Source: Hymenobacter busanensis
GTDB lineage: Bacteria; Bacteroidota; Bacteroidia; Cytophagales; Hymenobacteraceae
Length of the DNA stretch: 64,000 nt
Direction of reading: 5' to 3'
NCBI RefSeq assembly: GCF_008727865.1
Contig: NZ_VTWU01000002.1
Coordinates: 620,001-684,000 of the forward strand
Numbering within the stretch: position 1 is the first letter of the stretch; each line of letters starts with the position of its first letter. The notes under the pieces were generated by a model. The model saw nothing but the letters and a program-made list of their open reading frames with translations. It did no database searches and was not told the DNA's origin. Shown here piece by piece: positions 1 through 64,000 of the stretch. The position numbers and the translations under genes are program-made.

Positions 1-1
1 G

Positions 2-799
2 TACCCCACGCTGCTGTACTGCCAAGGGGGCCCGCAAAGCCCCATCACGCAGGCGTTCAGCTACCGGTGGAATTTCCCGCTGATGGCTTCGCAGGGCTAC
101 ATTGTGGTGGCGCCCAACCGCCGCGGCCTGCCCGGATTCGGCCGGCAGTGGAACGACCAGATCAGCGGCGACTGGGGCGGCCAGCCGATTCAGGACTACC
201 TCTCGGCCATCGATAAAATCTCGGAGGAGCCTTACGTGGACAAGGACCGGCGCGGCTGCGTGGGGGCCAGCTACGGCGGCTACTCGGTGTATTACTTGGC
301 CGGCCAGCACAAGGGCCGCTTCAAGACGTTCATCGCCCACGCCGGTTTGTTCGACCTGACGAGCTGGTACCCGACGACCGAGGAAACTTTCTTCGCCCAC
401 CACGATTTGGGCGGCGCGCCCTGGTCGCAGATTACCTCGCCCAACGAGCTGCAGCAGGCCGCCGACGTGGAGAAAATGGTGAATGGCGACCGGAAAGCCA
501 CCACCAACACCAGCATCTACCGCACCTACACGCAGTTCAACCCGCAGCGCTTCGTGGGCAACTGGGATACGCCCATCCTCGTCATTCACGGCGGTAAAGA
601 CTTCCGCGTGCCCGAGGGCCAGGGCATGGAGGCGTTTGGCTCGGCGCAGCTGCGCGGCATTCCCAGCCGCTTCCTGTACTTCCCCAACGAAGGCCACTGG
701 ATTCAGAAGCCCCAGAACGCGGTGCTCTGGAAACGTGTGTTTTACGATTGGCTGGCCCGCACGCTGAAGCCCGAAACGGTAACCGGAATGGCCAAATAA
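2..799 (+). CDS. S9-family prolyl oligopeptidase, C-terminal catalytic part (5' truncated)
   Basis: This is the alpha/beta-hydrolase end of a serine peptidase of the S9 (prolyl oligopeptidase/DPP-IV) family, which cleaves peptides, usually in the periplasm in Bacteroidota. The frame is open from base 2, so the beta-propeller half and the start lie outside the window; the first internal Met at 83 is not a credible start. The nucleophile elbow reads GASYGGY, the acid is in HGGKDFRVP and the histidine in NEGHW, in the expected order near the C-terminus. It ends just before a very strong hairpin terminator and converges on the next gene. Family assignment is firm; substrate is unknown. Confidence 0.9.
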   Translation, partial: YPTLLYCQGGPQSPITQAFSYRWNFPLMASQGYIVVAPNRRGLPGFGRQWNDQISGDWGGQPIQDYLSAIDKISEEPYVDKDRRGCVGASYGGYSVYYLAGQHKGRFKTFIAHAGLFDLTSWYPTTEETFFAHHDLGGAPWSQITSPNELQQAADVEKMVNGDRKATTNTSIYRTYTQFNPQRFVGNWDTPILVIHGGKDFRVPEGQGMEAFGSAQLRGIPSRFLYFPNEGHWIQKPQNAVLWKRVFYDWLARTLKPETVTGMAK

Positions 800-812
800 A
801 GGCCCCGATGAT

Positions 813-865
813 CCAACAAGCCACGGCCCCGTTTGCAGTGCGCAAACGGGGCCGTGGCTTGTTGG
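813..865. terminator. Bidirectional intrinsic terminator
   Basis: Perfect 24-bp inverted repeat (813-836 with 842-865) around a 5-nt loop, placed between the converging S9 peptidase and STAS-like genes. It contains the GC-rich core CCACGGCCCC and probably stops transcription from both sides, although the T-run is short. Confidence 0.75.
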
Positions 866-885
866 GGTGGCGCTACCGACTGCCT

Positions 886-1251
886 TTAGGCCGTTTTGCG
901 AGCCAGCATTTCTTGGTTGCACCACTGTTCGGCGTCGAGCAGGGTGGGCACCACCGGCGGGTGCACCGCCGACAACGTTTCGAGTTCCTGCCGCACAGTG
1001 TCGTTGAGGTGGCAGAGGATGAGGCTCATGCCGTGTTTGCGCAGCTTGTTGTAGTAGAAGGTCAACAACTGGTTGGCGTCGGGCGGCAAGTGGTGCAAAT
1101 GGCTGCAGTCGACCCACACGCTGGACTTGCCGCTGCGCACGGCGCGGCGCAACGCCCAGTCGAGAGAGTCATCGTGCTCAATCTGATCAGGCAGGTCGTC
1201 GGCCAAAATGAGCAGGTAGCTATTGGGTAATATTTCGCGGTAAACCTCCAT
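886..1251 (-). CDS. STAS-like (SpoIIAA/anti-sigma-antagonist fold) small protein
   Basis: A 121-residue soluble protein. Alternating hydrophobic strands (SYLLILADD, SSVWVDCSHL, MSLILCHLND) and helices resemble a STAS domain, the fold used by anti-sigma factor antagonists and by regulators downstream of sensor kinases. No phosphorylatable Ser is obvious at the usual place; a Cys-Ser pair follows the central strand. I start it at the ATG giving MEVYREILPNS; an upstream in-frame extension to 1326 has a composition unlike a protein start. Two other proteins of similar size and style occur at 16012-16362 and 27951-28376. The fold call is by eye only, and a diverged domain of other type is possible. 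Confidence 0.5.
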   Translation of the reverse strand: MEVYREILPNSYLLILADDLPDQIEHDDSLDWALRRAVRSGKSSVWVDCSHLHHLPPDANQLLTFYYNKLRKHGMSLILCHLNDTVRQELETLSAVHPPVVPTLLDAEQWCNQEMLARKTA

Positions 1252-1713
1252 TGGGGGTAGGGAGTGCGGTGAATTGGTGCGGTGGAGCAAGGGCGGCAGT
1301 ACAAGTAAACCAGCCGCGTGAAGCACGCGGCGCGAGCAAACGCATCAAGTCAGGGCAAGGCAGGGGGGTTATAGGTGGCTGCGGGGGCCGAAGCCCATCA
1401 ACTTCTCACTTCTCTCGGCAGCAGTCTACTTGCGCAGTGGCACGCAAGTCACTTATGTTCAATTCGTTCTTCGGGTTATACTCAAAAATTCGCCATATGG
1501 TTCCAATACTATATAGATTACCGGAAAGAACAGTATATATCCGTTTTTACCACCGTCTGCCGCGGGCACTACGGATACAGGCTCCAGAGCCGACGCACAC
1601 GTTTCGCAGCGGCGCAGGCACAGAGCAAGGACAACCGAAACAAGTATTCGGTTGCTCAACTGATTGAGTAAGAGTAGATACTAACGGCAGAGCCAACCAC
1701 AAAACAGGGCGGC
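1252..1713. other. Intergenic region with an AT-rich island
   Basis: No convincing gene. Bases about 1440-1550 are clearly richer in A+T than the surroundings and may hold the promoter of the minus-strand STAS-like gene. Near the bestrophin stop lie two small tandem hairpins: CAACCGAA 1632-1639 with TTCGGTTG 1647-1654, and CTCAA 1655-1659 with TTGAG 1664-1668; neither has a T-run. A 98-codon open frame on the plus strand (1375-1671) resembles no protein known to me. Confidence 0.5.
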
Positions 1714-2688
1714 CTAGTACAGCACGTCGTCAATGGGCTGGATTTTGGGCGGCAGCTCGGTTTCGCCCAGCATTTCGCGCAGGTCAATTTCGACGGCGCG
1801 GCATAGGGCCGTCATGGGCACGTCGTTCATTTGGTACTCAAACGGGTTTTCGCTCGTGTGCCCCACCGACTCGATAGTGTTGAACACCCACGCCACCAAC
1901 GTGGCAAAGGGCACCGTGAGCCACACCATGTAGTGGCCCAGGCTGTCGAACTCGCGCAGCAAACCCAGCGGCAGCAGCAGGGCAAACAGGCACACAAACA
2001 CGAAGCTGTAGAAGGCGAACTGGCGCGGGAACGGCGTGTTTTTGATTCGCTCACACCCGCCTTGCAGTACAAACAGCTGATCGAGCGTTTGCATCGTGCC
2101 CACGTGCTGGAAGTCGTTGAGCAGGCCACGTTCCTCGCGCAAAATCCGCAGCTCGGCGGCCTGTCGGCGCAGCAAGTGCGTGGGCGGGTTGGCCCGGTGG
2201 CGCATAAACTCGCTTTCCTCCTCGCTCAAAAACGGCGCTACCTCGTCGGCCCACCGCTCGTCGCGCTGGCGACGCAGCTCCAGGCGCAAGGCATTGCACC
2301 ACGCAATGTGGCGGTAGAGCAGCACGCGGTGCCGCTCCGTCAGCTCGGCGGCCGTGGCCGCGGGCCGGATGTTGGTCAGCTCCGGGGCGTCCACGCGCGA
2401 CGTCACGTACTCCAGCATCTGGATGGCCCAGGTGCGGCTGGCATTCACGATGCCGCCCCAGATCTGGCGGCCTTCCCAGAATCGGTCGTAGGAGCCGTTG
2501 TTCTTGAAACCGATGTAGAACGCCACGGCCGTACCCAGCGTGGCTACCGGCTGCCAGGGAATGGACAGCTGCGTGAAACCACCGGCAAACAGCGCGCACA
2601 CCACCGTGTTGTACAGCAATAGTAACAACACCGGGCGCCAGGCTTTTCGCCAAATGATGTTCCAACGCAGGTTTTGCCGAATGTACAT
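1714..2688 (-). CDS. Bestrophin family ion channel protein
   Basis: A 324-residue integral membrane protein of the bestrophin/UPF0187 family; bacterial members form pentameric ion channels in the inner membrane. The N-terminus (MYIRQNLRWNIIWR, then a long hydrophobic helix) and the following segment AFYIGFKNNGSYDRFWEGRQ are the family hallmark, with the conserved RFWEGR-W-GIVNASR stretch at about 85-100. A second hydrophobic pair lies at about 225-265, followed by the conserved tail motif NPFEYQMNDVPM. Length is typical. It stands alone, with about 130 bp to the MutS-family gene. Ion selectivity (anion or cation) cannot be read from the sequence. Confidence 0.9.
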   Translation of the reverse strand: MYIRQNLRWNIIWRKAWRPVLLLLLYNTVVCALFAGGFTQLSIPWQPVATLGTAVAFYIGFKNNGSYDRFWEGRQIWGGIVNASRTWAIQMLEYVTSRVDAPELTNIRPAATAAELTERHRVLLYRHIAWCNALRLELRRQRDERWADEVAPFLSEEESEFMRHRANPPTHLLRRQAAELRILREERGLLNDFQHVGTMQTLDQLFVLQGGCERIKNTPFPRQFAFYSFVFVCLFALLLPLGLLREFDSLGHYMVWLTVPFATLVAWVFNTIESVGHTSENPFEYQMNDVPMTALCRAVEIDLREMLGETELPPKIQPIDDVLY

Positions 2689-2815
2689 GCCGGTAGTGAG
2701 GTAAAGCGGTGCCGGGGTTGTGCCGAACTGATGAGCTACTTACCGGGCAAAGGGCGCGAAAGGTTTTGCGTATTGCCGGCTTGCCGCGCTGCTCCGTTCG
2801 CAAAGCACCTCATAC

Positions 2816-4642
2816 TCAGCCGGTGCCAATGCCCATCAGCTCCATCAGTTTACTGGCGTTGAACTCACGGCAGATGCCGGGCGTGAGGCGGTAGTCGAAG
2901 CGAATGTCGTCGCCTTCGACGGTGCTGTTGAAGCTGAAATTGCGCACGAAGCCGGGCAACTCCTGTTCCAGGTCGCCCAGCTCCAGATCGTGGGTGCTCA
3001 CGAGGCCGCTGGCGGGCCGCCGGTGCAACTGCCGGATCAGGCCGCGGGCGCCGTCGTGCCGGTCGCGGGAGTTGGTGCCTTTCAGGATTTCGTCGAGCAG
3101 GAAAAACACGGGCTGGCCCTGCTCGGTGAGGTCGAGCAGCTGGCGCAGGCGTTTGAGTTCGGCGTAGAACGACGACGTGCTTTCGGCCAGGTTGTCTTGG
3201 GTGCGCGTGGCCGTGAAAAGCTGCATCGGCCCGATGCGCAGCTGCCGGGCACACACCGGTCCGCCGGCCAGCGCGAGGACCGCGTTGATGCCCAAGGTGC
3301 GCAGAAACGTGGTTTTGCCCGACATGTTCGAGCCCGTAACCAAGGCCGTGCGGCCCGCGCCGGCGGTAGCAAAGTCGTTGGCCACACGCTGCGCGCTGAA
3401 GATGAGCGGGTGCGCCAGGGCTTCGGCGTCGAAGGTGAGCGGCGCGCCCATCACCTCGGGCACGGCCCATTCGGGCTGGGCGTATTGGGTGGCGGCGAGG
3501 CTCACCAGGGCTTCGGTTTCGGCCACGGTTTCCAGCCACGGCTCCAGCGCGCCGCCCAACTCCCGCTTCCACCGCTCCAGCCGCCACATCCAGAAGAAGT
3601 CCCACATGAGCAGGTTGTTGGCAAAGAATCCGGCCAGGGTGCTCCAACGCAGCGAAAAATTCTGGGCAATGCGCGCCAGCCGCGCCACATAGGCCGAAGC
3701 CGGCTGACCGGCGCTCAGCAGCCGCGCCCGCAACTCTACCAGCAGCGGCGCCGTGCAGTCGCGCTCTTCCAGGCTGATGAGCTGGTCGCGGTAGGCCCGC
3801 AGCACGTCGTGCATGTCCATGCTGCGCTCGAAAATGGCGTCGCGTTCGGCCCGAAAACGGTAGTTGACGGCGTACATAGCCAAGACCGGTGCACCCGCCA
3901 GCCAGCCCGAATATCCCAGAAACCACAGCACCACACCCGCCACGGCCAGCGGCGGCAGCACCGGCAGCAGGGCCAGAATCCAGGCGTGCTTGGCGTAGAA
4001 ACCGGGCGCGTGCATCCAGTGCAGAAACGGGCGCGGGTCGTCGGCTTGCTTGGGGAAATGCCGGGCGCGGGCCTGCCAGTCCTGTCGCCACGCTACGTCC
4101 GGCGCCAGTTCGGCCACGGCCTGCTGCCGCGCCCGCAACTCGGGCACGGCGGCCGGCGCCTGCAGCCACGCAGCCAGCCGGTCTTGGCCCAGCCGGGAAG
4201 TGGTGCGGCTCAGCAGCTGAAACAGGGAGTGCGCACCGAAGATGTCGAGGTCGGCGGTGTAGGGGTGTGCGCCGTCGGCGTAGCGTTGGCCGCTGTCGAA
4301 ACCGTTGATGTTGCCGGCCAGCCGCTGCAGCTCTTCCTGGTTGATGAGGCCAAGCAGCTGCTGGTGCCGCAGCCGGTAGCTGATGCGGCTGTGCCAGCGC
4401 ATGACCAGCAAAAACACTACGTAGGCCACGGCCAGCAGCGCCCACGCCGCTGCCGTGTACTGGTTGCGAAACAGCCACCAGGCTCCCCCAGTCGCTCCGG
4501 CAAAAACGGCTACGCGCAACCACCCCACAGCCGCGTGCCGCCCGCTTATGCGGGCGGCTTCGGCGGCGTGCGTGGCGACGTTGTCGGTAAAAATGGCGTG
4601 GGGCGAAACGATAAGTGGGCGGATGGCAGCGGAAACAGGCAC
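2816..4642 (-). CDS. Membrane-anchored MutS-family ATPase
   Basis: A 608-residue protein with a MutS domain V ATPase at the C-terminus: Walker A GSNMSGKTTF, Walker B FFLLDEILKGTN and signature STHDLELGDLE. It lacks the mismatch-recognition and connector domains of MutS. Instead, the N-terminal third carries hydrophobic segments (about residues 40-80, two adjacent helices, and about 215-260) that look like transmembrane helices, and a lever-like helical region follows. It is therefore unlikely to do classical mismatch repair. Such MutS-related membrane proteins occur in Bacteroidota with no clear function. The start is GTG at 4642, preceded on the minus strand by TACCTTCG, close to the Bacteroidota -7 box. 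Confidence 0.85.
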   Translation of the reverse strand: MPVSAAIRPLIVSPHAIFTDNVATHAAEAARISGRHAAVGWLRVAVFAGATGGAWWLFRNQYTAAAWALLAVAYVVFLLVMRWHSRISYRLRHQQLLGLINQEELQRLAGNINGFDSGQRYADGAHPYTADLDIFGAHSLFQLLSRTTSRLGQDRLAAWLQAPAAVPELRARQQAVAELAPDVAWRQDWQARARHFPKQADDPRPFLHWMHAPGFYAKHAWILALLPVLPPLAVAGVVLWFLGYSGWLAGAPVLAMYAVNYRFRAERDAIFERSMDMHDVLRAYRDQLISLEERDCTAPLLVELRARLLSAGQPASAYVARLARIAQNFSLRWSTLAGFFANNLLMWDFFWMWRLERWKRELGGALEPWLETVAETEALVSLAATQYAQPEWAVPEVMGAPLTFDAEALAHPLIFSAQRVANDFATAGAGRTALVTGSNMSGKTTFLRTLGINAVLALAGGPVCARQLRIGPMQLFTATRTQDNLAESTSSFYAELKRLRQLLDLTEQGQPVFFLLDEILKGTNSRDRHDGARGLIRQLHRRPASGLVSTHDLELGDLEQELPGFVRNFSFNSTVEGDDIRFDYRLTPGICREFNASKLMELMGIGTG

Positions 4643-4777
4643 GGCAAAGCAGCTAGACCAGCGAAGGTACGTGCCTGGTTTAGGAGTTGGGAAGCTGTGA
4701 CTCTCCCAGCGGTTAGTGTCCCTCTTCGATTCAGGACTTGCCAGGAGTGGTTTATCAGAGCCCAGAACGAAACTCCC

Positions 4778-6337
4778 CTACTCCACCTTTCCCAGCCCCC
4801 GGTCCGCCGGGCCGTTCATCAGCTCGCCGTAGGCACTGAAGCGGCTGCCGTGGCAAGGACAGTCCCAGCTTTTTTCGAGGTTGTTCCAGTGCACCACGCA
4901 GCCCAAGTGCGGGCAAATGGCCGAGCACTCGTGCTGCTGGCCTTGTGGGTCGCGGTACACGGCCACTTTGGCAAGGCCGCGGCGCAGCACAGCACCGGTG
5001 TCGGGCGCTATTTCCTCGGCCGAGGCCACGTCGCCGCCGGTGAGCAGGTCGGTGTATTCGGCGGCTACGTTCAGGTTTTCCTTCAGGAATTCCTTGGCCG
5101 TGTCGAGGCTGCCGGTAATGCGGCCGGGGTCGTAGAGCTTCTCCCAGGGGTTGTCGCGGCCTTGGATGAGGTCGGTGATGAGCATGGCGCCCAGGGTGCT
5201 GTGCGTCATGCCGTGGCCCGAGTCGCCGGTGATGATGTACACGTTGTCGGCGTCCATCGGATTGCGGCCGGCGTAGCCGAGGCTGTCGACGGGCTCCATC
5301 ACCTGCCCCGACCACCGAAATTCGGTTTGCTGCGCGCTCGGGAAGTGTTTCCGCGTCCATTCTTCCAGGCAGCGCAGCCGCTCTTCGGGGTCCGATTCCT
5401 GCCCGGTTTTGTGGTCCTCGCCGCCCACAATCAGCAAGTCATAGGCGCTGCCGCTGGAGGTAGAATCGGGCATTTCCTGCAGGCGGATGTAGTGGTAGGG
5501 GTCGGCGGTGTCCCAATACAGCGCCTGGGTTACCGAGCCTTTGGGCACCCGCACGGCCACCACGTAGGTGCGGTAGGGCGCCTGCTTGGTGTGCATCACC
5601 ACCCGGTCGTTGAAAGGCGTGTTGGTGGCCACCACCACGTGCTTGGCCGCTACTTCGGCGCCGCCCTGGGTTACCACGCGCACATCTTGGTCGATGACGT
5701 GGATTTCGGTGGCGCGGGTGTGGGTAAAAATGCGGCCACCGCGCTTCACCAGGGCTTGCGCCAGGCCGTTGAGGTACTTGAGAATGTGAAACTGGCCCTG
5801 GTTGGGGAAGCGCAGACAGTCGCCGGTATGAAAGCCGGTGGCGCGGGCATCGGGCAGCCGCTCTACGCCGCCGAGGCCGGCGCGGTGAGCGGCTGCCAGC
5901 TCGTCGTCGAGCTCCTTTACGGTGCCGCCGGCGGGCAAAAACAGAAAGCCGTCGAGGCGGGCAAAGTCGCAGGCTATGTTTTCTTCGCGGGCAATGCGCT
6001 CAATCTGGTCGATGGCGGCGCCGTGGCTGTCGGCGGCGAGGCGGGCGCCCTCCTGGCCAAACAGCTTTTCGAGATTGTAGTACCGGTCGTCGAGGGCGTT
6101 GGAGAGGTGGGCGGTGGTGCGCCCGGTTTCGCCCGAGCCGATTTCGCCGTCTTCGAGCACCACCACGGTGCGGCCTTCGCGGGCCAGCAGGTAGGCGGTG
6201 CTCAGGCCCGCTATGCCGGCCCCAATGACCACCACGTCGGCGGTGGTGTTCTGCGAGAGGACCGCGAAAGTGGGGCGGTCGGCGGTGGCCAGCCACGCGG
6301 TGGGCGTGGCGCCGGAGCTTTGGTCAGGCGTGAGCAT
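4778..6337 (-). CDS. FAD-dependent oxidoreductase with C-terminal Rieske [2Fe-2S] domain
   Basis: A 519-residue two-domain flavoprotein. Residues about 33-65 form the dinucleotide-binding fold (VVVIGAGIAGLSTAYLLA, ending at a VLE acid), followed by a DAO/GlpD-like substrate region. After a short linker, residues about 425-515 form a Rieske domain with both ligand pairs visible, CPHLGC and CPCHGS. This layout is known for an uncharacterised family of cytoplasmic oxidoreductases; the Rieske centre presumably passes electrons to or from FAD. No signal peptide is seen. It follows the PAS kinase by about 95 bp on the same strand and could be read through from it. The substrate is unknown. Confidence 0.9.
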   Translation of the reverse strand: MLTPDQSSGATPTAWLATADRPTFAVLSQNTTADVVVIGAGIAGLSTAYLLAREGRTVVVLEDGEIGSGETGRTTAHLSNALDDRYYNLEKLFGQEGARLAADSHGAAIDQIERIAREENIACDFARLDGFLFLPAGGTVKELDDELAAAHRAGLGGVERLPDARATGFHTGDCLRFPNQGQFHILKYLNGLAQALVKRGGRIFTHTRATEIHVIDQDVRVVTQGGAEVAAKHVVVATNTPFNDRVVMHTKQAPYRTYVVAVRVPKGSVTQALYWDTADPYHYIRLQEMPDSTSSGSAYDLLIVGGEDHKTGQESDPEERLRCLEEWTRKHFPSAQQTEFRWSGQVMEPVDSLGYAGRNPMDADNVYIITGDSGHGMTHSTLGAMLITDLIQGRDNPWEKLYDPGRITGSLDTAKEFLKENLNVAAEYTDLLTGGDVASAEEIAPDTGAVLRRGLAKVAVYRDPQGQQHECSAICPHLGCVVHWNNLEKSWDCPCHGSRFSAYGELMNGPADRGLGKVE

Positions 6338-6433
6338 AGGGCAGCGAAGTGTAGAATGAAACGCTGTGTGCTTACGCCGCCCGGTGCGCCGGGGTTAGTG
6401 GTCGAGCTTGCCGTTTGCGGCCGGCCGGCCTGT

Positions 6434-9400
6434 TTATGCCAGGAGACTTGGCTTCGTCGGCAGCTCCTGCGCATCCGACCCAACGGGCAACTCGATGCTG
6501 ATGGTGGTACCCCGGCCGGGCTGCGAGCGGATGGTGAGCTGGCCGCCGAGCAGGCCTACGCGGTTACGAATGCCGGTCAGGCCAATGCCGCTGTGCTGGT
6601 TTACGGCCGTTTCCACATCGAATCCCGCGCCGTCGTCTTCCACGCTTACCTGAATGTGCCGGCCGGCTGGCTCCACGTACACGAACGTTTCGCGGGCCTG
6701 GGCGTGCTTCATCACGTTGTTGAGCAGCTCCTGCACGATGCGGTAAATGGCGGTTTCGAGCACGCGCGGCAGAGCCGTTGGCAGCTCACCAACGGCCAAG
6801 TGTACCTGCAAACGCTGCTGCGGAATACGCTTGCAGAGTTCTTCCAGCGCGGTTTTCAGGCCGAAGTCTTCCAGGATATTGGGCGTCAGCTCGAAGGAAA
6901 TGCTGCGCGTGGCTTTAATGGCTTCGTTGAGCACGCCCAGCGCGGCGGCTCGGTGTTCCTCATCAACGGGTTTGTGCTCGAGGTGCAGCTTGGTGGCGTA
7001 CAGTAGCTGCCCCACGCCGTTGTGCAGGCCCTCGGCAATGCGCTTCCGCTCGTCTTCCTGGGTGTGCAGAATGGCGCTGAGCACTTCTTTCTGGCGCTGG
7101 AGCTGGGCCTGGGTGGCAAGGGTGGCCAAGCGGTTGCGTTCGGTCACGTCGCGGATTACGGCCAGCACCCCGGTTATGTCGCCGTTGGGGTTTTGCAGGG
7201 GCGCGAAATAGGCGTCGAAATACTGGTTGCGGAAGGGCAAATCGTAGCGCTGCAGCAATTCGCCTTTCAGCACCCGCTCCAGCACCTGGCGGTATTGCGG
7301 CACGTTCAGCTCGGGCACCAGCTCAAACAGCTTGCGGTTTACCACCTCGCTTTCCACCAGTCCGAAGGTTTGCTGCGCTACGCGGTTGAGCACCGTCACG
7401 CACAGGCTGGCATCGAGGGCCACGATGCCGTCGACGCTGGTGTCGAGCAGGCTGCGGGAGAAGTCTTTCTCGGCCTTCAGCTTGGCGTTGGCCTGCTGGG
7501 TTTCGGTCACGTCGATGGCGAACAGGATGCCACACTGCCGCTCCTCGTCGAAAAAGCCGTAGTTCTGGAAGTACACCTGCTGGCCCCGGTTGGGCGGCAG
7601 GCCCAAAAAGCGCACTTCGTTGCCACTCAGCAGCACGTTCATGTGCTCCAGCAGCATGGGGTAAGCATCGAACACGTTGCGGCCGTTCAGGAAATTATCG
7701 GCCACGCCAAGGCGCTGCAACCCGGCACCCACTACCTCCAGCAAGGTACCATCGGGCGCCACGCGGGTGAGTACCACGGGCATGTTGTGCACAATGCGGT
7801 CGAGCAGGCGCGTCTGGTAGCTGATTTCCTGCTGGGCTTCGTAGCGGTCGGTCACGTCGCGCACCAGACCCACAAAGCGCAACGGCTGGCCGGCGGGGCT
7901 GTATACGGCTTGGCCGGTGGCCGCCACGTGGTGCACCGTGCCATCGGGCCACACCACCCGGTGCTCCAGCTCAAAGGGCGTGTTGTGCTGAATCGACGCC
8001 TGAAGAGCAGCACTTACGGCCGCTATGTCGTCGGGGTGCATGGCCTCGGTAAGGGCAGCAAACCGGCCCGGCAGCGAGGAAAAAGCGCGACCGAAGATGG
8101 CCTGGGCGCGTTCGTCCCACTGCAGGGCGTTGGTTTCTAGGTCTACCTCCCACACGCCGGCACCTGAGCTGATGAGGGCCAGTCGCAGTCGTTCTTCGCT
8201 GTCGAGCAGGCGCTGCCGGTCGCGGCGACGCTCGGTTACGTCGCGCAGCACGCCGGTTATCTGCAACGGGGCGCCCTGCTCGTCGCGGGTAAGCTGGCCG
8301 TTGGCCCGCACCACACGCACCTCGCCGCCGGGGTGCACCACGCGGTACTCGGCGTTGAGCTGCTCGTTTCCGTGTACGGTTTGCTCAATGGCAGCCTGCA
8401 GCAGCTCCCGGTCGTCGGGGTGCGTGAGGCCAATCAGCTCGTCGAAGGTGTAGGGCTGCTCGGGCGGCAGGCCCAGAATGGCGCGGGCTCGCTCGTCGAG
8501 GTATACTTCCTCGGTTTTCAGGTTCCAGGAGTTCACGCCCAGCTTGGCCGACTTGAGAGCCGCGCGCAGCCGGTTTTCGCTTTCCCGCAGGCGCTCCACG
8601 TCATGGCGGCGTTCGGTCACGTCGCGCCACACCATGTGGGTAAGGGTGGTCTGCTCCGGAATGGCTACCGGCGTGAGCACGCCCTCAATCCAGATGTCGC
8701 GGCCCGAAAAGTGGTGCATCAGCATTTCACAACGCAGTGAGCCTTGCTGCTGGGCCAAGCGCACGTTGTCGGCAAACCACTCGGCCGTCAGGCGGCCGTC
8801 GGGCTGGCACTCCGGCGCGCACACCGCCACCGGCTGGCCCACCACCTGCTCCGGGCGCTCGGCCCCAATGAGGCGCAGCGCGGCGGCATTGCAGGCGGTA
8901 TAGCGGCCATCCTGGAGCAGCAGCATGCCGTCGGAGCTTTGCTCGAACAGGGTACGAAAGCGGGTTTCGCTGGCTAGCAAGGCTTCCTCGGCGCGCTTGC
9001 GGGCCGTAATGTCGCGCCACGTGGCGTACAACAGCTGTTGCCCGCCTACTTCGATGGGCGTCACGGTGACGTCCATCCACATCGGTTCGCCCGCAAACGT
9101 GTGGCGCAGCCATTCAAACTGGCAGGAGCCGGTGGCCTGGACCGTGCGCAGGTAGTGCTCCATCAGCTCGCGCGACGAACGACCGTTGGGCTGCACCGGG
9201 GGCACGTTCAGCAGCAGCGGCTGCCCCACAATCTGGCTTTTGTCGCGGGCGCCCAGCAGGCGCACAGCGGCTTGGTTGCAGTCGACGTAGCGGCGGTCGT
9301 GCACCAGCACCGAGGCGTCGGCCGACTGCTCGAAGAGGGTGCGAAACTTGGCTTCGCTGGTGGTCAGGGCCTGGGCCGTGCGTCGCTGCTCGGTGGTGTC

Positions 9401-9949
9401 GAGGAAGGTCACGCGCACCTGGGTGGTGCCGGCAGTGGCCACGGGCAGGCCTTCGAGCAGGGCGTGGAACGGGGTGCCGTCGTGGCGGCGCATTTCCAGC
9501 TCGCAGGTCTGGCGCTCCTCGCTGTGCAGGGTGCGCTGCAAAAACTGATAGAACGCGTCGCGGTTGTCGGGGGCCACAAACAGCTGAAAGCGGCGGTCTT
9601 GCAGCAGCTGGCGCGTGGTGCCCAGCAGCTGGCTGGCGCGCAGGTTGAGCTGCTGAATGAGGCCGTGGGCATCGAGGGTGCAGTAGCCGACCGGGGCAAA
9701 ATCGTAGAGGTCGATGAACTGGGCCCGCACCCGCTGGGCTTCCTGCTGGGCCAGCAGCAGCTCCTCGTACTGCATTTCCAGCTCTATCTGGTGCACCTGC
9801 AGCTCTTCCACCAGCCGCTGCACTTCCTCGGGGCTTTTCTGGCTCAGGGTTTCGGTAACCACGCGGCGGCGCTCGGCCCGCTGGCGCAGCTCATCGAGGC
9901 TGCTGGTGTGAAGGCGGCCGGCCATATCGTCGGCGAGGGAAGCACTCAT
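6434..9949 (-). CDS. Multi-PAS sensor histidine kinase (HisKA_3 type)
   Basis: A soluble 1171-residue kinase. After an N-terminal coiled coil (about 20-75) I count seven PAS-like modules in tandem, several ending in the PAC motif D(I/V)T(E/A)R. Then comes a HisKA_3 dimerisation domain with the phosphoacceptor in EGLHNGVGQ, and a HATPase_c domain (QELLNNVMKHA, DDGAGFD, GIGLTGIRNR). There are no transmembrane helices, so it senses cytoplasmic or diffusible signals. Start chosen at ATG 9949 (MSASLADDMAG), because upstream in-frame codons only shadow the CheB/CheR gene. It lies 104 bp after that gene on the same strand; HisKA_3 kinases pair with NarL-type regulators, such as the one at 15108-15749. 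Confidence 0.9.
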   Translation of the reverse strand: MSASLADDMAGRLHTSSLDELRQRAERRRVVTETLSQKSPEEVQRLVEELQVHQIELEMQYEELLLAQQEAQRVRAQFIDLYDFAPVGYCTLDAHGLIQQLNLRASQLLGTTRQLLQDRRFQLFVAPDNRDAFYQFLQRTLHSEERQTCELEMRRHDGTPFHALLEGLPVATAGTTQVRVTFLDTTEQRRTAQALTTSEAKFRTLFEQSADASVLVHDRRYVDCNQAAVRLLGARDKSQIVGQPLLLNVPPVQPNGRSSRELMEHYLRTVQATGSCQFEWLRHTFAGEPMWMDVTVTPIEVGGQQLLYATWRDITARKRAEEALLASETRFRTLFEQSSDGMLLLQDGRYTACNAAALRLIGAERPEQVVGQPVAVCAPECQPDGRLTAEWFADNVRLAQQQGSLRCEMLMHHFSGRDIWIEGVLTPVAIPEQTTLTHMVWRDVTERRHDVERLRESENRLRAALKSAKLGVNSWNLKTEEVYLDERARAILGLPPEQPYTFDELIGLTHPDDRELLQAAIEQTVHGNEQLNAEYRVVHPGGEVRVVRANGQLTRDEQGAPLQITGVLRDVTERRRDRQRLLDSEERLRLALISSGAGVWEVDLETNALQWDERAQAIFGRAFSSLPGRFAALTEAMHPDDIAAVSAALQASIQHNTPFELEHRVVWPDGTVHHVAATGQAVYSPAGQPLRFVGLVRDVTDRYEAQQEISYQTRLLDRIVHNMPVVLTRVAPDGTLLEVVGAGLQRLGVADNFLNGRNVFDAYPMLLEHMNVLLSGNEVRFLGLPPNRGQQVYFQNYGFFDEERQCGILFAIDVTETQQANAKLKAEKDFSRSLLDTSVDGIVALDASLCVTVLNRVAQQTFGLVESEVVNRKLFELVPELNVPQYRQVLERVLKGELLQRYDLPFRNQYFDAYFAPLQNPNGDITGVLAVIRDVTERNRLATLATQAQLQRQKEVLSAILHTQEDERKRIAEGLHNGVGQLLYATKLHLEHKPVDEEHRAAALGVLNEAIKATRSISFELTPNILEDFGLKTALEELCKRIPQQRLQVHLAVGELPTALPRVLETAIYRIVQELLNNVMKHAQARETFVYVEPAGRHIQVSVEDDGAGFDVETAVNQHSGIGLTGIRNRVGLLGGQLTIRSQPGRGTTISIELPVGSDAQELPTKPSLLA

Positions 9950-10053
9950 AGCGGGGAAGGAACAAGGCGGCAGCCCGAGTAAAGTACGCAGAAACGGCCG
10001 GCTTTGCGGGCTGGTGCGGCCGTGCCCACCCGCGCGGCGCCTACCGGCGCGGC

Positions 10054-13000
10054 CTACTGCGCCGCGGGCATTTCGCTGATGCCCAGCAGCAGGTGGCTGC
10101 TGGGGTGACCGTCGAGCTGAATGCTGCGGCCGTAGAAACGCAGGAGCTGGCGGCCCAGGCGCGGAAATTCGGCTTTCACGTCCAGGTTGTCGAAGGCTTG
10201 CTGGGTGCGGGCCAGCTCCTGGAGCTGGTCGGTGAGGCGGCCGTCTTTCCAGGCGCCGTCGCCGAGGTCGGCCAGGAGCTGGCCGCGGCCCTGGGCCGAG
10301 TCGATGCCGAACATATCGGCAAAGGCCTGGCTGAGCGACACCACGCGCAGCTCGGCGTCGAGCACCACCAGCGGCTCGCGCACGGCCTGCACCACGCTTT
10401 CGGCCATGGCGGTGCTTTGCTGGGTGCGCCGCTCCAGCTCTTTGAGGGCCGTAATGTCGGTGAAGGTGATGACGGCCCCGTTGATGTAGTTGTCGAGGGT
10501 GCGGTAGGGCAGAATGTGCATGTCGTACCACTCGCCGGTGGTGGTCTGGATGTTGGCGTGCGTGGGCACCAGGCGGTCGAGCACGCGGCGCACGTCGGGC
10601 TCCAGGTTTTCGTAGCGCAGCTTGGAGGCAAAGTGCGTGATGGGCCGGCCCACGTCGGTGGGCTGGAGCGGAATGATGCGCCCGACGGAGGCCGTGAAGC
10701 GCTTCACCACCATGTCGTTGTCGAGGAAGATGGTGGCAATGCCCGTGGCGTCGAGCAGGTTCTTCATGTCGTTGGCGGCCTGGCTCAGCTCCTCGGTTTT
10801 GCTTAGGTACTGCATGTTGAGGGTCATCAGCTCCTCGTTCAGGCTCTGCATCTCCTCTTTGTTGGTCATGGCCTCCTCGTTGGTGCTTTGCAGCTCCTCG
10901 TTGGCCGACTGCAGCTCTTCGTTGGTGCTCTTGAGCTCTTCCAGGCTCGACTCCATTTCCTCGATGGTGTTTTGCAGGCGCTGCTTGGTGTACTGCAGCT
11001 CCCGCTCCAGGGCTTCCACGGCGTTGTCGCGCAGCACGTCGGTTTTGCCGGCGCGGGGCCGGCGGCGCGGGGTGGGCACGTCTTCGAACACCACCAGCAA
11101 CAGGCCAGCCAGGGCCTCGGGCTGCGGCAGGTACTTCACCGTGAGGCGCACCAGCTCGTGGCCGCGGTCGGTGCGCAGCTTGGCGGCTTCCACTACCACG
11201 TCCTGCCGCTGCTGGGTGGCGCGGTGCACGGCCCCGCTGATTTCGAAGCGCAGCTCTTCGCGGGCCATTTCCAGCACATTCATGCCGCTCATGCCGGGAG
11301 CGGGCTCCAAGTATTTGCCGGTGCGGCCGTTCACGTACAGGATTTCGCCTTTCACATTTATCACCACCGAGGGCGGGGCGTAGGTGCCAAGCAGGAGTTT
11401 CTGCACCATCAGGGCGAAGGTGCTGTCCTTGCGGGCGGGGGTATGCATGCTAGCGGACGTAGTGGCCGCGGCGGCTTGCCGGGCGAGGGTAAAGGGGAAG
11501 TTGACGATGCGCGCCAGCGAGTAGGGCACGTTGTTGCGCTGGGAAATTTTCCACTTGATGTCGAGCGGGGTGAACAGCTCCTGAAAGCCGGTGAGGTTTT
11601 CGCTCGGCCCCAGAAACAGCAGCCCGTTGGGGTTGAGGGCGTAGTGAAACACCGGAATAAGGTTGCGCTGCAGCTCGCTGCTCAGATAAATGAGCAGGTT
11701 GCGGCACACCAGCAAATCGAGCTTGGTGAAAGGCGCGTCCTTGTTGAGGTTATGCACCGCAAACACCACCACGTCGCGCACTTCCTTCCGGATCTGGTAG
11801 CTGGCGTCGGCTTTGGTGAAGAAGCGCTGCAACCGCTCCGCGCTTACGTCGCCGGCTATGTTCTCGCTATAGAGGCCGTTGCGGGCAAAATCGACGCCCT
11901 CCTGGTTGATGTCGGTGGCGAAAAGCTGAATCTTGAGGTACTTGTTGGGCGCCACCTGGTCGAGGCACTCCTGCAGCACCATCACCAGCGAGTAGGCCTC
12001 TTCGCCGGTGGAGCAGCCGGGCGCCCACACCCGAATGGTGCTGTCGGCGGGCTTGCGCTGGAGCAGCGGCACCAGGTGCTGCTTGAGGCTGTCGTAGGCC
12101 TCCTGGTCGCGAAAGAACTTGGTGACGCCTATGAGCAGCTCTTTGAAGAGCTGCTCCACCTCCTGCGGGTTTTCCTGCAGGTAGCGCACGTAGTGGGTAA
12201 ATTCCTTGATCTGGTGGGAATTCATGCGCCGCTCGATGCGTCGGAACACGGTATTGCGCTTGTAGAAGCTAAAGTCGTGGCCGGTTTTGTTGCGGATGAG
12301 CATGAAGATCTTCTGTAGCGCGTGGGCCGGCCGGGTGGTGGAATCCGGGTCTTCCGGCTCGGGGCGGGCGGCCAGCAGCGGGCGGCGCACGTAGTCGAGC
12401 AGCACGGCGGGCATTTGCTCGGGCAGCAGCACCTGGTCCACAAACTCGGTGTTCAGGGCCGAGCGGGGCATGGAGTCGAAGGCGGCCGAGTCGGGCTCCT
12501 GCACCATCACCATCCCGAAGTTTTCCATCACCATTTTCAGCCCAATGGTGCCGTCGGAGCCGGCGCCGGAGAAGATGATGCACACGGCCCGCTCGCGGCT
12601 GTCTTTGGCCAGGCTCTGCAGGAAGTAGTCGATGGGCATGCGCCGGCCGCGGGGCTGCGTGGGCGGCAGCAGCAGCAGCGTGCCGTGCAGAATGCTCATG
12701 TCGCGGTCGGGCGGAATGCAGTAGACGTGGTTGGGCTTCACCTTCAGGCCGTCTTCGGCGCGCTGCACAGGCATGGGCGTAAAGCGGGCCAGCACGTCGG
12801 GCAGCATGTCTTTGCCGTCGGGGTCGAGGTGCATCACCACCACAAAGGCCAGGCCGCTGTCGGGGGGCATGTACTGAAAAAACCGCTCCAGGGCCTCCAG
12901 GCCGCCGGCCGAGGCGCACAACGCCACCACCGGGTGCCGCTCGCCCTGGTTTTCGAGCGGGCGAATCTCCACCACTTTGCCGTGCGGGAACTGCTCGTCG

Positions 13001-13065
13001 GCGGTAACGGTTTCGGGCTGGGTCCGCGCGCCGGTTTCCGACGGAGGGTTGGGAGTCTGGCTCAT
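10054..13065 (-). CDS. CheB-CheR fusion protein with coiled coil and PAS domains
   Basis: A 1003-residue fusion. Residues about 45-230 are a CheB methylesterase with a complete triad (Ser52 in CASAGG, His79 in VMHLDP, Asp171 in GAGSDG). Residues about 250-520 are a CheR-type SAM methyltransferase (RRIERRM, then the SAM-binding WAPGCSTGEEAYS). A long Glu/Gln-rich coiled coil with ELQS-NEE repeats spans about 660-745, followed by two PAS-like modules. No receiver domain precedes CheB. Such fusions are common in Bacteroidota and are thought to act in signalling rather than flagellar taxis. ATG 13065 (MSQTPNPPSE) is preferred over an upstream in-frame start. It probably shares a transcript with the downstream PAS kinase. 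Confidence 0.9.
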   Translation of the reverse strand: MSQTPNPPSETGARTQPETVTADEQFPHGKVVEIRPLENQGERHPVVALCASAGGLEALERFFQYMPPDSGLAFVVVMHLDPDGKDMLPDVLARFTPMPVQRAEDGLKVKPNHVYCIPPDRDMSILHGTLLLLPPTQPRGRRMPIDYFLQSLAKDSRERAVCIIFSGAGSDGTIGLKMVMENFGMVMVQEPDSAAFDSMPRSALNTEFVDQVLLPEQMPAVLLDYVRRPLLAARPEPEDPDSTTRPAHALQKIFMLIRNKTGHDFSFYKRNTVFRRIERRMNSHQIKEFTHYVRYLQENPQEVEQLFKELLIGVTKFFRDQEAYDSLKQHLVPLLQRKPADSTIRVWAPGCSTGEEAYSLVMVLQECLDQVAPNKYLKIQLFATDINQEGVDFARNGLYSENIAGDVSAERLQRFFTKADASYQIRKEVRDVVVFAVHNLNKDAPFTKLDLLVCRNLLIYLSSELQRNLIPVFHYALNPNGLLFLGPSENLTGFQELFTPLDIKWKISQRNNVPYSLARIVNFPFTLARQAAAATTSASMHTPARKDSTFALMVQKLLLGTYAPPSVVINVKGEILYVNGRTGKYLEPAPGMSGMNVLEMAREELRFEISGAVHRATQQRQDVVVEAAKLRTDRGHELVRLTVKYLPQPEALAGLLLVVFEDVPTPRRRPRAGKTDVLRDNAVEALERELQYTKQRLQNTIEEMESSLEELKSTNEELQSANEELQSTNEEAMTNKEEMQSLNEELMTLNMQYLSKTEELSQAANDMKNLLDATGIATIFLDNDMVVKRFTASVGRIIPLQPTDVGRPITHFASKLRYENLEPDVRRVLDRLVPTHANIQTTTGEWYDMHILPYRTLDNYINGAVITFTDITALKELERRTQQSTAMAESVVQAVREPLVVLDAELRVVSLSQAFADMFGIDSAQGRGQLLADLGDGAWKDGRLTDQLQELARTQQAFDNLDVKAEFPRLGRQLLRFYGRSIQLDGHPSSHLLLGISEMPAAQ

Positions 13066-13510
13066 GGCAAAGGGCAAGCCAGCCGGCACGGAGCAGCGGC
13101 AGGACATGGGAAAAGCAAGGAAAGCGCGGCGCCGGCGCGGCCTAAGTCGCCTGGCATAGCCTTGTCAAATTTAGCCAACGGCGGGCGTTTCTGCCGCGCC
13201 GGGACCGTGGCGCGCGGGCAACAGTTAAGAATACGTGTTTTGCGCAGCGGTGTGGAAAACACGTATTCTTTGCCCTTGGCAACCCATTTCAATTGGCCCG
13301 TGGTTGCGCTACGCTCTTGATTAGCAACTGGCTGCTGCGTGCCGCCAACGGGCGCCCCGGCGTGTACAGGGGCTTTTTGCGGCTCTTCGTACGCTCAGGA
13401 GCGCCGGGGCGGACACTGAATAGCGTCTTCTTTTTCGGCCGGCCTGCGTATTACTGCTTGATTCCTTTGTTCGCCGCCGGGCTGCATGGGCAGCCGTTTT
13501 CGTTTCGCCT
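13066..13510. other. Divergent intergenic region between CheB/CheR fusion and CheB
   Basis: No gene seen. This 445-bp region must hold the promoters for both divergent genes. Its most striking element is the long inverted repeat at 13227-13270, listed separately. A TTTG on the minus strand near 13166 could be a -33 element, but no good -7 box follows it. Confidence 0.5.
13227..13270. promoter_or_regulatory. Perfect 15-bp inverted repeat in divergent region
   Basis: AAGAATACGTGTTTT (13227-13241) is repeated in reverse complement at 13256-13270 with a 14-nt spacer. It lies about 160 bp upstream of the CheB/CheR fusion and 240 bp upstream of the CheB gene. The arms are AT-rich and there is no neighbouring gene end, so an operator or a 5'-UTR hairpin is more likely than a terminator. 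Confidence 0.45.
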
Positions 13511-14539
13511 GTGCAATACCTTCACCACGTCATCGTCATTGGCACCTCGGCGGGTGGCATGCCTGCCCTGACGCAGCTCGTGGCCCAACTACCGGCCGAC
13601 TTGCCCGCTGCCGTGTTTGTCGTGCAGCACCTCGCCCCCGACTCTTCGGGCCCACACCTGGCCAGCCGCCTGGCCCAGCACACCAGCTTGCAGTGCCACC
13701 TTGCCGAAGACGGCCAGCACATTGCCAAAGGCCACTTGTACCTGGCCCCGCCCGACCGCCACCTGCTGGTGAAGGAAGGCCATGTGCTGGTGACCAAAGG
13801 CCCGCGCGAAAACCACTACCGCCCGGCTGCCGACGCCTTGTTTCGCTCGGCCGCAGCGGTCTACGGGCCTCTCACCATTGGGGTCGTGCTTACCGGCATG
13901 CTGCACGACGGCACGGCCGGCCTGGAGCTCATCAAGCGCGCCGGCGGCGTGGCCGTGGTGCAAGACCCCCACGATGCCGAGTACCCGAGCATGCCCGTCA
14001 GCGCCCTGCGCAACGTGCAGGTCGACTACTCGGCGCCCCTGTCCGAAATGGGCGCTTTGCTGCAGCAACTATGCGACACCCGGCCCCTGGCAACGGGCCC
14101 GGTTCCCGACGATATCATTCAAGAAGCCGCCATTGCGGAACGGGTTGTGGGAACTACGCAAGAAGTCAGGCACATTGGGCGGCAGGTACCCCTCACCTGC
14201 CCCGACTGCGGCGGTGCCCTCTGGGAAATGAAGCACGGCAACCTGCTGCGCTACCGCTGCCACACCGGCCACGCCTTTACCGCCGACGGCCTGCTGCGCG
14301 ACACGCAGGAGTCGCTGGAAGAAACCCTGTGGGTAGCGCTGCGCATGATGGAGGAGCGCAAAAACCTGCTCTCCAGCATGGCCATGCGCGGCGAAGGCCA
14401 GTGGAGCGTGCAACAGGAAGAGCGCAGCGAAGAGCTCAAGCAGCACATCAACCGCTTGCGCGAGTTTTTGCTCAACGGCCGCTCGGCCAGCAACCCGCTG
14501 GGCGAGGTAGATGCCGAAGGCAGCAGCCAGACCGGCTGA
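13511..14539 (+). CDS. Stand-alone CheB-type methylesterase with zinc ribbon
   Basis: A 342-residue protein whose first 190 residues are a CheB catalytic domain with Ser13 (GTSAGG), His40 (VVQHLAP) and Asp133 (GMLHDGTAG). There is no N-terminal receiver domain, so activity is not controlled by direct phosphorylation as in enteric CheB. Residues about 230-260 hold a CPDCGG ... YRCHTGH zinc-ribbon-like motif, followed by a helical tail. This architecture is common in Bacteroidota. The start is GTG at 13511; the preceding in-frame sequence is not protein-like. It is divergent from the CheB/CheR fusion, and the two probably modify the same signalling proteins; no methyl-accepting receptor is in the window. 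Confidence 0.85.
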   Translation: MQYLHHVIVIGTSAGGMPALTQLVAQLPADLPAAVFVVQHLAPDSSGPHLASRLAQHTSLQCHLAEDGQHIAKGHLYLAPPDRHLLVKEGHVLVTKGPRENHYRPAADALFRSAAAVYGPLTIGVVLTGMLHDGTAGLELIKRAGGVAVVQDPHDAEYPSMPVSALRNVQVDYSAPLSEMGALLQQLCDTRPLATGPVPDDIIQEAAIAERVVGTTQEVRHIGRQVPLTCPDCGGALWEMKHGNLLRYRCHTGHAFTADGLLRDTQESLEETLWVALRMMEERKNLLSSMAMRGEGQWSVQQEERSEELKQHINRLREFLLNGRSASNPLGEVDAEGSSQTG

Positions 14540-14597
14540 TTGGCGTGCCCTCGGAATGAGCGTAAAAAACCCGTAGCCAAAGCTCCGTATAATTAGG

Positions 14598-14645
14598 TAA
14601 AAAGCCGCAAAAAAGCTCGTCAATGGGCTTTTTTGCGGCTTTTTA
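14598..14645 (+). terminator. Intrinsic terminator after CheB
   Basis: Perfect 19-bp stem (14598-14616 with 14627-14645) around a 10-nt loop, with the stem GCCGCAAAAAAGC and a T-rich 3' arm. It lies about 60 bp after the CheB stop. Confidence 0.85.
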
Positions 14646-14727
14646 CTTGTCCATTTCGGTACCTGCGTCGTTACTAAACCTACAGGAATTGTCCTGCATG
14701 TAACACCCTCTAACCAACTCCAAAATC

Positions 14728-15012
14728 ATGGCAGCGAACAATCAGAACCAGCACGGCGGCAGCTCGCAACAGCACTCTGAAGCCGGCAAAAAAGGCGCCG
14801 AAGCCAAGAACAACCAGAGCGGGAACCAAGGCAGCGGCAAGAGCGAGCGGGGCTTCGCCGCGATGAGCGACGAAGAGCAACGGCGCATTTCGAGTGAAGG
14901 CGGAAAAGCCTCGCATGGTGGCGGCAGCAGCAGCCAGCGCGGGGGCAGCAGCGAGCAGCACCGCGAAGCCGGCAAGAAAGGCGGCGAAGCCAGCGGCGGC
15001 AACCGCCGCTAG
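14728..15012 (+). CDS. KGG-repeat stress-induced protein (Con-10-like), copy 1
   Basis: A 94-residue, very hydrophilic, Gly/Ser/Gln-rich protein with three copies of the KGG-type motif (EAGKKGAEA, SEGGKASHG, EAGKKGGEA), as in the general-stress KGG family related to fungal Con-10 and E. coli YciG. Members are small, probably disordered and induced by stress or stationary phase; their molecular role is not settled. It is paralogous to the protein at 16552-16860, and both share a similar 13-nt leader (TCTAACCAACTCC at 14709-14721 here). It sits between two terminators and so forms its own transcript. Confidence 0.85.
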   Translation: MAANNQNQHGGSSQQHSEAGKKGAEAKNNQSGNQGSGKSERGFAAMSDEEQRRISSEGGKASHGGGSSSQRGGSSEQHREAGKKGGEASGGNRR

Positions 15013-15040
15013 TGCTTCGGCTTATGGCCCATACACGAGC

Positions 15041-15073
15041 AAAGCCCGCGGCAGGCTACCTGCCGCGGGCTTT
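15041..15073. terminator. Bidirectional terminator between KGG gene and response regulator
   Basis: Perfect 15-bp stem (15041-15055 with 15059-15073), 3-nt loop, with A-run on the left and T-run on the right, placed between convergent genes. Confidence 0.85.
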
Positions 15074-15107
15074 TGCGTGCTTGGCCGGTACCAGCTGCCC
15101 GACTTTC

Positions 15108-15749
15108 TTAGGCCAGCAGCCCGGTTTCCATGGCGTATTTGATGAGGGCGGCCGTGTTTTTGGCCTGCGTCTTTTCGATGATGTTCTGCCGATGGGTTTC
15201 GATGGTACGCTTGCTGGTGAAGAGCTTGTCGGCTATTTCGGCGTTGGTGAGGCCCTCGGCAATGAGGCGCAGCACCTCGGTTTCGCGGTTGGAGAGGTCG
15301 TTGGGCTTCTTGGGGCCGCCGGAGCTGGGTGCCTCAATGGCCTTGTGCAGCAGGTTCAAGCCGATTTCGGTGCACAGAAACGGCCGGCCACTGGCCACCG
15401 TGCGAATGGCGTGCACAATTTCTTCCTTCCCGGCATTCTTGAGCACGTAGCCCAGGGCGCCGGCCGTCAAGATCTGGTGCACGTACTTCTCGTGGTCGAG
15501 CATGGAGAGGATGAGCACGCGCACTTCGGGAAACTGCTCGCGCAGCAGCGGCATGGTTTCGAAGCCGCTCAGCTCGGGCATGTTCAGGTCCATCATCACT
15601 ACATCGGCGGGGGTGTGGGGGAGCATGTCCAGCAGTTCGCGGCCGTTGCGGGCCTGGCCCACCACTTCCAGTTCAGCTACATCCGAGAGCAGGGCCTGAA
15701 TCCCGTCGCGAATGATGGTGTGGTCGTCAACAAGGATAAGACGGATCAT
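15108..15749 (-). CDS. NarL/FixJ-family response regulator
   Basis: A 213-residue DNA-binding response regulator. The receiver domain (1-120) has the acidic pocket Asp8/Asp9, the phosphoacceptor Asp54 in MMDLNMP and Lys at YVLKNAG. The LuxR-type helix-turn-helix fills residues about 148-205 (LSNRETEVLRLIAEGLTN, then SKRTIETHRQNI). It has no adjacent kinase gene, but the HisKA_3-type PAS kinase 5 kb away is of the class that normally phosphorylates NarL-type regulators, so the two may be partners. A perfect 8-bp inverted repeat lies about 150 bp upstream. Confidence 0.93.
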   Translation of the reverse strand: MIRLILVDDHTIIRDGIQALLSDVAELEVVGQARNGRELLDMLPHTPADVVMMDLNMPELSGFETMPLLREQFPEVRVLILSMLDHEKYVHQILTAGALGYVLKNAGKEEIVHAIRTVASGRPFLCTEIGLNLLHKAIEAPSSGGPKKPNDLSNRETEVLRLIAEGLTNAEIADKLFTSKRTIETHRQNIIEKTQAKNTAALIKYAMETGLLA

Positions 15750-15898
15750 AGGTGTGGAAATAAGGTGGCGGACTCGTGCATCAAGATTAACGCCTTCGGC
15801 GGGGGAATTGCTGCGTTTGGCCGAAGATTACGCAGTAGTACGTAGGCTGTGCGGCTAGTACGGACGAGGTAAAATGGTTATTTACACGGGGTTAATTC

Positions 15899-15918
15899 AA
15901 TCTAGTATTCACTAGATT
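15899..15918. promoter_or_regulatory. 8-bp inverted repeat, possible operator
   Basis: AATCTAGT (15899-15906) and ACTAGATT (15911-15918) with a 4-nt spacer lie between the divergent response regulator and STAS-like gene. Size and symmetry would suit a dimeric regulator. No other copy was noticed. Confidence 0.3.
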
Positions 15919-16011
15919 CGTTTGGATTGGCTTTGAGCCGAACGGTTTCTGCCAGCCAGTCCGGCTGCTTTAGTTGCGGCTACCGTCCCCTACCTCTTAG
16001 CACCGAAAAAC

Positions 16012-16362
16012 ATGCTTGGCTTTACGTCCCGCCGTCACCCTACGGCCCGCATTGTGCGCGTCAACTTCAACGCCATTGCGCCGGTGGAGCTGGCCCGCAC
16101 CCTGGCCCAGGACCCCGACATCCAGCGCAAGCCGCTCTACGTGCTCATCGACTGCGACGACGTGCGCTGCCTGCGCACCCACGGCGTCTGCCATTTCGTC
16201 TCGCAGCTACTGCTCATGCGCCGGGCCGGCGTGCAGATTATGCTGCACAACGTGGGCAACACCCTTGCCCGCGCGCTGCGCCTGCTGCACCTAGACGTTG
16301 TTTTTGAGCTGGCCGCCACGTCGCACTTCCGGCCCGAATACCGCGCCCGCCCAGCAGCATAG
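16012..16362 (+). CDS. STAS-like small protein
   Basis: A 116-residue protein with alternating strands and helices (ARIVRVNFNAI, PLYVLIDCDDVRCL, GVQIMLHNVG) resembling a STAS/SpoIIAA-like domain. It has the same layout as the protein at 886-1251: a central strand ending in an acidic-Cys segment (VLIDCDD here, VWVDCSH there), then a helix and another strand. It is divergent from the response regulator. These proteins are probable signalling adaptors in Hymenobacter-type genomes, but no function is established for this one. Confidence 0.5.
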   Translation: MLGFTSRRHPTARIVRVNFNAIAPVELARTLAQDPDIQRKPLYVLIDCDDVRCLRTHGVCHFVSQLLLMRRAGVQIMLHNVGNTLARALRLLHLDVVFELAATSHFRPEYRARPAA

Positions 16363-16551
16363 GTTGGGTCTGGTGCTTCTGTTCAAGCGGTGCAGCTCGT
16401 CGGTTTTAATACGGAGGCCTGCTCCGTAAAACTCGGTAAATGCGCCCAAAATGGCCTTTTAATGCTGCTATGAGCCGGCCTATCGAGCAGCGGCACCGTT
16501 AAAAGCAGCAAGTTCTAATCAACTCCGTCTCATCCTCACAACCCCAACACC

Positions 16552-16860
16552 ATGGCAACAAACTCCCAAACCCCGCGCGGCAGCAGCTCGCAGCAATCTT
16601 CGCAGGCCGGTAAAAAAGGCGCAGAAGCCCGCACCACCTCCGGCACCAGCAACCGCGGTTTCGCCTCGATGGACCCCGAGCAGCAGCGCCGCATTGCAGC
16701 CGAAGGTGGACGCGCCTCGCACCAAAGCGGCCGCGGCCACGAGTGGACCTCGCAGGAAGCCCGCGAAGCCGGCCGCAAAGGCGGCATGGCCAGCGGCACC
16801 CGCAACGCCAACGCCCAGGGCAGCAGCCCGCGCAACGACTCCAGCGCCGGCAACCGTTAA
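16552..16860 (+). CDS. KGG-repeat stress-induced protein, copy 2
   Basis: A 102-residue paralogue of the protein at 14728-15012 with the same order of motifs: QAGKKGAEA, then RGFASMDPEQQRRIAAEGG, then EAGRKGGMAS. The central RGF-M-EEQ-RRI segment is the best conserved part. The upstream region carries TCTAATCAACTCC (16514-16526), which matches the first copy's leader at 12 of 13 positions, so leader and gene were probably duplicated together. It ends before a strong terminator and converges on the cyanophycinase gene. Confidence 0.85.
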   Translation: MATNSQTPRGSSSQQSSQAGKKGAEARTTSGTSNRGFASMDPEQQRRIAAEGGRASHQSGRGHEWTSQEAREAGRKGGMASGTRNANAQGSSPRNDSSAGNR

Positions 16861-16901
16861 GTTATTCTGCTACTACTTCTGTCCCATTACTCTGAGCTAT
16901 G

Positions 16902-16934
16902 AAAAAGGCCCCGGACGTTGTCCGGGGCCTTTTT
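16902..16934. terminator. Bidirectional terminator between KGG gene and cyanophycinase
   Basis: Perfect 15-bp stem (16902-16916 with 16920-16934), 3-nt loop, A-run on the left and T-run on the right. Confidence 0.9.
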
Positions 16935-16960
16935 GCATGCTTGCGGGTGCCGCGGCCGCA

Positions 16961-17836
16961 CTATACGTACATCTGCTCCAGCACCGGAATGCTGTAGCGT
17001 TGGCCGCGGGCCAGCAAGTGAATGCGCAAGTCGCGGATGGAGAATACCTCGCCGGGCTTGATGTCGTAGATGGTGTTGCCGTCGCACTCCCGCCCGTCGA
17101 CTATCACCACCATGCCGTTGCCGATGACTTCCAGCTCACAACCGTTGGTGACGACCACGCCCGTGTCTTCTTCCAGCCCCAGCCCAATGCAGCCGGGGTT
17201 GGTGGCAATGATCTGGGCCATGCGCACGATGCGGCCGCGGGCCACAAAATGGGTGTCCACGGCCACGTCGTGCATGAACTGCAGGCCGGTGGTCACGTGA
17301 ATTTCGTCTTTTAGGAAGCCGGCGTCGTTGCGGCCCTGGTAAATCATGGGCGTCGACATGGCAGCGGCGCCGGCACTAGTACCCGCAATAACGAAGCGGT
17401 GGTTGGCGTAGCGTTCCTTCATGCAGCGCAACATATCGGTGCCGCCCAACAGGGCAGTGAGGCGCAGCTGGTCGCCGCCGGTAAACATCACGCCCGCCGC
17501 GGAATCGAGCAGGCGAATGGCGTCGGGGTTGTTGGCCTCGTCGCGGCTGCGCACGTCGAGCACTTCCACGTGCTTGACGCCTAAATCGGTGAAGGTTTTA
17601 ACGTAGTCGTCGGCGGCTTCCTCGGGCTTTTCCGCCGCGGCAGGAATGATTACCACCGGTCCTTCGCCGGTTAATTCATCAACAAAACGCTGTAGAATGC
17701 TGTCGGCGGCCATTTCGTCGCTGTCAGGCTGGCCTTCTTTCTGTTCGTGGCCGCCAATAGCAATGAGAATACCTTTGGGATGGGGGCAGTTAGTAGATGC
17801 TGTGCGTGGAGCGGCCGTCTTTTTGCGAGTGGGCAT
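16961..17836 (-). CDS. Cyanophycinase (peptidase family S51)
   Basis: A 291-residue protein of the cyanophycinase family, which hydrolyses the Arg-Asp polymer cyanophycin to beta-Asp-Arg dipeptides. The motif GGDQLRLT comes first, then the nucleophile motif AGTSAGAAAMS, then DTHFVARGRIVRM, which supplies the histidine and substrate-binding residues. An extended N-terminus (MPTRKKTAAPR) precedes the core IAIGGHE. There is no Sec signal, so it should act in the cytoplasm. No cyanophycin synthetase or isoaspartyl dipeptidase is in the window, so its substrate here may be scavenged or different. The start at 17836 is the only ATG that fits. Confidence 0.9.
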   Translation of the reverse strand: MPTRKKTAAPRTASTNCPHPKGILIAIGGHEQKEGQPDSDEMAADSILQRFVDELTGEGPVVIIPAAAEKPEEAADDYVKTFTDLGVKHVEVLDVRSRDEANNPDAIRLLDSAAGVMFTGGDQLRLTALLGGTDMLRCMKERYANHRFVIAGTSAGAAAMSTPMIYQGRNDAGFLKDEIHVTTGLQFMHDVAVDTHFVARGRIVRMAQIIATNPGCIGLGLEEDTGVVVTNGCELEVIGNGMVVIVDGRECDGNTIYDIKPGEVFSIRDLRIHLLARGQRYSIPVLEQMYV

Positions 17837-18334
17837 GGGCAGGGAATATCGGTACAGCGGCGAGTGTAATACGCGCCCTCCCCTGCCGCGGATGCGCAGC
17901 AGCCGACAGCCAAAAGGAATCTTGAGGCCAGCTTGCCACCCGCTATTTTTTTTGCACTCAGCAGCTTATACCCGGCCGTATGAGCCACCGCAAAGCACCT
18001 GGCTTGGCCGACAACTAGAAAATTTACGTGTTTTCCCGCGGCTTCGCCCCGTAAAAATCCGAGTCCTGCCACGGCTTGCGGTATACACTCAGCATTTGCT
18101 GCGGCAGGGCTTTCAACGACTCGGTTTACGCGCTGGCCCAACGCCACTACGCATTCCTAAAACCGTACTTGTCGCCCCGCAGAATCCGTATTGGCAGCGG
18201 GGTGGCAGGAAATCGGTGCCGTTCCTTTGTAGTGGTAGGCTGCTCGTCAAATGCGGCAACTAGGCGCAACCTCAGGTGTGGTGTTGCGCCGTGACGAGCG
18301 GCCTGCTTTTTTTATGCCCGCCGGTGTTGCCGCG
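17837..18334. other. Intergenic region with nested inverted repeats and T-run
   Basis: No convincing gene in about 500 bp. It includes a poly-T stretch near 17945-17952 and, at 18242-18299, a nested inverted repeat followed by a T7 run at about 18307-18313 (listed separately). The region could encode a small RNA on the plus strand or simply end transcription of the RidA-family gene. Confidence 0.45.
18242..18299. other. Nested inverted repeat, candidate structured RNA end
   Basis: Outer arms GCTCGTCA (18242-18249) and TGACGAGC (18292-18299) enclose inner arms GGCGCAAC (18263-18270) and GTTGCGCC (18283-18290). A seven-T run follows about 8-14 nt later. Folded as plus-strand RNA this gives a long bulged hairpin; it may be the 3' end of an unannotated small RNA or a degenerate terminator. 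Confidence 0.35.
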
Positions 18335-18778
18335 CTACCGCTCGCCCACCCAGGCAATGCATTTCAGTTCGATGGCTATGGGCGTAGGCAGGCAGTTGAT
18401 TTCAACGGTGGTGCGGCAGGGCTGCGCGCCGGCAAAATACTCGGCGTAGAGGCGGTTGTAGGTCGAGAAGTCGTCCTGCATGTTGGTCAGGAACACGGTC
18501 ACGTCCACCAAGTCTTCCCAGCGGGCTCCGGCTTCTTCCACGATGTAGCGCACGTTCTGAAACACGGCGTGGCACTGCCGCTCGAAGTCGTAGCGCAGGA
18601 TGTTGCCGTCTTCGTCAAGCTCCACGCCGGGTACGTGCTTTTCGCCGCGCTGGCGCGGGCCCACACCCGAGAGAAACAGCAGGTTGCCCACGCGCCGGGC
18701 GTGCGGGTACAGGCCCACCGGCTCGGGCGCACGCGACGAGTTCAGGGCCGAAGAATCGGGGGAAGAGGAAATGCTCAT
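18335..18778 (-). CDS. RidA (YjgF/YER057c/UK114) family deaminase
   Basis: A 147-residue protein of the RidA superfamily; canonical members hydrolyse reactive enamine/imine intermediates released by PLP enzymes, and relatives act as 2-aminomuconate deaminases. The N-terminal VGNLLFLSGVGPR, central VFLTNMQDDF and C-terminal CRTTVEINCLP and IAIELKCIAW segments are the family signature. The catalytic Arg (CRTTVEI) and the later Glu (AIELK) are kept. It is longer than RidA (about 130 aa), mainly through an N-terminal extension and an insert with KHVPGVELDEDG, which points to a non-RidA subgroup such as aminomuconate deaminase-like proteins. It stands alone. Confidence 0.85.
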   Translation of the reverse strand: MSISSSPDSSALNSSRAPEPVGLYPHARRVGNLLFLSGVGPRQRGEKHVPGVELDEDGNILRYDFERQCHAVFQNVRYIVEEAGARWEDLVDVTVFLTNMQDDFSTYNRLYAEYFAGAQPCRTTVEINCLPTPIAIELKCIAWVGER

Positions 18779-18893
18779 GGGCCGAAATTAGGGGCTTTTC
18801 GGTAGTTTGGGCAGCGGGCATCCGGCTGCTGGTGCGGTTGTTGCCCCGGGCCTACCCACTTTCCTGCTCCTCTCGTATTCGTATTCCCTGCCC

Positions 18894-19703
18894 ATGATTC
18901 GTCTGTTTCGTTTTGGCACGCTGGCGGCCCTGCTGCTGGCGGCTACTCCGGCTGCGCTGGCTCAGCAAAAACTCAAGTACCCCAAAGCCTCTCCCGTCGA
19001 CATTTACGATGCCGTGGAAAAGCCTGCTGTGCCCATCGGCGGCGTGGAAGCCTACGCCAACTACCTCGGCGACAAACTCAACTACCCCACCGTTGCGCTG
19101 CAGGCTGGTGTGGAGGGCACCGTGGAAACCACGTTTGTGGTGGAGAAAACCGGCTACACCTCGGGCTGGACCGTTACCAAGTCCCTCTCGCCCGAGTGCG
19201 ACGCCGAAGCCCTGCGTTTGATTAAGGCCGGCCCGCGCTGGAAACCCGCCGAGCACCGCGGCGGCGTGGTGCGCCAGCGCGTAACGGTGCCCATCACGTT
19301 TAAAATGCCCCTGGGCGCCGGAGGCGCTGCTCCGCAAGATCCGGCGGCCCAAGCCGGCGTGGCAGCCGGTGCCGCATCAAGTTCGGCTGGTCCGCAAGTA
19401 GTTACGCCCGACGAGCCCGCGCGGCCCGTGGGCGGCACCGATGCCTTTTTTGAGTGGGTGCAGAAAAACCAGAAGTACCCCGCCCTGGCCTGGCAGCGCA
19501 AAATTCAGGGCAAGGTGATGATGGAATTCATGATCGAGAAAGACGGCTCGCTCAGCAACATCAAGCCGGTGAAGCGCCTCGGCTCGGGCCTCGATGAGGA
19601 AGCCATACGCCTCATCAAAGCCAGCCCGAAATGGGAGCCGGCCAAGTACAAGGGCCAACCCGTCCGCCAAAAAATGGTGCTACCGATTCTGTTTCAGCTC
19701 TAA
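18894..19703 (+). CDS. Exported protein with two TonB C-terminal domains
   Basis: A 269-residue protein with a signal peptide (MIRLFRFGTLAALLLAATP, cleaved near ALAQQ) and two tandem TonB-CTD repeats, at about residues 45-145 and 175-268. Each has the family order: GG-A-Y/F, YP-A, G-V---F-V-K-G, a later EA-RLIKA-P-W-PA and a final RQ----PI-F. It lacks the N-terminal transmembrane anchor plus Pro/Lys spacer of a working TonB, so it cannot bridge the envelope as TonB does. It may be a periplasmic scaffold or a decoy for receptor TonB boxes. The ATG at 18894 is chosen because the signal peptide begins there. Confidence 0.85.
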   Translation: MIRLFRFGTLAALLLAATPAALAQQKLKYPKASPVDIYDAVEKPAVPIGGVEAYANYLGDKLNYPTVALQAGVEGTVETTFVVEKTGYTSGWTVTKSLSPECDAEALRLIKAGPRWKPAEHRGGVVRQRVTVPITFKMPLGAGGAAPQDPAAQAGVAAGAASSSAGPQVVTPDEPARPVGGTDAFFEWVQKNQKYPALAWQRKIQGKVMMEFMIEKDGSLSNIKPVKRLGSGLDEEAIRLIKASPKWEPAKYKGQPVRQKMVLPILFQL

Positions 19704-19715
19704 TACCAGGGCGCC

Positions 19716-19768
19716 ACGACACCGCCGCCCCCGCGCCTAAACATCAGGCGCGGGGGCGGCGGTGTCGT
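19716..19768 (+). terminator. Intrinsic terminator after TonB-CTD gene
   Basis: Perfect 23-bp stem (19716-19738 with 19746-19768), 7-nt loop, GC-rich, followed by TT. Confidence 0.85.
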
Positions 19769-19863
19769 TTGCGACTCATTTCAGCTGTTTTGGTCCCGGG
19801 TTAAAGTATTGCGTAAACAAAAACGTCTGCTTGAGGGTAGTTCTAGCTCCTGTCCCCGCCGCT

Positions 19864-21387
19864 ATGCTTTCCCCCCTTCCGGTACTGCCCGCCTCCCTCG
19901 CCCCCGCCGACGACTACACCATTTGGCCGTACCAGGCGCAGTTTCAGCGGGCGGCGCAAACGAGTGCCACCGCCATTTTCGAAGACCTCGACGCCGACCT
20001 GCAGCCGTCGGTGGCCTTGCTCGGTATTCCCGTCGATGGCACGATGCCCGTTTGCTTGGAGCCGGAGGATTGCGGCTACCCCGCCGAGCGGTTTGCCAAC
20101 GTGCTGGCTCGCTCCAAGGAGTTGCATCAGCCCCACACGGCGCAGGAAAACGTGCTTTATGGCCGCGAAACCGCCCGCCGGCGCCGCGAAACCATCAGCC
20201 TGCGCCACGCCGTGCAGGAAGCCCTCGACGCTTTTGACGGCACCAGCGGACAGCAGTCGTTTGCCAGCCTGCCAGTCCGCATCGATTCGTTTTTTGTAGT
20301 GGCCGTGCTGCGGGTACGCCGCAAGGCCTTGCGCACCCAGCCGGCGCTGCAGTCCAGCCGCTACTACACCGACGGCAAGCCCCTGGCCGCGTCGCTGGTG
20401 CAGGCCGCCATGCTGCGTTTCGGCGAAGAATGCACCAAGGCGCTGCTGGAACCCACGCCCGGCATGAGCATGCTGGCCCGCCCCCGCGACGCCGACGAAA
20501 TCATTCGGGCCGCCGGCAAGCTGCTGATGGATACGCCGGCCCAGGCCCTGAGCAACGACCCTTCCAACGCCAAGCTCTTCGCCACGCTCAACACCATTTC
20601 GTCGTTGCGCTACGAAGGCACCGCGGGCGTGGGCCAGTTGCTGCTGGCCCGGCGCTACCACCCCAACATCGAGGAGATTTTCGCCCTCACCTGCCCCACC
20701 CCGCTCACCGACTACCGGGCCGTGCGCAAGCTGCTCCAAATGACCAGCAACGACGTGTGCCTGCTGGCCGACGGCGAGAACGTGTATGCCATGGGCCGCC
20801 TCGTGGGCGACTACGATGCCGCCCGCGAAGACCTCTTCGTTATCGGCTTCGTGAACCACTACGTGTGGGAGTTCCGCCACGCGGGCCGGGTGCTCATGCG
20901 CGCTTCCTACGGCCTGCCCAGCCTGCCGCACACGCGCCTGAGCCGGAGCCAGTTTCGCCGCAGCCTGCGCCACACCTTCGGCATCACCAATTCCGACAAG
21001 GTAGAGCGCCTCTGGGACGTACTGCTCGAAGCCAGCCGCCAGCCCAAGGGCACGCTTATGGTCATTACCTCCGAGGCCCTGGCCGAAGCCGACCGCCTCA
21101 AGCTGCAGTGCACGCTCATCGACCCGGTGCAGCTCACGCCGCTCATCACGCGCCTCGTCACCGCCATCGACGGCGCCGTGCTGCTCGACCCCGAGGCCTA
21201 CTGCTATTCCATCGGCGTCATTCTCGACGGCAAAGCTTCGGGCCGCGGCTCCAGCACCCGCGGCGCCCGCTACAACTCGGCGCTACGCTACGTAGAAAGC
21301 AGCCCGTACCCGTGCATTGCCATTGTGGTGAGCGAAGACGGTTTGGTGGATATTCTGGCCAAAGACCACTTGCCGGAAGCGGAATAG
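19864..21387 (+). CDS. DisA_N-like (diadenylate cyclase-like) protein with N-terminal sensor region
   Basis: A 507-residue soluble protein. The C-terminal ~130 residues resemble the diadenylate cyclase (DisA_N/DAC) domain that makes c-di-AMP: a DGA motif at 436-438 (AIDGAVLLDP) and, about 28 residues later, STRGARYNSALRY (TR at 465-466) where DisA and CdaA have TRHR. A strand typical of the fold follows (CIAIVVSEDGLVDIL). The N-terminal ~350 residues match nothing I know firmly, but the layout recalls proteins in which a sensor domain (DACNV type) precedes a DAC domain. The altered motif leaves cyclase activity uncertain; it could bind or make another nucleotide. The ATG at 19864 is chosen; longer in-frame starts overlap the terminator. 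Confidence 0.65.
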   Translation: MLSPLPVLPASLAPADDYTIWPYQAQFQRAAQTSATAIFEDLDADLQPSVALLGIPVDGTMPVCLEPEDCGYPAERFANVLARSKELHQPHTAQENVLYGRETARRRRETISLRHAVQEALDAFDGTSGQQSFASLPVRIDSFFVVAVLRVRRKALRTQPALQSSRYYTDGKPLAASLVQAAMLRFGEECTKALLEPTPGMSMLARPRDADEIIRAAGKLLMDTPAQALSNDPSNAKLFATLNTISSLRYEGTAGVGQLLLARRYHPNIEEIFALTCPTPLTDYRAVRKLLQMTSNDVCLLADGENVYAMGRLVGDYDAAREDLFVIGFVNHYVWEFRHAGRVLMRASYGLPSLPHTRLSRSQFRRSLRHTFGITNSDKVERLWDVLLEASRQPKGTLMVITSEALAEADRLKLQCTLIDPVQLTPLITRLVTAIDGAVLLDPEAYCYSIGVILDGKASGRGSSTRGARYNSALRYVESSPYPCIAIVVSEDGLVDILAKDHLPEAE

Positions 21388-21404
21388 CACTTTTCACTCA
21401 AGAG

Positions 21405-21440
21405 AAAAAGCGTAGCTGGGTAGCCCCGTCTACGCTTTTT
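21405..21440. terminator. Bidirectional terminator overlapping DUF4442 stop
   Basis: Stem AAAAAGCGTAG (21405-21415) with CTACGCTTTTT (21430-21440) around 14 nt. The right arm contains the stop and last codons of the minus-strand DUF4442 gene, so that gene ends inside the hairpin. Confidence 0.75.
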
Positions 21441-21939
21441 TCTTGGCCCGAAACGACCACGTGATGCGGAACACGGCTACCACGTCGCCGGCTTCGTCGC
21501 GGCCGGTGCTGGTGCACTCCACGGTGCGGCCTTCGCCGGTAGCGCAGCTTTCGGCAATGGCTTGCGCAATAGCCGCTCCATCGGTGCTGGTGAAGGCAAT
21601 GCGCGTTACGGCTTTCTTGGTGAATTCGGCCTGCATGCCCACCACCAGCATCGATACCGATTGCTCGTTGGTGCTGGTGTACATCATGGCCAATATGCCC
21701 GACGCCATTTCCGCAGCCATGCTCAGGCAAGCAAAGTAGATGCTACGGAAGGGGTTCTGGGTGAGATACTTGAAGGGCACCGTCACAGTAGCGGCCTCGT
21801 TGGTGAGCTGCGTGACGCGCAGGCCCGCCAGCGCCGCCATCGGCAAACGCTGCAGCGCAAACAGGCGCAGCTTGAGCGGGTTGAGCAGGTTGCGACGAAA
21901 AGCCGCCAGGCGGGGCGAATCGGGAACGAGAACGGACAT
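21430..21939 (-). CDS. DUF4442 hotdog-fold protein
   Basis: A 169-residue protein of the DUF4442 family, hotdog-fold proteins related to PaaI-type acyl-CoA thioesterases. Typical stretches are LTNEAATVTVPFKYLTQNPF, then IYFACLSMAAEMASGILAM forming the long central helix, then the strands MQAEFTKKAV and TVECTSTGRDEAGDVVAVF. No catalytic role has been proven for the family. Start chosen at ATG 21939 (MSVLVPDSPRL); codons upstream are out-of-frame shadow of the next gene. It lies 40 bp after the PPC-domain gene on the same strand and may be co-transcribed. Confidence 0.85.
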   Translation of the reverse strand: MSVLVPDSPRLAAFRRNLLNPLKLRLFALQRLPMAALAGLRVTQLTNEAATVTVPFKYLTQNPFRSIYFACLSMAAEMASGILAMMYTSTNEQSVSMLVVGMQAEFTKKAVTRIAFTSTDGAAIAQAIAESCATGEGRTVECTSTGRDEAGDVVAVFRITWSFRAKKKA

Positions 21940-21979
21940 AGGGCACAAGCAGCAGCTACGGGGCCGCCTAGCAAGAAAG

Positions 21980-22540
21980 TTAGGGCTTTTTAGGCGCGAC
22001 AGGCCGCGTGGTGCGCTTGCCCGTTGCCGCGGCCGGCCGCACCACCAGTTCTTTGTAGCCAAACGTGGGGTCGGTTTCGCGCCCGAATTCCACGTCTTCA
22101 AGCACGCCCACCACCAGTTCGGCAGTGGTGTACACCACGTTACCGTCGAGCAAGTGCCCACCGATGGTCCGCCCGGTGGAGTCGGCTACCGACAGGTGCA
22201 GGTGGCTGCCGTTTTCGGCCAGCGTGCCCACCAAGGATACGATTTCGAAGTGGCCGCGGTACACCGTAGGCCCCTCTTGGTTGGCCAGCCGCAGCGTGAC
22301 CTGGGTAAGGCTGCCCACGCAGGTGAGCATCGCGCCGGCTTTCAGGTGCTGACGGGCCGCAAACGCCACTAGTTCCTGCCGCAGGTCGGCGCCGGGGCGC
22401 AGCCGCAGGGCGTACGTGTACATGGCCGAAGGCACTGGCTTGGAAACGGTGGTGGCAGGCATGGCAGCAGGGGTTTGGGCCTGGGCAGTGGCGGCGGCAA
22501 GCCCCGCCAGCAAGGCCCACCCGACGAAACGACAACGCAT
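21980..22540 (-). CDS. Exported PPC/DUF296-domain protein
   Basis: A 186-residue protein with a PPC (DUF296) domain: YALRLRPGADLRQELVAFA, then GAMLTCVGSLTQVTLRLANQ, then EIVSLVGTLAENGSHLHLSVAD and GGHLLDGNVVYTTAELVV, which carries the conserved His residues expected at a metal site. In plants and archaea this domain is linked to AT-hook DNA-binding proteins, hence the usual name. Here the start (ATG 22540) gives MRCRFVGWALLAGLAAATAQAQ, a clear signal peptide, so the protein should be periplasmic and DNA binding is improbable. The C-terminus is short and basic (GKRTTRPVAPKKP). Family sure, function unknown. Confidence 0.85.
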   Translation of the reverse strand: MRCRFVGWALLAGLAAATAQAQTPAAMPATTVSKPVPSAMYTYALRLRPGADLRQELVAFAARQHLKAGAMLTCVGSLTQVTLRLANQEGPTVYRGHFEIVSLVGTLAENGSHLHLSVADSTGRTIGGHLLDGNVVYTTAELVVGVLEDVEFGRETDPTFGYKELVVRPAAATGKRTTRPVAPKKP

Positions 22541-22584
22541 GAGGGCAAAGATAGTCGGCCCGCAACCCCAGCGCCGAAAAACAG

Positions 22585-22610
22585 AAAAAGCCGGTTGCAG
22601 CCGGCTTTTT
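22585..22610 (-). terminator. Intrinsic terminator after DUF4097 gene
   Basis: Stem AAAAAGCCGG (22585-22594) with CCGGCTTTTT (22601-22610), 6-nt loop. Read on the minus strand it ends the sigma-factor operon before the PPC-domain gene. Confidence 0.75.
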
Positions 22611-22683
22611 CCCTTCACTTCTCCCGCACTGGGTCCTTCAAGTTCTTACCTACCGTACGTTACCGCCAGCGCAACCGGATTGT

Positions 22684-23928
22684 TTAGCGGTTGAAGCTGA
22701 TGCTGCTGTAGCGGGCCTTCACGTTCACGTTGCCGGCCGACTTGGCTTGGGGCGTGCCGTAGCGCCCCTGCATTTCGCTCGATGAGGCGCTGCTTTCTTC
22801 GGTTTTCACCTGTACCAGCCGTTTGTCGATGAGCAGCTTGCCGTTTTCGGCATTCACATCGAAGAGAAAACCGGCATCGTCGGGGAAATTCAGCAGAATG
22901 GTGCTATAGCCGCCGTCGACGTTGATGCTGCGGAAGTTGGGGCCGGTGGTGCGCACTTCGAAATTGGGGCAGTACTGCACCTTCATATTCAGCTGCTCCG
23001 ACACTTTATCGACGCTGAAGCGCGAGTAGCCGGTGCTGCCCTGCAGGTTGCGCACAGTGCCCAGGCTCACGTCGCCGTACTTGCTGTGCACCGCCAAATC
23101 CTGCACCGTGCCCATGTCAATATCGGAGCCGTTGTTGCGCAGGTCTACGGTGTGGCCGGCATCCAAGCGCAGTCGCGAGTAGGAAGCATCGATGGAGGCC
23201 TGGCGGGCGTACTGCACGGTGGCGGCGCTGTTGTTCACGCGCACCGAGTTGCGGGGGCCGTCGAGGCGGCCGGTGCGCAGGGTACCATAAGTCAGAGCCA
23301 AGTCGGCGGTGCCAGTCAGGTCGCCGCTGATGGTCACGTCGCCGAAGTTGTTGCGCACTTTCAGCGGCGTGCTTTTGGGCATCCAGATGGTGTAATTCAC
23401 CTCGTACAGGCGCTGGCGACTCCAACATTCGCGGGGCATTTCGCCAAACTGGGTGCGCAGGGTAATGCCGCCTTCGGTATTGGCCAGCTCCTGCGTCAGC
23501 ACCTGAATCATGTCGAGCAGCTGCTGGGCTTTTTGCTCGTTGTCGGCCCGCGAAATGATGTCGACCTCGGCTTTCACCTCATTGCGGGCCCAGGTATTGA
23601 TTTGCACGCGGCCGTAGCGGGTATCTACCGTGAGGGCGCGGCCGGCAGGCGCTTTAAACGTGCGGCTCAGCTTGCGGCTTTTTTCGATGGCCGGTGCGGC
23701 CGATGGCTCGGGCTGTACGCCGGCTGAGGTATTTTGCCCGTTCTGGCCGTTCTGCAGGCTGGGCTCGGGAATTTGCTCCCAGAAATGGTCGGCCGGGGGG
23801 CACGGGGCTGCCAAACTGGCCTTGGCTGGCTGGCCGTTCTGCGCCGCAGCGGGCCCGGCTAGCAGCGCCAGCACAGTCAGCCACGGCAGCAGCCGGGCTT
23901 TTGCGTTGCGAAGCGGGTATGTGGCCAT
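22684..23928 (-). CDS. Exported DUF4097-like beta-helical protein
   Basis: A 414-residue protein with a signal peptide (LLPWLTVLALLAGPAAAQ) and a region of about 300 residues made of short strands (VDTRYGRVQINTWARNEV, then VRNNFGDVTISGDL, LTYGTLRTGRLDG, VHSKYGDVSLGTV) characteristic of DUF4097-type putative adhesins, which probably fold as a beta-helix. It is the last gene of a sigma/anti-sigma operon; similar proteins occupy that place in other Bacteroidota, so it may be part of an envelope-stress response or sense the envelope. It lies 17 bp after the anti-sigma-like gene. Start at ATG 23928; an in-frame TTG at 23940 would add four residues. Confidence 0.75.
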   Translation of the reverse strand: MATYPLRNAKARLLPWLTVLALLAGPAAAQNGQPAKASLAAPCPPADHFWEQIPEPSLQNGQNGQNTSAGVQPEPSAAPAIEKSRKLSRTFKAPAGRALTVDTRYGRVQINTWARNEVKAEVDIISRADNEQKAQQLLDMIQVLTQELANTEGGITLRTQFGEMPRECWSRQRLYEVNYTIWMPKSTPLKVRNNFGDVTISGDLTGTADLALTYGTLRTGRLDGPRNSVRVNNSAATVQYARQASIDASYSRLRLDAGHTVDLRNNGSDIDMGTVQDLAVHSKYGDVSLGTVRNLQGSTGYSRFSVDKVSEQLNMKVQYCPNFEVRTTGPNFRSINVDGGYSTILLNFPDDAGFLFDVNAENGKLLIDKRLVQVKTEESSASSSEMQGRYGTPQAKSAGNVNVKARYSSISFNR

Positions 23929-23945
23929 GCGGGGTAGCAAATTAT

Positions 23946-24677
23946 TTATTTGGCGGTGGCGAGGTAGGCCTCGTCGTGGTACTGCTGAATCTGTTCGCGT
24001 GTGCGCAGCTGCTGGTTCAGGATGTCGAGCCGAATCTGCAGGTTGCGGCTCATGGCTTCCAGCACCACGTCGGGGTCGGGGTTGCGGTAGAGCTCGGTGC
24101 GCAGTTGGCGGTAGGTCGAGTCAAGAGCCACCAGCTCCTGCTTCCATTCGGTCGTAGCGGGGGCCGTCCCGGGCTTGGCTTCGGCATCGAGGCGGCGCAG
24201 CTCGTGTTGCTTTTCCAGAATCTGCGACGCGTAGTAGGCTTCCATGCTGCGGACCGCAGAAGCCAGACGCTTGGCCGGGCTGCTGGCCGATACTTCAATC
24301 GGTTCGGGCATGCCCACGATGTTGGTCACAGCCTCGGGCTGCGACTGGCTGGCGGGCAGTTCGGTAGCCAGGGTATCCGTAGCAACAGGAGCGTCGGCGC
24401 GGCGCAGGCCGTAGCCGCCGGCCAGCAGCACCAGCGCTACGGCAGCCGCCGCGGCATACTGGGGCCAGCTCTGGAACCGGCGAACCGGTACGGCGGCTGC
24501 GGGCATGGGTGGAATCAGCGGCACGACGTGGGTGGGCGTCGTGTCGTCGGTGGCCGGCTCGTCGAGCCGCGCTTCGATGGCGTCCCAGAGGTCGGGGCGC
24601 GGCTCGAAGGCGTCGAGGTCGGCGTGGTGCCGGTCGACGAAGGCCTCAAGTCCGGAGTTGGGTTTCATGGCAGTCAT
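23946..24677 (-). CDS. Probable membrane-bound anti-sigma factor
   Basis: A 243-residue single-pass membrane protein. The N-terminal ~80 residues are cytosolic and acidic, with WDAIEARLDEP resembling the start of many Bacteroidota anti-sigma proteins. One transmembrane helix follows (AAAAAVALVLLAGGYGL, about 83-100), then a helical extracytoplasmic region rich in charged residues (about 140-235) that may be a coiled coil. No zinc-type HxxxCxxC motif is present. Its position between an ECF sigma gene and a DUF4097 gene supports the role. ATGs at 24677 and 24668 are both possible starts. Confidence 0.7.
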   Translation of the reverse strand: MTAMKPNSGLEAFVDRHHADLDAFEPRPDLWDAIEARLDEPATDDTTPTHVVPLIPPMPAAAVPVRRFQSWPQYAAAAAVALVLLAGGYGLRRADAPVATDTLATELPASQSQPEAVTNIVGMPEPIEVSASSPAKRLASAVRSMEAYYASQILEKQHELRRLDAEAKPGTAPATTEWKQELVALDSTYRQLRTELYRNPDPDVVLEAMSRNLQIRLDILNQQLRTREQIQQYHDEAYLATAK

Positions 24678-24768
24678 AGTCTTTCGCACAGGGGCTCCCC
24701 AGGACCGGGGCGCGGGTGGGTGGCTAGCGCCGATCGGTCCTTGTCAGTGAAACGTATTTTATCGAGAA

Positions 24769-25398
24769 TTAGAGTCCGTGTTGCTTGGCCAGCTCGAGCA
24801 ATTTTTTGCGCGCCCGGCTGTACTGCGACTTGGAGGTGGACTCGGTGATGTTCATGATGCCGGCAATTTCGCCGTGGTCGTAGCCCTCCAGCAGGTAGAG
24901 CGTGAGTACCACGCGGTAGCCGTCGGGCAGGTCCTGAATGCAGCGGCGCAGCACGTCGGCGCGCCACTGTACGTCGTCGGCCTCGCCCGGGGTTACGGGT
25001 TCATCGGCGCCGGCGCCGTCGTGCTGCTCGGCCAGCGGCACCAGCTGCAGACGCCGGTTGCGCAGGCAGTTGATGCTTTTGTTGATGACGATACGCTTGA
25101 GCCAGGAGCCGAACGAGGAGTCGCCTTTGTAGGTGTGCAGCTCGCGAAAGGCGCTCAGGAAAGATTCCTGCAGCACGTCCTCGGCCTCGGCGTAGTCGCC
25201 GGTGATGCGCAACGAGGCGTTGAACATGGCTTTGGCGTAGCGCTTGTAAATCTCAGCCTGGGCACGCCGGTCGCCCAAGCGGCAGCGCTCCACCAGCGGA
25301 GCATTGATGTCTACGTAAGCAACGGCTTCCATGGGCACAGCAGGTTGGGTCGGGCTTTCGGGGTGATGAGCAGAGGGCGGTGGATAAAGTTCGGTCAT
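24769..25398 (-). CDS. ECF-type RNA polymerase sigma factor
   Basis: A 209-residue sigma-70 family ECF factor. Region 2 is clear (YAKAMFNASLRITGDYAEAEDVLQESFLSAF, with the -10-binding DAEDV-like segment AEAEDVLQE) and region 4 ends the protein (LPDGYRVVLTLYLLEGYDHGEIAGIMNITEST). An N-terminal tail of about 30 residues is rich in Pro and likely flexible. It heads a three-gene operon with the anti-sigma-like and DUF4097 genes (91 bp to the next gene), the usual layout in which the factor controls its own operon in response to envelope stress. Start at ATG 25398; a later Met (MEAVAYVD) is also possible. Confidence 0.92.
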   Translation of the reverse strand: MTELYPPPSAHHPESPTQPAVPMEAVAYVDINAPLVERCRLGDRRAQAEIYKRYAKAMFNASLRITGDYAEAEDVLQESFLSAFRELHTYKGDSSFGSWLKRIVINKSINCLRNRRLQLVPLAEQHDGAGADEPVTPGEADDVQWRADVLRRCIQDLPDGYRVVLTLYLLEGYDHGEIAGIMNITESTSKSQYSRARKKLLELAKQHGL

Positions 25399-25505
25399 CG
25401 GCTGCACATTTGCCACGCTCTCGAATCATTTACAGGAGAAAGACCCGGCCCGCTTGCCAGAGGTTGCACCCGGCGCAGAGGTTGTGGGGCATGCCAAGGT
25501 GCATG

Positions 25506-25534
25506 TTTCAATTGGAACCCAGCCGTTAGTTTTG
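25506..25534 (+). promoter_or_regulatory. Bacteroidota-type promoter of the lipoprotein gene
   Basis: TTTC at 25506-25509 and TAGTTTTG at 25527-25534, spaced 17 nt. The second box fits the -7 consensus TAnnTTTG exactly, and the first differs from TTTG at one base. The box ends about 42 bp before the ATG at 25577. Confidence 0.5.
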
Positions 25535-25576
25535 TTACCGGAACCTAGCGCGTCCTTTCTTCTTTTATCTCTTGTT

Positions 25577-26107
25577 ATGCACATCACTACTTGGCTGCTG
25601 GCGGCCGCAACCGTGGCCACGCTCACCACTTGCCGCAAGGTCGATTTCGGCCCCGACCCGAGCATTGCCTACCGCGACCAGCGGAACGTTCCCTTCGGAG
25701 GTGATGATTCGGACTGGAAAGCCGACGGCGACTGGAAGAAGGTGGAGCGGAAGCTGTTCGACGACTTGTCGGTACAGGTCGACGGCGCGGGGGCGGGCGG
25801 GTACCGGAGCATGAGCTTGTTTCCGAACCCGATAGCCCCGGCCGAGCGGCGAGCCACGCTCTACACCAACCTGCAGAACGCCAACCCGCTGCACTTGCGG
25901 CTGGTGATGGTGGACAAGAAGTACCGCAAGGTGGCCACGCAAAGTGCGGAGGTGACACCCAACAGCCGCAACGACTACAAGCTGGTGCTCGACTTTCCGG
26001 CCGATAAGTTCAAGCAGGACGAGCTGTACCGCATCTACTATGTTTTCTACGACGACCAGGGCCTGCGCTTCAAAGGCCACGGCGACTTTCTCATCAAAGA
26101 CCAATAA
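25577..26107 (+). CDS. Putative lipoprotein, function unknown
   Basis: A 176-residue exported protein. The N-terminus MHITTWLLAAATVATLTTC ends in a possible lipobox Cys19, though TTC departs from the LAGC consensus. The mature part is polar with a strand-rich pattern (SLFPNPIAPAERRATLYTNL, then LRLVMVDKKYRKVATQSAEV, then ELYRIYYVFYDDQGLRFKGHGDF), suggesting a small beta-sandwich. I do not recognise the family. It is divergent from the ECF sigma operon and could be one of its targets. The ATG at 25577 is chosen because the signal sequence begins there and a promoter box lies 42 bp upstream. Confidence 0.65.
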   Translation: MHITTWLLAAATVATLTTCRKVDFGPDPSIAYRDQRNVPFGGDDSDWKADGDWKKVERKLFDDLSVQVDGAGAGGYRSMSLFPNPIAPAERRATLYTNLQNANPLHLRLVMVDKKYRKVATQSAEVTPNSRNDYKLVLDFPADKFKQDELYRIYYVFYDDQGLRFKGHGDFLIKDQ

Positions 26108-26108
26108 A

Positions 26109-26150
26109 GCAAAACGGGCCGTTTCCTGCGCAGGAAACGGCCCGTTTTGC
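26109..26150. terminator. Bidirectional terminator, perfect 42-nt palindrome
   Basis: 21-bp arms 26109-26129 and 26130-26150 abut with no spacer, so the central four or so bases form the loop. It lies between the convergent lipoprotein and ALDH genes, with A-run and T-run in the arms. Confidence 0.8.
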
Positions 26151-26167
26151 GTTGGCAACGCCTCGGC

Positions 26168-27766
26168 TTAGATGTCGAACTTGATGCCCTGCGCCAGGGG
26201 CAGCTGCGTCGAGTAGTTGATGGTGTTGGTCTGGCGGCGCATGTAGATTTTCCACGCGTCGGAGCCCGATTCGCGGCCGCCGCCGGTTTCCTTCTCGCCG
26301 CCAAACGCACCGCCGATTTCGGCACCCGAGGTGCCGATGTTCACGTTGGCAATGCCGCAGTCGGAGCCCGTGGCCGACAGGAATGCCTCGGCTTCGCGCA
26401 TGTTCAGGGTAAAGATGCTCGACGAGAGGCCCTGGCGCACGCCGTTCTGCAGGTCGATGGCGTTTTCCACCGCGCCCGAGTACTTGATCAGGTACAGGAT
26501 GGGCGCAAAGGTTTCTTCCTGCACGGTGTGGTACTCGTTCTTGGCTTCCACCAAGGCGGGCTGCACGTAGGTGCCGGTTTCGTAGCCGGCGCCGCTCAGT
26601 ACCTGGCCGCCGGTGAGCAGCGTGCCGCCTTCGGCCTGCACAGCCTCCAGGGCTTTCGTGAACGACTGCACCGCGTCGGTGTCGATGAGAGGGCCCACTA
26701 GGTTGCCGTCCTGCAGCGGGTGGCCGATGGGCAGCTTGGGGTAGGCTGCGAGCAGGCGCTGCTTCACGTCGTCGTAAATCGAGTCGTGAATGATGAGGCG
26801 GCGCGTGGTGGTGCAGCGCTGGCCAGCGGTGCCCACGGCCCCGAACAGCACGGCGCGGATGGCAATGTCGAGGTCGGCGTGCTCGGTGAGGATGATGGCG
26901 TTGTTGCCGCCCAGCTCCAGCAAGGCCTTGCCGAGGCGGGCACCTACTACTTCGCCCACTTTCTTGCCCATGCGCGTCGAGCCCGTGGCCGACACCAGCG
27001 GCACGCGCATATCGGCGGCCATTTTAGCGCCAATCTCGGCGTCGCCGATGATGACGTTGAAGATGCCTTCGGGCAGCTCGTTTTCAGCCAGTACATCCTT
27101 GATGATGTGCTGCACGGCCACGGCCACCAGCGGGGTCTTCTCCGAGGGCTTCCAGATGCTCACGTCGCCGCACACGGCGGCCAGCATGGCGTTCCAGCTC
27201 CACACGGCCACCGGGAAGTTGAAGGCCGAAATGATGCCCACCAGGCCCAGCGGGTGGTACTGCTCGTACATGCGGTGCGCCGGGCGCTCCGAGTGCATCG
27301 TCAGGCCGTGCAGCTGGCGCGAGAGGCCCACTGCAAAGTCGCAGATGTCAATCATTTCCTGCACTTCGCCGAGGCCTTCCTGCAGGATTTTGCCCATCTC
27401 GTAGCTCACCAGCTTGCCCAGGTCGTCTTTGTACTCGCGCAGCTTGTTGCCAATCTGGCGCACGATTTCGCCGCGCTTGGGCGCCGGCACCAGCCGCCAG
27501 GTTTTGAAGGCTTCTTCGGCCTTGCGCACCACCTGCTCGTAGTCGTCGGCGGTGGCCAGGGCTACCGTGGCAATGCGCTTGCCGTCGGTGGGCGACGAAA
27601 TGGTGCGGGTGTTCGTGTTGCCTTCGCCGCCCCACTGCAGGCCCGTGCTAAAGGCCGGGTTGTGGTCCTGAATGCCAAGCTGGCGCAACACCTGCCGAAT
27701 GCCGTGGTGGTCGTGGTCGGTTATGTCGGTGCCAGTGGCGGTGGCTTCTTCGATGGCTAATTTCAT
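26168..27766 (-). CDS. Aldehyde dehydrogenase, ALDH7 (aminoadipate-semialdehyde) type
   Basis: A 532-residue NAD(P)-dependent aldehyde dehydrogenase. The catalytic Cys318 is in GTAGQRCTTTRR and Glu284 in LLELGGNNA; the cofactor region reads FPVAVWSWNAMLA and WKPSEKTPL. The sequence pattern, notably ISAFNFPVAVWSWN and the GTAGQRCTT motif, fits the ALDH7 group, whose members oxidise alpha-aminoadipate semialdehyde / piperideine-6-carboxylate in lysine breakdown. No other lysine-pathway gene is adjacent, so the substrate is inferred from subfamily only. The N-terminal ~25 residues, with DHDHHG, are not conserved. It stands alone between terminators. Confidence 0.9.
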   Translation of the reverse strand: MKLAIEEATATGTDITDHDHHGIRQVLRQLGIQDHNPAFSTGLQWGGEGNTNTRTISSPTDGKRIATVALATADDYEQVVRKAEEAFKTWRLVPAPKRGEIVRQIGNKLREYKDDLGKLVSYEMGKILQEGLGEVQEMIDICDFAVGLSRQLHGLTMHSERPAHRMYEQYHPLGLVGIISAFNFPVAVWSWNAMLAAVCGDVSIWKPSEKTPLVAVAVQHIIKDVLAENELPEGIFNVIIGDAEIGAKMAADMRVPLVSATGSTRMGKKVGEVVGARLGKALLELGGNNAIILTEHADLDIAIRAVLFGAVGTAGQRCTTTRRLIIHDSIYDDVKQRLLAAYPKLPIGHPLQDGNLVGPLIDTDAVQSFTKALEAVQAEGGTLLTGGQVLSGAGYETGTYVQPALVEAKNEYHTVQEETFAPILYLIKYSGAVENAIDLQNGVRQGLSSSIFTLNMREAEAFLSATGSDCGIANVNIGTSGAEIGGAFGGEKETGGGRESGSDAWKIYMRRQTNTINYSTQLPLAQGIKFDI

Positions 27767-27950
27767 GCGTGGGAAAGGGTTAGGTGCGGCCCCGCCGCGG
27801 GTGAGGTTCAGACGGCAAAGCTAAGAAATACCGCCGGGCGCCATGGCAAAACCTACCGTTGAAACAGCCGGCAGCCTCATCCGGCCAACGCGGCTTCGCT
27901 GCCGCCGCACATACCGTAACTTGCAGCCTCTATTTCTGCTGGCAAGCGGT

Positions 27951-28376
27951 ATGTTCATTTTTACGACCGATTATTTACAACTCGCCCACGGTCCCGAACC
28001 GGATATTCTGGTGGGTACGTGGCTGCGCTTCGTAACCTTGGCCGAGCTGCAAGCCGGCTACGAGGCCGTGCGCGACGCCGGTGTGCGGTTTCGGGCCCCG
28101 CGTTGGCTCATGGATTTGCAGCACCGCCAATTGCCCCTGCCGACTGAGTACGGCCACTGGCTGCACGATTTGTTTCTGCCAAGCCTCTATGCGCACTTTG
28201 CCGAGCCGGTACGCATGGCCTGCCTCATGTCGGCCGCACAGTTTACGGACGTGTGGCAAAACCCCGTCAGCACCGCCAACGCCCAGCTGCTCACGCATCC
28301 GGAGCGCCCTTTTCACCTGGCCTTGTTCACCAACGAAAGCGAAGCCCTACAGTGGCTGACGCAGGAAACCGTTTAG
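27951..28376 (+). CDS. STAS/SpoIIAA-like protein, function unknown
   Basis: A 141-residue soluble protein starting MFIFTTDYLQLAHG. A first strand, a Trp-containing segment (VGTWLRFVTLAELQAGYEAV), a second strand ending WLMDLQHRQLP, then a long helix and RMACLMSA match the layout of SpoIIAA/STAS-like proteins that occur in many copies in Hymenobacter-type genomes. Those are thought to be signalling adaptors, but none has a known role to my knowledge. An in-frame upstream stretch (27843-27950) is rejected as it overlaps the promoter region of the divergent ALDH gene. Confidence 0.45.
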   Translation: MFIFTTDYLQLAHGPEPDILVGTWLRFVTLAELQAGYEAVRDAGVRFRAPRWLMDLQHRQLPLPTEYGHWLHDLFLPSLYAHFAEPVRMACLMSAAQFTDVWQNPVSTANAQLLTHPERPFHLALFTNESEALQWLTQETV

Positions 28377-28398
28377 CTCCCGTCTCATATTGGGCAAC

Positions 28399-28433
28399 AA
28401 AAAAGCCCTTGCCGGTGCGGCAAGGGCTTTTTT
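28399..28433. terminator. Bidirectional terminator
   Basis: Perfect 15-bp stem (28399-28413 with 28419-28433), loop GGTGC, A6 on the left and T6 on the right, between the STAS-like and HtrA genes. Confidence 0.9.
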
Positions 28434-28451
28434 GTTTGATTGGCTAGCTGA

Positions 28452-29951
28452 TTAGTCTACCTGCCCAATTGGGTAGTAGGCTTTGCGGCCGTCGGGGTAT
28501 ACGCCCTCCACCAGCGCCCCTTGGTTGCCCTTGGCGGCCTCGAGGTAGCGTTTCACGTCCTGCGGCTTGGTCACCTTGTTCTTGTCGATGCGGGTGATGA
28601 TGAAGCCGTCGGCAATGCCGGTTTCGCGGAAGTTGGAGCCGCGCACGCCCGAAATCTTCGCGCCGCCGTCGAGGTCAAGCTTGTTGGCTTCCTGGCGGCT
28701 GAGCGGGGCAAACTTGGCGCCTTCGTACTCCACGGCCGCGCCGGTTTCCTCGCGCACAATGTCGGTGGTGCCGGTGGCGTTGCGCAGGGTGGCGGTAGCG
28801 GTGCGGGTATCCCCGTCGCGCAGGTAACTCACCTTAATCTTGTCGCCAGGGCGGAACCGGGCCACTTGCTCCTGCAGCTGCGAGGCGGTGTTCACCTTCA
28901 CCCCGTTGATTTCGGTAATGACGTCGCCTTCCTTCAGGCCGGCGTCGGCGGCAGCACTGGTTTTGCCCATGCCCACCACGTACACGCCGTCGAGGTTTTT
29001 CAGCTTTTTCTCCGAAGCCAGCGTGGCGTCCACTTCGCGGATGTTTACGCCCAGCAGGGCGCGCTGCACCACTTTGTACTTCAGTAGGTCGTCGACCACC
29101 TTGCTCACAATGGAGCTGGGCACAGCAAACGAGTAGCCTTCAAACGAGCCCGAGCGCGAGGCAATGGCCGAGTTGATGCCGATCAGGTCACCGTTCAGGT
29201 TTACCAGCGCGCCGCCCGAGTTGCCGGGGTTTACCACGGCGTCGGTTTGCAGAAACGACTCGATGCCCATGCCTTCACGGTCGCGCAGGATGTTGATGTT
29301 GCGCCCTTTGGCCGAAATGATGCCGGCGGTAACGGTCGAGTTCAGGTTGAAGGGGTTGCCCACGGCCAGCACCCACTCCCCTACTTTCACGTTGTCGGAG
29401 TTGCCGTAGCGCACGTAGGGCAGGTTGTCGGCGTCGACTTTGAGCAGGGCCAGGTCGGTGTTGGGGTCGGTGCCCACGAGCGTGGCGCTGTACTTGCGCT
29501 TGTCGTCGAGCACGACTTCAATCTTGTCGGCCTTGTCGATGACGTGGTTGTTGGTCACGATGTAGCCGTTGGCGGCAATGACCACGCCCGAGCCCGAGCC
29601 TTGCTGCGGCCCCGACTGGCCGCGGAAGCCGTCGGCATCGTCGCCGAAGAACTGGCGCAGGAACGGGTCCATCCGAATGGCGTCGTTCTGCGACATTTTC
29701 GGCGCGTACTCGGTCATCACGTGCACCACCGCCGGCGTTACGGCCGAGGCCGCCGCCACGAAGTTCAGCCCCTCGGGTACGGCGTACGTGGAGCTGCGCA
29801 GGGCGCTGGTGTAACGCACGTTCGGGTCGGTGGCTACCGCCTGGGGCTCGGCCGTACGGGCGGGCTCCAGCAGCTTGTACCCACCAACGGCGACGCTGCC
29901 GCCCAGAACGGCGGAGGCCATTAGGCCGAGCATCATTTGTTTGGCTTGCAT
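28452..29951 (-). CDS. DegP/HtrA-family (Do) serine protease
   Basis: A 499-residue periplasmic protease and chaperone for misfolded envelope proteins. An N-terminal hydrophobic segment (MMLGLMASAVLGGSVAVGGY) is a signal anchor or signal peptide. The trypsin-like domain has His136 (TNNHVID), Asp166 (NTDLALLKV) and Ser245 (NPGNSGGALV). Two PDZ domains follow at about 315-400 and 410-495, the first with LKEGDVITEINGVKV. Start at ATG 29951; a longer in-frame extension to 30113 lacks protein character. It is on the same strand as Hsp20 but separated from it by a terminator. Confidence 0.93.
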   Translation of the reverse strand: MQAKQMMLGLMASAVLGGSVAVGGYKLLEPARTAEPQAVATDPNVRYTSALRSSTYAVPEGLNFVAAASAVTPAVVHVMTEYAPKMSQNDAIRMDPFLRQFFGDDADGFRGQSGPQQGSGSGVVIAANGYIVTNNHVIDKADKIEVVLDDKRKYSATLVGTDPNTDLALLKVDADNLPYVRYGNSDNVKVGEWVLAVGNPFNLNSTVTAGIISAKGRNINILRDREGMGIESFLQTDAVVNPGNSGGALVNLNGDLIGINSAIASRSGSFEGYSFAVPSSIVSKVVDDLLKYKVVQRALLGVNIREVDATLASEKKLKNLDGVYVVGMGKTSAAADAGLKEGDVITEINGVKVNTASQLQEQVARFRPGDKIKVSYLRDGDTRTATATLRNATGTTDIVREETGAAVEYEGAKFAPLSRQEANKLDLDGGAKISGVRGSNFRETGIADGFIITRIDKNKVTKPQDVKRYLEAAKGNQGALVEGVYPDGRKAYYPIGQVD

Positions 29952-30113
29952 GGGTAGGAAAGGGGTAATGTGGGTTGGTAGTTCGGAATCTAAAATACGA
30001 AAGCCGCGTGAGGATGCTATGAAAAAATCTTCCGCGGTTTCGGGGGTGCGCCTTCTAACGCCAGATACCCCGGCGCCAGTATAGGGTTGCATAGCTATAA
30101 CCGCAAGCGGCAC

Positions 30114-30144
30114 AAAAAAGGCACCAACAAGCGGTGCCTTTTTT
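30114..30144. terminator. Intrinsic terminator between Hsp20 and HtrA
   Basis: Perfect 12-bp stem (30114-30125 with 30133-30144), A6 and T6 tracts, 7-nt loop. Read on the minus strand it ends the Hsp20 transcript. Confidence 0.85.
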
Positions 30145-30160
30145 GTTGGGGAAGGGCCGC

Positions 30161-30607
30161 TTAGCGCACCTCGATCTGGAAACGGGCGGTCTTGTCGGCG
30201 TCGTAGGGCAGCACGAGGCGCAGCACGCCATCGGTCAGTTCGGCCTCTACGGCTTTGGCGTTGACGTTGTCGGGCAGGCGGAACTGGCGCGAGAACGAGC
30301 CGTAGCTCGACTCCATACGGCGCAGTTTCGGAGCGTTTTCGCCTTCGGCAACCGGGGCTTTCCGCTCGCCGCTCACGGTGAGGGTGCCTTGCTGCACGTC
30401 AATGGTCAGCGAGTCTTTGGGTACGCCGGGCAGCGTAAGCAGCAGCTCGTAGCCGTTGGCGGTTTCCAGCACGTCGGCGGCGGGCACAAAGCCTTCGGCC
30501 GGCCGGTTCACGCCGGGCAGCGTTTCGCTCAGCAGCTGGTTGAACATGGCATTGAAAGCCCGCGACGGACGCAGGGCCGAGTTCGGGGTGGTCATCAAAG
30601 TTGCCAT
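30161..30607 (-). CDS. Hsp20/alpha-crystallin small heat-shock protein
   Basis: A 148-residue ATP-independent chaperone that holds unfolding proteins. The alpha-crystallin domain spans about 45-140: ADVLETANGYELLLTLPGV, the strand LTIDVQQGTLTVSGERK, then the FSRQFRLPDNV motif with the ELTDGVLRLVLP segment that ends in the conserved GVL. The N-terminal arm (RAFNAMFNQLLSETL) is typical. The usual C-terminal I-x-I anchor is only loosely met by FQIEVR. It has its own promoter region, which is AT-rich and carries a small inverted repeat at 30648-30666. Confidence 0.92.
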   Translation of the reverse strand: MATLMTTPNSALRPSRAFNAMFNQLLSETLPGVNRPAEGFVPAADVLETANGYELLLTLPGVPKDSLTIDVQQGTLTVSGERKAPVAEGENAPKLRRMESSYGSFSRQFRLPDNVNAKAVEAELTDGVLRLVLPYDADKTARFQIEVR

Positions 30608-30647
30608 TGTAGTAAGGATGAAAGTGGGTTCAGAATCAGGAGTTGAA

Positions 30648-30666
30648 TGTCAGTTTCTGGCTGACA
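30648..30666. promoter_or_regulatory. Inverted repeat upstream of Hsp20
   Basis: TGTCAG (30648-30653), 7-nt spacer, CTGACA (30661-30666), about 41 bp upstream of the Hsp20 start. It might be an operator for heat-shock control; it is not a CIRCE element. Confidence 0.3.
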
Positions 30667-30811
30667 CATTTCCCTTTTAGTAAAATCTGTACCAATCACT
30701 TTTCAATGACAAAATGACAATTTATCAACTTGCATTACGGACAACCTGTATGCAACCGATTAGTGAAAGCGTCAACAAAGAGCCGAACGGCGCTTTTCAA
30801 CCAAGCAGCTA

Positions 30812-30830
30812 TTCAGACATAATGTCTGAA
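30812..30830. promoter_or_regulatory. 19-bp palindrome after outer-membrane barrel gene
   Basis: TTCAGACAT (30812-30820), one central base, ATGTCTGAA (30822-30830). It lies 7 bp beyond the minus-strand stop at 30837 and about 205 bp upstream of the Hsp20 start. Without a loop of normal size or a T-run it looks more like a protein-binding site than a terminator. Confidence 0.3.
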
Positions 30831-30836
30831 CGCGTT

Positions 30837-31628
30837 TTAATGCTGCGTCGGTAGCTGCACGCGCTCAAACGCATTCTGCCCTTCGAAGAGCGTAAAGCGC
30901 AGGTCCAGGCCTACGACGGGCGTAATAAGGTTGCGCCTGCCGCCGGAAATGGTGATGTTCCCGTTGAGGTCGAACTGCGGCTGGGTGATAAAGTAGTCGG
31001 ACTGGCGCAGGAAGTAGGGCGTCAGGTCCACGTGGTCGGACAGGCGGATGCCCACCTCCGCCCGCAAGCGCGTCTGGTCGATTGTTCGCTCATTGGGCTG
31101 CTCGTCGGGCGGCTGAATGCGCAACACAGTGCCGGCATCGAAGGCCAGGCGCGGGCGCAGAGCTAGGCGGCCGACGGTGAAGCTGCGGTAAGCATCGAAG
31201 CGCAGGCGGGCCAGCCCTTCTTTGCGGGCCGGCGCTTTGCGGAAGGCATATTCCAGGCTCAGCCGCTGGCCGAAGGTGATGCCGCCTAGGTCGCCGCGGT
31301 GGCGCAACAGGCCTTCGGGCAAGAGCAAATTGGTGCCGGGCTCGTGCTGGTAGCGCACATTGGCCCCGATGCTCCAATGGTCAGACAAAAAATGCTCGTA
31401 GCCGCCCAGCGCGTGGTATTGGTAGAACGGGCCGGCCTGGTTGATGTCGTTGTCGGTGCTGCGCTGCCCGTGCAGGGCCAGCCAGAAATAGTCGCCGCTT
31501 TGGCGGGCCAGTTCCAGCTGCACTTCGGGCCAGAGTGCCGTGGGGTTGGTGGCGCGGCGCTGGGCCGTGGCTTCGTGACCGAGCACCGCCACACAAGCCA
31601 AAACGGGAAAAATCGTCCAGAATTTCAT
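30837..31628 (-). CDS. Outer-membrane beta-barrel protein (DUF2490-like)
   Basis: A 263-residue protein with a signal peptide (MKFWTIFPVLACVAVLG, cleaved near ATAQRR) followed by amphipathic strands typical of a small outer-membrane barrel (WPEVQLELA, WSIGANVRYQHEP, FGQRLSLEYAF, RLRFDAYRSF, LRPRLAFDAG, VGLDLRFTLF). The spacing and the final LDLRFTLF strand resemble DUF2490 proteins, a family without a known function. The start is taken at ATG 31628; a further Met seven codons upstream is possible. It sits 57 bp after the M20 amidohydrolase gene on the same strand. Confidence 0.65.
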   Translation of the reverse strand: MKFWTIFPVLACVAVLGHEATAQRRATNPTALWPEVQLELARQSGDYFWLALHGQRSTDNDINQAGPFYQYHALGGYEHFLSDHWSIGANVRYQHEPGTNLLLPEGLLRHRGDLGGITFGQRLSLEYAFRKAPARKEGLARLRFDAYRSFTVGRLALRPRLAFDAGTVLRIQPPDEQPNERTIDQTRLRAEVGIRLSDHVDLTPYFLRQSDYFITQPQFDLNGNITISGGRRNLITPVVGLDLRFTLFEGQNAFERVQLPTQH

Positions 31629-31685
31629 CGTAGAAACAAACAGTTGCACGCGTAAATATTACCTCCTGTGGCCGCCAGCTGTGGT

Positions 31686-32876
31686 TTATTCCGCCGCCAG
31701 CTCCTGCAGGGCCAGCCACGCCATCAGGCCGGGGCCGGTTTCGAGGGCCGCGTGGTCGATGTCGAAGGTGGGCGTGTGGACCGACGAGGCGAAACGGCCG
31801 TCGGCGGCGCGGGTACCGAGGCGGTAGAAGCACGAGGGCGCGGCCTGCGAAAAGTAGGCGAAGTCTTCAGCGGCCATCCACTGGTCGAGCTCCACCACGT
31901 TGTCGGCACCGAGGTACGTTTCGGCGGCGGCCTTGGTGCGGGCGGTGGTGGCTTCGTCGTTTTCGAGGCAGGGGTAGCCGTTGCGAATTTCCAGCTCGCA
32001 CTCGGCGCCCATCGAGGCGGCCAGCCCTTCGCAGAGCTGGCGCAGGTGCTGGTGGGCTTCCTGGCGCCACTGCTCGTTCATGGTCCGGAACGTGCCTTCG
32101 ATATAAACTTCGTTGGGAATGACGTTAGTAGCGCCGTTGGCTATGACTTTGCCAAACGACAGCACCGAGGGCATTTTGGGATTGGCGCGGCGGCTCACAA
32201 TCTGCTGCGCGGCCACAATGAGGTGTGCCGCCACCAGCACCGGGTCGAGGTTTTGCTCGGGCATGGCGCCGTGCCCGCCCTTGCCGCGCACGGTCAGGTA
32301 CAGCTCGTCGGTGCTGGCCATGTAGCGCCCGGCCCGAATGCCGATTTTGCCGGCCGGCAACTGCGGAAACACGTGCTGGCCCAGCACGCTCTGCGGCGCG
32401 GGATTTTCGAGCACCCCTTCCCGAATCATGACCGACGCGCCGCCAGGCAACCGCTCTTCGCCGGGCTGAAACATGAGCTTGACAGTGCCCTCGAACTCGT
32501 TGCGCAGCTGCACCAGAATGCGCGCCGCGCCCAGCAGCGACGAAGTGTGTACGTCGTGGCCGCAGGCGTGCATCACGCCGGGGTTTTGGGAGCGGTAGGG
32601 CACCTCGTTCTGCTCCTGAATGGGCAGCGCGTCCATGTCGGCGCGCAGGGCCACGGCGCGGCGACCGGGGTTGCGGCCTTCGATAAGGGCCACCAAGCCG
32701 GTGCCCGCAATGGGCTGCGGCTTCAGGCCGAGGCTTTCGAGCTGCTGCTTTACGAATGCCACGGTTTCGTGCTCTTCAAACGACAGCTCGGGATGAGCGT
32801 GCAAATGGTGACGCAGGGCCACCACGTCGGCGGCCTGGGCAGCGGCTAGTTCTCGGATGCGTTCGGGCTGAATCAC
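31686..32876 (-). CDS. M20-family metallo-amidohydrolase (N-acyl-amino-acid hydrolase type)
   Basis: A 396-residue cytoplasmic enzyme of peptidase family M20 (subfamily D), which removes acyl groups from amino acids or splits related amides with a pair of metal ions. Family motifs are the N-terminal HAHPELSFEEHET, the metal site MHACGHDVHTSSLLGAA, then GGHGAMP (dimerisation domain) and a later AAEDFAYFSQAAPSCFYRLG that provides another ligand region. Length is typical. The exact substrate (N-acetylamino acids, hippurate, auxin-like conjugates) cannot be read from the sequence. Start at ATG 32876. Confidence 0.9.
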   Translation of the reverse strand: MIQPERIRELAAAQAADVVALRHHLHAHPELSFEEHETVAFVKQQLESLGLKPQPIAGTGLVALIEGRNPGRRAVALRADMDALPIQEQNEVPYRSQNPGVMHACGHDVHTSSLLGAARILVQLRNEFEGTVKLMFQPGEERLPGGASVMIREGVLENPAPQSVLGQHVFPQLPAGKIGIRAGRYMASTDELYLTVRGKGGHGAMPEQNLDPVLVAAHLIVAAQQIVSRRANPKMPSVLSFGKVIANGATNVIPNEVYIEGTFRTMNEQWRQEAHQHLRQLCEGLAASMGAECELEIRNGYPCLENDEATTARTKAAAETYLGADNVVELDQWMAAEDFAYFSQAAPSCFYRLGTRAADGRFASSVHTPTFDIDHAALETGPGLMAWLALQELAAE

Positions 32877-32963
32877 GGATTCGGGCGAATTAGGCGGATT
32901 TATCGGATTTCGTAGACGGCGCGGCGCTTCGGGCGGGGCTTAGCCAAAGGTGCGCTTTCCCAC

Positions 32964-33359
32964 TCACTCAAACAGCACGCTCAGGTGCGGACGGGTGGCC
33001 ACCGTCATGTGGCGGCCGTAGGCGTTGGGGCTGAAGGCGGCTTCCAGCTGCTCTTCGCTCGACGCGAGGCGGCTCACCAGCACGCAGTCGTGGAAAGCGA
33101 GGTACTCGCCGCCCTTGTCGTTGTTGTAGCGGATGCGGCCGCGCACGGCCACCGTCAGATCGAGCAGCGCGGCCTCGGTGGCAGCTTGCACCAGCGTCAC
33201 GTCCACCAAGCCGTGGTGAGGCCAGAGCGAGAGCAGCAGCACGAGGCCCTCGTGGCGCAGGCGGTAGTGCAGGCTGCCGTCAGCGCCTTCGGTGGGAATG
33301 GTTTCCACACCCTGCAGCAAATCCAGCTCGTCCCACTGCAACTCCCGGATGAGCGGCAT
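32964..33359 (-). CDS. Hypothetical protein in the deoC operon
   Basis: A 131-residue soluble protein starting MPLIRELQWDELDLLQGV. It shows a strand-helix mix (HYRLRHEGLVLLLSLWPHHGLVDVTLVQ, then GGEYLAFHDCVLVSRLASSEEQLE) but no motif I recognise and no signal peptide. It starts 3 bp after the stop of the SPOR-domain lipoprotein gene on the same strand, so the two are almost surely on one transcript with deoC. No function can be proposed. Confidence 0.7.
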   Translation of the reverse strand: MPLIRELQWDELDLLQGVETIPTEGADGSLHYRLRHEGLVLLLSLWPHHGLVDVTLVQAATEAALLDLTVAVRGRIRYNNDKGGEYLAFHDCVLVSRLASSEEQLEAAFSPNAYGRHMTVATRPHLSVLFE

Positions 33360-33362
33360 CGG

Positions 33363-33920
33363 CTAGAAGCGGGTTTTGTTGATGAGCACCTGCGTGGCCT
33401 GCATTTCGGCCTTCGGAGCCAGGGGCCGCAGCCGCAGCATGGCCTGCTCGGCCTCCAGGCGCGTGGTGTAGTCGCCGATGAAGAGGCGGTAGAGCGGCTG
33501 CTTGAAGGTGAGGTAGTCGGTTTCCTGCGGGTAGCGGCTGATGATGGCGCGGCGCGCGTTCATGGCGTCCTGCCGCTCCAGCCCGATGTACACCAAGATG
33601 CGCCAGCCGTTGGTGTACTTCACGTTTTGGTTGGTGTAAGCCTGGTCGCGCAGCCGCTGGTCGATAAGGGCGTTGACGTGGGCGGTGGGCGTCACGTTGG
33701 GCTTGGCCGCGCCGGTCGTGGCTTTCGGCAGGGCGGGCGGCGTAAATACCGGGCGGTACTTGCTCAGGTCTTCGGCCGCAACCGCAGCCGTTTTGGCCGA
33801 AGCGGGGCGCGTGGTATCGGGCGGGGCGGTGGTGGCGGTAGCCGCCGGGGTGGACGCGGCGCAGGCGCCGAGCAGCAGCAAAGCAGGCAGCACGAGCAGG
33901 TTAGTAAGCAGTCGGTTCAT
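33363..33920 (-). CDS. SPOR-domain lipoprotein
   Basis: A 185-residue lipoprotein. The signal MNRLLTNLLVLPALLLLGAC has a clean lipobox with Cys20. A Thr/Ala/Pro-rich linker follows, and the C-terminal ~85 residues (YTNGWRILVYIGLERQDA, then YRLFIGDYTTRLEAEQAML) form a SPOR domain, which binds peptidoglycan with denuded glycan strands at division sites. It may act in cell-wall turnover or division. Its first 20 bp overlap the end of deoC, so translation is probably coupled. The ATG at 33920 is fixed by the lipoprotein signal. Confidence 0.85.
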   Translation of the reverse strand: MNRLLTNLLVLPALLLLGACAASTPAATATTAPPDTTRPASAKTAAVAAEDLSKYRPVFTPPALPKATTGAAKPNVTPTAHVNALIDQRLRDQAYTNQNVKYTNGWRILVYIGLERQDAMNARRAIISRYPQETDYLTFKQPLYRLFIGDYTTRLEAEQAMLRLRPLAPKAEMQATQVLINKTRF

Positions 33921-34611
33921 GGGCAGCGGCGGAAGCGTCGGGTTGAGCATCGTCGGGCACGAGCAGGGCCAGACCGGCGGAAGCGCCGAGGCGGTCGGCT
34001 CCGGCCTGCACCAGCGCCACGGCTTGCGCGTGGGAGCGAATGCCCCCGGCAGCCTTGATACGGATGCGGGCCGGCAACTGGTCACGCATCAGCCGCACAT
34101 CGTCTACCGAAGCCCCGCGGCTGGCAAAGCCAGTGGACGTTTTCACGAAATCGGCCCCGGCGGCCGCGCACAGGTCGCAGGCCCGCCGGATGTCGTCGGG
34201 CGTGAGCAGTGCGGTTTCGATGATGACTTTCAGCAAGGCACCGTGGCGGTGGCAGAGCTGGGCGAGGTGCTCGATATCGTGCTGCACCAGCGCGTCGTCG
34301 CCCGAGGCAAAGGCGGCGTTGTTGAGCACCATGTCCAGCTCGGTGGCGCCGTGGCGCAGGGCTTCGGCGGCTTCGGCCTGCTTGGCGGCCGGCGTGCTGT
34401 AGCCCAGCGGAAACCCAATTACGGTGCATACCGCCACGCCCGAACCCTGCAACGCAGCGGCGGCTACCGGCACGTAGTGCGGCGGCACGCACACGCTGGC
34501 AAACCCGGCGGCGCGGGCTTCGGTGCACAGCTGCTCGATCTGGGCGCGGGTGGCATCGGGCCGCAGCAGGGTGTGGTCGATGCGGCCGGCGAGGTTGTGG
34601 GGGTCGTGCAT
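33901..34611 (-). CDS. deoC: Deoxyribose-phosphate aldolase
   Basis: A 236-residue class I aldolase that splits 2-deoxyribose 5-phosphate into glyceraldehyde 3-phosphate and acetaldehyde in deoxynucleoside breakdown. The family motifs are present: IDHTLLRPDAT near the N-terminus, VCTVIGFPLGY, ELDMVLNN, the Schiff-base lysine in DFVKTSTGF, and KAAGGIR with the second lysine. Length fits the short bacterial form; a 25-residue Ala-rich tail extends past the barrel. It heads the three-gene set with the SPOR lipoprotein and a hypothetical protein, with a 20-bp overlap. Start ATG 34611. Confidence 0.95.
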   Translation of the reverse strand: MHDPHNLAGRIDHTLLRPDATRAQIEQLCTEARAAGFASVCVPPHYVPVAAAALQGSGVAVCTVIGFPLGYSTPAAKQAEAAEALRHGATELDMVLNNAAFASGDDALVQHDIEHLAQLCHRHGALLKVIIETALLTPDDIRRACDLCAAAGADFVKTSTGFASRGASVDDVRLMRDQLPARIRIKAAGGIRSHAQAVALVQAGADRLGASAGLALLVPDDAQPDASAAAHEPTAY

Positions 34612-34674
34612 AGCGCGGGGAAAAAGTCCGACAAAGGTAAATAATCCGCCGCCGCGGCCGGGAAGCCAGCCACG

Positions 34675-35661
34675 CTACCGCACCTGCGACGGCGCCAGCC
34701 CGAACTTGCGCCGAAAGCAGGTAGCAAAGTGCGCGGCATTGACGAAGCCGACCTGCTCCCCTACTTCCTGCACCGGCAGGGCCGTAGTTTCGAGCAGGGC
34801 ACGGGCCTCGGTGAGCCGCTTTTCGGCGATGTACCCAAACACGGTGGTACCGCACACTTCCTTGAAGCCTTTTTTCAGCTTGAAGTCGTTGATGCCAAAA
34901 AGCCGGGCCAGCTCCAGCAGCGTCGGCGGCGCGGCGTAGTGCGCATCGAGGTAGGCACGAATGGCGTGAAACAACTCGTGCTGGGCGTGGGGCAGCGCGG
35001 CGCTGGCGCGGGCGTGGTGCACCTGCCGGTACTGGCGCTGCTGCTCGGCAAACAGGTCCAGGAAGCGCCCCTCAATGAACATGCGTTTGAGCACGCCGCT
35101 GTAGGGACACTGCCGCAGCTGCTCCAGCAACTGCCGGATTACGGGGCGAGCGGCCACGGCGGCGGGCAGGCTCATGAAGGACTGCTCGTGGCGCAGGCGC
35201 TTTTCGTACAGCGGCAGCCACTCGTCGTTTCCTTCGATGAGCTGCCGAAAAAACGCCGGGTCTAGGCCCAAATGAATGGCCCGAAACTGCCCTTGCCGGT
35301 CGGGCGTGAGCAGGTGCCGGGTGGTGGTGCCCACGTCGTAGATGGAGTTGTGGTGGCCGCCGGTTACCTCGTAGGGCTTGGTATAGGCCGAGCCCGACTG
35401 GCTGCTGCCGCTCATTTGGTAGAGCATGCCCACCCAGGGCGTGGCATCGGCTTCCCGAATTTCCAGGGGCCGGTGCAGCGGCCCGGCAATTTCCATGATG
35501 TGCAGGCGCCCCGGCAGCACTACTTCGCTCGAAACCACGCTGCCCACGTGCGCGGGCACATCCCAGGTGGCGCCACCGGTCAGCAGGTCGCCCTCCGGCC
35601 GGTACTGGCTGGGGTCGAGCAGCCGAAGCTCTTCGATGCGGGCGGAGTAGGTGGTGGCCAT
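34675..35661 (-). CDS. AraC-family transcriptional regulator
   Basis: A 328-residue regulator. The C-terminal ~95 residues hold two helix-turn-helix motifs of the AraC type (PPTLLELARLFGINDFKLKKGF, then EVGEQVGFVNAAHFATCFRRKFG). The N-terminal ~200 residues show no family I can name, but pattern-match the sensor part of PchR-like regulators of siderophore/iron use in Bacteroidota. It is divergent from the cupin gene with 108 bp between, an arrangement in which it would control both. On its own strand TATTTTCG lies about 10 bp upstream, near the -7 consensus, with TTTC 18 bp further. Confidence 0.9.
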   Translation of the reverse strand: MATTYSARIEELRLLDPSQYRPEGDLLTGGATWDVPAHVGSVVSSEVVLPGRLHIMEIAGPLHRPLEIREADATPWVGMLYQMSGSSQSGSAYTKPYEVTGGHHNSIYDVGTTTRHLLTPDRQGQFRAIHLGLDPAFFRQLIEGNDEWLPLYEKRLRHEQSFMSLPAAVAARPVIRQLLEQLRQCPYSGVLKRMFIEGRFLDLFAEQQRQYRQVHHARASAALPHAQHELFHAIRAYLDAHYAAPPTLLELARLFGINDFKLKKGFKEVCGTTVFGYIAEKRLTEARALLETTALPVQEVGEQVGFVNAAHFATCFRRKFGLAPSQVR

Positions 35662-35769
35662 GCCGACGAAAATAACTCCGTTTGGGAAAAGCGAAACTCC
35701 CGGACGGCAAAGCCGCCCGAGGCGGTGGGTCAGACCTTTGGGCTACACTTCTCACCCTACCCAACCGCT

Positions 35770-36312
35770 ATGAAACGCAACTTCGAAAATCCCTCGATCA
35801 AAGACCAGATCTACTTCCAGCAGTTTGCGGAAGAACCCGGCGACGGCACCACCATCATCGACGTGACGCTGGCGCCCGGCGGCGGCAACGGCCTGCACTA
35901 CCACCTGTCCTTCGACGAAATCTTCGAATGCCTTGAGGGCGAGGTCAGCATTCAGGTCGGCAACAAGGTTCAGGTATTGCAGCCGGGCGAAACGGCCGTG
36001 GCCCCGCGCAAATCGGTGCACCGGTTCTTCAACCAAAGCCAGGCGCCGGCCCGCTTCCGCGTTACGCTCACGCCCGGCCACGTGGGCTTCGAGAAAGTCA
36101 TCAAAATCGTCTACGGGCTGGCGGCCGATGGTCGCCTCAAAAAAGACGGCGGCCTGGCCAAGTTCTGGCAGATGGGCGTGGTGGTAGAATTGTCCGACAC
36201 CAACGTACCCGGCTTCTTCAGCTTGGTGATGCCCCTGTTGCGCCGCAGTGCCCGCCGCGCCCTCGCCGACGGCCGCTTCGACCGGGAGTTGCGCCCGTAT
36301 CTGGCGCAGTAA
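35770..36312 (+). CDS. Cupin-domain protein
   Basis: A 180-residue protein with a cupin beta-barrel: GGGNGLHYHLSFDEIFECLEG supplies the two His, and probably one Glu, of motif 1, and a later HRFFNQ the His of motif 2. A C-terminal helical part of about 60 residues (FSLVMPLLRRSARRALADG) is hydrophobic at about 155-165. Such proteins bind a metal and may be sugar-processing or sensor proteins; substrate unknown. It is divergent from the AraC regulator and likely its target. ATG 35770 is preferred because the region upstream belongs to the promoter. Confidence 0.85.
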   Translation: MKRNFENPSIKDQIYFQQFAEEPGDGTTIIDVTLAPGGGNGLHYHLSFDEIFECLEGEVSIQVGNKVQVLQPGETAVAPRKSVHRFFNQSQAPARFRVTLTPGHVGFEKVIKIVYGLAADGRLKKDGGLAKFWQMGVVVELSDTNVPGFFSLVMPLLRRSARRALADGRFDRELRPYLAQ

Positions 36313-36361
36313 CGCCCTGCCTTCCTTTCGCGGAAACGCATCATTTCACCCAAGCACCACA

Positions 36362-36401
36362 AATAAAAACGCCCTGGCTGTGCAGCCGGGGCGTTTTTAT
36401 T
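36362..36401 (+). terminator. Intrinsic terminator after cupin gene
   Basis: Stem ATAAAAACGCCC (36363-36374) pairs with GGGCGTTTTTAT (36389-36400), with a nearly complete inner stem around TG. It lies 50 bp after the cupin stop and also ends the convergent SecA gene. Confidence 0.85.
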
Positions 36402-36471
36402 ATTGTCCACAATCGAAGATCAGCGAAGCTAAAATCCGGGGAATCCGAAAAATCCGTCGGAATCCGAGGTC

Positions 36472-39888
<3,417 letters not shown>

Positions 39889-39985
39889 GCTGCTAGAAGT
39901 TTGCTGAAAAACGCCGGGGCGCACCTCAAATTTACGGCGTTTGGCGGAAAACCCCGGCCGAAGTCTGAATTACCCCAGAAATGCT

Positions 39986-40018
39986 AAACCCCGCTGCTCC
40001 AAAAAGAGTGCGGGGTTT
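39986..40018 (-). terminator. Intrinsic terminator after RmlD-like gene
   Basis: AAACCCCGC (39986-39994) with GCGGGGTTT (40010-40018), and a partly paired inner part CTC/GAG, placed about 40 bp beyond the stop of the RmlD-like gene on the minus strand. Confidence 0.65.
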
Positions 40019-40056
40019 GGCAATGCGGCTAAGATGTCAGGCCGAAAGCGGCGCGG

Positions 40057-41001
40057 CTACGCCGCCTGCGACTCGTCAACCTCCACTCCCGCGTCTGCCA
40101 TCTGCACATCCACGGCGTGGCTGCGGTAGTCGGTTTCGTTGAGGTAGCGTTCCAGACCGTGCTCCACGGTGGGCATCAGCCAGGCCCGCTCGCTTTCGAG
40201 CACCGTGTAGCGCGGCCGGGCGGCAGGCAGCCCAAAAGCGGCCATCGGCTTGCCAATAACCATATCGGGGTCGAAACCGGCCATTTCGGCGGCGCGGCGG
40301 GCAAATTCAGCCCAGGTGTAGCTGCCGTGGTTGGCCAAGTGCCAAATGCCGCTTTCCTTGTCGATGAGCAGATCGAGCGAGGTGTTGACGAGGTCGTACA
40401 CGTACGTCGGGGTGATACACACGTCGTCGGCCGCCTCGAAGGTTTCGCCGCGCTGCAGCGCCTGGAGGACGAAGTGAATGAAGTTGTGCTCGTCCCAGGG
40501 GCTGAAAAAGGCACTGGCGCGCACCACCAAGGCGCTGGGCAGCGCGGTCAGCACGTCGCGCTCGGCTTGCAGCTTGCTGCGGCCGTAGGCGTTCTGCGGG
40601 TTGGGCTGGTGGCTTTCGAGGTAGGGCGTCTCCTGCGCCCCATCGAACACCAAATCGGAGGAAAACGTGAGCAGTTGCACGCCGTGGCGGGCGCAGGCTT
40701 CGGCCAGCAGCCGCGGGCCGGTGGCGTTTTCGCGGAAGCAGCGCGCTTCATCGGTTTCGGCTTCGTCGACGCGCACGTAGCCGGCCGTGTTTACCACCGC
40801 CCAGGGATTGTGCTTCGCAAGGGCTTGTTCGATGGATTCGGGCTCGGCAATGTCCAACTCGGCGCGGTTAAGCACCACGGCATTCAGATTGCGGGTGTAG
40901 CAGATGCGCGCAAAAGCATTACCCAGGGTGCCGGTGGCACCGGTAATGAGCAAGGAACGAGGAGAAGCGGCAGCGTTGTGGTTGTTTTCAAAAGTCATCA
41001 T
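40057..41001 (-). CDS. RmlD-like NAD(P)-dependent sugar nucleotide reductase
   Basis: A 314-residue short-chain dehydrogenase of the RmlD (dTDP-4-dehydrorhamnose reductase) type. The Rossmann motif is LLITGATGTLGNAF, the active-site pair is YGRSK, and SSDLVFDG precedes it as in RmlD. It probably reduces or epimerises a nucleotide- or glycan-linked sugar. It begins 3 bp after the stop of the GH1-like gene, the last of a four-gene set with UDP-galactopyranose mutase and a glycosyltransferase. No rmlA, rmlB or rmlC gene is present, so true dTDP-rhamnose synthesis is not shown. The protein has a 14-residue N-terminal tail before the first strand. Confidence 0.85.
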   Translation of the reverse strand: MMTFENNHNAAASPRSLLITGATGTLGNAFARICYTRNLNAVVLNRAELDIAEPESIEQALAKHNPWAVVNTAGYVRVDEAETDEARCFRENATGPRLLAEACARHGVQLLTFSSDLVFDGAQETPYLESHQPNPQNAYGRSKLQAERDVLTALPSALVVRASAFFSPWDEHNFIHFVLQALQRGETFEAADDVCITPTYVYDLVNTSLDLLIDKESGIWHLANHGSYTWAEFARRAAEMAGFDPDMVIGKPMAAFGLPAARPRYTVLESERAWLMPTVEHGLERYLNETDYRSHAVDVQMADAGVEVDESQAA

Positions 41002-41004
41002 CAG

Positions 41005-42297
41005 CTAAGCGGGTGCGAGGTGCCGGAAGTGGTAACGCTCGGGGCGCTGCCACCAACCCGGGTGAGCAAGAGCGGGGTGGGTGTAGTGGCCGTGGCGGGC
41101 CAGTGCCTGCACCATCTGGTGCAGGGCCGTGGGGCGAGGCGCGGGGCTGCGCACGTCGAACACGCCGCTTTCGTAGCGGCCGTCGTCGCGGGTGAGCAGG
41201 CAGTTCCAGTCGTAGGCGCCGAGTAGGGCCCACACCGTCACGGCGCGGATGTCGGCACCTTCGGCGCGCAGGGTGCTGGCAGCTTGCCAGGCCTGTTGCA
41301 GCCAGCGCATCTGCTCTTCGCGAGTGCAGGCCAGCTGCACTTCGGTAATGGCAACGGGCAGTTGGTAACGCTCCCAGGTTTCGGCCATCAGCTGTTGCAC
41401 GCCCATCGGCTCGATGGGCTGCACGCGCACGGCCTCCACGTCGGCATAGGCGTCGTGGTGGTTGTGGCTGAAGGAGTGCGCGGGGTACCGGTCGAATTGC
41501 TCGTCGAGGAACCGCTCACTGGTCACGTAGTAGTTGATGCCGAGCACGTCGGGCGGGCACGGCTCGTTCACCAGCTCGTGCAGTTCGTGTTCGGCAATGC
41601 CGTTGTCGAGCAAAAAGCGCCACAGCGGGTGCTGCTCGGTTACGCGGCCGCACAGCAAATCGAAGGTGAGCCAGCGCCGCTGGTTTTCGAAATCGGCCTG
41701 ATAGCGCATGCGCTCGGTGCTGTGCACGTGGCCCAGGTCCTCGGTTTGCACCAGCTGAGCGGCGGGGTTGATTTCCCGAATGGCCTGCATGGCGCGCTTG
41801 GTGCCCTGCACTTGGTTGAGCAACATGCGCACGAAGGTGCGGTCGTCGCGGTGGTGCGGGTACCAGAGGCCGTATAAGCCGCTGAAGCGCGCCGTGGTGA
41901 GCGGCTCGTTGACGGGCGTGTAGTGCGTAACCCACGGAAAACGCTCCGCCACGAGGCGCGCAAAGTGCGCTAGGCCGTCGGCAAAATTTTCCTGGTGCAG
42001 CGCCGTGTAGCGCGGACCGCTGCCGTGGTGTACCAAGCCCACGATGGGGTCGATGCCCAACTCGCGCAGGCGGGGCAGCCGTTCGTCGGCAAACGACCAG
42101 TCGAGCTGGTCGAAGCTTTCGGGCGCTACATGCTCCCACAACACGGGGTAGCGCAGTTTGCGAAGTCCTAGCTCCGCAAATAAGTCCAAATCGGTGGGGC
42201 GGCGCCGGTGGCCACTCCGGCTGATCTGGTCCGAATACTCGTCCCCGACTCGCCGGCAGCTGCACTCGACGCCGCCCCATAGTTCTACGTTGCCCAT
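41005..42297 (-). CDS. Glycoside hydrolase family 1-like protein
   Basis: A 430-residue TIM-barrel protein. It opens with MGNVELWGGVECSCRRVG, then LRYPVLWEHVAP, and contains TPVNEPLTTARFSGLYG, where the Glu of NEP is the acid/base of GH1 beta-glycosidases. VAITEVQ carries a Glu at the position of the nucleophile (ITENG in standard members). No signal peptide is seen, so it is cytosolic, and its partner RmlD-like protein 3 bp downstream appears to act with it. I recall related proteins in other bacteria in which the two are fused as one chain. The role in a synthesis cluster is unclear; it may work on a glycan intermediate. Confidence 0.85.
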   Translation of the reverse strand: MGNVELWGGVECSCRRVGDEYSDQISRSGHRRRPTDLDLFAELGLRKLRYPVLWEHVAPESFDQLDWSFADERLPRLRELGIDPIVGLVHHGSGPRYTALHQENFADGLAHFARLVAERFPWVTHYTPVNEPLTTARFSGLYGLWYPHHRDDRTFVRMLLNQVQGTKRAMQAIREINPAAQLVQTEDLGHVHSTERMRYQADFENQRRWLTFDLLCGRVTEQHPLWRFLLDNGIAEHELHELVNEPCPPDVLGINYYVTSERFLDEQFDRYPAHSFSHNHHDAYADVEAVRVQPIEPMGVQQLMAETWERYQLPVAITEVQLACTREEQMRWLQQAWQAASTLRAEGADIRAVTVWALLGAYDWNCLLTRDDGRYESGVFDVRSPAPRPTALHQMVQALARHGHYTHPALAHPGWWQRPERYHFRHLAPA

Positions 42298-42364
42298 GCT
42301 TTGGGTTTTAGCGTCAGCTGGAGTGGAGGCATGGCAACAGTGGCCACCCCGGCGCGACGAATGA

Positions 42365-43561
42365 TTAGGCTTTTTTCTTGTCCGGGTCGCGGGGCAGCAG
42401 TTTTTCCATCAGCGTGGCCGAACCGGTAATGGCCGGTTTGGCGGGCGTGGCCGTGCCTTTCTCCTCTTTTTCTTTTTCGGTAATCTTCTTGTAGACCGTC
42501 AGGGCCTGGGCCACTACCTGGTCCATGTTGTAGTACTTGTAGGTAGCCAGGCGGCCTACGAAGTGCACGTTGGGCGTTTCGTCGGCCAGCTTCTTGTACT
42601 TGTTGTACAGCTCGGCGTTTTCGAGGCGCGGAATCGGGTAGTACGGGTCGCCCTCGGCTTTGGGATACTCGTACACGATGCTCGTCTTGGGGTGCGTCTG
42701 ACCGGTGAGGGCCTTAAACTCGGTGATGCGCGTGTAGAGGTGCTCGTTGGGGTAGTTCACCACCGGCGCTTCCAAGTGCTGCTCTTTGTTCAGCGTTTCG
42801 TGCTTGAACTCGAGCGAGCGGTATGGCAGCTTGCCGAACTTGTAGTCGAAGTACTCGTCGACGGGGCCCGTGAAAATCATTTCCTTGAACGGGATGAAAT
42901 CCACGATGTCGTGGTAATCCGTGTTCAGCATGATTTTGATGTTCGGGTGGTCGAGCATCTTCTCGAACATCTTGGTGTAGCCGTGCAGAGGCATGGCCTG
43001 GTACGTGTCGGTGAAGTAGCGCCGGTCGCGGTTGGTGCGGGTGGGCACACGCGAGGTTACCGACTTATCCAGCTCCGACGGATCGAGGCCCCACTGCTTG
43101 CGGGTGTAGTTGCGGAAGAACTTCTCGTACAGCTCGCGGCCTACTTTGCTCACCACCACGTCTTCCGACGTTTTGATGACCGGAATTTCCTCGGCCAACG
43201 ACTCCAAGAATGCATCGACTTCGAAGGAAGTCATGCTGGTGCCGTACAGCTTGTTGATGGTATCGAGGTTGATGGGAATCGGCACGTGCTGGCCGTCCAC
43301 CGAGGCCAATACCCAGTGTTCGTAGGGGCGCCAGTCGGTGAAGTTGGAGAGGTACTCGAACACCTCTTTGGAGTTCGTATGGAAGATATGTGGGCCGTAC
43401 TTATGGACCAGAATACCTTCCTCGTTGTAATGGTCGTAGGCGTTGCCACCAATGTGGTTGCGCTTGTCTACAATGAGCACTTTCTTGTTGGACCGCGTGG
43501 CCAGACGTTCGGCCAGCACGCTGCCAGCAAAGCCGGCTCCGACGATCAGATAGTCAAACAT
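42365..43561 (-). CDS. glf: UDP-galactopyranose mutase
   Basis: A 398-residue flavoenzyme that converts UDP-galactopyranose to UDP-galactofuranose, the donor for galactofuranose in cell-surface glycans. The FAD-binding start YLIVGAGFAGSVLAERLA, HIGGNAYDHYNEEGILVHKYGPHIFHTN with its conserved GGNAYD and HIFHT motifs, and VGRLATYKYYNMDQVVAQAL near the C-terminus are family hallmarks. An extra tail of about 30 residues ends in a basic stretch. It sits between the glycosyltransferase gene (79 bp) and the GH1-like gene (67 bp), all on the same strand. Start ATG 43561. Confidence 0.96.
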   Translation of the reverse strand: MFDYLIVGAGFAGSVLAERLATRSNKKVLIVDKRNHIGGNAYDHYNEEGILVHKYGPHIFHTNSKEVFEYLSNFTDWRPYEHWVLASVDGQHVPIPINLDTINKLYGTSMTSFEVDAFLESLAEEIPVIKTSEDVVVSKVGRELYEKFFRNYTRKQWGLDPSELDKSVTSRVPTRTNRDRRYFTDTYQAMPLHGYTKMFEKMLDHPNIKIMLNTDYHDIVDFIPFKEMIFTGPVDEYFDYKFGKLPYRSLEFKHETLNKEQHLEAPVVNYPNEHLYTRITEFKALTGQTHPKTSIVYEYPKAEGDPYYPIPRLENAELYNKYKKLADETPNVHFVGRLATYKYYNMDQVVAQALTVYKKITEKEKEEKGTATPAKPAITGSATLMEKLLPRDPDKKKA

Positions 43562-43640
43562 AGCTCGGGGGATGGTGGTGGTTGGGTGTGGAAAAGAGGA
43601 AGGTAATGTGCGGTAACTCCGAGGGGTTGTACGAGAAAGG

Positions 43641-44870
43641 CTAGCGTGCGGCTACTTTTTGCAGTTCGGCCTGCATCAAACCGACCATGCCTTGCCACGT
43701 CTGGTCCCACGAAATCGTGGCCAGGTACGCATCCACGCGCTGCAGCCAGGCGGCATCGTCGGCCTCGTCGAGAGCCAGCGAAATGGCTTTGCCAAACGCA
43801 TCGGCGTCGGCAGCAATGTGCACGAGGCCCAGCTCGCCGTAGGGCCGCACCACGTCGCGGATGGGCGTGCTAACCACGGGCTTGCCAGCGGCCAGGTATT
43901 CCGGGGTTTTGGTGGGCGAAATGAACTTGGTGCTTTCGTTGTCGGCAAAGAGCAGCGTGGCTACGTCCCAGCCGTGCAGGTACGTGGGCAACTCTTTGTA
44001 GTCCTTGCCGCCGAGGTAGTGGATGTTCTTGGATTGGGGCAGCGAGGCCGGGTCAATCTTCACCACCGGGCCGATGATGACGAACTGCCACTCGGGATGC
44101 GCGGTGGCCAGCTGGCCCAGTAGTTCAATGTCCAGCCGCTCGTCGACCACGCCAAAGAAACCGACGCGCGGGTGCGCAATGTCTTTCTGGTCGGCCGGCT
44201 CGGTGAGGTTGGTGCGGGCCTGCCCGAAGTGCGCTTTGTCGATGCTGCTCGGGAAGGCGTGGGCGCTGTGGTGCTGCTTGGTTTTGGCCTCGTAGAGGCT
44301 CTGCCCGCCCGTAAACACCAGCTGCGCCTGCTTGAACAATTCCTGCTCGCGGCTGCGTAGCTCGGGGTGTGCGCCCTTGAAGTTGGCCAACTCGTCCATG
44401 CAGTCGTAGATGGTGAGGAACGGCTTCAGGTGCCGCGACTTGGCCAGGAACATGGGTGAGTAATACCACGCCACGAAGTCGTGGATGTTCTCCTGTTTGA
44501 AGTAATTCGTCAGTAGTTCCGACTGAATTTTGTCGGCTGCTGCTTCGCTCAGGCCGCCGGGCAAATGCGCCACCACTACTTTCAGCTTGCCGGCTTCGCG
44601 TTCCTTCACCTCCATCCACGGCTTCATCTGCAGGTCGTCGAAGTGCGTGCAGGGTTCCTCTACATAAAACACCCGCGTATGCTTGGCAAAACGCGAAAGC
44701 AGATGTTGCGGGCGCTGCCACACAAAGTCCCAGTGCAGGTGCGCAAAACAAACCAGATCGGGTAAGGAATTGCCAATAGACGAATCGGTGGCGGCGGCAG
44801 TGGTTGGGGTAGTAGTAGAGGTAGCGGCGGTGTCGTCCGACGCAAGGGCCGGGGCATCGAGTAAGGACAT
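43641..44870 (-). CDS. Glycosyltransferase (GT-B/GT4-like)
   Basis: A 409-residue glycosyltransferase. An Ala/Thr-rich N-terminal tail of about 35 residues precedes DLVCFAHLHWDFVWQRPQHLL, a motif of a family often clustered with glf. The GT-B C-terminal domain shows HPRVGFFGVVDERLD, WQFVIIGPVV, and FADNESTKFISPTKTPEYLAAGKPVVSTP, the last being the typical Glu-containing donor-binding segment. It may use UDP-galactofuranose made by the next gene. No signal peptide or transmembrane helix is seen. The start at 44870 gives MSLLDAPALASDD; a longer open frame upstream has no protein character. Confidence 0.85.
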   Translation of the reverse strand: MSLLDAPALASDDTAATSTTTPTTAAATDSSIGNSLPDLVCFAHLHWDFVWQRPQHLLSRFAKHTRVFYVEEPCTHFDDLQMKPWMEVKEREAGKLKVVVAHLPGGLSEAAADKIQSELLTNYFKQENIHDFVAWYYSPMFLAKSRHLKPFLTIYDCMDELANFKGAHPELRSREQELFKQAQLVFTGGQSLYEAKTKQHHSAHAFPSSIDKAHFGQARTNLTEPADQKDIAHPRVGFFGVVDERLDIELLGQLATAHPEWQFVIIGPVVKIDPASLPQSKNIHYLGGKDYKELPTYLHGWDVATLLFADNESTKFISPTKTPEYLAAGKPVVSTPIRDVVRPYGELGLVHIAADADAFGKAISLALDEADDAAWLQRVDAYLATISWDQTWQGMVGLMQAELQKVAAR

Positions 44871-45049
44871 GCGAAAGAGCGTCAAAAGAGTTTTGGCGAA
44901 ACGGGCGGTGCGGGAAAACGGGGGGACTCGGAAGCGAAGAATAGCTGCAACCAAGCGCGGCAGATAAGCATACGCAGGCTGGCGGCAAAAGGATATACCC
45001 CCGGCGGCGTTTCGCCATCGGCAGGTAGGTGCTAGCCTGAAAAACGGGG

Positions 45050-45577
45050 TTATTCGGCGCCCAACACGTATTGTAACTCCACAGCATCGAGCCAGCCGGC
45101 AGCGGTGCGCAACCAGTGCCGACGCACACCCACACGCCGAAAACCGGCCGCCCGAAACAGGCGCAGGCTGGCGGTGTTGTTGGCCGCTACCGTGCAGTGC
45201 AACTGGTGCAGTTGCAGGGTATACTGCGCGTACTCGCACAGCACCTGCAAGGCGGCCACGGCATAGCCGCGCTGCCGCTCGGCGCGGGCCACCATAATGC
45301 CCACTGCCGCGCGGCGGTGGTGGGGCTGAAAGTCGAACACATCTACGGTGCCCACGGCGCGGTTGTCGGCCACGGCGCAGATGACCAGCCGCAGCTGGCG
45401 GACTTCGTAAAAATCGGCGGCGGCGTTTTCGAGGTAGCGCCGCAGGTTGTAGCGCGAAATGGGCGTGAGCGTGTCGCTGCCGATGCCCCATACCTCGGCG
45501 TCGTTTTCGAGGTCGTAGAGAAACTTCAGGTCGGTATCCTCCAGGGCGCGCAGCGTTACGTCGGCTGATTTCAGCAT
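45050..45577 (-). CDS. GNAT-family N-acetyltransferase (RimJ/RimL-like)
   Basis: A 175-residue acetyltransferase. The acetyl-CoA-binding signature is AVGIMVARAERQRGYAVAAL, and the C-terminal strand LRLFRAAGFRRVGVRRHW is typical of the group. The N-terminus VTLRALEDTDLKFLYDLEND resembles RimJ/RimL-type proteins that modify protein N-termini or antibiotic-like amines; the substrate is unknown. Its start is 3 bp after the dapF stop on the same strand, so it shares that transcript. Confidence 0.9.
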   Translation of the reverse strand: MLKSADVTLRALEDTDLKFLYDLENDAEVWGIGSDTLTPISRYNLRRYLENAAADFYEVRQLRLVICAVADNRAVGTVDVFDFQPHHRRAAVGIMVARAERQRGYAVAALQVLCEYAQYTLQLHQLHCTVAANNTASLRLFRAAGFRRVGVRRHWLRTAAGWLDAVELQYVLGAE

Positions 45578-45580
45578 GGG

Positions 45581-46375
45581 CTACAGCGCAATGGAGCCGG
45601 CAAATACGTGCTCGGCGGGCCCGCTCAGGTACACGTCGGTAAACGAGCCGTCGGCGTGGCGCTGGAAGGCCACGCTAAGGTCGCCGCCGAGGGTGCGCAA
45701 GGGTACAGGGCTGGCAGCGCCGCGCCGCGCGGCCGCCAGCGCCACGGCCGTTACGCCGGTGCCGCAGGAGAAGGTCTCGTCTTCCACGCCGCGTTCGTAG
45801 GTGCGCACCTGCCACGGTTGGTCGGCCGCTTGGGGCGCTTCCACGAAGTTGACGTTGGTGCCGCCCCGCTCCCGAAACGTGTCGCCGTAGCGCACGGCGC
45901 GGCCCTCGCCGTACACGTCGTATTCGGCCAGGGTGCTGGCGGCCAAAAACCGTACGATGTGCGGCGAACCGGTATTGAGAAAAATGCCGTCGGGGAGTTC
46001 CTGCTGGCCGGCTACGTCCATCATCCGCAGGTGTACGCGGCCATCGGCATCCACCGAGGCTTCGTGGGGGCCGTCGGCTGCCAGAAAATGGGCTTTGTCG
46101 GTGATGACGCCGAGTTGCCGGGCGAAGGCCACGGTGCAGCGGCCGCCGTTGCCGCACATCGAGCCCAGGTGGCCGTCGGCGTTGAAGTACACCATTTCGA
46201 AATCGTAGCCCGGCAGGATGCGCAGCAGAATCAAGCCGTCGGCCCCAATGCCGCGGCGCCGGTCGCAGAGCCGACGCACCAAGGCGTGGTCGTCGGCCGG
46301 AAACGTGCGGGCGCGGTCGTCCACCATCACGAAGTCGTTGGCGGTGCCTTGGTATTTGTGAAAGTGCAGGGTCAT
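45581..46375 (-). CDS. dapF: Diaminopimelate epimerase
   Basis: A 264-residue PLP-independent epimerase that turns LL- into meso-diaminopimelate for lysine and peptidoglycan synthesis. Both catalytic cysteines are visible: Cys74 in GSMCGNGGRC and Cys204 in TFSCGTGVTA. The start MTLHFHKYQGTANDFVM is the standard N-terminus, fixing the ATG at 46375. It is followed 3 bp later by the GNAT gene and preceded by a DinB-family gene with a 49-bp gap on the same strand. Confidence 0.97.
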   Translation of the reverse strand: MTLHFHKYQGTANDFVMVDDRARTFPADDHALVRRLCDRRRGIGADGLILLRILPGYDFEMVYFNADGHLGSMCGNGGRCTVAFARQLGVITDKAHFLAADGPHEASVDADGRVHLRMMDVAGQQELPDGIFLNTGSPHIVRFLAASTLAEYDVYGEGRAVRYGDTFRERGGTNVNFVEAPQAADQPWQVRTYERGVEDETFSCGTGVTAVALAAARRGAASPVPLRTLGGDLSVAFQRHADGSFTDVYLSGPAEHVFAGSIAL

Positions 46376-46424
46376 GGGAAGAAGCAAGGTTCCGGTAGGC
46401 ACGTCTGCGAGCGGCAACGGCGCG

Positions 46425-46913
46425 TCAAACAAACACTTTTTTCAGCAAGGCTACCTGCCCGGCGTGATACAAGTTGTGCTGCGCAACGCCGTGCAGCAGC
46501 ACATAGTTCGTGGTGCCAGTACCCGGCGTACTCATGGAAGTTGCACCGATTTCCCGGTCCAAGTCAGCGTCGGACAAGCGAGCAGCCGCGGCCAGCAGCG
46601 CACCATGCGCGGCGGCCAGTGCTTGTTGGGCCTGTTGCCAAGCCGCTTCGTCGGCGGGCTGCGGCAGGGCGGGCCAGTCGTGAGCGGCAGACATTTCCTC
46701 CGAGCGGTTTTCGCGAATGCGCTGCTCTGCGACGCGCATCCAAGCCGTGAGGTGCAGCACAATCTCCCAGATGCTGTGCACCTGCGGCAGGCGCTGTGCA
46801 ACGGCCTGCGCCGCCGTCATATCCTGCAGCGTAGCCAGCAACGACGGGCCCGACCACGCGTCGCCGTTGAATGCGCGCTGCAGTTGGTCGATGATGCGGT
46901 TGGTTTCTGCCAT
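46425..46913 (-). CDS. DinB-family four-helix protein
   Basis: A 162-residue protein of the DinB/YfiT-like four-helix bundle group, often metal-binding and sometimes thiol transferases. Three metal-ligand-like His are placed as in the family: IVLHLTAWMR, then LLHGVAQHNLYHAGQ near the end. N-terminal IIDQLQRAFNGDAW and WSGPSLLATL fit the first helix. Function unknown. It is divergent from the methyltransferase gene and lies just upstream of dapF; the two may share a transcript. Confidence 0.85.
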   Translation of the reverse strand: MAETNRIIDQLQRAFNGDAWSGPSLLATLQDMTAAQAVAQRLPQVHSIWEIVLHLTAWMRVAEQRIRENRSEEMSAAHDWPALPQPADEAAWQQAQQALAAAHGALLAAAARLSDADLDREIGATSMSTPGTGTTNYVLLHGVAQHNLYHAGQVALLKKVFV

Positions 46914-46973
46914 ACATCAGGCGCAAAAAGTGGCGGCCGATTGGGCAATGTACACGGCAACCGTTGCGTAGCG

Positions 46974-46981
46974 TACCTTTG
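46974..46981 (+). promoter_or_regulatory. -7-like box upstream of the methyltransferase gene
   Basis: TACCTTTG fits the Bacteroidota -7 consensus TAnnTTTG exactly and lies 42 bp before the ATG at 47024. No clear TTTG lies at the usual spacing upstream. Confidence 0.4.
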
Positions 46982-47023
46982 CCGGCCCGTGCGGCGGGTA
47001 GCCTCGGGTAGTTCAAAGGTACT

Positions 47024-47908
47024 ATGTATTCATTCCTGACGACCAGTCCCTGGCCCGATTACGAGCTGCTCGACAGCGGCAACTTCCTCAAGCTGGAACG
47101 CTTTGGCCGCTACGTGCTCAGCCGCCCCGAGCCCCAGGCCGCCTGGGACCCGCACCTGCCGTCCAGCGAGTGGCAGCGCGCCCACGCCACGTTTGCCCGC
47201 GAAGCCGGCAGCCAGGAGCGCGGGCAGTGGAAGCTCAAGCCCGGCATGGCCGAGCAGTGGGTGATTACCTACGAGCGGCCCGACGGCCTGAAGCTGAAGT
47301 TCCGGCTGGGCTTGTCGTCGTTTAAGCACGTGGGGCTGTTTCCCGAGCAGGACCCCAACTGGCAGTTCATTTACGAGCAGACCAAGAAGCGCCGCGCCGA
47401 GAAGCCCAAGGTGCTGAACCTGTTTGCCTACACCGGCGCAGCCACGCTGGCCGCCCGTGCCGCCGGCGCCGACGTAACCCACCTCGACTCGGTGAAGCAG
47501 GTCAACTTCTGGGCCCGCGACAACATGGACGCCTCGGGCCTCGACGGGGTGCGCTGGCTGGTGGAAGACGCTTGGAAATACGTGCAGCGCGAGGTGAAGC
47601 GCGGCAACAAGTACCAGGGCCTGATTCTGGACCCTCCCGCCTACGGCCGCGGCCCCAACGGCGAGAAGTGGCAGCTCGAAGACCAGCTCAACGAAATGCT
47701 CAAGCTGTGCCGCGAGCTGCTCGATCCGCAGGACCACTTCTTCGTCATCAACCTCTATTCCATCGGTTTTTCGGCGCTGATTCTCGACAATCTGATCGGC
47801 GGCATTTACCCACCCTACGGCCGCCAGCGCGAAATCGGGGAAATTTACCTGCACGACCAGGGCCAGCGCAAACTCCCGCTGGGCACGTTCTGCCGCTTTG
47901 CCAATTAA
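47024..47908 (+). CDS. Class I SAM-dependent methyltransferase (RlmI/RlmK-like)
   Basis: A 294-residue methyltransferase of the PF10672 type, which includes rRNA cytosine/guanine methyltransferases. SAM motif I is VLNLFAYTGAATLAA, followed by an acidic residue after the next strand (VTHLDSV) and a catalytic-type LILDPPAYGRG. An N-terminal ~95-residue part (DYELLDSGNFLKLERFGRYVL) resembles a PUA-like domain. It may modify 23S rRNA, but the exact target cannot be read. It ends just before the repeat at 47911. Start ATG 47024, opposite the DinB gene start. Confidence 0.85.
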   Translation: MYSFLTTSPWPDYELLDSGNFLKLERFGRYVLSRPEPQAAWDPHLPSSEWQRAHATFAREAGSQERGQWKLKPGMAEQWVITYERPDGLKLKFRLGLSSFKHVGLFPEQDPNWQFIYEQTKKRRAEKPKVLNLFAYTGAATLAARAAGADVTHLDSVKQVNFWARDNMDASGLDGVRWLVEDAWKYVQREVKRGNKYQGLILDPPAYGRGPNGEKWQLEDQLNEMLKLCRELLDPQDHFFVINLYSIGFSALILDNLIGGIYPPYGRQREIGEIYLHDQGQRKLPLGTFCRFAN

Positions 47909-47910
47909 TT

Positions 47911-48020
47911 TGGTGCTTGGTGTGTAGAGCCTGGTGCTTGGTTAGTTCTGGCACAAGCACCAGGCTCTACGCACCAGGCACGACGCACCTACGCACCATG
48001 CACCAAGCACCAAGCACTAA
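47911..48020. repeat. REP-like nested inverted repeat built from GCACCA/CAAGCAC units
   Basis: Outer arms TGGTGCTTGGTG (47911-47922) and CACCAAGCACCA (48001-48012) enclose a 17-bp perfect inner pair, 47924-47940 with 47954-47970. Between and after them come variants of GCACCAGGC, GCACCTAC and GCACCAAGCAC. The low-complexity mix of direct and inverted units in the 110 bp between two genes looks like a REP-type element. It overlaps the first codons of the Ppx/GppA gene. Confidence 0.6.
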
Positions 48021-48951
48021 AAGACGTCTGGCCCTCATCGACATGGGCACCAACACGTTCCACCTGCTCATTGTGGAGCTGGCCGCCGACCGGCAGCAGG
48101 AGCCCACGGTGTTGCTGCGCACCAAAGTGGGCGTAAAGCTGGGCGAAGGCGGCATCAGCAACGGCGAAATTGCACCGGCGGCCTACGCCCGCGCGCTGCA
48201 CACGCTGCAGGCTTTTCAGGAGGAAATTGAACTGCACCAGGTAGAGCAGGTGCGCGCCACGGCCACCAGCGCCGTGCGGGTGGCCCGCAACGGGCAGGAG
48301 CTGGTCAAGGACATCTTTCAGCAAACCGGCATCCGCGTCGAAATCATTGCCGGGGCCCGCGAAGCCGAGCTGATCTGTCAGGGCATTCGGCAGGCCGTGG
48401 CGCTGGGCTCCGAGCCGAGCCTGTTGGTGGATATTGGTGGCGGCTCGGTGGAGTTCATCATTGCCAACGCCGATACGATTTTCTGGATGCAGAGCTTCGA
48501 AATCGGCGCGCAGCGGTTGCTCGACCGGTTCTTCCGTCACGACCCGCTGCACTTCGCCGACGTGCAGGCCGAGCAGGACTACCTGCGCGCCACGCTCGCG
48601 CCGCTTTTGGCCGCCATTGCGCACTTCAGGCCCGCCACGCTGGTGGGCGCGTCGGGCACGTTCGACACCCTCGGCGACCTGCAGGCGGCCCGCCTAGGCC
48701 AAGATTACAGCCACCAGCCGCCGGCCCGCACCATCTCGCTCGACAGCTTCCGCCACAGCTACGAGCTGCTGCTGCGCCTGCCCCATGCCGAACGCCTGGA
48801 ACTCCCCGGCATGACGCCCTTGCGGGCCGACATGATTGTGGTGGCCTGCGTGCTTATCGATTTTGTGCTGAAATGCGGCCCGTTTACCGGCATCACCGCC
48901 TCGGCTTACGCCCTCAAAGAAGGGCTTCTGGCGGAGTTACTCGGCCGCTAA
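47998..48951 (+). CDS. Ppx/GppA-family phosphatase (exopolyphosphatase-like)
   Basis: A 317-residue protein of the ASKHA-fold Ppx/GppA family, which hydrolyses polyphosphate or pppGpp. The phosphate-1 motif is LALIDMGTNTFHLLIVEL, the phosphate-2 motif LLVDIGGGSVEFIIA and the adenosine/basal motif LVGASGTFDTLGD. It lacks the C-terminal HD-like region of E. coli Ppx, giving the short form common in Bacteroidota. The ATG at 47998 gives MHQAPSTKRRLALIDMG; its first seven codons lie in the repeat element, so the native start may have been lost or altered by insertion of the repeat. The next Met (Met15) is inside the core. Confidence 0.85.
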   Translation: MHQAPSTKRRLALIDMGTNTFHLLIVELAADRQQEPTVLLRTKVGVKLGEGGISNGEIAPAAYARALHTLQAFQEEIELHQVEQVRATATSAVRVARNGQELVKDIFQQTGIRVEIIAGAREAELICQGIRQAVALGSEPSLLVDIGGGSVEFIIANADTIFWMQSFEIGAQRLLDRFFRHDPLHFADVQAEQDYLRATLAPLLAAIAHFRPATLVGASGTFDTLGDLQAARLGQDYSHQPPARTISLDSFRHSYELLLRLPHAERLELPGMTPLRADMIVVACVLIDFVLKCGPFTGITASAYALKEGLLAELLGR

Positions 48952-48963
48952 TTCGCCTGCAAG

Positions 48964-48994
48964 TTTGGCAGTACGCCCTGCCGCACGACCTTTG
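48964..48994 (+). promoter_or_regulatory. Bacteroidota-type promoter of the Ldh-family gene
   Basis: TTTG at 48964-48967, 19-nt spacer, GACCTTTG at 48987-48994 (consensus TAnnTTTG, one mismatch). It lies between the Ppx/GppA stop and the ATG at 49053. Spacing and both boxes are close to the known Bacteroidota consensus. Confidence 0.5.
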
Positions 48995-49052
48995 CAGCTC
49001 GCGCGGCCGGCACCATTGCCCGGGGCGCGCGGCTGCATAACGTACGCCCCAC

Positions 49053-50120
49053 ATGGCTTCTACCTTTTCCTATACCCGCCTCTTTGCCTTCGCCGAAGCG
49101 GTATTTCTGGGCATGGGCTGCTCCGCCGCCGATGCCCGCCAAGCCACCGAAACCCTGCTATCCGCCGATCTACGCGGCGTCGATTCGCACGGCGTGGCCC
49201 GCCTTAGCGGCTACCTGCGGCTCTGGGAAGCCCAGCGCGTGAATGCCACGCCCGCCATCGGAGTGGTGCACGAAACGCCCAGCACGGCCGTCGTCGACGG
49301 CGACGCGGGCCTGGGCTTGGTGGTGGGGCCGCACGCCATGCGGCTGGCCATCGAGAAAGCGCAGCAAGTGGGCACGGGTTGGGTAGCAGTGCGCAACTCC
49401 AATCACTACGGCATTGCCGGCTACCACGCCATGCTGGGCCTGCCCCACGACATGATTGGCATTTCGCTCACCAACGCCTCGCCGCTGGTGGCGCCCACGC
49501 ATTCGTTGGAGCGTCTGCTGGGCACCAACCCCATTTCGGTGGCCATTCCGGCCGGCGAGCAGCCGCCCTTCGTGCTCGATATGGCCACGACTACCGCGGC
49601 GCAGGGCAAAATGGAAATCCTGGAGCGCAAGGGCCTGCCCGCCCCCGCCGGCTGGATTCAGGACCGGGACGGCAACTCGTCGTCGAACCCCACCGAAACG
49701 CGCAACGGCGGCGCGCTCATTCCGCTGGGTGGCGAAACCGGTAGCCACAAGGGCTACGGCCTGGGTGCAACGGTTGATATTCTGTCGGCGGTGCTGTCGG
49801 GGGCGAATTACGGGCCGTGGGTGCCGCCGTTTGTGGCGTTTCTGCAGCCGCCGGCCAACCCGGTAGGCCAGGGTATCGGACACTTTTTCGGTGCCATGCG
49901 CGTAGATGCTTTCCGGCCCGCCGCCGAGTTCAAGGCCCACATGGACAACTGGATTCAGACCTTCCGCCAAGCCAAAGCAGTGCCCGATAAGCAGGTGCTC
50001 ATTCCCGGCGACCCGGAACGGCTGATGACCGAGCAGCGCCTCTTGCACGGCATTCCGCTTTTGCAGAAAGTAGTGGACGATTTGCAGCAGGTAGGCGCCA
50101 AATTTGGGCTAACGCTGTAG
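49053..50120 (+). CDS. Ldh-family (malate/L-sulfolactate type) dehydrogenase
   Basis: A 355-residue NAD(P)-dependent dehydrogenase of the Ldh_2 family, which acts on malate, lactate, sulfolactate, ureidoglycolate or similar 2-hydroxy acids. Typical segments are ADLRGVDSHGVARLSGYL, AVRNSNHYGIAGYHAMLG and EKGLPAPAGWI-like RKGLPAPAGWIQ, with GSHKGYGLGATVDILSAVLSG as the cofactor/dimer region. The catalytic His is presumably in NSNHYG or SHGV. Length is normal. The substrate is unknown. It has its own promoter box and ends with a strong terminator. Confidence 0.9.
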   Translation: MASTFSYTRLFAFAEAVFLGMGCSAADARQATETLLSADLRGVDSHGVARLSGYLRLWEAQRVNATPAIGVVHETPSTAVVDGDAGLGLVVGPHAMRLAIEKAQQVGTGWVAVRNSNHYGIAGYHAMLGLPHDMIGISLTNASPLVAPTHSLERLLGTNPISVAIPAGEQPPFVLDMATTTAAQGKMEILERKGLPAPAGWIQDRDGNSSSNPTETRNGGALIPLGGETGSHKGYGLGATVDILSAVLSGANYGPWVPPFVAFLQPPANPVGQGIGHFFGAMRVDAFRPAAEFKAHMDNWIQTFRQAKAVPDKQVLIPGDPERLMTEQRLLHGIPLLQKVVDDLQQVGAKFGLTL

Positions 50121-50155
50121 TTCGCTACCCGTTTTTCGGAAACCCTGTACTACCT

Positions 50156-50205
50156 CAAACGCCAAACGCGCCTCCGGGCTTAATCGGAGGCGCGTTTGGC
50201 GTTTG
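50156..50205. terminator. Bidirectional terminator after Ldh-family gene
   Basis: Perfect 21-bp stem (50156-50176 with 50185-50205), 8-nt loop, between the convergent Ldh-family and L,D-transpeptidase-like genes. Confidence 0.85.
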
Positions 50206-50238
50206 CTATGCGTACGAGACGTTACGAGGCCGCTTTAC

Positions 50239-51087
50239 TTACACGCGCTGCGCGGCCGAGGCCGTGGCGGCAGTGGCGTATTCATGTGCAGCAACGTCGG
50301 TGTTCAGGAATTCCGAGTCGTAGCTGGTATCGGGTCCGTTCAGGAACAAACACGTACCGCCGTGCACCGCGTCGATGATCTGGGCGTACTGGTCCATGGG
50401 CAGGGCGGGGCAGCCAAGGCTGCGGCCCAGACGGCCGTACTGCTGAATGAAATCTTCGCTGACGTAGTCGGCACCGTGCATCACCACCGAACGTTCGAGG
50501 GCATTGTCGTTGTAGCCTTCGTCGACGCCCTGCAGTTTGAGCGAACGGCCGTGCTTGCCGGTGTAGTCGTCCTGGGTTACGTAGAAGCCCAGGCTGCTCA
50601 TGTTCGACTCGTTCTCGTTGGAGAAGTTGGTAGCCACGTTCTCACCCGAGTTGTGCCCGTGGGCCACCAAGGTGTGAAACAACACTTGCTTCTGGCCCAG
50701 ATCGAGCACCCAGAGGCGTTTTTCGGTCGAGGGCTTTTCGAAGTCCACCACCGTCAATACCTCGCGGGAGGCATCGAGCTTGCCCTCCGCTTTCAGGTTC
50801 AGAAAACCCGTGTAGGCTTTGCGGAATACGTCGTAGCTCAGGCCGCTCTCGGCCACGTTCAGGTCGTCGTAGAGCTGCCGCACGCCGCTGTTGAAGGCAT
50901 TGGCCTCAAACAGCTGCAACGAGGGCATCCGCACCGAAGTCGCATGCGGGTGCGCTTGGGTAGAACTAACCGAAGAAGCCAGGGGCGTGGCGAGAAACAA
51001 CGAAGCTACAAAGGGCAATACCCGCCGCATGGCCCGACGGGCGCGCACTTTCAGTCGAAGACGGTGTACAACGCTATGCTTTTCCAT
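50239..51087 (-). CDS. Exported YkuD_2-type (murein L,D-transpeptidase-like) protein
   Basis: A 282-residue exported protein. After the N-terminal basic and hydrophobic segment (RAMRRVLPFVASLFLATPLASS), the C-terminal half holds a YkuD_2 domain: MHGADYVSEDFI, then GRSLGCPALP, where His and the Cys of SxGCPA form the catalytic site of L,D-transpeptidases. Earlier, KRLWVLDLGQKQVLFHTLVAHG and SNENESNMSSLGFYVTQD match the family. It probably acts on peptidoglycan in the periplasm. The start is ATG 51087. It is divergent from the amylase gene. Confidence 0.88.
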   Translation of the reverse strand: MEKHSVVHRLRLKVRARRAMRRVLPFVASLFLATPLASSVSSTQAHPHATSVRMPSLQLFEANAFNSGVRQLYDDLNVAESGLSYDVFRKAYTGFLNLKAEGKLDASREVLTVVDFEKPSTEKRLWVLDLGQKQVLFHTLVAHGHNSGENVATNFSNENESNMSSLGFYVTQDDYTGKHGRSLKLQGVDEGYNDNALERSVVMHGADYVSEDFIQQYGRLGRSLGCPALPMDQYAQIIDAVHGGTCLFLNGPDTSYDSEFLNTDVAAHEYATAATASAAQRV

Positions 51088-51355
51088 GAGTATCAGGCTT
51101 TTTGTCGGCAACGTAGCTTTTACGGCCCCGTCCTAAACAAAGATACCTCCCCGCTGAAAATAGCAGCATAGAGGATGGTGCATATTTCAAACACCCTCGC
51201 GGCCTCGAATAATTCCCTCGGGCCTTATTTCGGAATAATCCTATTGCACGCTGCTGCATTTTTCTTACCTTTTCCGGCCAAGGAGGACCGCAAACGTTTC
51301 CGGGGCATTTTTACGCTTAACGTCCTTTTCCTCAACCCAAACACCTCTACTCACA

Positions 51356-53728
51356 ATGCAACAATTTTGGCGCGCCGCCTCCCGCTGGGGGCTGCTGCTC
51401 ACCCTCGGTTTGGCTTCGCTGGTGCCCCGCTCCGCCGACGCCCAATCCAAAGTCGTTCTGCAAGGTTTCTGGTGGGACTACTGGAACTCCAACTACCCCA
51501 ACGGCTGGGCCAATTACCTGACCGAGCTGGCCCCGCGCCTAAAGGCAATGGGCGTAGATGCCGTCTGGATTCCCCCATCCATCAAAAACGGCAACCAAGG
51601 CAACGGCTATTCGCCCTTCGACCACTACGACCTCGGCGACAAGTACCAGAAGGGTTTTGTGGGCACGCGCCTGGGCACCAAAGACGAGCTACTGCGCATG
51701 GTGGCGGTGCTGCACGCCAACGGGATTGAGGTTGTACAGGACGTGGTATTGAACCACGCCGACGGTGCGGGCTCGAGCACCGGCGCGGGCGGCCAAGACC
51801 CCGGTGCCTGGGAAGACTACAGCACGAGCAAGTACAAAAACTTCCGCTACGTGAGCTACAACTCGCCGGCCACGGCGGAGGACGCCGCCAACTACCTCGC
51901 CCGCTCGGGCCGATGGTCGAAAAACTGGCAGAACTTCAACCCCAACCCCGGCAACAACTCGACCTCCGGCGACTGGAACGCGGTATACTTCGGGCCCGAC
52001 GTGAGCTACTATTCGGGCTCCTACGGTACCAGCTCCAACGCGACCTACAACCCCGCCCAGGGCGCCGACTACATGCGAAACGGCGCGCGCAACTGGCTGG
52101 TCTGGTACAAAAAACAAGTGGGCTTCGACGGGGTGCGCCTCGATGCCGTGAAGCACTTTCCAGACTTTGCTACTGAAGATTTCCTCTACAACCTGCAGAG
52201 CAACGCCGGCTGGGCCTCGGGCGGCGCTACCATGTTTGCGGTGGGCGAATGGGTAGGCGGCGGCAGTCAGCTCGACCAGTGGTGCACCAACGTGCAAAAC
52301 CGTTCGGGCACCTTCGATTTTGGGCTGCGCAACGGCCTCTACAGCATTGTCAGCGGCGGCGGCAACTTCGATATTGGCTCGTTGCCGGGCTACCAGCAGG
52401 GTACGCGCGTGGTTAATATCAACGGCACCTACGTGCACCGCACCGTGCCTTTTGTGAACAACCACGACACGTTCCGGCCCCAAACCAGCAGCACCGGCAA
52501 CTACACCGGCTGGAACACCGGCTCGGAGCTGGCCCCGCACATCGACCCGTTCGACCCGCGCCTCTCGGCCACCTACGCCGCCGCGCTGGCCATGGACGGC
52601 TCGCCGCAAATTTTCTTCGAAGACCTGTTCAACGTGGGCAGCACGGGCAAACGCTTTTCGCACCGCCCCACCAGCACGGTAGACCTACCCACGCGCTCGG
52701 ACCTCGAAAACCTCGTATGGTGCCACCAAAACCTGCACTTCAAAGACGGCGCTTACAAGGTGCGCTGGCAGGCCGCCGACCACTTGGTGATTGAGCGCAG
52801 CACCAAGGCCATCATCGGCATCAACGACAACTTCTCCACCTGGCAGAACAGCACCGTATCGTGCGATTTTGCGCCGGGCACCGTGCTCAAGGACTACTCG
52901 GGCGCCAACGGCACGGCCACTGTGACGGTGAGCGGCTCGCAGACGGTAGCCATTAACACCCCGCCTTGCAACGGCACGGCGGCCGGCGGCCGCCGCGGTT
53001 ACTCGGTGTGGGCGCCGGTGAACATCGGCACCAACTACGTGCGGCCGGCTCGCACTACTACTCAGGAATGGGAACTGGCCGATGACCTCGGCGACCGGGA
53101 CAGCCGCTCTTTGGGCCAGGGGGGGCAGTTGCCGGCTTCTTCCACGGCGTGGCGCACGGCAGGCCGCATCTACGTGGGCGCAAACAAGACCATCAGCTAC
53201 AACCTGTTTCCGTCCGACGGCACCAAGTCGCTGGTGGTGGCTTTGTTCAACGCGGCTGGCACGCAGGTCAGCAGCGCCACTGGCACCGGCACGCTCACCG
53301 GCAGCTATACTCCCACCGCCGACGGCTGGATTACGCTGAAAGCCCGCCAAAACAGCACCACCAACCCGGCTCAGAAGGCCTTCGTGAAAGCGACCTACAC
53401 CGCTCCGGCCGTCGTGAACACGGCTACGGCGGGCCGCACGGCGCTGGCCACGGCACCCACGCAACGGCTCGATGTACAAGCCGATTTGCAGCTGTACCCC
53501 AACCCTACGGCTTCGGACCGCTTCGACCTCACCGTCATCAGCAACGCGGAGCTGAAGGCCGCGGTGCAGGTGTTTGACCTCACGGGCCGCCTTGTGCACC
53601 AAGAGCCGCTGGCGCTGTACCCCGGCACCAACGAATTGCGCCTGAAGCCACGCACTCCCCTGGCAGCCGGCGTGTACCAGATAACGGTGCCCCAACTGCA
53701 CCTCACGCGCAAGCTGGTGCTGAAGTAA
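51356..53728 (+). CDS. Secreted alpha-amylase (GH13) with T9SS sorting domain
   Basis: A 790-residue secreted GH13 alpha-amylase that hydrolyses starch-like glucans. Signal peptide MQQFWRAASRWGLLLTLGL ends near SADAQ. The barrel shows the nucleophile Asp263 (GVRLDAVKHF), acid/base Glu298 (AVGEWVGG) and Asp371 (VNNHDTF), plus VVLNHADG in region I. A region of about residues 550-690 links the barrel to a C-terminal Por-type sorting domain (LYPNPTASDRF ... GVYQITVPQLHLTRKLVLK), which directs secretion through the type IX system. No SusC/SusD pair is next to it, so it is not a classic Sus locus. Start ATG 51356. Confidence 0.93.
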   Translation: MQQFWRAASRWGLLLTLGLASLVPRSADAQSKVVLQGFWWDYWNSNYPNGWANYLTELAPRLKAMGVDAVWIPPSIKNGNQGNGYSPFDHYDLGDKYQKGFVGTRLGTKDELLRMVAVLHANGIEVVQDVVLNHADGAGSSTGAGGQDPGAWEDYSTSKYKNFRYVSYNSPATAEDAANYLARSGRWSKNWQNFNPNPGNNSTSGDWNAVYFGPDVSYYSGSYGTSSNATYNPAQGADYMRNGARNWLVWYKKQVGFDGVRLDAVKHFPDFATEDFLYNLQSNAGWASGGATMFAVGEWVGGGSQLDQWCTNVQNRSGTFDFGLRNGLYSIVSGGGNFDIGSLPGYQQGTRVVNINGTYVHRTVPFVNNHDTFRPQTSSTGNYTGWNTGSELAPHIDPFDPRLSATYAAALAMDGSPQIFFEDLFNVGSTGKRFSHRPTSTVDLPTRSDLENLVWCHQNLHFKDGAYKVRWQAADHLVIERSTKAIIGINDNFSTWQNSTVSCDFAPGTVLKDYSGANGTATVTVSGSQTVAINTPPCNGTAAGGRRGYSVWAPVNIGTNYVRPARTTTQEWELADDLGDRDSRSLGQGGQLPASSTAWRTAGRIYVGANKTISYNLFPSDGTKSLVVALFNAAGTQVSSATGTGTLTGSYTPTADGWITLKARQNSTTNPAQKAFVKATYTAPAVVNTATAGRTALATAPTQRLDVQADLQLYPNPTASDRFDLTVISNAELKAAVQVFDLTGRLVHQEPLALYPGTNELRLKPRTPLAAGVYQITVPQLHLTRKLVLK

Positions 53729-53745
53729 CCGCCCCACATCAAACC

Positions 53746-53785
53746 GCGAAAAAGCCCCGTCTGAAACCAGGCGGGGCTTTTTCGC
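53746..53785. terminator. Bidirectional terminator after amylase
   Basis: Perfect 14-bp stem GCGAAAAAGCCCCG (53746-53759) with its complement at 53772-53785, 12-nt loop. Confidence 0.8.
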
Positions 53786-53860
53786 TTGGGAGCAACCCTA
53801 ATTGCTTCCTTGTAAAATCTGGTGCCAGCTTCGGCAGGGCACGTTGCGCCGAACCAGTTA

Positions 53861-56176
53861 TCAGAAAAAGAGGCTGCCGTTTAGCTTCACGAAAAACGGC
53901 GTGCCCGGCGTGTAGTGTAGCTCCGACACCGACTCTTTTTCGCCTTGCAAGCGGCTTTCGGTGTCGAATTGAGCCTCGTTCCAGTCGGCGTTCAGCAGGT
54001 TCTCGATGCTGAAACCAACCTGGTAGCGGCGCTGGGTGTAGCTGGCTACGGCATCCATGATGAAGTAGCCGCGGGCGCGTACGGTATTGTCTTCGTTGGC
54101 GGGGCGGCTGTCGAGGTGGCGGTAGCGCAGGCTGGCGCTCAGGCCGCCGGGGCGCTTCACCGTCAGGCCGCCGATGCTGGTGAAAGAGGGCGCCAAAGGG
54201 ATGTAGTTCTGGCCTTTCGGTGCGCCCACGGCACGGCCGTGGTTCAGGTTCAGGTCGACGTCCGCGAAAAGCGAAGAACTGAGTTGGTGGCGCAGGCCGA
54301 GGTCGACGCCGAAGCGGCGGGTGCGGCCGGCACTTTCCACAACGGCTTCGTCACCCACGTACACCAGTTCGTCTTGCAGGTGCAGCGCCCACACCGCCAC
54401 ATTTACCACCAGGCTCGGCAAGGGCTTGAAGTTGCTGCCTACCTCGTAGCCGATGGCGCGGGGCAGCGCTTTGCCGGCGCCCATTACCACGGAGCGGGCG
54501 TCGTTGGAGTGGAAGCCAAAGCCCGAGCGCGCAAACAGCTGCACGGCCGGCGTGAGCTGGTAGTACAGATTCAGCTTGGGGCTGACGCGGGGCTTGCCGG
54601 CGCGGCCGGAAAGCGAGTCGTACCGGTCTTCGCGGAAGCGGAAATGGAAGTAGTCGGCCCGCAGCGCGGCGTTGACGGTGAAACGGTCGGCGACGGGCAG
54701 CGTGGCGTCGAACCAGGCGAAGACGCTCTGCTCCTGCACCCGGCCGCTCACGAGCGTATCGCGCACTGTGCGGCGGTAGGCGCGGCTCAGCGCCAGCGTC
54801 ACGTCGTCGAGGCGGGTACCGAGGCCGGAAGTGGTGCGCAGCGTGCGGCGGCCCAGGGCGATGTCGCGTTCGTAGGTGCCGCGGTAGCCAAGAAGGTTGC
54901 GCGCTTCGTTTTGCCGAATTTGGTCGCCTTGCACGCTGTCGGCCAAGAAGAAGGTAAAGTTGGAATACAGATTGAAGTGGTAGCGCGCGTAGTACACCTG
55001 CTGGGTGAGCACCGCGTTATGCGGCAAATCCACCGTTAGCTGGGCGTTGGCGTTGGTGCGGTCGGTGCTGCCGCCCTCGGTGTTGTCGAGGCTGCCGAAG
55101 CGCGTGATAAGGCCTCCGTGCACGGCGCGCTCCGGAATCTGGCCCGAAGCGTCCCAGGCAGAAGTGAAGTGCGAACCGGTAAGGGCCAGTGTAGCGCGGT
55201 CGGAAAGCTGCCCGGTGTACTTGGCCAGCCCGTTGAAGCGCTTGAAGTGCTGCGGGCTCTCGAAGTAGGAGTTGGTGAACATGTACTCACTGGCCACATA
55301 AGCACTTTCCGGCCGCTTGTGCCCGAAGAGGTGGCCGTTTTTGCCGGTCAAATCGACCATTAGCAAAGCCCGGCGCGTATCGAAACGCCCTACCTCAACC
55401 TTGGCCTGGCTCTGCTCCAGGCTGGTTTTGGTGGTGAACTCGCCCGCGCCCGACGTGGCAAAATCGCCGAAGCGCGCTGTGTACGGGCCTTTGTAGACGC
55501 GCAGCTGCTCGATGGTTTCGGGAATGACGAAGTGAAAATCGGCGTAGCCTTGGCCGTGCGCGTGGCTTACCATGTTCACCGGCACGCCGTCGAGGCTCAC
55601 AGCAAAGTCGGTGCCGTGGTCGGAATCGAAGCCGCGCAGGAAAATCTGCTCGGCTTTGCCGCCGCCGGCGTGCTGGGCAATGAAGAGGCCCGGTACCAAG
55701 CGTAGCAGGTCCTGCGCCGAATTTACGGGCCGTAGCTGCCGGTCGATGCCCGCAATAGCCGATACACTCTGGTTCAGGTCGCGCGGCTGGGCCACGGTTA
55801 CTTCGGCCAGCTGCAGCGCCACGGCCGCCACGGCGAAGTCGATGGTCTTGGTTTCGCCCGCAGCTAGCGTAACCGTTGTGGTGCGCGCGCGGTAGCCCAG
55901 CGCCGATGCGCGCAAGGTGTAGGTGCCGGCCGGCAGTCGGCTGATGCGAAACACACCCAGCGCATCGGCGCTGGTGCCATTAGAGCTTCCCACGAGCTGC
56001 ACGCTCATGCCGGGCAAGGGCCGGCCGGAAACGGAATCGGTGATGGTGCCGCGCAGCGTGGCGGTGGCGGGCTTGCCAGTTTGGGCGGCGGTAGAAAAGG
56101 CAAGCAGAAGCAAGCTGCCGAACGTCGCCAGCCAAGCCAGCGCGCCGGAGCCGGCGCGTAAACAAAAAGAATACAT
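53861..56176 (-). CDS. TonB-dependent receptor with carboxypeptidase-regulatory N-terminus
   Basis: A 771-residue outer-membrane receptor. Signal peptide ALAWLATFGSLLLLAFSTAAQ is followed by a CarboxypepD_reg-like domain (ATLRGTITDSVSGRPLPGMSVQL), a plug domain (VSAIAGIDRQLRPVNSAQDLLRLVPGLFI, then RGFDSDHGTDFAVSLDGVPVN) and a beta barrel that ends in aromatic FFVKLNGSLFF. There is no SusD partner. It is the last gene of a minus-strand cluster with a HupE/UreJ protein, TPR and DUF4331 protein. The cargo is unknown; the cluster hints at a metal or metal complex. ATG 56176 is preferred because it starts just before the signal peptide. Confidence 0.93.
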   Translation of the reverse strand: MYSFCLRAGSGALAWLATFGSLLLLAFSTAAQTGKPATATLRGTITDSVSGRPLPGMSVQLVGSSNGTSADALGVFRISRLPAGTYTLRASALGYRARTTTVTLAAGETKTIDFAVAAVALQLAEVTVAQPRDLNQSVSAIAGIDRQLRPVNSAQDLLRLVPGLFIAQHAGGGKAEQIFLRGFDSDHGTDFAVSLDGVPVNMVSHAHGQGYADFHFVIPETIEQLRVYKGPYTARFGDFATSGAGEFTTKTSLEQSQAKVEVGRFDTRRALLMVDLTGKNGHLFGHKRPESAYVASEYMFTNSYFESPQHFKRFNGLAKYTGQLSDRATLALTGSHFTSAWDASGQIPERAVHGGLITRFGSLDNTEGGSTDRTNANAQLTVDLPHNAVLTQQVYYARYHFNLYSNFTFFLADSVQGDQIRQNEARNLLGYRGTYERDIALGRRTLRTTSGLGTRLDDVTLALSRAYRRTVRDTLVSGRVQEQSVFAWFDATLPVADRFTVNAALRADYFHFRFREDRYDSLSGRAGKPRVSPKLNLYYQLTPAVQLFARSGFGFHSNDARSVVMGAGKALPRAIGYEVGSNFKPLPSLVVNVAVWALHLQDELVYVGDEAVVESAGRTRRFGVDLGLRHQLSSSLFADVDLNLNHGRAVGAPKGQNYIPLAPSFTSIGGLTVKRPGGLSASLRYRHLDSRPANEDNTVRARGYFIMDAVASYTQRRYQVGFSIENLLNADWNEAQFDTESRLQGEKESVSELHYTPGTPFFVKLNGSLFF

Positions 56177-56301
56177 ACCCGAGGCAATGCGGCGGCCAAT
56201 CGAAAAGATGGCGGCCGGTTCAAAGACAAAACCGGTTTTGGGTGCTCTGGGCACCACAAGAGCCACCGGGCCCGGAGGGCACGGGTGGGCCTACAGCGGA
56301 A

Positions 56302-56688
56302 TTATCCCTGGCGCGGGGGCAGATACCAATCGGCGGGAATACCAGCCACTAATGGAGGCCCAGTAACAGCATGCACGGTGCGGCCACTGCGCGCAACGGG
56401 CACCAAAAGGCTAGCAAAAGGGGCGGATGCACAATGCACATCAAGGCTTTTCACGGTCGTCAGCACGTGCTGCCACGAATCAAGGGGCACGCGTTTCTGC
56501 AGGGCCTGTTGCTCGCCGTTGCAGTGGTCGAAGCAGTCGAGGCGCAGGTAGTTGTCGCGCTGGCAGGTGTTGCTGTGCACGTAGGGCTTGGCGGGCGGAC
56601 GCAGCGGCTCGGGCCGGCCTACCAGGCCAGCGCCTACCACCAGCAGGTAGTAGGTGAGCAACAGCAGCACCGCGTACGTCCGAGCCAT
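56302..56688 (-). CDS. Small Cys/His-containing exported protein, function unknown
   Basis: A 128-residue protein. The N-terminus (YAVLLLLTYYLLVVGAGLVG) is a signal peptide or signal anchor. The mature part contains Cys in SNTCQRDNYLRLDCFDHCNGE and again in LDVHCASAP, and His residues nearby (CFDHC, WQHV, DVHC), so a metal site or disulfides are possible. I know no family for it. It lies 67 bp after the HupE/UreJ gene and about 125 bp before the TonB-dependent receptor on the same strand, and probably belongs to that locus. The reading frame is clean and the next genes are collinear, which supports it as real. Confidence 0.65.
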   Translation of the reverse strand: MARTYAVLLLLTYYLLVVGAGLVGRPEPLRPPAKPYVHSNTCQRDNYLRLDCFDHCNGEQQALQKRVPLDSWQHVLTTVKSLDVHCASAPFASLLVPVARSGRTVHAVTGPPLVAGIPADWYLPPRQG

Positions 56689-56754
56689 GTCGTTGTCAAT
56701 CGTTGAGTATTAGCGCCGTTGGCGCGGCGGCATCGGCTGAAAGTTGAATCCGGT

Positions 56755-57441
56755 TTACACGAAAAACACGCGTTCTACCGTCCACCATAGAGCCACGGCA
56801 CCAATCAGCAGCGACACGGGCACCACAATGCGCTGCTTGTACCAGGGCTTGTTGCCGAACCACTTGCCCACCAGCAGCCACGCGAGCAGGATGATGGTAA
56901 CCTGGCCCAATTCTACCCCCACGTTGAAGCTGATAAGCGACTCCATGAAAGCGTGTTTCGGCAGGCCGATATCGGCCAGCGCACCGGCGAAACCCAACCC
57001 GTGCAGCAAGCCGAAGCCAAACACCAAAGCCACCCGCCAGGGCTGCAGGCGGTCGGTAAGCAGGTTTTCGATGGCCACAAACAGGATAGACAGCGCAATG
57101 AGCGGCTCGACCACCGACGAAAGCGGCGTGACCAACCCTGCTGCGGCTAAACCCAGCGTGATGGAGTGCGCCACCGTGAAAGCCGTGGCCTGCCAGAGCA
57201 CCGGCTTCAGGCGCGGGTCTAGAATGAACAAGCCCAGCACGAACAGAATGTGGTCGAGGCCGAGCGGCAAGATGTGCGTGAAGCCGAGCTGCAGGTACGT
57301 CAGCACCACGTCGGTGCGGGAGAGGCGGCTGAGGTCGGTGTTGAGGGCATGGGCCTGCCCGACCGTGGGCCACAGCAGCAATGCCAGCGGAAACAGCCAC
57401 AGGCTTCGGCGGAGCAGAACCGGGGCGGACAAACGGAACAT
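56755..57441 (-). CDS. HupE/UreJ-family membrane protein
   Basis: A 228-residue inner-membrane protein of the HupE/UreJ_2 family. The family signature is visible: GFTHILPLGLDHILFVLGLF, then VAHSITLGLAAAG, then GFGLLHGLGFAGALADIGLP, giving six or so helices with conserved His residues. HupE proteins import nickel in some bacteria, and UreJ-like proteins may do the same, but no hydrogenase or urease gene is seen here. A signal-like N-terminus (LLRRSLWLFPLALLLWPTVGQAHA) suggests export of the loop. Start ATG 57441; a TTG at 57447 is in frame. It lies 15 bp after the TPR gene. Confidence 0.9.
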   Translation of the reverse strand: MFRLSAPVLLRRSLWLFPLALLLWPTVGQAHALNTDLSRLSRTDVVLTYLQLGFTHILPLGLDHILFVLGLFILDPRLKPVLWQATAFTVAHSITLGLAAAGLVTPLSSVVEPLIALSILFVAIENLLTDRLQPWRVALVFGFGLLHGLGFAGALADIGLPKHAFMESLISFNVGVELGQVTIILLAWLLVGKWFGNKPWYKQRIVVPVSLLIGAVALWWTVERVFFV

Positions 57442-57456
57442 CGGCAACAGGAAAAA

Positions 57457-58791
57457 TCAGCGAGCGGCCGTTAGCAACAGCGGCTGGTCGGCAGGATCGG
57501 TGAGCAGGTACGGATTCAGCGTTTTGGCTTGCTGCAGCAAGGCTTGCCCTTCGGCTACCTGCCCGCTGCGCAGCGCAATGCAGCCGGCGCGGTAGAGCAG
57601 CTGCGGGTTTTGGCTGCCGGTGCGGCGGGCCTGCCGCATGTACTGCTGGGCCTCCTTGTACTCACCGCGGCGGTAGTGCACCCACGCCATGGCTTCGCAC
57701 ACGTCGATGTTGGCCGGGCGGCGGTCGTACTCAATTTTGGCGTGTTGCAGGGCTTTGTCTAGCTCGTTCGTCTTCAGGTAGGCATAAGCCAGCTCTCGGT
57801 CGGAGTAATGGCCAAGGGCTTCATTTTCGTCGGCGGCGTTGGCATCGGCTGCCAACTCGTTTACCACGGCGCGGGCGGCTTGCTCGGCACGGCGCGGCTC
57901 GTTGTTCAGGCGGTAAGCCTCGGTCAGCTCTTCCATAAAAGCGTAGTCGCGCACCAGCAGGCGGGCTTGCGTCAGCTGCTTGATGGCGGCGGGGTAGTTG
58001 CCGCGGGCCAGGGACGTGCGGGCCAGACCGGCCAAGGCGTAGGCGTAGTTAGGCCGGGTGGCCATGGCCATTTGGTATTGCTCGTCGGCGCGGTTCAGGT
58101 CGCCGCTGTTTTCGTAGAGGCGGCCCAGCACCACGCGGCACCATTCGGTTTGCTCCAAACCGGGTACGCCGGCCTTCACGGCCATGTCCATGGCTTCTCG
58201 TGCACCGTTCAGGTCGCCGTGAATTTCGCGCAAGTACGACACCCGTGCGTAAGCCCGCAGATCGGGGCGCAATTGGTTCATGCGGTCGGCGGCTTTCACA
58301 GCCTCTGCATAATGCCCCAACTCCACGTAGGCGTCGCACATCAACCCTTGCACAAACGCGTTGGCGGGGTTGAGGTCGGCGGCTTTTTGAGCCACGGCCA
58401 AACCTTGCGAAAAATGGTGCTGCGAGAGGCAGATAACGGCTTTGGTGCACAGCGCCTCAAAGTTTTCGGGCTCCTGGGCCAGCACTTCATCGGCCAACTG
58501 CAGCGCAGCGGCGTCGTAGTACGGGTGGTTGCCGGTCACGCGGCCCTCCTGAATGTAGGCCTGGGCCAGCAGCAGGCGGGCCTGGTGGTCATCGGGGTTC
58601 TTGCGCAGGCGGGCTTGCAGGCCGCCCACGGCGTTGCGGGTGTTCAGCCACTCGCCGCCCAGGGCCATAGCGCCGTGGCGGGCTTGCAGCTTGGGAATGG
58701 GAGCTACGGGGTGGCGCAGCAGTAGTGCGCCGGCAGCCGCCACAAAACCCAGAATCAGGAAGGTGTAAAGAATGCGTCGGCCTGTAGTCAT
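57457..58791 (-). CDS. Membrane-anchored tetratricopeptide-repeat protein
   Basis: A 444-residue protein with one N-terminal transmembrane helix (RILYTFLILGFVAAAGALLL) and about eight to ten degenerate TPR units over residues 60-440, for example LLLAQAYIQEGRVTGNHPYY, CTKAVICLSQHHFSQGLAVAQKA and GRLYENSGDLNRADEQYQMA. TPR domains mediate protein contacts, so it may hold components of this locus together in the periplasm. It starts 107 bp after the DUF4331 gene and is 15 bp from the HupE/UreJ gene on the same strand. Start ATG 58791. Confidence 0.88.
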   Translation of the reverse strand: MTTGRRILYTFLILGFVAAAGALLLRHPVAPIPKLQARHGAMALGGEWLNTRNAVGGLQARLRKNPDDHQARLLLAQAYIQEGRVTGNHPYYDAAALQLADEVLAQEPENFEALCTKAVICLSQHHFSQGLAVAQKAADLNPANAFVQGLMCDAYVELGHYAEAVKAADRMNQLRPDLRAYARVSYLREIHGDLNGAREAMDMAVKAGVPGLEQTEWCRVVLGRLYENSGDLNRADEQYQMAMATRPNYAYALAGLARTSLARGNYPAAIKQLTQARLLVRDYAFMEELTEAYRLNNEPRRAEQAARAVVNELAADANAADENEALGHYSDRELAYAYLKTNELDKALQHAKIEYDRRPANIDVCEAMAWVHYRRGEYKEAQQYMRQARRTGSQNPQLLYRAGCIALRSGQVAEGQALLQQAKTLNPYLLTDPADQPLLLTAAR

Positions 58792-58898
58792 AAGCGGGAA
58801 GCAGGTCGTGGAAAGTGAGTGGGCTGGGCCGTATCCGGGAAACCCGTACGCCCGGCCACCTTGCGGCGGCCGGACGATTGGGACTCAGCAACGCGGGG

Positions 58899-61022
58899 CT
58901 ACTGATTGTTGTGGATCAGTTTCACCGACTGCAGCGTGGTGCTGCCGGTCGAGAGCGTGGCGACGTACATGCCAGCGGCCAAGCGGTTGGGCTGCCACTT
59001 GAACTCGTAGGCACCCGGCTTCACCACTTTGTCGCGCACCGGCGTGGCAATGAAGCGGCCGTTCAAATCGGTGATGGTGAGGGTTACGGGCATGCGTTGC
59101 GTAACCTGGTAGCTGAAGGTGGTTTGCTCCACAAACGGGTTCGGGTAGTTCTGCGCCATCGAAGCCAACTCGGGCTTCAGGTTCAGGCCGCCGTTCATGC
59201 TCCGCTGGGCCAGGGCCACGGCTTGCGCCTTGGTGCCGCTCCAGGGCGTTTGGGCATACGGGAAGGCCGCTTTCAGCGTGGTGTCGTTGGCCGTAATGCC
59301 GGCGTTGAACCCTACCACGCTCAGCAGCTGCGGCGTGACCGGGTTGGTGGCCGTGGCCGTGTAGTCGTCGTAGAACAGGCCGATAGCAGCCAATACAGCA
59401 CCGCCCACGGCTTGCAGCTCGATGCGCGTCACGTCGTCTTCCAGCCGGCGGCCGTTCGGGAAACCGTCCATGTTCGGAATGTTTTGCAGCGTGGCGTTGG
59501 CATTGAAGCGCGGGTCGGTCAGGCCGAGTACGGCAGCATAAAGCAAGCCCTCCGAGTTGAAGTCGGGCGAGTTGCGGGGCGTGGGCGGCACGGCCATATT
59601 CAGGCGCAGCATGTCGCCGCCGGGGTTGGCCGCCGTGGCGTTGGCCAGCAGGAAGTTGTTGATGAACGGCTTGCCGGCCGTGAGGGGGTTACGCGGCGTT
59701 TTGCCGGTGGCCAGCTGGTACGGAATCAGGTTCGGCACGCCGGTGTGGAAAATCGGCAGAATATCGACCGAACGCGGCTTGCCGGCGCGCAGCAGGTACG
59801 GACCGAAAGCATTGGCGGCCAGCGCCGTACCGTTCAGAGCCGCATTGCCAGCCAGGCCAGAAAGGCCGGCCGCACCGTTGCGGAAGTCGAAGCCGGCGGC
59901 GGGCAGGCCTGGGCTACCGGCCAACGACGCGGTTTGGATGCGCAGCGGTGCGAGGCCGAGCACGGAGGAACCGTAGTAGGTTTGGCCGTTGGCCGCGCCG
60001 GTGGCCATGTACAGGCCCAGTTCGGGGTTCGAGAGGTAGTCGTCGGTAGCAGCAGCTTCGGCGTAGGGCGTGGTGAAGTTCCACGCGTCTTTGGCTCCAA
60101 TGGGGTTGATTACCTCGTTGGTGAGCGGCATGCCCAGGCGCGACACCTGCACATAAGCACCCGTGTTCGACTGCGTGCCGTTGGTGTTCAGGGTACGAAT
60201 GGCCGGGCGGCTGGCCGAAGCCCATACCCCAATCACGAAATCGGAATCGAGGATGTTGGCGGCCTGCGCGGCCGTTTTGCCGTCTTTCTGCAGCGCCGAA
60301 ATAGGAATTTGCAACGCAATGGCGTGGGTATTTTTACGAGCCAGGCCGTCGCGGGCCGCACCGGGTGCCCGAATGCCACCGAGGTCGAAAATGCCGCCCA
60401 AATCAGCGAAGAACGGGTCGTCGACCGGGCCGCAGAATACTTTAGCGCCGTTGCCCAGCGTCTGAATAGCGCTAGTCATTAAGGCGTTGTATGAGCCGGC
60501 ATTGAGGCCCGCGGCGCCCGTGATGGAACGCGGCCCAACGTTAGGCGGCGGCACTACGCCATTGGTAATAACGGGCGTAAAAGCCCCACCAGCCGCACTG
60601 GCCTCCATGGTGTAAGTGGTCTTCAGGTTCTGCTGCCCCAGCCGGATGTTGAAAAAGGTAGTGGGGTCTTGGTTGGTGCGGGTGAAGGTGAAGCGGTAAG
60701 TAAAGTCGTCCCCAGTAGTTGTCGGCTTATTTTTGATGTGAATTTCGTACCGAATATTTTCCCCGAAGGTGTTGTAGTTCGGCCCGCCCTGCGGCAGCTC
60801 CAACGGAATGTAGTTGGCAATGATGGTGATGAAATCCGGGTTGTCGGGGCTCCGGAAGGCGTAGAGGTCGGTGTTGTCGGCCAGCGGGTCGTCGGCAATC
60901 AGCGGAGCCTCGCGGTGACTAGAAGCCTCCAACGTGCTGTGTTGGCCGCTCCAGGCCAGCACGCCCAAAAGCGTAGTGCACGACAAGCCCAGAAGCCAAA
61001 GCGGGCGGAAACGGTTTTCCAT
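58899..61022 (-). CDS. DUF4331 protein with T9SS sorting domain
   Basis: A 707-residue secreted protein. The signal peptide PLWLLGLSCTTLLGVLAW is followed by SSHREAPLIADDPLADNTDLYAF, the typical start of DUF4331, and by YRFTFTRTNQDPTTFFNIRL and further family segments up to about residue 610. The C-terminal ~85 residues (MAQNYPNPFVEQTTFSYQV ... GMYVATLSTGSTTLQSVKLI) are a type IX sorting domain, so the protein ends at the cell surface or outside. DUF4331 has no known function. It is the first gene of the minus-strand locus leading to the TonB-dependent receptor. ATG 61022. Confidence 0.9.
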   Translation of the reverse strand: MENRFRPLWLLGLSCTTLLGVLAWSGQHSTLEASSHREAPLIADDPLADNTDLYAFRSPDNPDFITIIANYIPLELPQGGPNYNTFGENIRYEIHIKNKPTTTGDDFTYRFTFTRTNQDPTTFFNIRLGQQNLKTTYTMEASAAGGAFTPVITNGVVPPPNVGPRSITGAAGLNAGSYNALMTSAIQTLGNGAKVFCGPVDDPFFADLGGIFDLGGIRAPGAARDGLARKNTHAIALQIPISALQKDGKTAAQAANILDSDFVIGVWASASRPAIRTLNTNGTQSNTGAYVQVSRLGMPLTNEVINPIGAKDAWNFTTPYAEAAATDDYLSNPELGLYMATGAANGQTYYGSSVLGLAPLRIQTASLAGSPGLPAAGFDFRNGAAGLSGLAGNAALNGTALAANAFGPYLLRAGKPRSVDILPIFHTGVPNLIPYQLATGKTPRNPLTAGKPFINNFLLANATAANPGGDMLRLNMAVPPTPRNSPDFNSEGLLYAAVLGLTDPRFNANATLQNIPNMDGFPNGRRLEDDVTRIELQAVGGAVLAAIGLFYDDYTATATNPVTPQLLSVVGFNAGITANDTTLKAAFPYAQTPWSGTKAQAVALAQRSMNGGLNLKPELASMAQNYPNPFVEQTTFSYQVTQRMPVTLTITDLNGRFIATPVRDKVVKPGAYEFKWQPNRLAAGMYVATLSTGSTTLQSVKLIHNNQ

Positions 61023-61572
61023 AGGTAAGCGGGTTTAGGGTTGGTGAGAAAGTGATGGTGACTTAGGAAAGCGAATACAAAGCCTCAATAGCGCACACCA
61101 GGCCGTTTGGCCCAGGGCATGGCTAGGCCCAAGCCGGGTTCGGCCGTATGCTGGAAGGAGTAAAAAACCGATGGTGCCCGGGGGAGGGCGCGGTTACGGG
61201 GAATTGGGGTACGCTGGCGCGCCGGAAGGTGTAAGAACCGGCGCGAGGGGAGCGGCAGCACGTGCTAGGGCTGCAGCGGAAGCGGCAAGGGAGCGTAGGG
61301 GAGAGAAACCGCCCAGGTGCAGGCGGCTTGCCCGAAGGTCAAGTGCGTGATGTACGTACGCTTCTGCCAAACAGATTGCCGAGTTCCATCTTTTTAAGAT
61401 TTATTTTCAACGAACCGGCTAAACCGTTGTCATATTGACGAAATAGACTTCCCCGGGATATTGTTTTAGAAAGGCAGCAATGATTGGCAGAAAAGCCGTT
61501 GCCGCCCCCGGCGGGCTTTTCGTCGTAGTTTTGCGCCCCCGCCGGGTCCACCCCTTTCTCCCCCCGCGACTT
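61023..61572. other. Divergent intergenic region between the DUF4331 locus and hscA
   Basis: No gene seen in about 550 bp. It must hold the promoters of both the DUF4331 locus (minus) and hscA (plus). It contains an inverted repeat CGCGCCGG (61218-61225) with CCGGCGCG (61238-61245), an AT-rich stretch around 61380-61460, and a -7-like box at 61526 near hscA. Confidence 0.55.
61526..61533 (+). promoter_or_regulatory. -7-like promoter box upstream of hscA
   Basis: TAGTTTTG fits TAnnTTTG exactly and lies 39 bp before the ATG at 61573. A TTG occurs 24 bp upstream of it, a little farther than usual for a -33 element. Confidence 0.45.
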
Positions 61573-63435
61573 ATGGCCAAAGTATCCATCAACTTGTCGA
61601 CCGGCTCGCTGCAGCAGGCCGAAATCATCGTCGGCATCGACTTGGGCACCACCAACTCGCTGGTGGCCTATATTCACCCTGAGCACCGCCAACCCGTAGC
61701 CATCAACGACCAGGGCCGCGGCACCATTGTGCCCTCGGTGGTGCACTTCCCGGCCGACGGCTCCTCCCCCATCGTGGGCAACGAAGCCCGCAACTACCTC
61801 GAAACCGCGCCCCAGAATACCATTTATTCGGTGAAGCGCCTGCTGGGCAAGTCCTACAAAGACCTCGGCCAGCACGCCGGCGAGCTGGGCTACAAGGTCA
61901 TCGACGACGACTCCGAGGGCCTCGTGAAGATTCGGGTGCAGGACCGTTTCTACTCGCCCATCGAGCTGTCGGGCGAGATTCTGAAGGAGCTGCGCGCCCG
62001 CGCCGAGCATGCGCTGAAAACGCCCGTCAACAAGGCCGTGATTACCGTGCCGGCTTACTTCAACGACTCGCAGCGCCAGGCCACCCGCGACGCCGGCCGC
62101 CTTGCCGGACTCGAAGTGCTGCGCATCGTGAACGAGCCCACGGCCGCTGCGCTGGCCTACGGCATCGGCCTGAGCCCCGACGACGAGAAAACTGTGGCCG
62201 TGTACGACCTCGGCGGCGGCACCTTCGACATCAGCATTCTACACCTGCACCAGGGCATTTTTGAAGTACTGAGCACCCACGGCGACACCTACCTCGGTGG
62301 CGACGACTTCGACCGCACCGTGGTCGACTACTGGGTAGCTCAGCACAGCCTGCAAGCCGAGGTAGCGGCCGATCCACAGCTAAAACAGCGCCTGCGCCTG
62401 CTGGCCGAACAAGCCAAGCGCCACCTCAGCCAAGCCGATACTTTCGGCGCGGCCCTCTCGCCCGAGGTCAATCTGACGCTTAACCGCGCCGAGTTCGACC
62501 ACCTCATTCGTCCGCTGGTGGAGCGCACCATGGCCTCGTGCCGCCAGGCCCTGGCCGATGCCAAGCTCGAGGCATCGGCGCTGGACGCGGTGCTGCTGGT
62601 GGGCGGCTCCACGCGCGTGCCGCTGGTGTACGATACCGTGTCGGCGTTTTTCGGGCAGCCGGCCAACAATTCGCTCAACCCCGACGAAGTAGTAGCTCTG
62701 GGCGCTGCCATTCAGGCCGACATCCTAGCCGGTAACCGCCGCGACATCCTGCTGCTCGACGTGACGCCGCTCACGCTGGGCATCGAGACGATGGGCGGAT
62801 TGCTGGACCCGATTATTCCGCGCAACTCCAAGATTCCGACCAAGGCCGGGCGTCAGTACACCACCTCCGTCGACGGGCAGGTGAACATGAAGATTTCGGT
62901 ATATCAGGGCGAGCGGGACCTGGTGCAGGAAAACCGCAAGCTGGGCGAATTTGACCTGCGCGGCATTCCGGCCATGCCCGCCGGCCTGCCCAAAATCGAC
63001 GTCAACTTTATTCTGAACGCCGACGGCATCCTGAAAGTGGAGGCGCTGGAGCTGCGCTCGGGCGTGCGGCAAAGCATCGAAATCAAGCCCCAATACGGCC
63101 TCACCGACGAGCAAGTGGAGCAGATGCTGATGGACTCGCTCACCCACGCCAAGCAAGACGTGGCCGCGCGCATGGTCATCGAGGCCCGCACCGCCGCCGA
63201 GCAGATGCTCTACCAAGTCGACCGGTTTCTGCAGACCAACGGCCAGCACCTCACCGAAGACGAAATCGGCCAGACGCGCCAGAAGGCCGAAGCCGTGCGC
63301 GCCACCCTCGGCTCGGGCGACAAAGACCTTATCTACCGCGCCGTGGATGAGTTGGAAGAGCTGACGCGCCCGTTTGCCGAGCGCGTGATGCAGATTTCTA
63401 TTCAGCAGGCCATGACGGGCAAGAAAATCATCTAG
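61573..63435 (+). CDS. hscA: Hsp70-type Fe-S cluster assembly chaperone HscA
   Basis: A 620-residue Hsp70 close in length to E. coli HscA (616) and clearly shorter than DnaK. The N-terminus ([14 protein letters not shown] before [17 protein letters not shown]) and [28 protein letters not shown] mark the ATPase. The substrate domain includes [14 protein letters not shown] and [18 protein letters not shown], as in HscA. HscA transfers Fe-S clusters from the IscU scaffold with the co-chaperone HscB. No isc gene is adjacent. The ATG at 61573 is chosen because earlier in-frame codons show no conserved sequence. Confidence 0.9.
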
Positions 63436-63457
63436 CTCTTCGGCATCGGCTGCATTT

Positions 63458-63495
63458 CAAAAAGCCCGTGGTACACCCGTGCCACGGGCTTTTTG
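63458..63495 (+). terminator. Intrinsic terminator after hscA
   Basis: Perfect 14-bp stem CAAAAAGCCCGTGG (63458-63471) with its complement at 63482-63495, 10-nt loop, T-run in the 3' arm. Confidence 0.88.
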
Positions 63496-63602
63496 TTGCT
63501 CCGTCAACCGTACTGTGTGCGGCTTAGAGCATTTCTGATGCGCTTAGGATGCTGTTGCAACCGAGTCAGCTTCTCTCCTACCGTCGCGCTACCTTAGCCC
63601 GC

Positions 63603-64000
63603 ATGAACCCGCACCTCGCCCGCCTCTGCCAACTCGCCCAGCAACCCAGCCGCCGCATCATCGGCCTCATGTCGGGCACCTCGCTCGACGGGCTCGACGT
63701 GGCGCTGTGTCGGCTCGAAGGCAGCGGCCCCGGCACCCGGCTCACGCTTGAGCAGTTCGTAACCGTGCCCTACTCCGACGACGTGCGCTTGCGCGTCCGG
63801 CGCGTGTTTGCCCAAGGCCAGGTATCGTTGGAAGAGCTGACGCTACTCAATGCTTGGCTGGGCACGCTGCACGGCCAACTGGTGCTTGATTGTTTGCAAG
63901 CGTGGGGCATAGACGCGGCCGCTGTGGATGCTATTGCCAGCCACGGCCAAACCGTGTACCACGCCCCCGAGCACCAGCACCAACGGCCCGACTACTCGCT
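63603..64000 (+). CDS. anmK: Anhydro-N-acetylmuramic acid kinase (3' truncated)
   Basis: The first 132 residues of AnmK, which phosphorylates and opens 1,6-anhydro-MurNAc during peptidoglycan recycling. IIGLMSGTSLDGLDVALC is the family's N-terminal phosphate-binding motif, followed by VDAIASHGQTVYHAPEH, another strong signature. ASKHA-fold enzymes of this family are about 370-400 residues, so roughly two thirds of the gene lie beyond the window. The ATG at 63603 gives MNPHLARLCQLAQQPSRR. No terminator or partner gene is visible on the 3' side. Confidence 0.93.
   Translation, partial: MNPHLARLCQLAQQPSRRIIGLMSGTSLDGLDVALCRLEGSGPGTRLTLEQFVTVPYSDDVRLRVRRVFAQGQVSLEELTLLNAWLGTLHGQLVLDCLQAWGIDAAAVDAIASHGQTVYHAPEHQHQRPDYS

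Follow-up and report, generated by a model that had tools for sequence, protein, structure and literature searches.

A DUF4331 protein and a TPR-repeat protein form the core of a gene module that is real and crosses phyla. The five-gene locus found in Hymenobacter busanensis is one lineage's version of this module. A role with metals is supported by the predicted N-terminal His positions, by NicO in the place of HupE, by DUF6702 in two loci and by published Cu/Ni binding of HupE/UreJ_2 proteins with an N-terminal His. With moderate confidence, we read the locus as a route for the capture and import of a transition metal (copper, nickel or cobalt).

The five genes of the window

The window, which is the whole stretch of 64,000 nucleotides that was analysed, carries five collinear open reading frames on its minus strand at 53861-61022. 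In order, they encode a DUF4331 protein, a TPR protein, a HupE/UreJ_2 membrane protein, a small Cys/His protein and a TonB-dependent receptor (D-P-H-S-T). The intergenic gaps are 107, 15, 66 and 124 bp, sizes that assume the ATG at 57441 as the start of HupE and the ATG at 56176 as the start of the receptor. The earlier note had described five minus-strand genes spaced by 15-125 bp, and both this layout and its list of parts are borne out, with Pfam and NCBIfam assigning DUF4331 with a T9SS tail, TPR, HupE/UreJ_2 and the TonB-dependent receptor.

Scans bearing on the operon question gave 12 terminator-like sites against 9.6 expected and 5 promoter-like sites against 1.4. By eye, a G+C-rich hairpin between A and T runs lies at 53744-53783, in the interval from the receptor stop to where the convergent gene ends; it is unlisted by the terminator scan, and its loop is longer than the scan permits. 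Rfam gave no match in the whole window at the gathering score, hence no sign of a cobalamin riboswitch, an idea that is left unsupported. An Hsp70-like gene (61480-63435) and an amylase-like gene (51356-53728), both read by eye, flank the locus. Flanking genes are kept beside it in same-family genomes (cluster C24 in L031-L033, C39 in L031-L032), so the site looks vertically inherited.

The DUF4331 protein (58899..61022, minus strand) has 707 aa, with a signal peptide by eye, the DUF4331 domain and a T9SS type A sorting tail. Its Pfam match to PF14224 spans the whole model (E 1.6e-126). The tail, at residues 626-703 (58914..59147, minus strand), scores 31.3 bits with TIGR04183 against a cut-off of 23, which identifies it as a sorting domain, and 24.5 with Por_Secre_tail of Pfam, under that model's cut-off of 27. 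The window genome holds this one DUF4331 match and two HupE_UreJ_2 matches. As for structure, an AlphaFold2 model of the DUF4331 domain built from 40 sequences was unusable (mean pLDDT 58, pTM 0.47), a Foldseek search with it returned nothing at E<=0.001, and a sequence search of the PDB found no convincing relative (best E 0.59).

The TPR-repeat protein (57457..58791, minus strand, 444 aa) has a hydrophobic N-terminus by eye and several TPR models above cut-off. It is followed by HupE (56755..57441, minus strand), where ATG 57441 is preferred over TTG 57447 and a signal peptide is seen by eye. HupE belongs to the family of PF13795 (159 bits, gathering cut-off 24.5) and also scores above the cut-off of PF04955 (30.6 against 23 bits). 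The segments HxxPxGxDH, AH and HGxGFA are kept across an alignment of 28 HupE sequences. The signal-peptide reading (VGQA HALN, cut after A) predicts that the mature protein begins with the His encoded at 57349..57351 (minus strand) and has 198 aa. In an AlphaFold2 model (mean pLDDT 87.5) it is all-helical, with the first longer helix from residue 12. This model had no match in the PDB at E<=0.001, and a PDB sequence search with HupE found no relative. The second HupE_UreJ_2 of the genome (G000:C1:115273-115761, L167) has neither signal peptide nor N-terminal His; by eye, it adjoins an M1-type-peptidase-like gene.

The small protein (56302..56688, minus strand) has 128 aa and a hydrophobic N-terminal segment, and neither Pfam nor NCBIfam matches it at E<=0.1. 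An alignment of 16 sequences keeps Y-x-H-S, a single C and C-F-x-x-C-N-G-x-Q. Its homologues are found only in loci of Hymenobacter and of the same family.

Lastly, the gene at 53861..56176 (minus strand; PF00593, PF07715, PF13620) encodes a receptor with a CarboxypepD_reg domain, whose start at ATG 56176 is likelier than at GTG 56266. With both plug (PF07715) and barrel (PF00593), it is a TonB-dependent receptor. The SusC/RagA model TIGR04056 gives it 53.2 bits, against the 368 required, and no SusD family of Pfam or NCBIfam was matched among the five locus proteins, in agreement with the earlier description of a receptor without SusD. Against TIGR01778, the model for copper receptors, it reaches 21.9 bits, where the cut-off is 472.

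Gene order in Bacteroidota

Two sets of loci were compared. The named set consists of the best 79 loci from 84,980 species genomes, where more exist, and is mostly Hymenobacter. The panel comprises 395 genomes sampled evenly from the phylum, 48 of them with DUF4331; its loci cover about 20 kb around 47 DUF4331 genes (less at contig ends), plus the window for its own genome.

The exact D-P-H-S-T order appears in 40 of the best 79 named loci, so the gene order that the earlier note had wished to see compared across Bacteroidota is not due to chance. D-P-H is present in 59/79. A further 12/79 show D-P-H-T without a recognisable homologue of the small protein, and in nine of these 12 another protein of about 125 aa, His-rich and with a hydrophobic start, fills the gap between HupE and receptor. 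It follows the pattern AHTF...H..TVH...G..H.H.E, and the two kinds of small protein have no detectable homology (hhalign probability 2.3%).

The panel reveals what is constant. In 43/48 loci, the DUF4331 gene has a TPR gene downstream of it, on its own strand and no more than 400 bp away; L045 was scored as lacking it, its neighbour being RsgA-type-GTPase-like by eye. The receptor lies within the stretch in 24/48 and HupE in 10/48. DUF4331 and HupE stand together in the 59 cases of D-P-H among the best named loci; in the panel, 38/48 loci show no HupE.

For the receptor, a match at E<=1e-60 was found in 30 of the 48 DUF4331 genomes, and 24 of the 30 have it inside the DUF4331 locus. A first look gave 16-110 receptor candidates per genome. 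Since 20 kb amounts to roughly 0.5% of a genome of this kind, chance alone would give fewer than one co-location. On the other side, 24/48 panel loci show no receptor. Where the match lies away from DUF4331 (6/30 genomes), the neighbourhoods give no single substrate clue. At one such place (L172), a His-rich small protein is again seen by eye upstream of the receptor homologue.

The claim of a fixed set of five genes did not survive, with receptor or HupE often missing from the locus and the Cys/His protein confined to Hymenobacter and same-family loci. One could go further and take the five genes as mere neighbours without a common function, and the absence of receptor and of HupE from many DUF4331 loci would fit this. 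The conserved adjacency and the co-location of the receptor contradict it, and we regard it as highly improbable.

The DUF4331 gene itself varies. In 25/48 panel loci it is broken up into two short genes in a row. Such split forms are seen in L053-L077, for example at L057:9336-10618 (217 + 184 aa), with the second product lipoprotein-like by eye; the two L057 genes map to the N- and C-terminal parts of the PF14224 model. In Hymenobacter there are also DUF4331 pairs in which one ORF has about 1,260-1,345 aa (L122, L127, L128, L132, L136, L140-L143, L145, L146, L148, L149 and L153). In four of them (L127, L143, L146, L149) this large ORF is downstream of a P-H-S-T set, and in at least four genomes, going by record title, it is a second locus.

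Other neighbours were noted in the panel stretches. An ECF sigma gene is present in 19/48 and an RskA-type anti-sigma gene in 17/48, up to 7.4 kb off. In L045, a ChrR-cupin anti-sigma-like gene (11062-11688, PF12973) and an ECF sigma gene stand ahead of DUF4331. A truncated-globin-like gene (L040:8084-8548, PF01152) is directly upstream of DUF4331 in L040, and L044 looks similar by eye. Finally, in L071, L072 and L075 the TPR gene is followed by genes for a small His-rich protein and for a TolC/adaptor/RND set whose members fall in shared protein clusters, with one extra gene in between in L075. The RND protein of L071 is over the CusA/CzcA cut-off, and this metal-efflux family also speaks for a link to metals.

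Plasmid loci and predicted N-termini

When a plasmid collection was searched by tblastn, 33 records had DUF4331; 20 of these were examined, 19 of them outside Bacteroidota. By annotation, Pfam and similarity, 13 of these 19 loci combine DUF4331 with a TPR-type and a permease gene. Seven have HupE_UreJ_2 (Pseudoalteromonas, Marinobacter, two Comamonadaceae, two Paraburkholderia and Lichenicola) and six have a NicO-family permease (five Streptomycetaceae and Nonomuraea). Six of the 13 permeases were compared with Pfam, and all six are over cut-off (HupE in L157, L158 and L160; NicO in L162, L174 and L175); the remaining seven were assigned from annotation or similarity. L160 and L182 have TPR proteins that stay under the TPR cut-offs of Pfam, and the L179 protein is counted as TPR for its similarity to the one in L160. 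The order in L178 is TPR-HupE-DUF4331, and L159 and L184 have DUF4331 and TPR only.

Thus NicO replaces HupE in the actinomycete DUF4331 clusters, and the exchange of HupE for a permease of a nickel/cobalt family points to a metal. In one of the Streptomycetaceae clusters, DUF4331 and TPR are separated by a class F sortase gene. In four Rhodobacterales loci (L163, L164, L180, L183) no TPR or permease gene was found near DUF4331, which there adjoins a type II secretion cluster and an A24/PulO-type prepilin peptidase gene. Both secretion to the outside, by the T9SS and, judging from the neighbourhoods, possibly by type II secretion or a sortase, and the pairing with a metal permease recur.

These loci also bear on a reading in which DUF4331 acts on something other than a metal, as an enzyme or structural surface protein with its His in the fold or active site, and in which a common stress regulon, not one route, unites HupE, NicO and the receptor. 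The protein is large, and the mean column identity over its mature domain is 60% (40 sequences), which exceeds the needs of a simple chelator. The Rhodobacterales proteins stand by type II secretion genes without a permease, and the Marinobacter DUF4331 is near phosphatase and metallophosphoesterase genes. We still consider a non-metal substrate unlikely, given that the pairing with two metal-permease families is repeated in three phyla.

The direction of transport is a separate matter. We infer uptake mainly because of the TonB-dependent receptor, since receptors of this class import. The alternative is export or buffering of excess metal, with DUF4331 sequestering it outside, HupE or NicO exporting it, and the receptor returning the chelator or serving another purpose. 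Several observations would suit this: the best NCBIfam match of the Streptomyces NicO is a nickel/cobalt efflux model (RcnA-type), below cut-off; the set after the L071 cluster is of the CusA/CzcA efflux type, and L072 and L075 hold members of its protein clusters; and the ECF sigma genes (19/48) with RskA-type (17/48) or ChrR-type anti-sigma genes, some of them several kb off, suggest a stress response. Against export stand the importing nature of TonB-dependent receptors in general and, furthermore, the view of the authors of PMC12537917, who read HupE/UreJ-2 proteins as importers. On balance, we judge export unlikely and keep to uptake.

The predicted mature N-termini offer a second line of evidence. 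In the window DUF4331 protein, the motif and the -3/-1 rule place Ser34-Ser35-His36 (codons at 60915..60923, minus strand) at the mature start, an ATCUN-like X-X-His. At a free N-terminus, X-X-His is the ATCUN motif for Cu(II)/Ni(II). X-X-His was found in 179/179 DUF4331 proteins scored (52 panel, 106 named, 21 plasmid). The -3/-1 rule holds in 175/178 (50/52 panel, 105/106 named, 20/20 plasmid), where the mature start was set two residues ahead of the conserved His and then checked by the rule, so that cleavage is itself a prediction. For long forms, the rule alone also permits cleavage at SS|H, which still leaves the His within the first three residues.

The residues before the His differ by form: long forms read SSH, or ASH in the case of two plasmid proteins, and split forms read ADH or GDH. 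Among the 111 named ORFs, 106 were scored (E<=1e-150); of the other five, four begin past the N-terminus and one has the motif. The panel count omits four long ORFs that were grouped by single linkage and have neither the motif nor a DUF4331 match. One of the 21 plasmid proteins was read by eye and one comes from a Bacteroidota plasmid. The term ATCUN is used in the abstract of PMC6121404.

HupE shows a comparable trend. A His after the signal peptide is predicted in 63/63 named HupE at E<1e-60, a lenient count in which the rule picks a His after Ala, Gly or Ser and L154 was read by eye. The same holds for 7/7 plasmid and 7/10 panel HupE. The three remaining panel proteins lack both signal peptide and His and begin directly in the membrane part. 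Two of their three loci (L042, L044) have a DUF6702 gene between TPR and HupE.

Candidate metal route and known systems

Searches for urease and [NiFe]-hydrogenase in the window genome detected neither, with positive controls; Ni-SOD, the third nickel enzyme searched, gave no match and its control was equally silent. Nickel is not favoured for this genome because it has no detectable urease or [NiFe]-hydrogenase. Across the 395 genomes, urease above 180 bits occurs in 12, comprising 5/48 with DUF4331 and 7/347 without (Fisher p 0.009, uncorrected for kinship), or 4/10 with HupE in the locus against 8/385 (p 9e-5, with three of the four from one genus). At the curated cut-off (23 genomes) the DUF4331 contrast is 5/48 to 18/347 (p 0.18) and the HupE-in-locus contrast gives p 0.0015, and taking every match at E<=0.001 (31) brings the DUF4331 contrast to p 0.56. 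The link between urease and DUF4331 is weak and hinges on the chosen bit threshold.

Copper is a reasonable alternative metal, given the ATCUN motif and the data on anglerases. The latter are HupE/UreJ-2 domains with an N-terminal His, reported in PMC12537917 (Nat Commun 2025) to bind Cu, and one of them also Ni; for a DUF6702 protein, the paper reports picomolar Ni binding. It mentions neither DUF4331 nor TPR, and was the only result for anglerase in the open-licence PMC literature. The same literature, which most subscription journals lie outside, yielded no paper on DUF4331 or PF14224, and none on HupE UreJ in Bacteroidetes. The Marinobacter HupE matched no PDB chain at E<=1, so that sequence gives no support for identity of its N-terminal domain with Ang-1. 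The DUF4331 family is without an assigned function, though it is strongly conserved and adjoins metal permeases in three phyla.

The proposed route would run as follows, each step being read from the sequences. The T9SS would secrete or surface-anchor the DUF4331 protein, whose mature Ser-Ser-His end, being ATCUN-like, may bind a metal ion. The TonB-dependent receptor would then import the metal, alone or in a small complex, into the periplasm. There, the membrane-anchored Cys/His protein (elsewhere the His-rich one) could hold it, and HupE, predicted to start with His when mature, may take the ion over the inner membrane, with the TPR protein as a putative scaffold. Behind the last step is the Cu/Ni binding of related HupE/UreJ-2 proteins, as reported in PMC12537917. 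The earlier proposal of a metal uptake route made of five parts is supported in part, the module being conserved and the metal role having gained evidence, and it loses the obligatory five-part set.

More tentatively, DUF4331 proteins may, over a wide range of bacteria, be secreted to catch metal with an ATCUN N-terminus, each feeding an inner-membrane permease that is paired with DUF6702 or that starts with His, be it HupE, an Ang-type HupE or NicO. This possible but doubtful generalisation would include a protein "metallophore" relay across Bacteroidota, Pseudomonadota and Actinomycetota. If the proposal is true, the DUF4331 family gains a function, the role of Bacteroidota HupE/UreJ_2 proteins with a predicted N-terminal His is hinted at, and metal acquisition has a route by way of a secreted protein.

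Among known systems is the HupE nickel permease. The window protein resembles it in scoring above cut-off with PF04955 and in the conserved His/Asp positions of its membrane part, but the partners differ and the window genome is without detectable urease or [NiFe]-hydrogenase. NicO (PF03824), absent from the window locus, takes the permease place after DUF4331 and TPR in the Streptomycetaceae and Nonomuraea clusters; it is of another protein family and has a predicted N-terminal His (HPLGN) in 4/6, those with a visible start. The HasA-HasR hemophore system and the TonB copper receptor OprC represent the plan of a secreted binding protein with an outer-membrane receptor. The locus would share this plan, with a putative secreted binder and a receptor; its receptor has no assignment to haem or, by TIGR01778, to copper.

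Finally, the anglerases Ang-1/Ang-2-HupE/UreJ-2, as described in PMC12537917, have a separate Ang domain of about 175 residues (a beta-sandwich), unlike the window HupE in its AlphaFold2 model. Cu/Ni binding is reported there for the anglerases. Both have the PF13795 domain, and for the window HupE a signal peptide and an N-terminal His like theirs are predicted.
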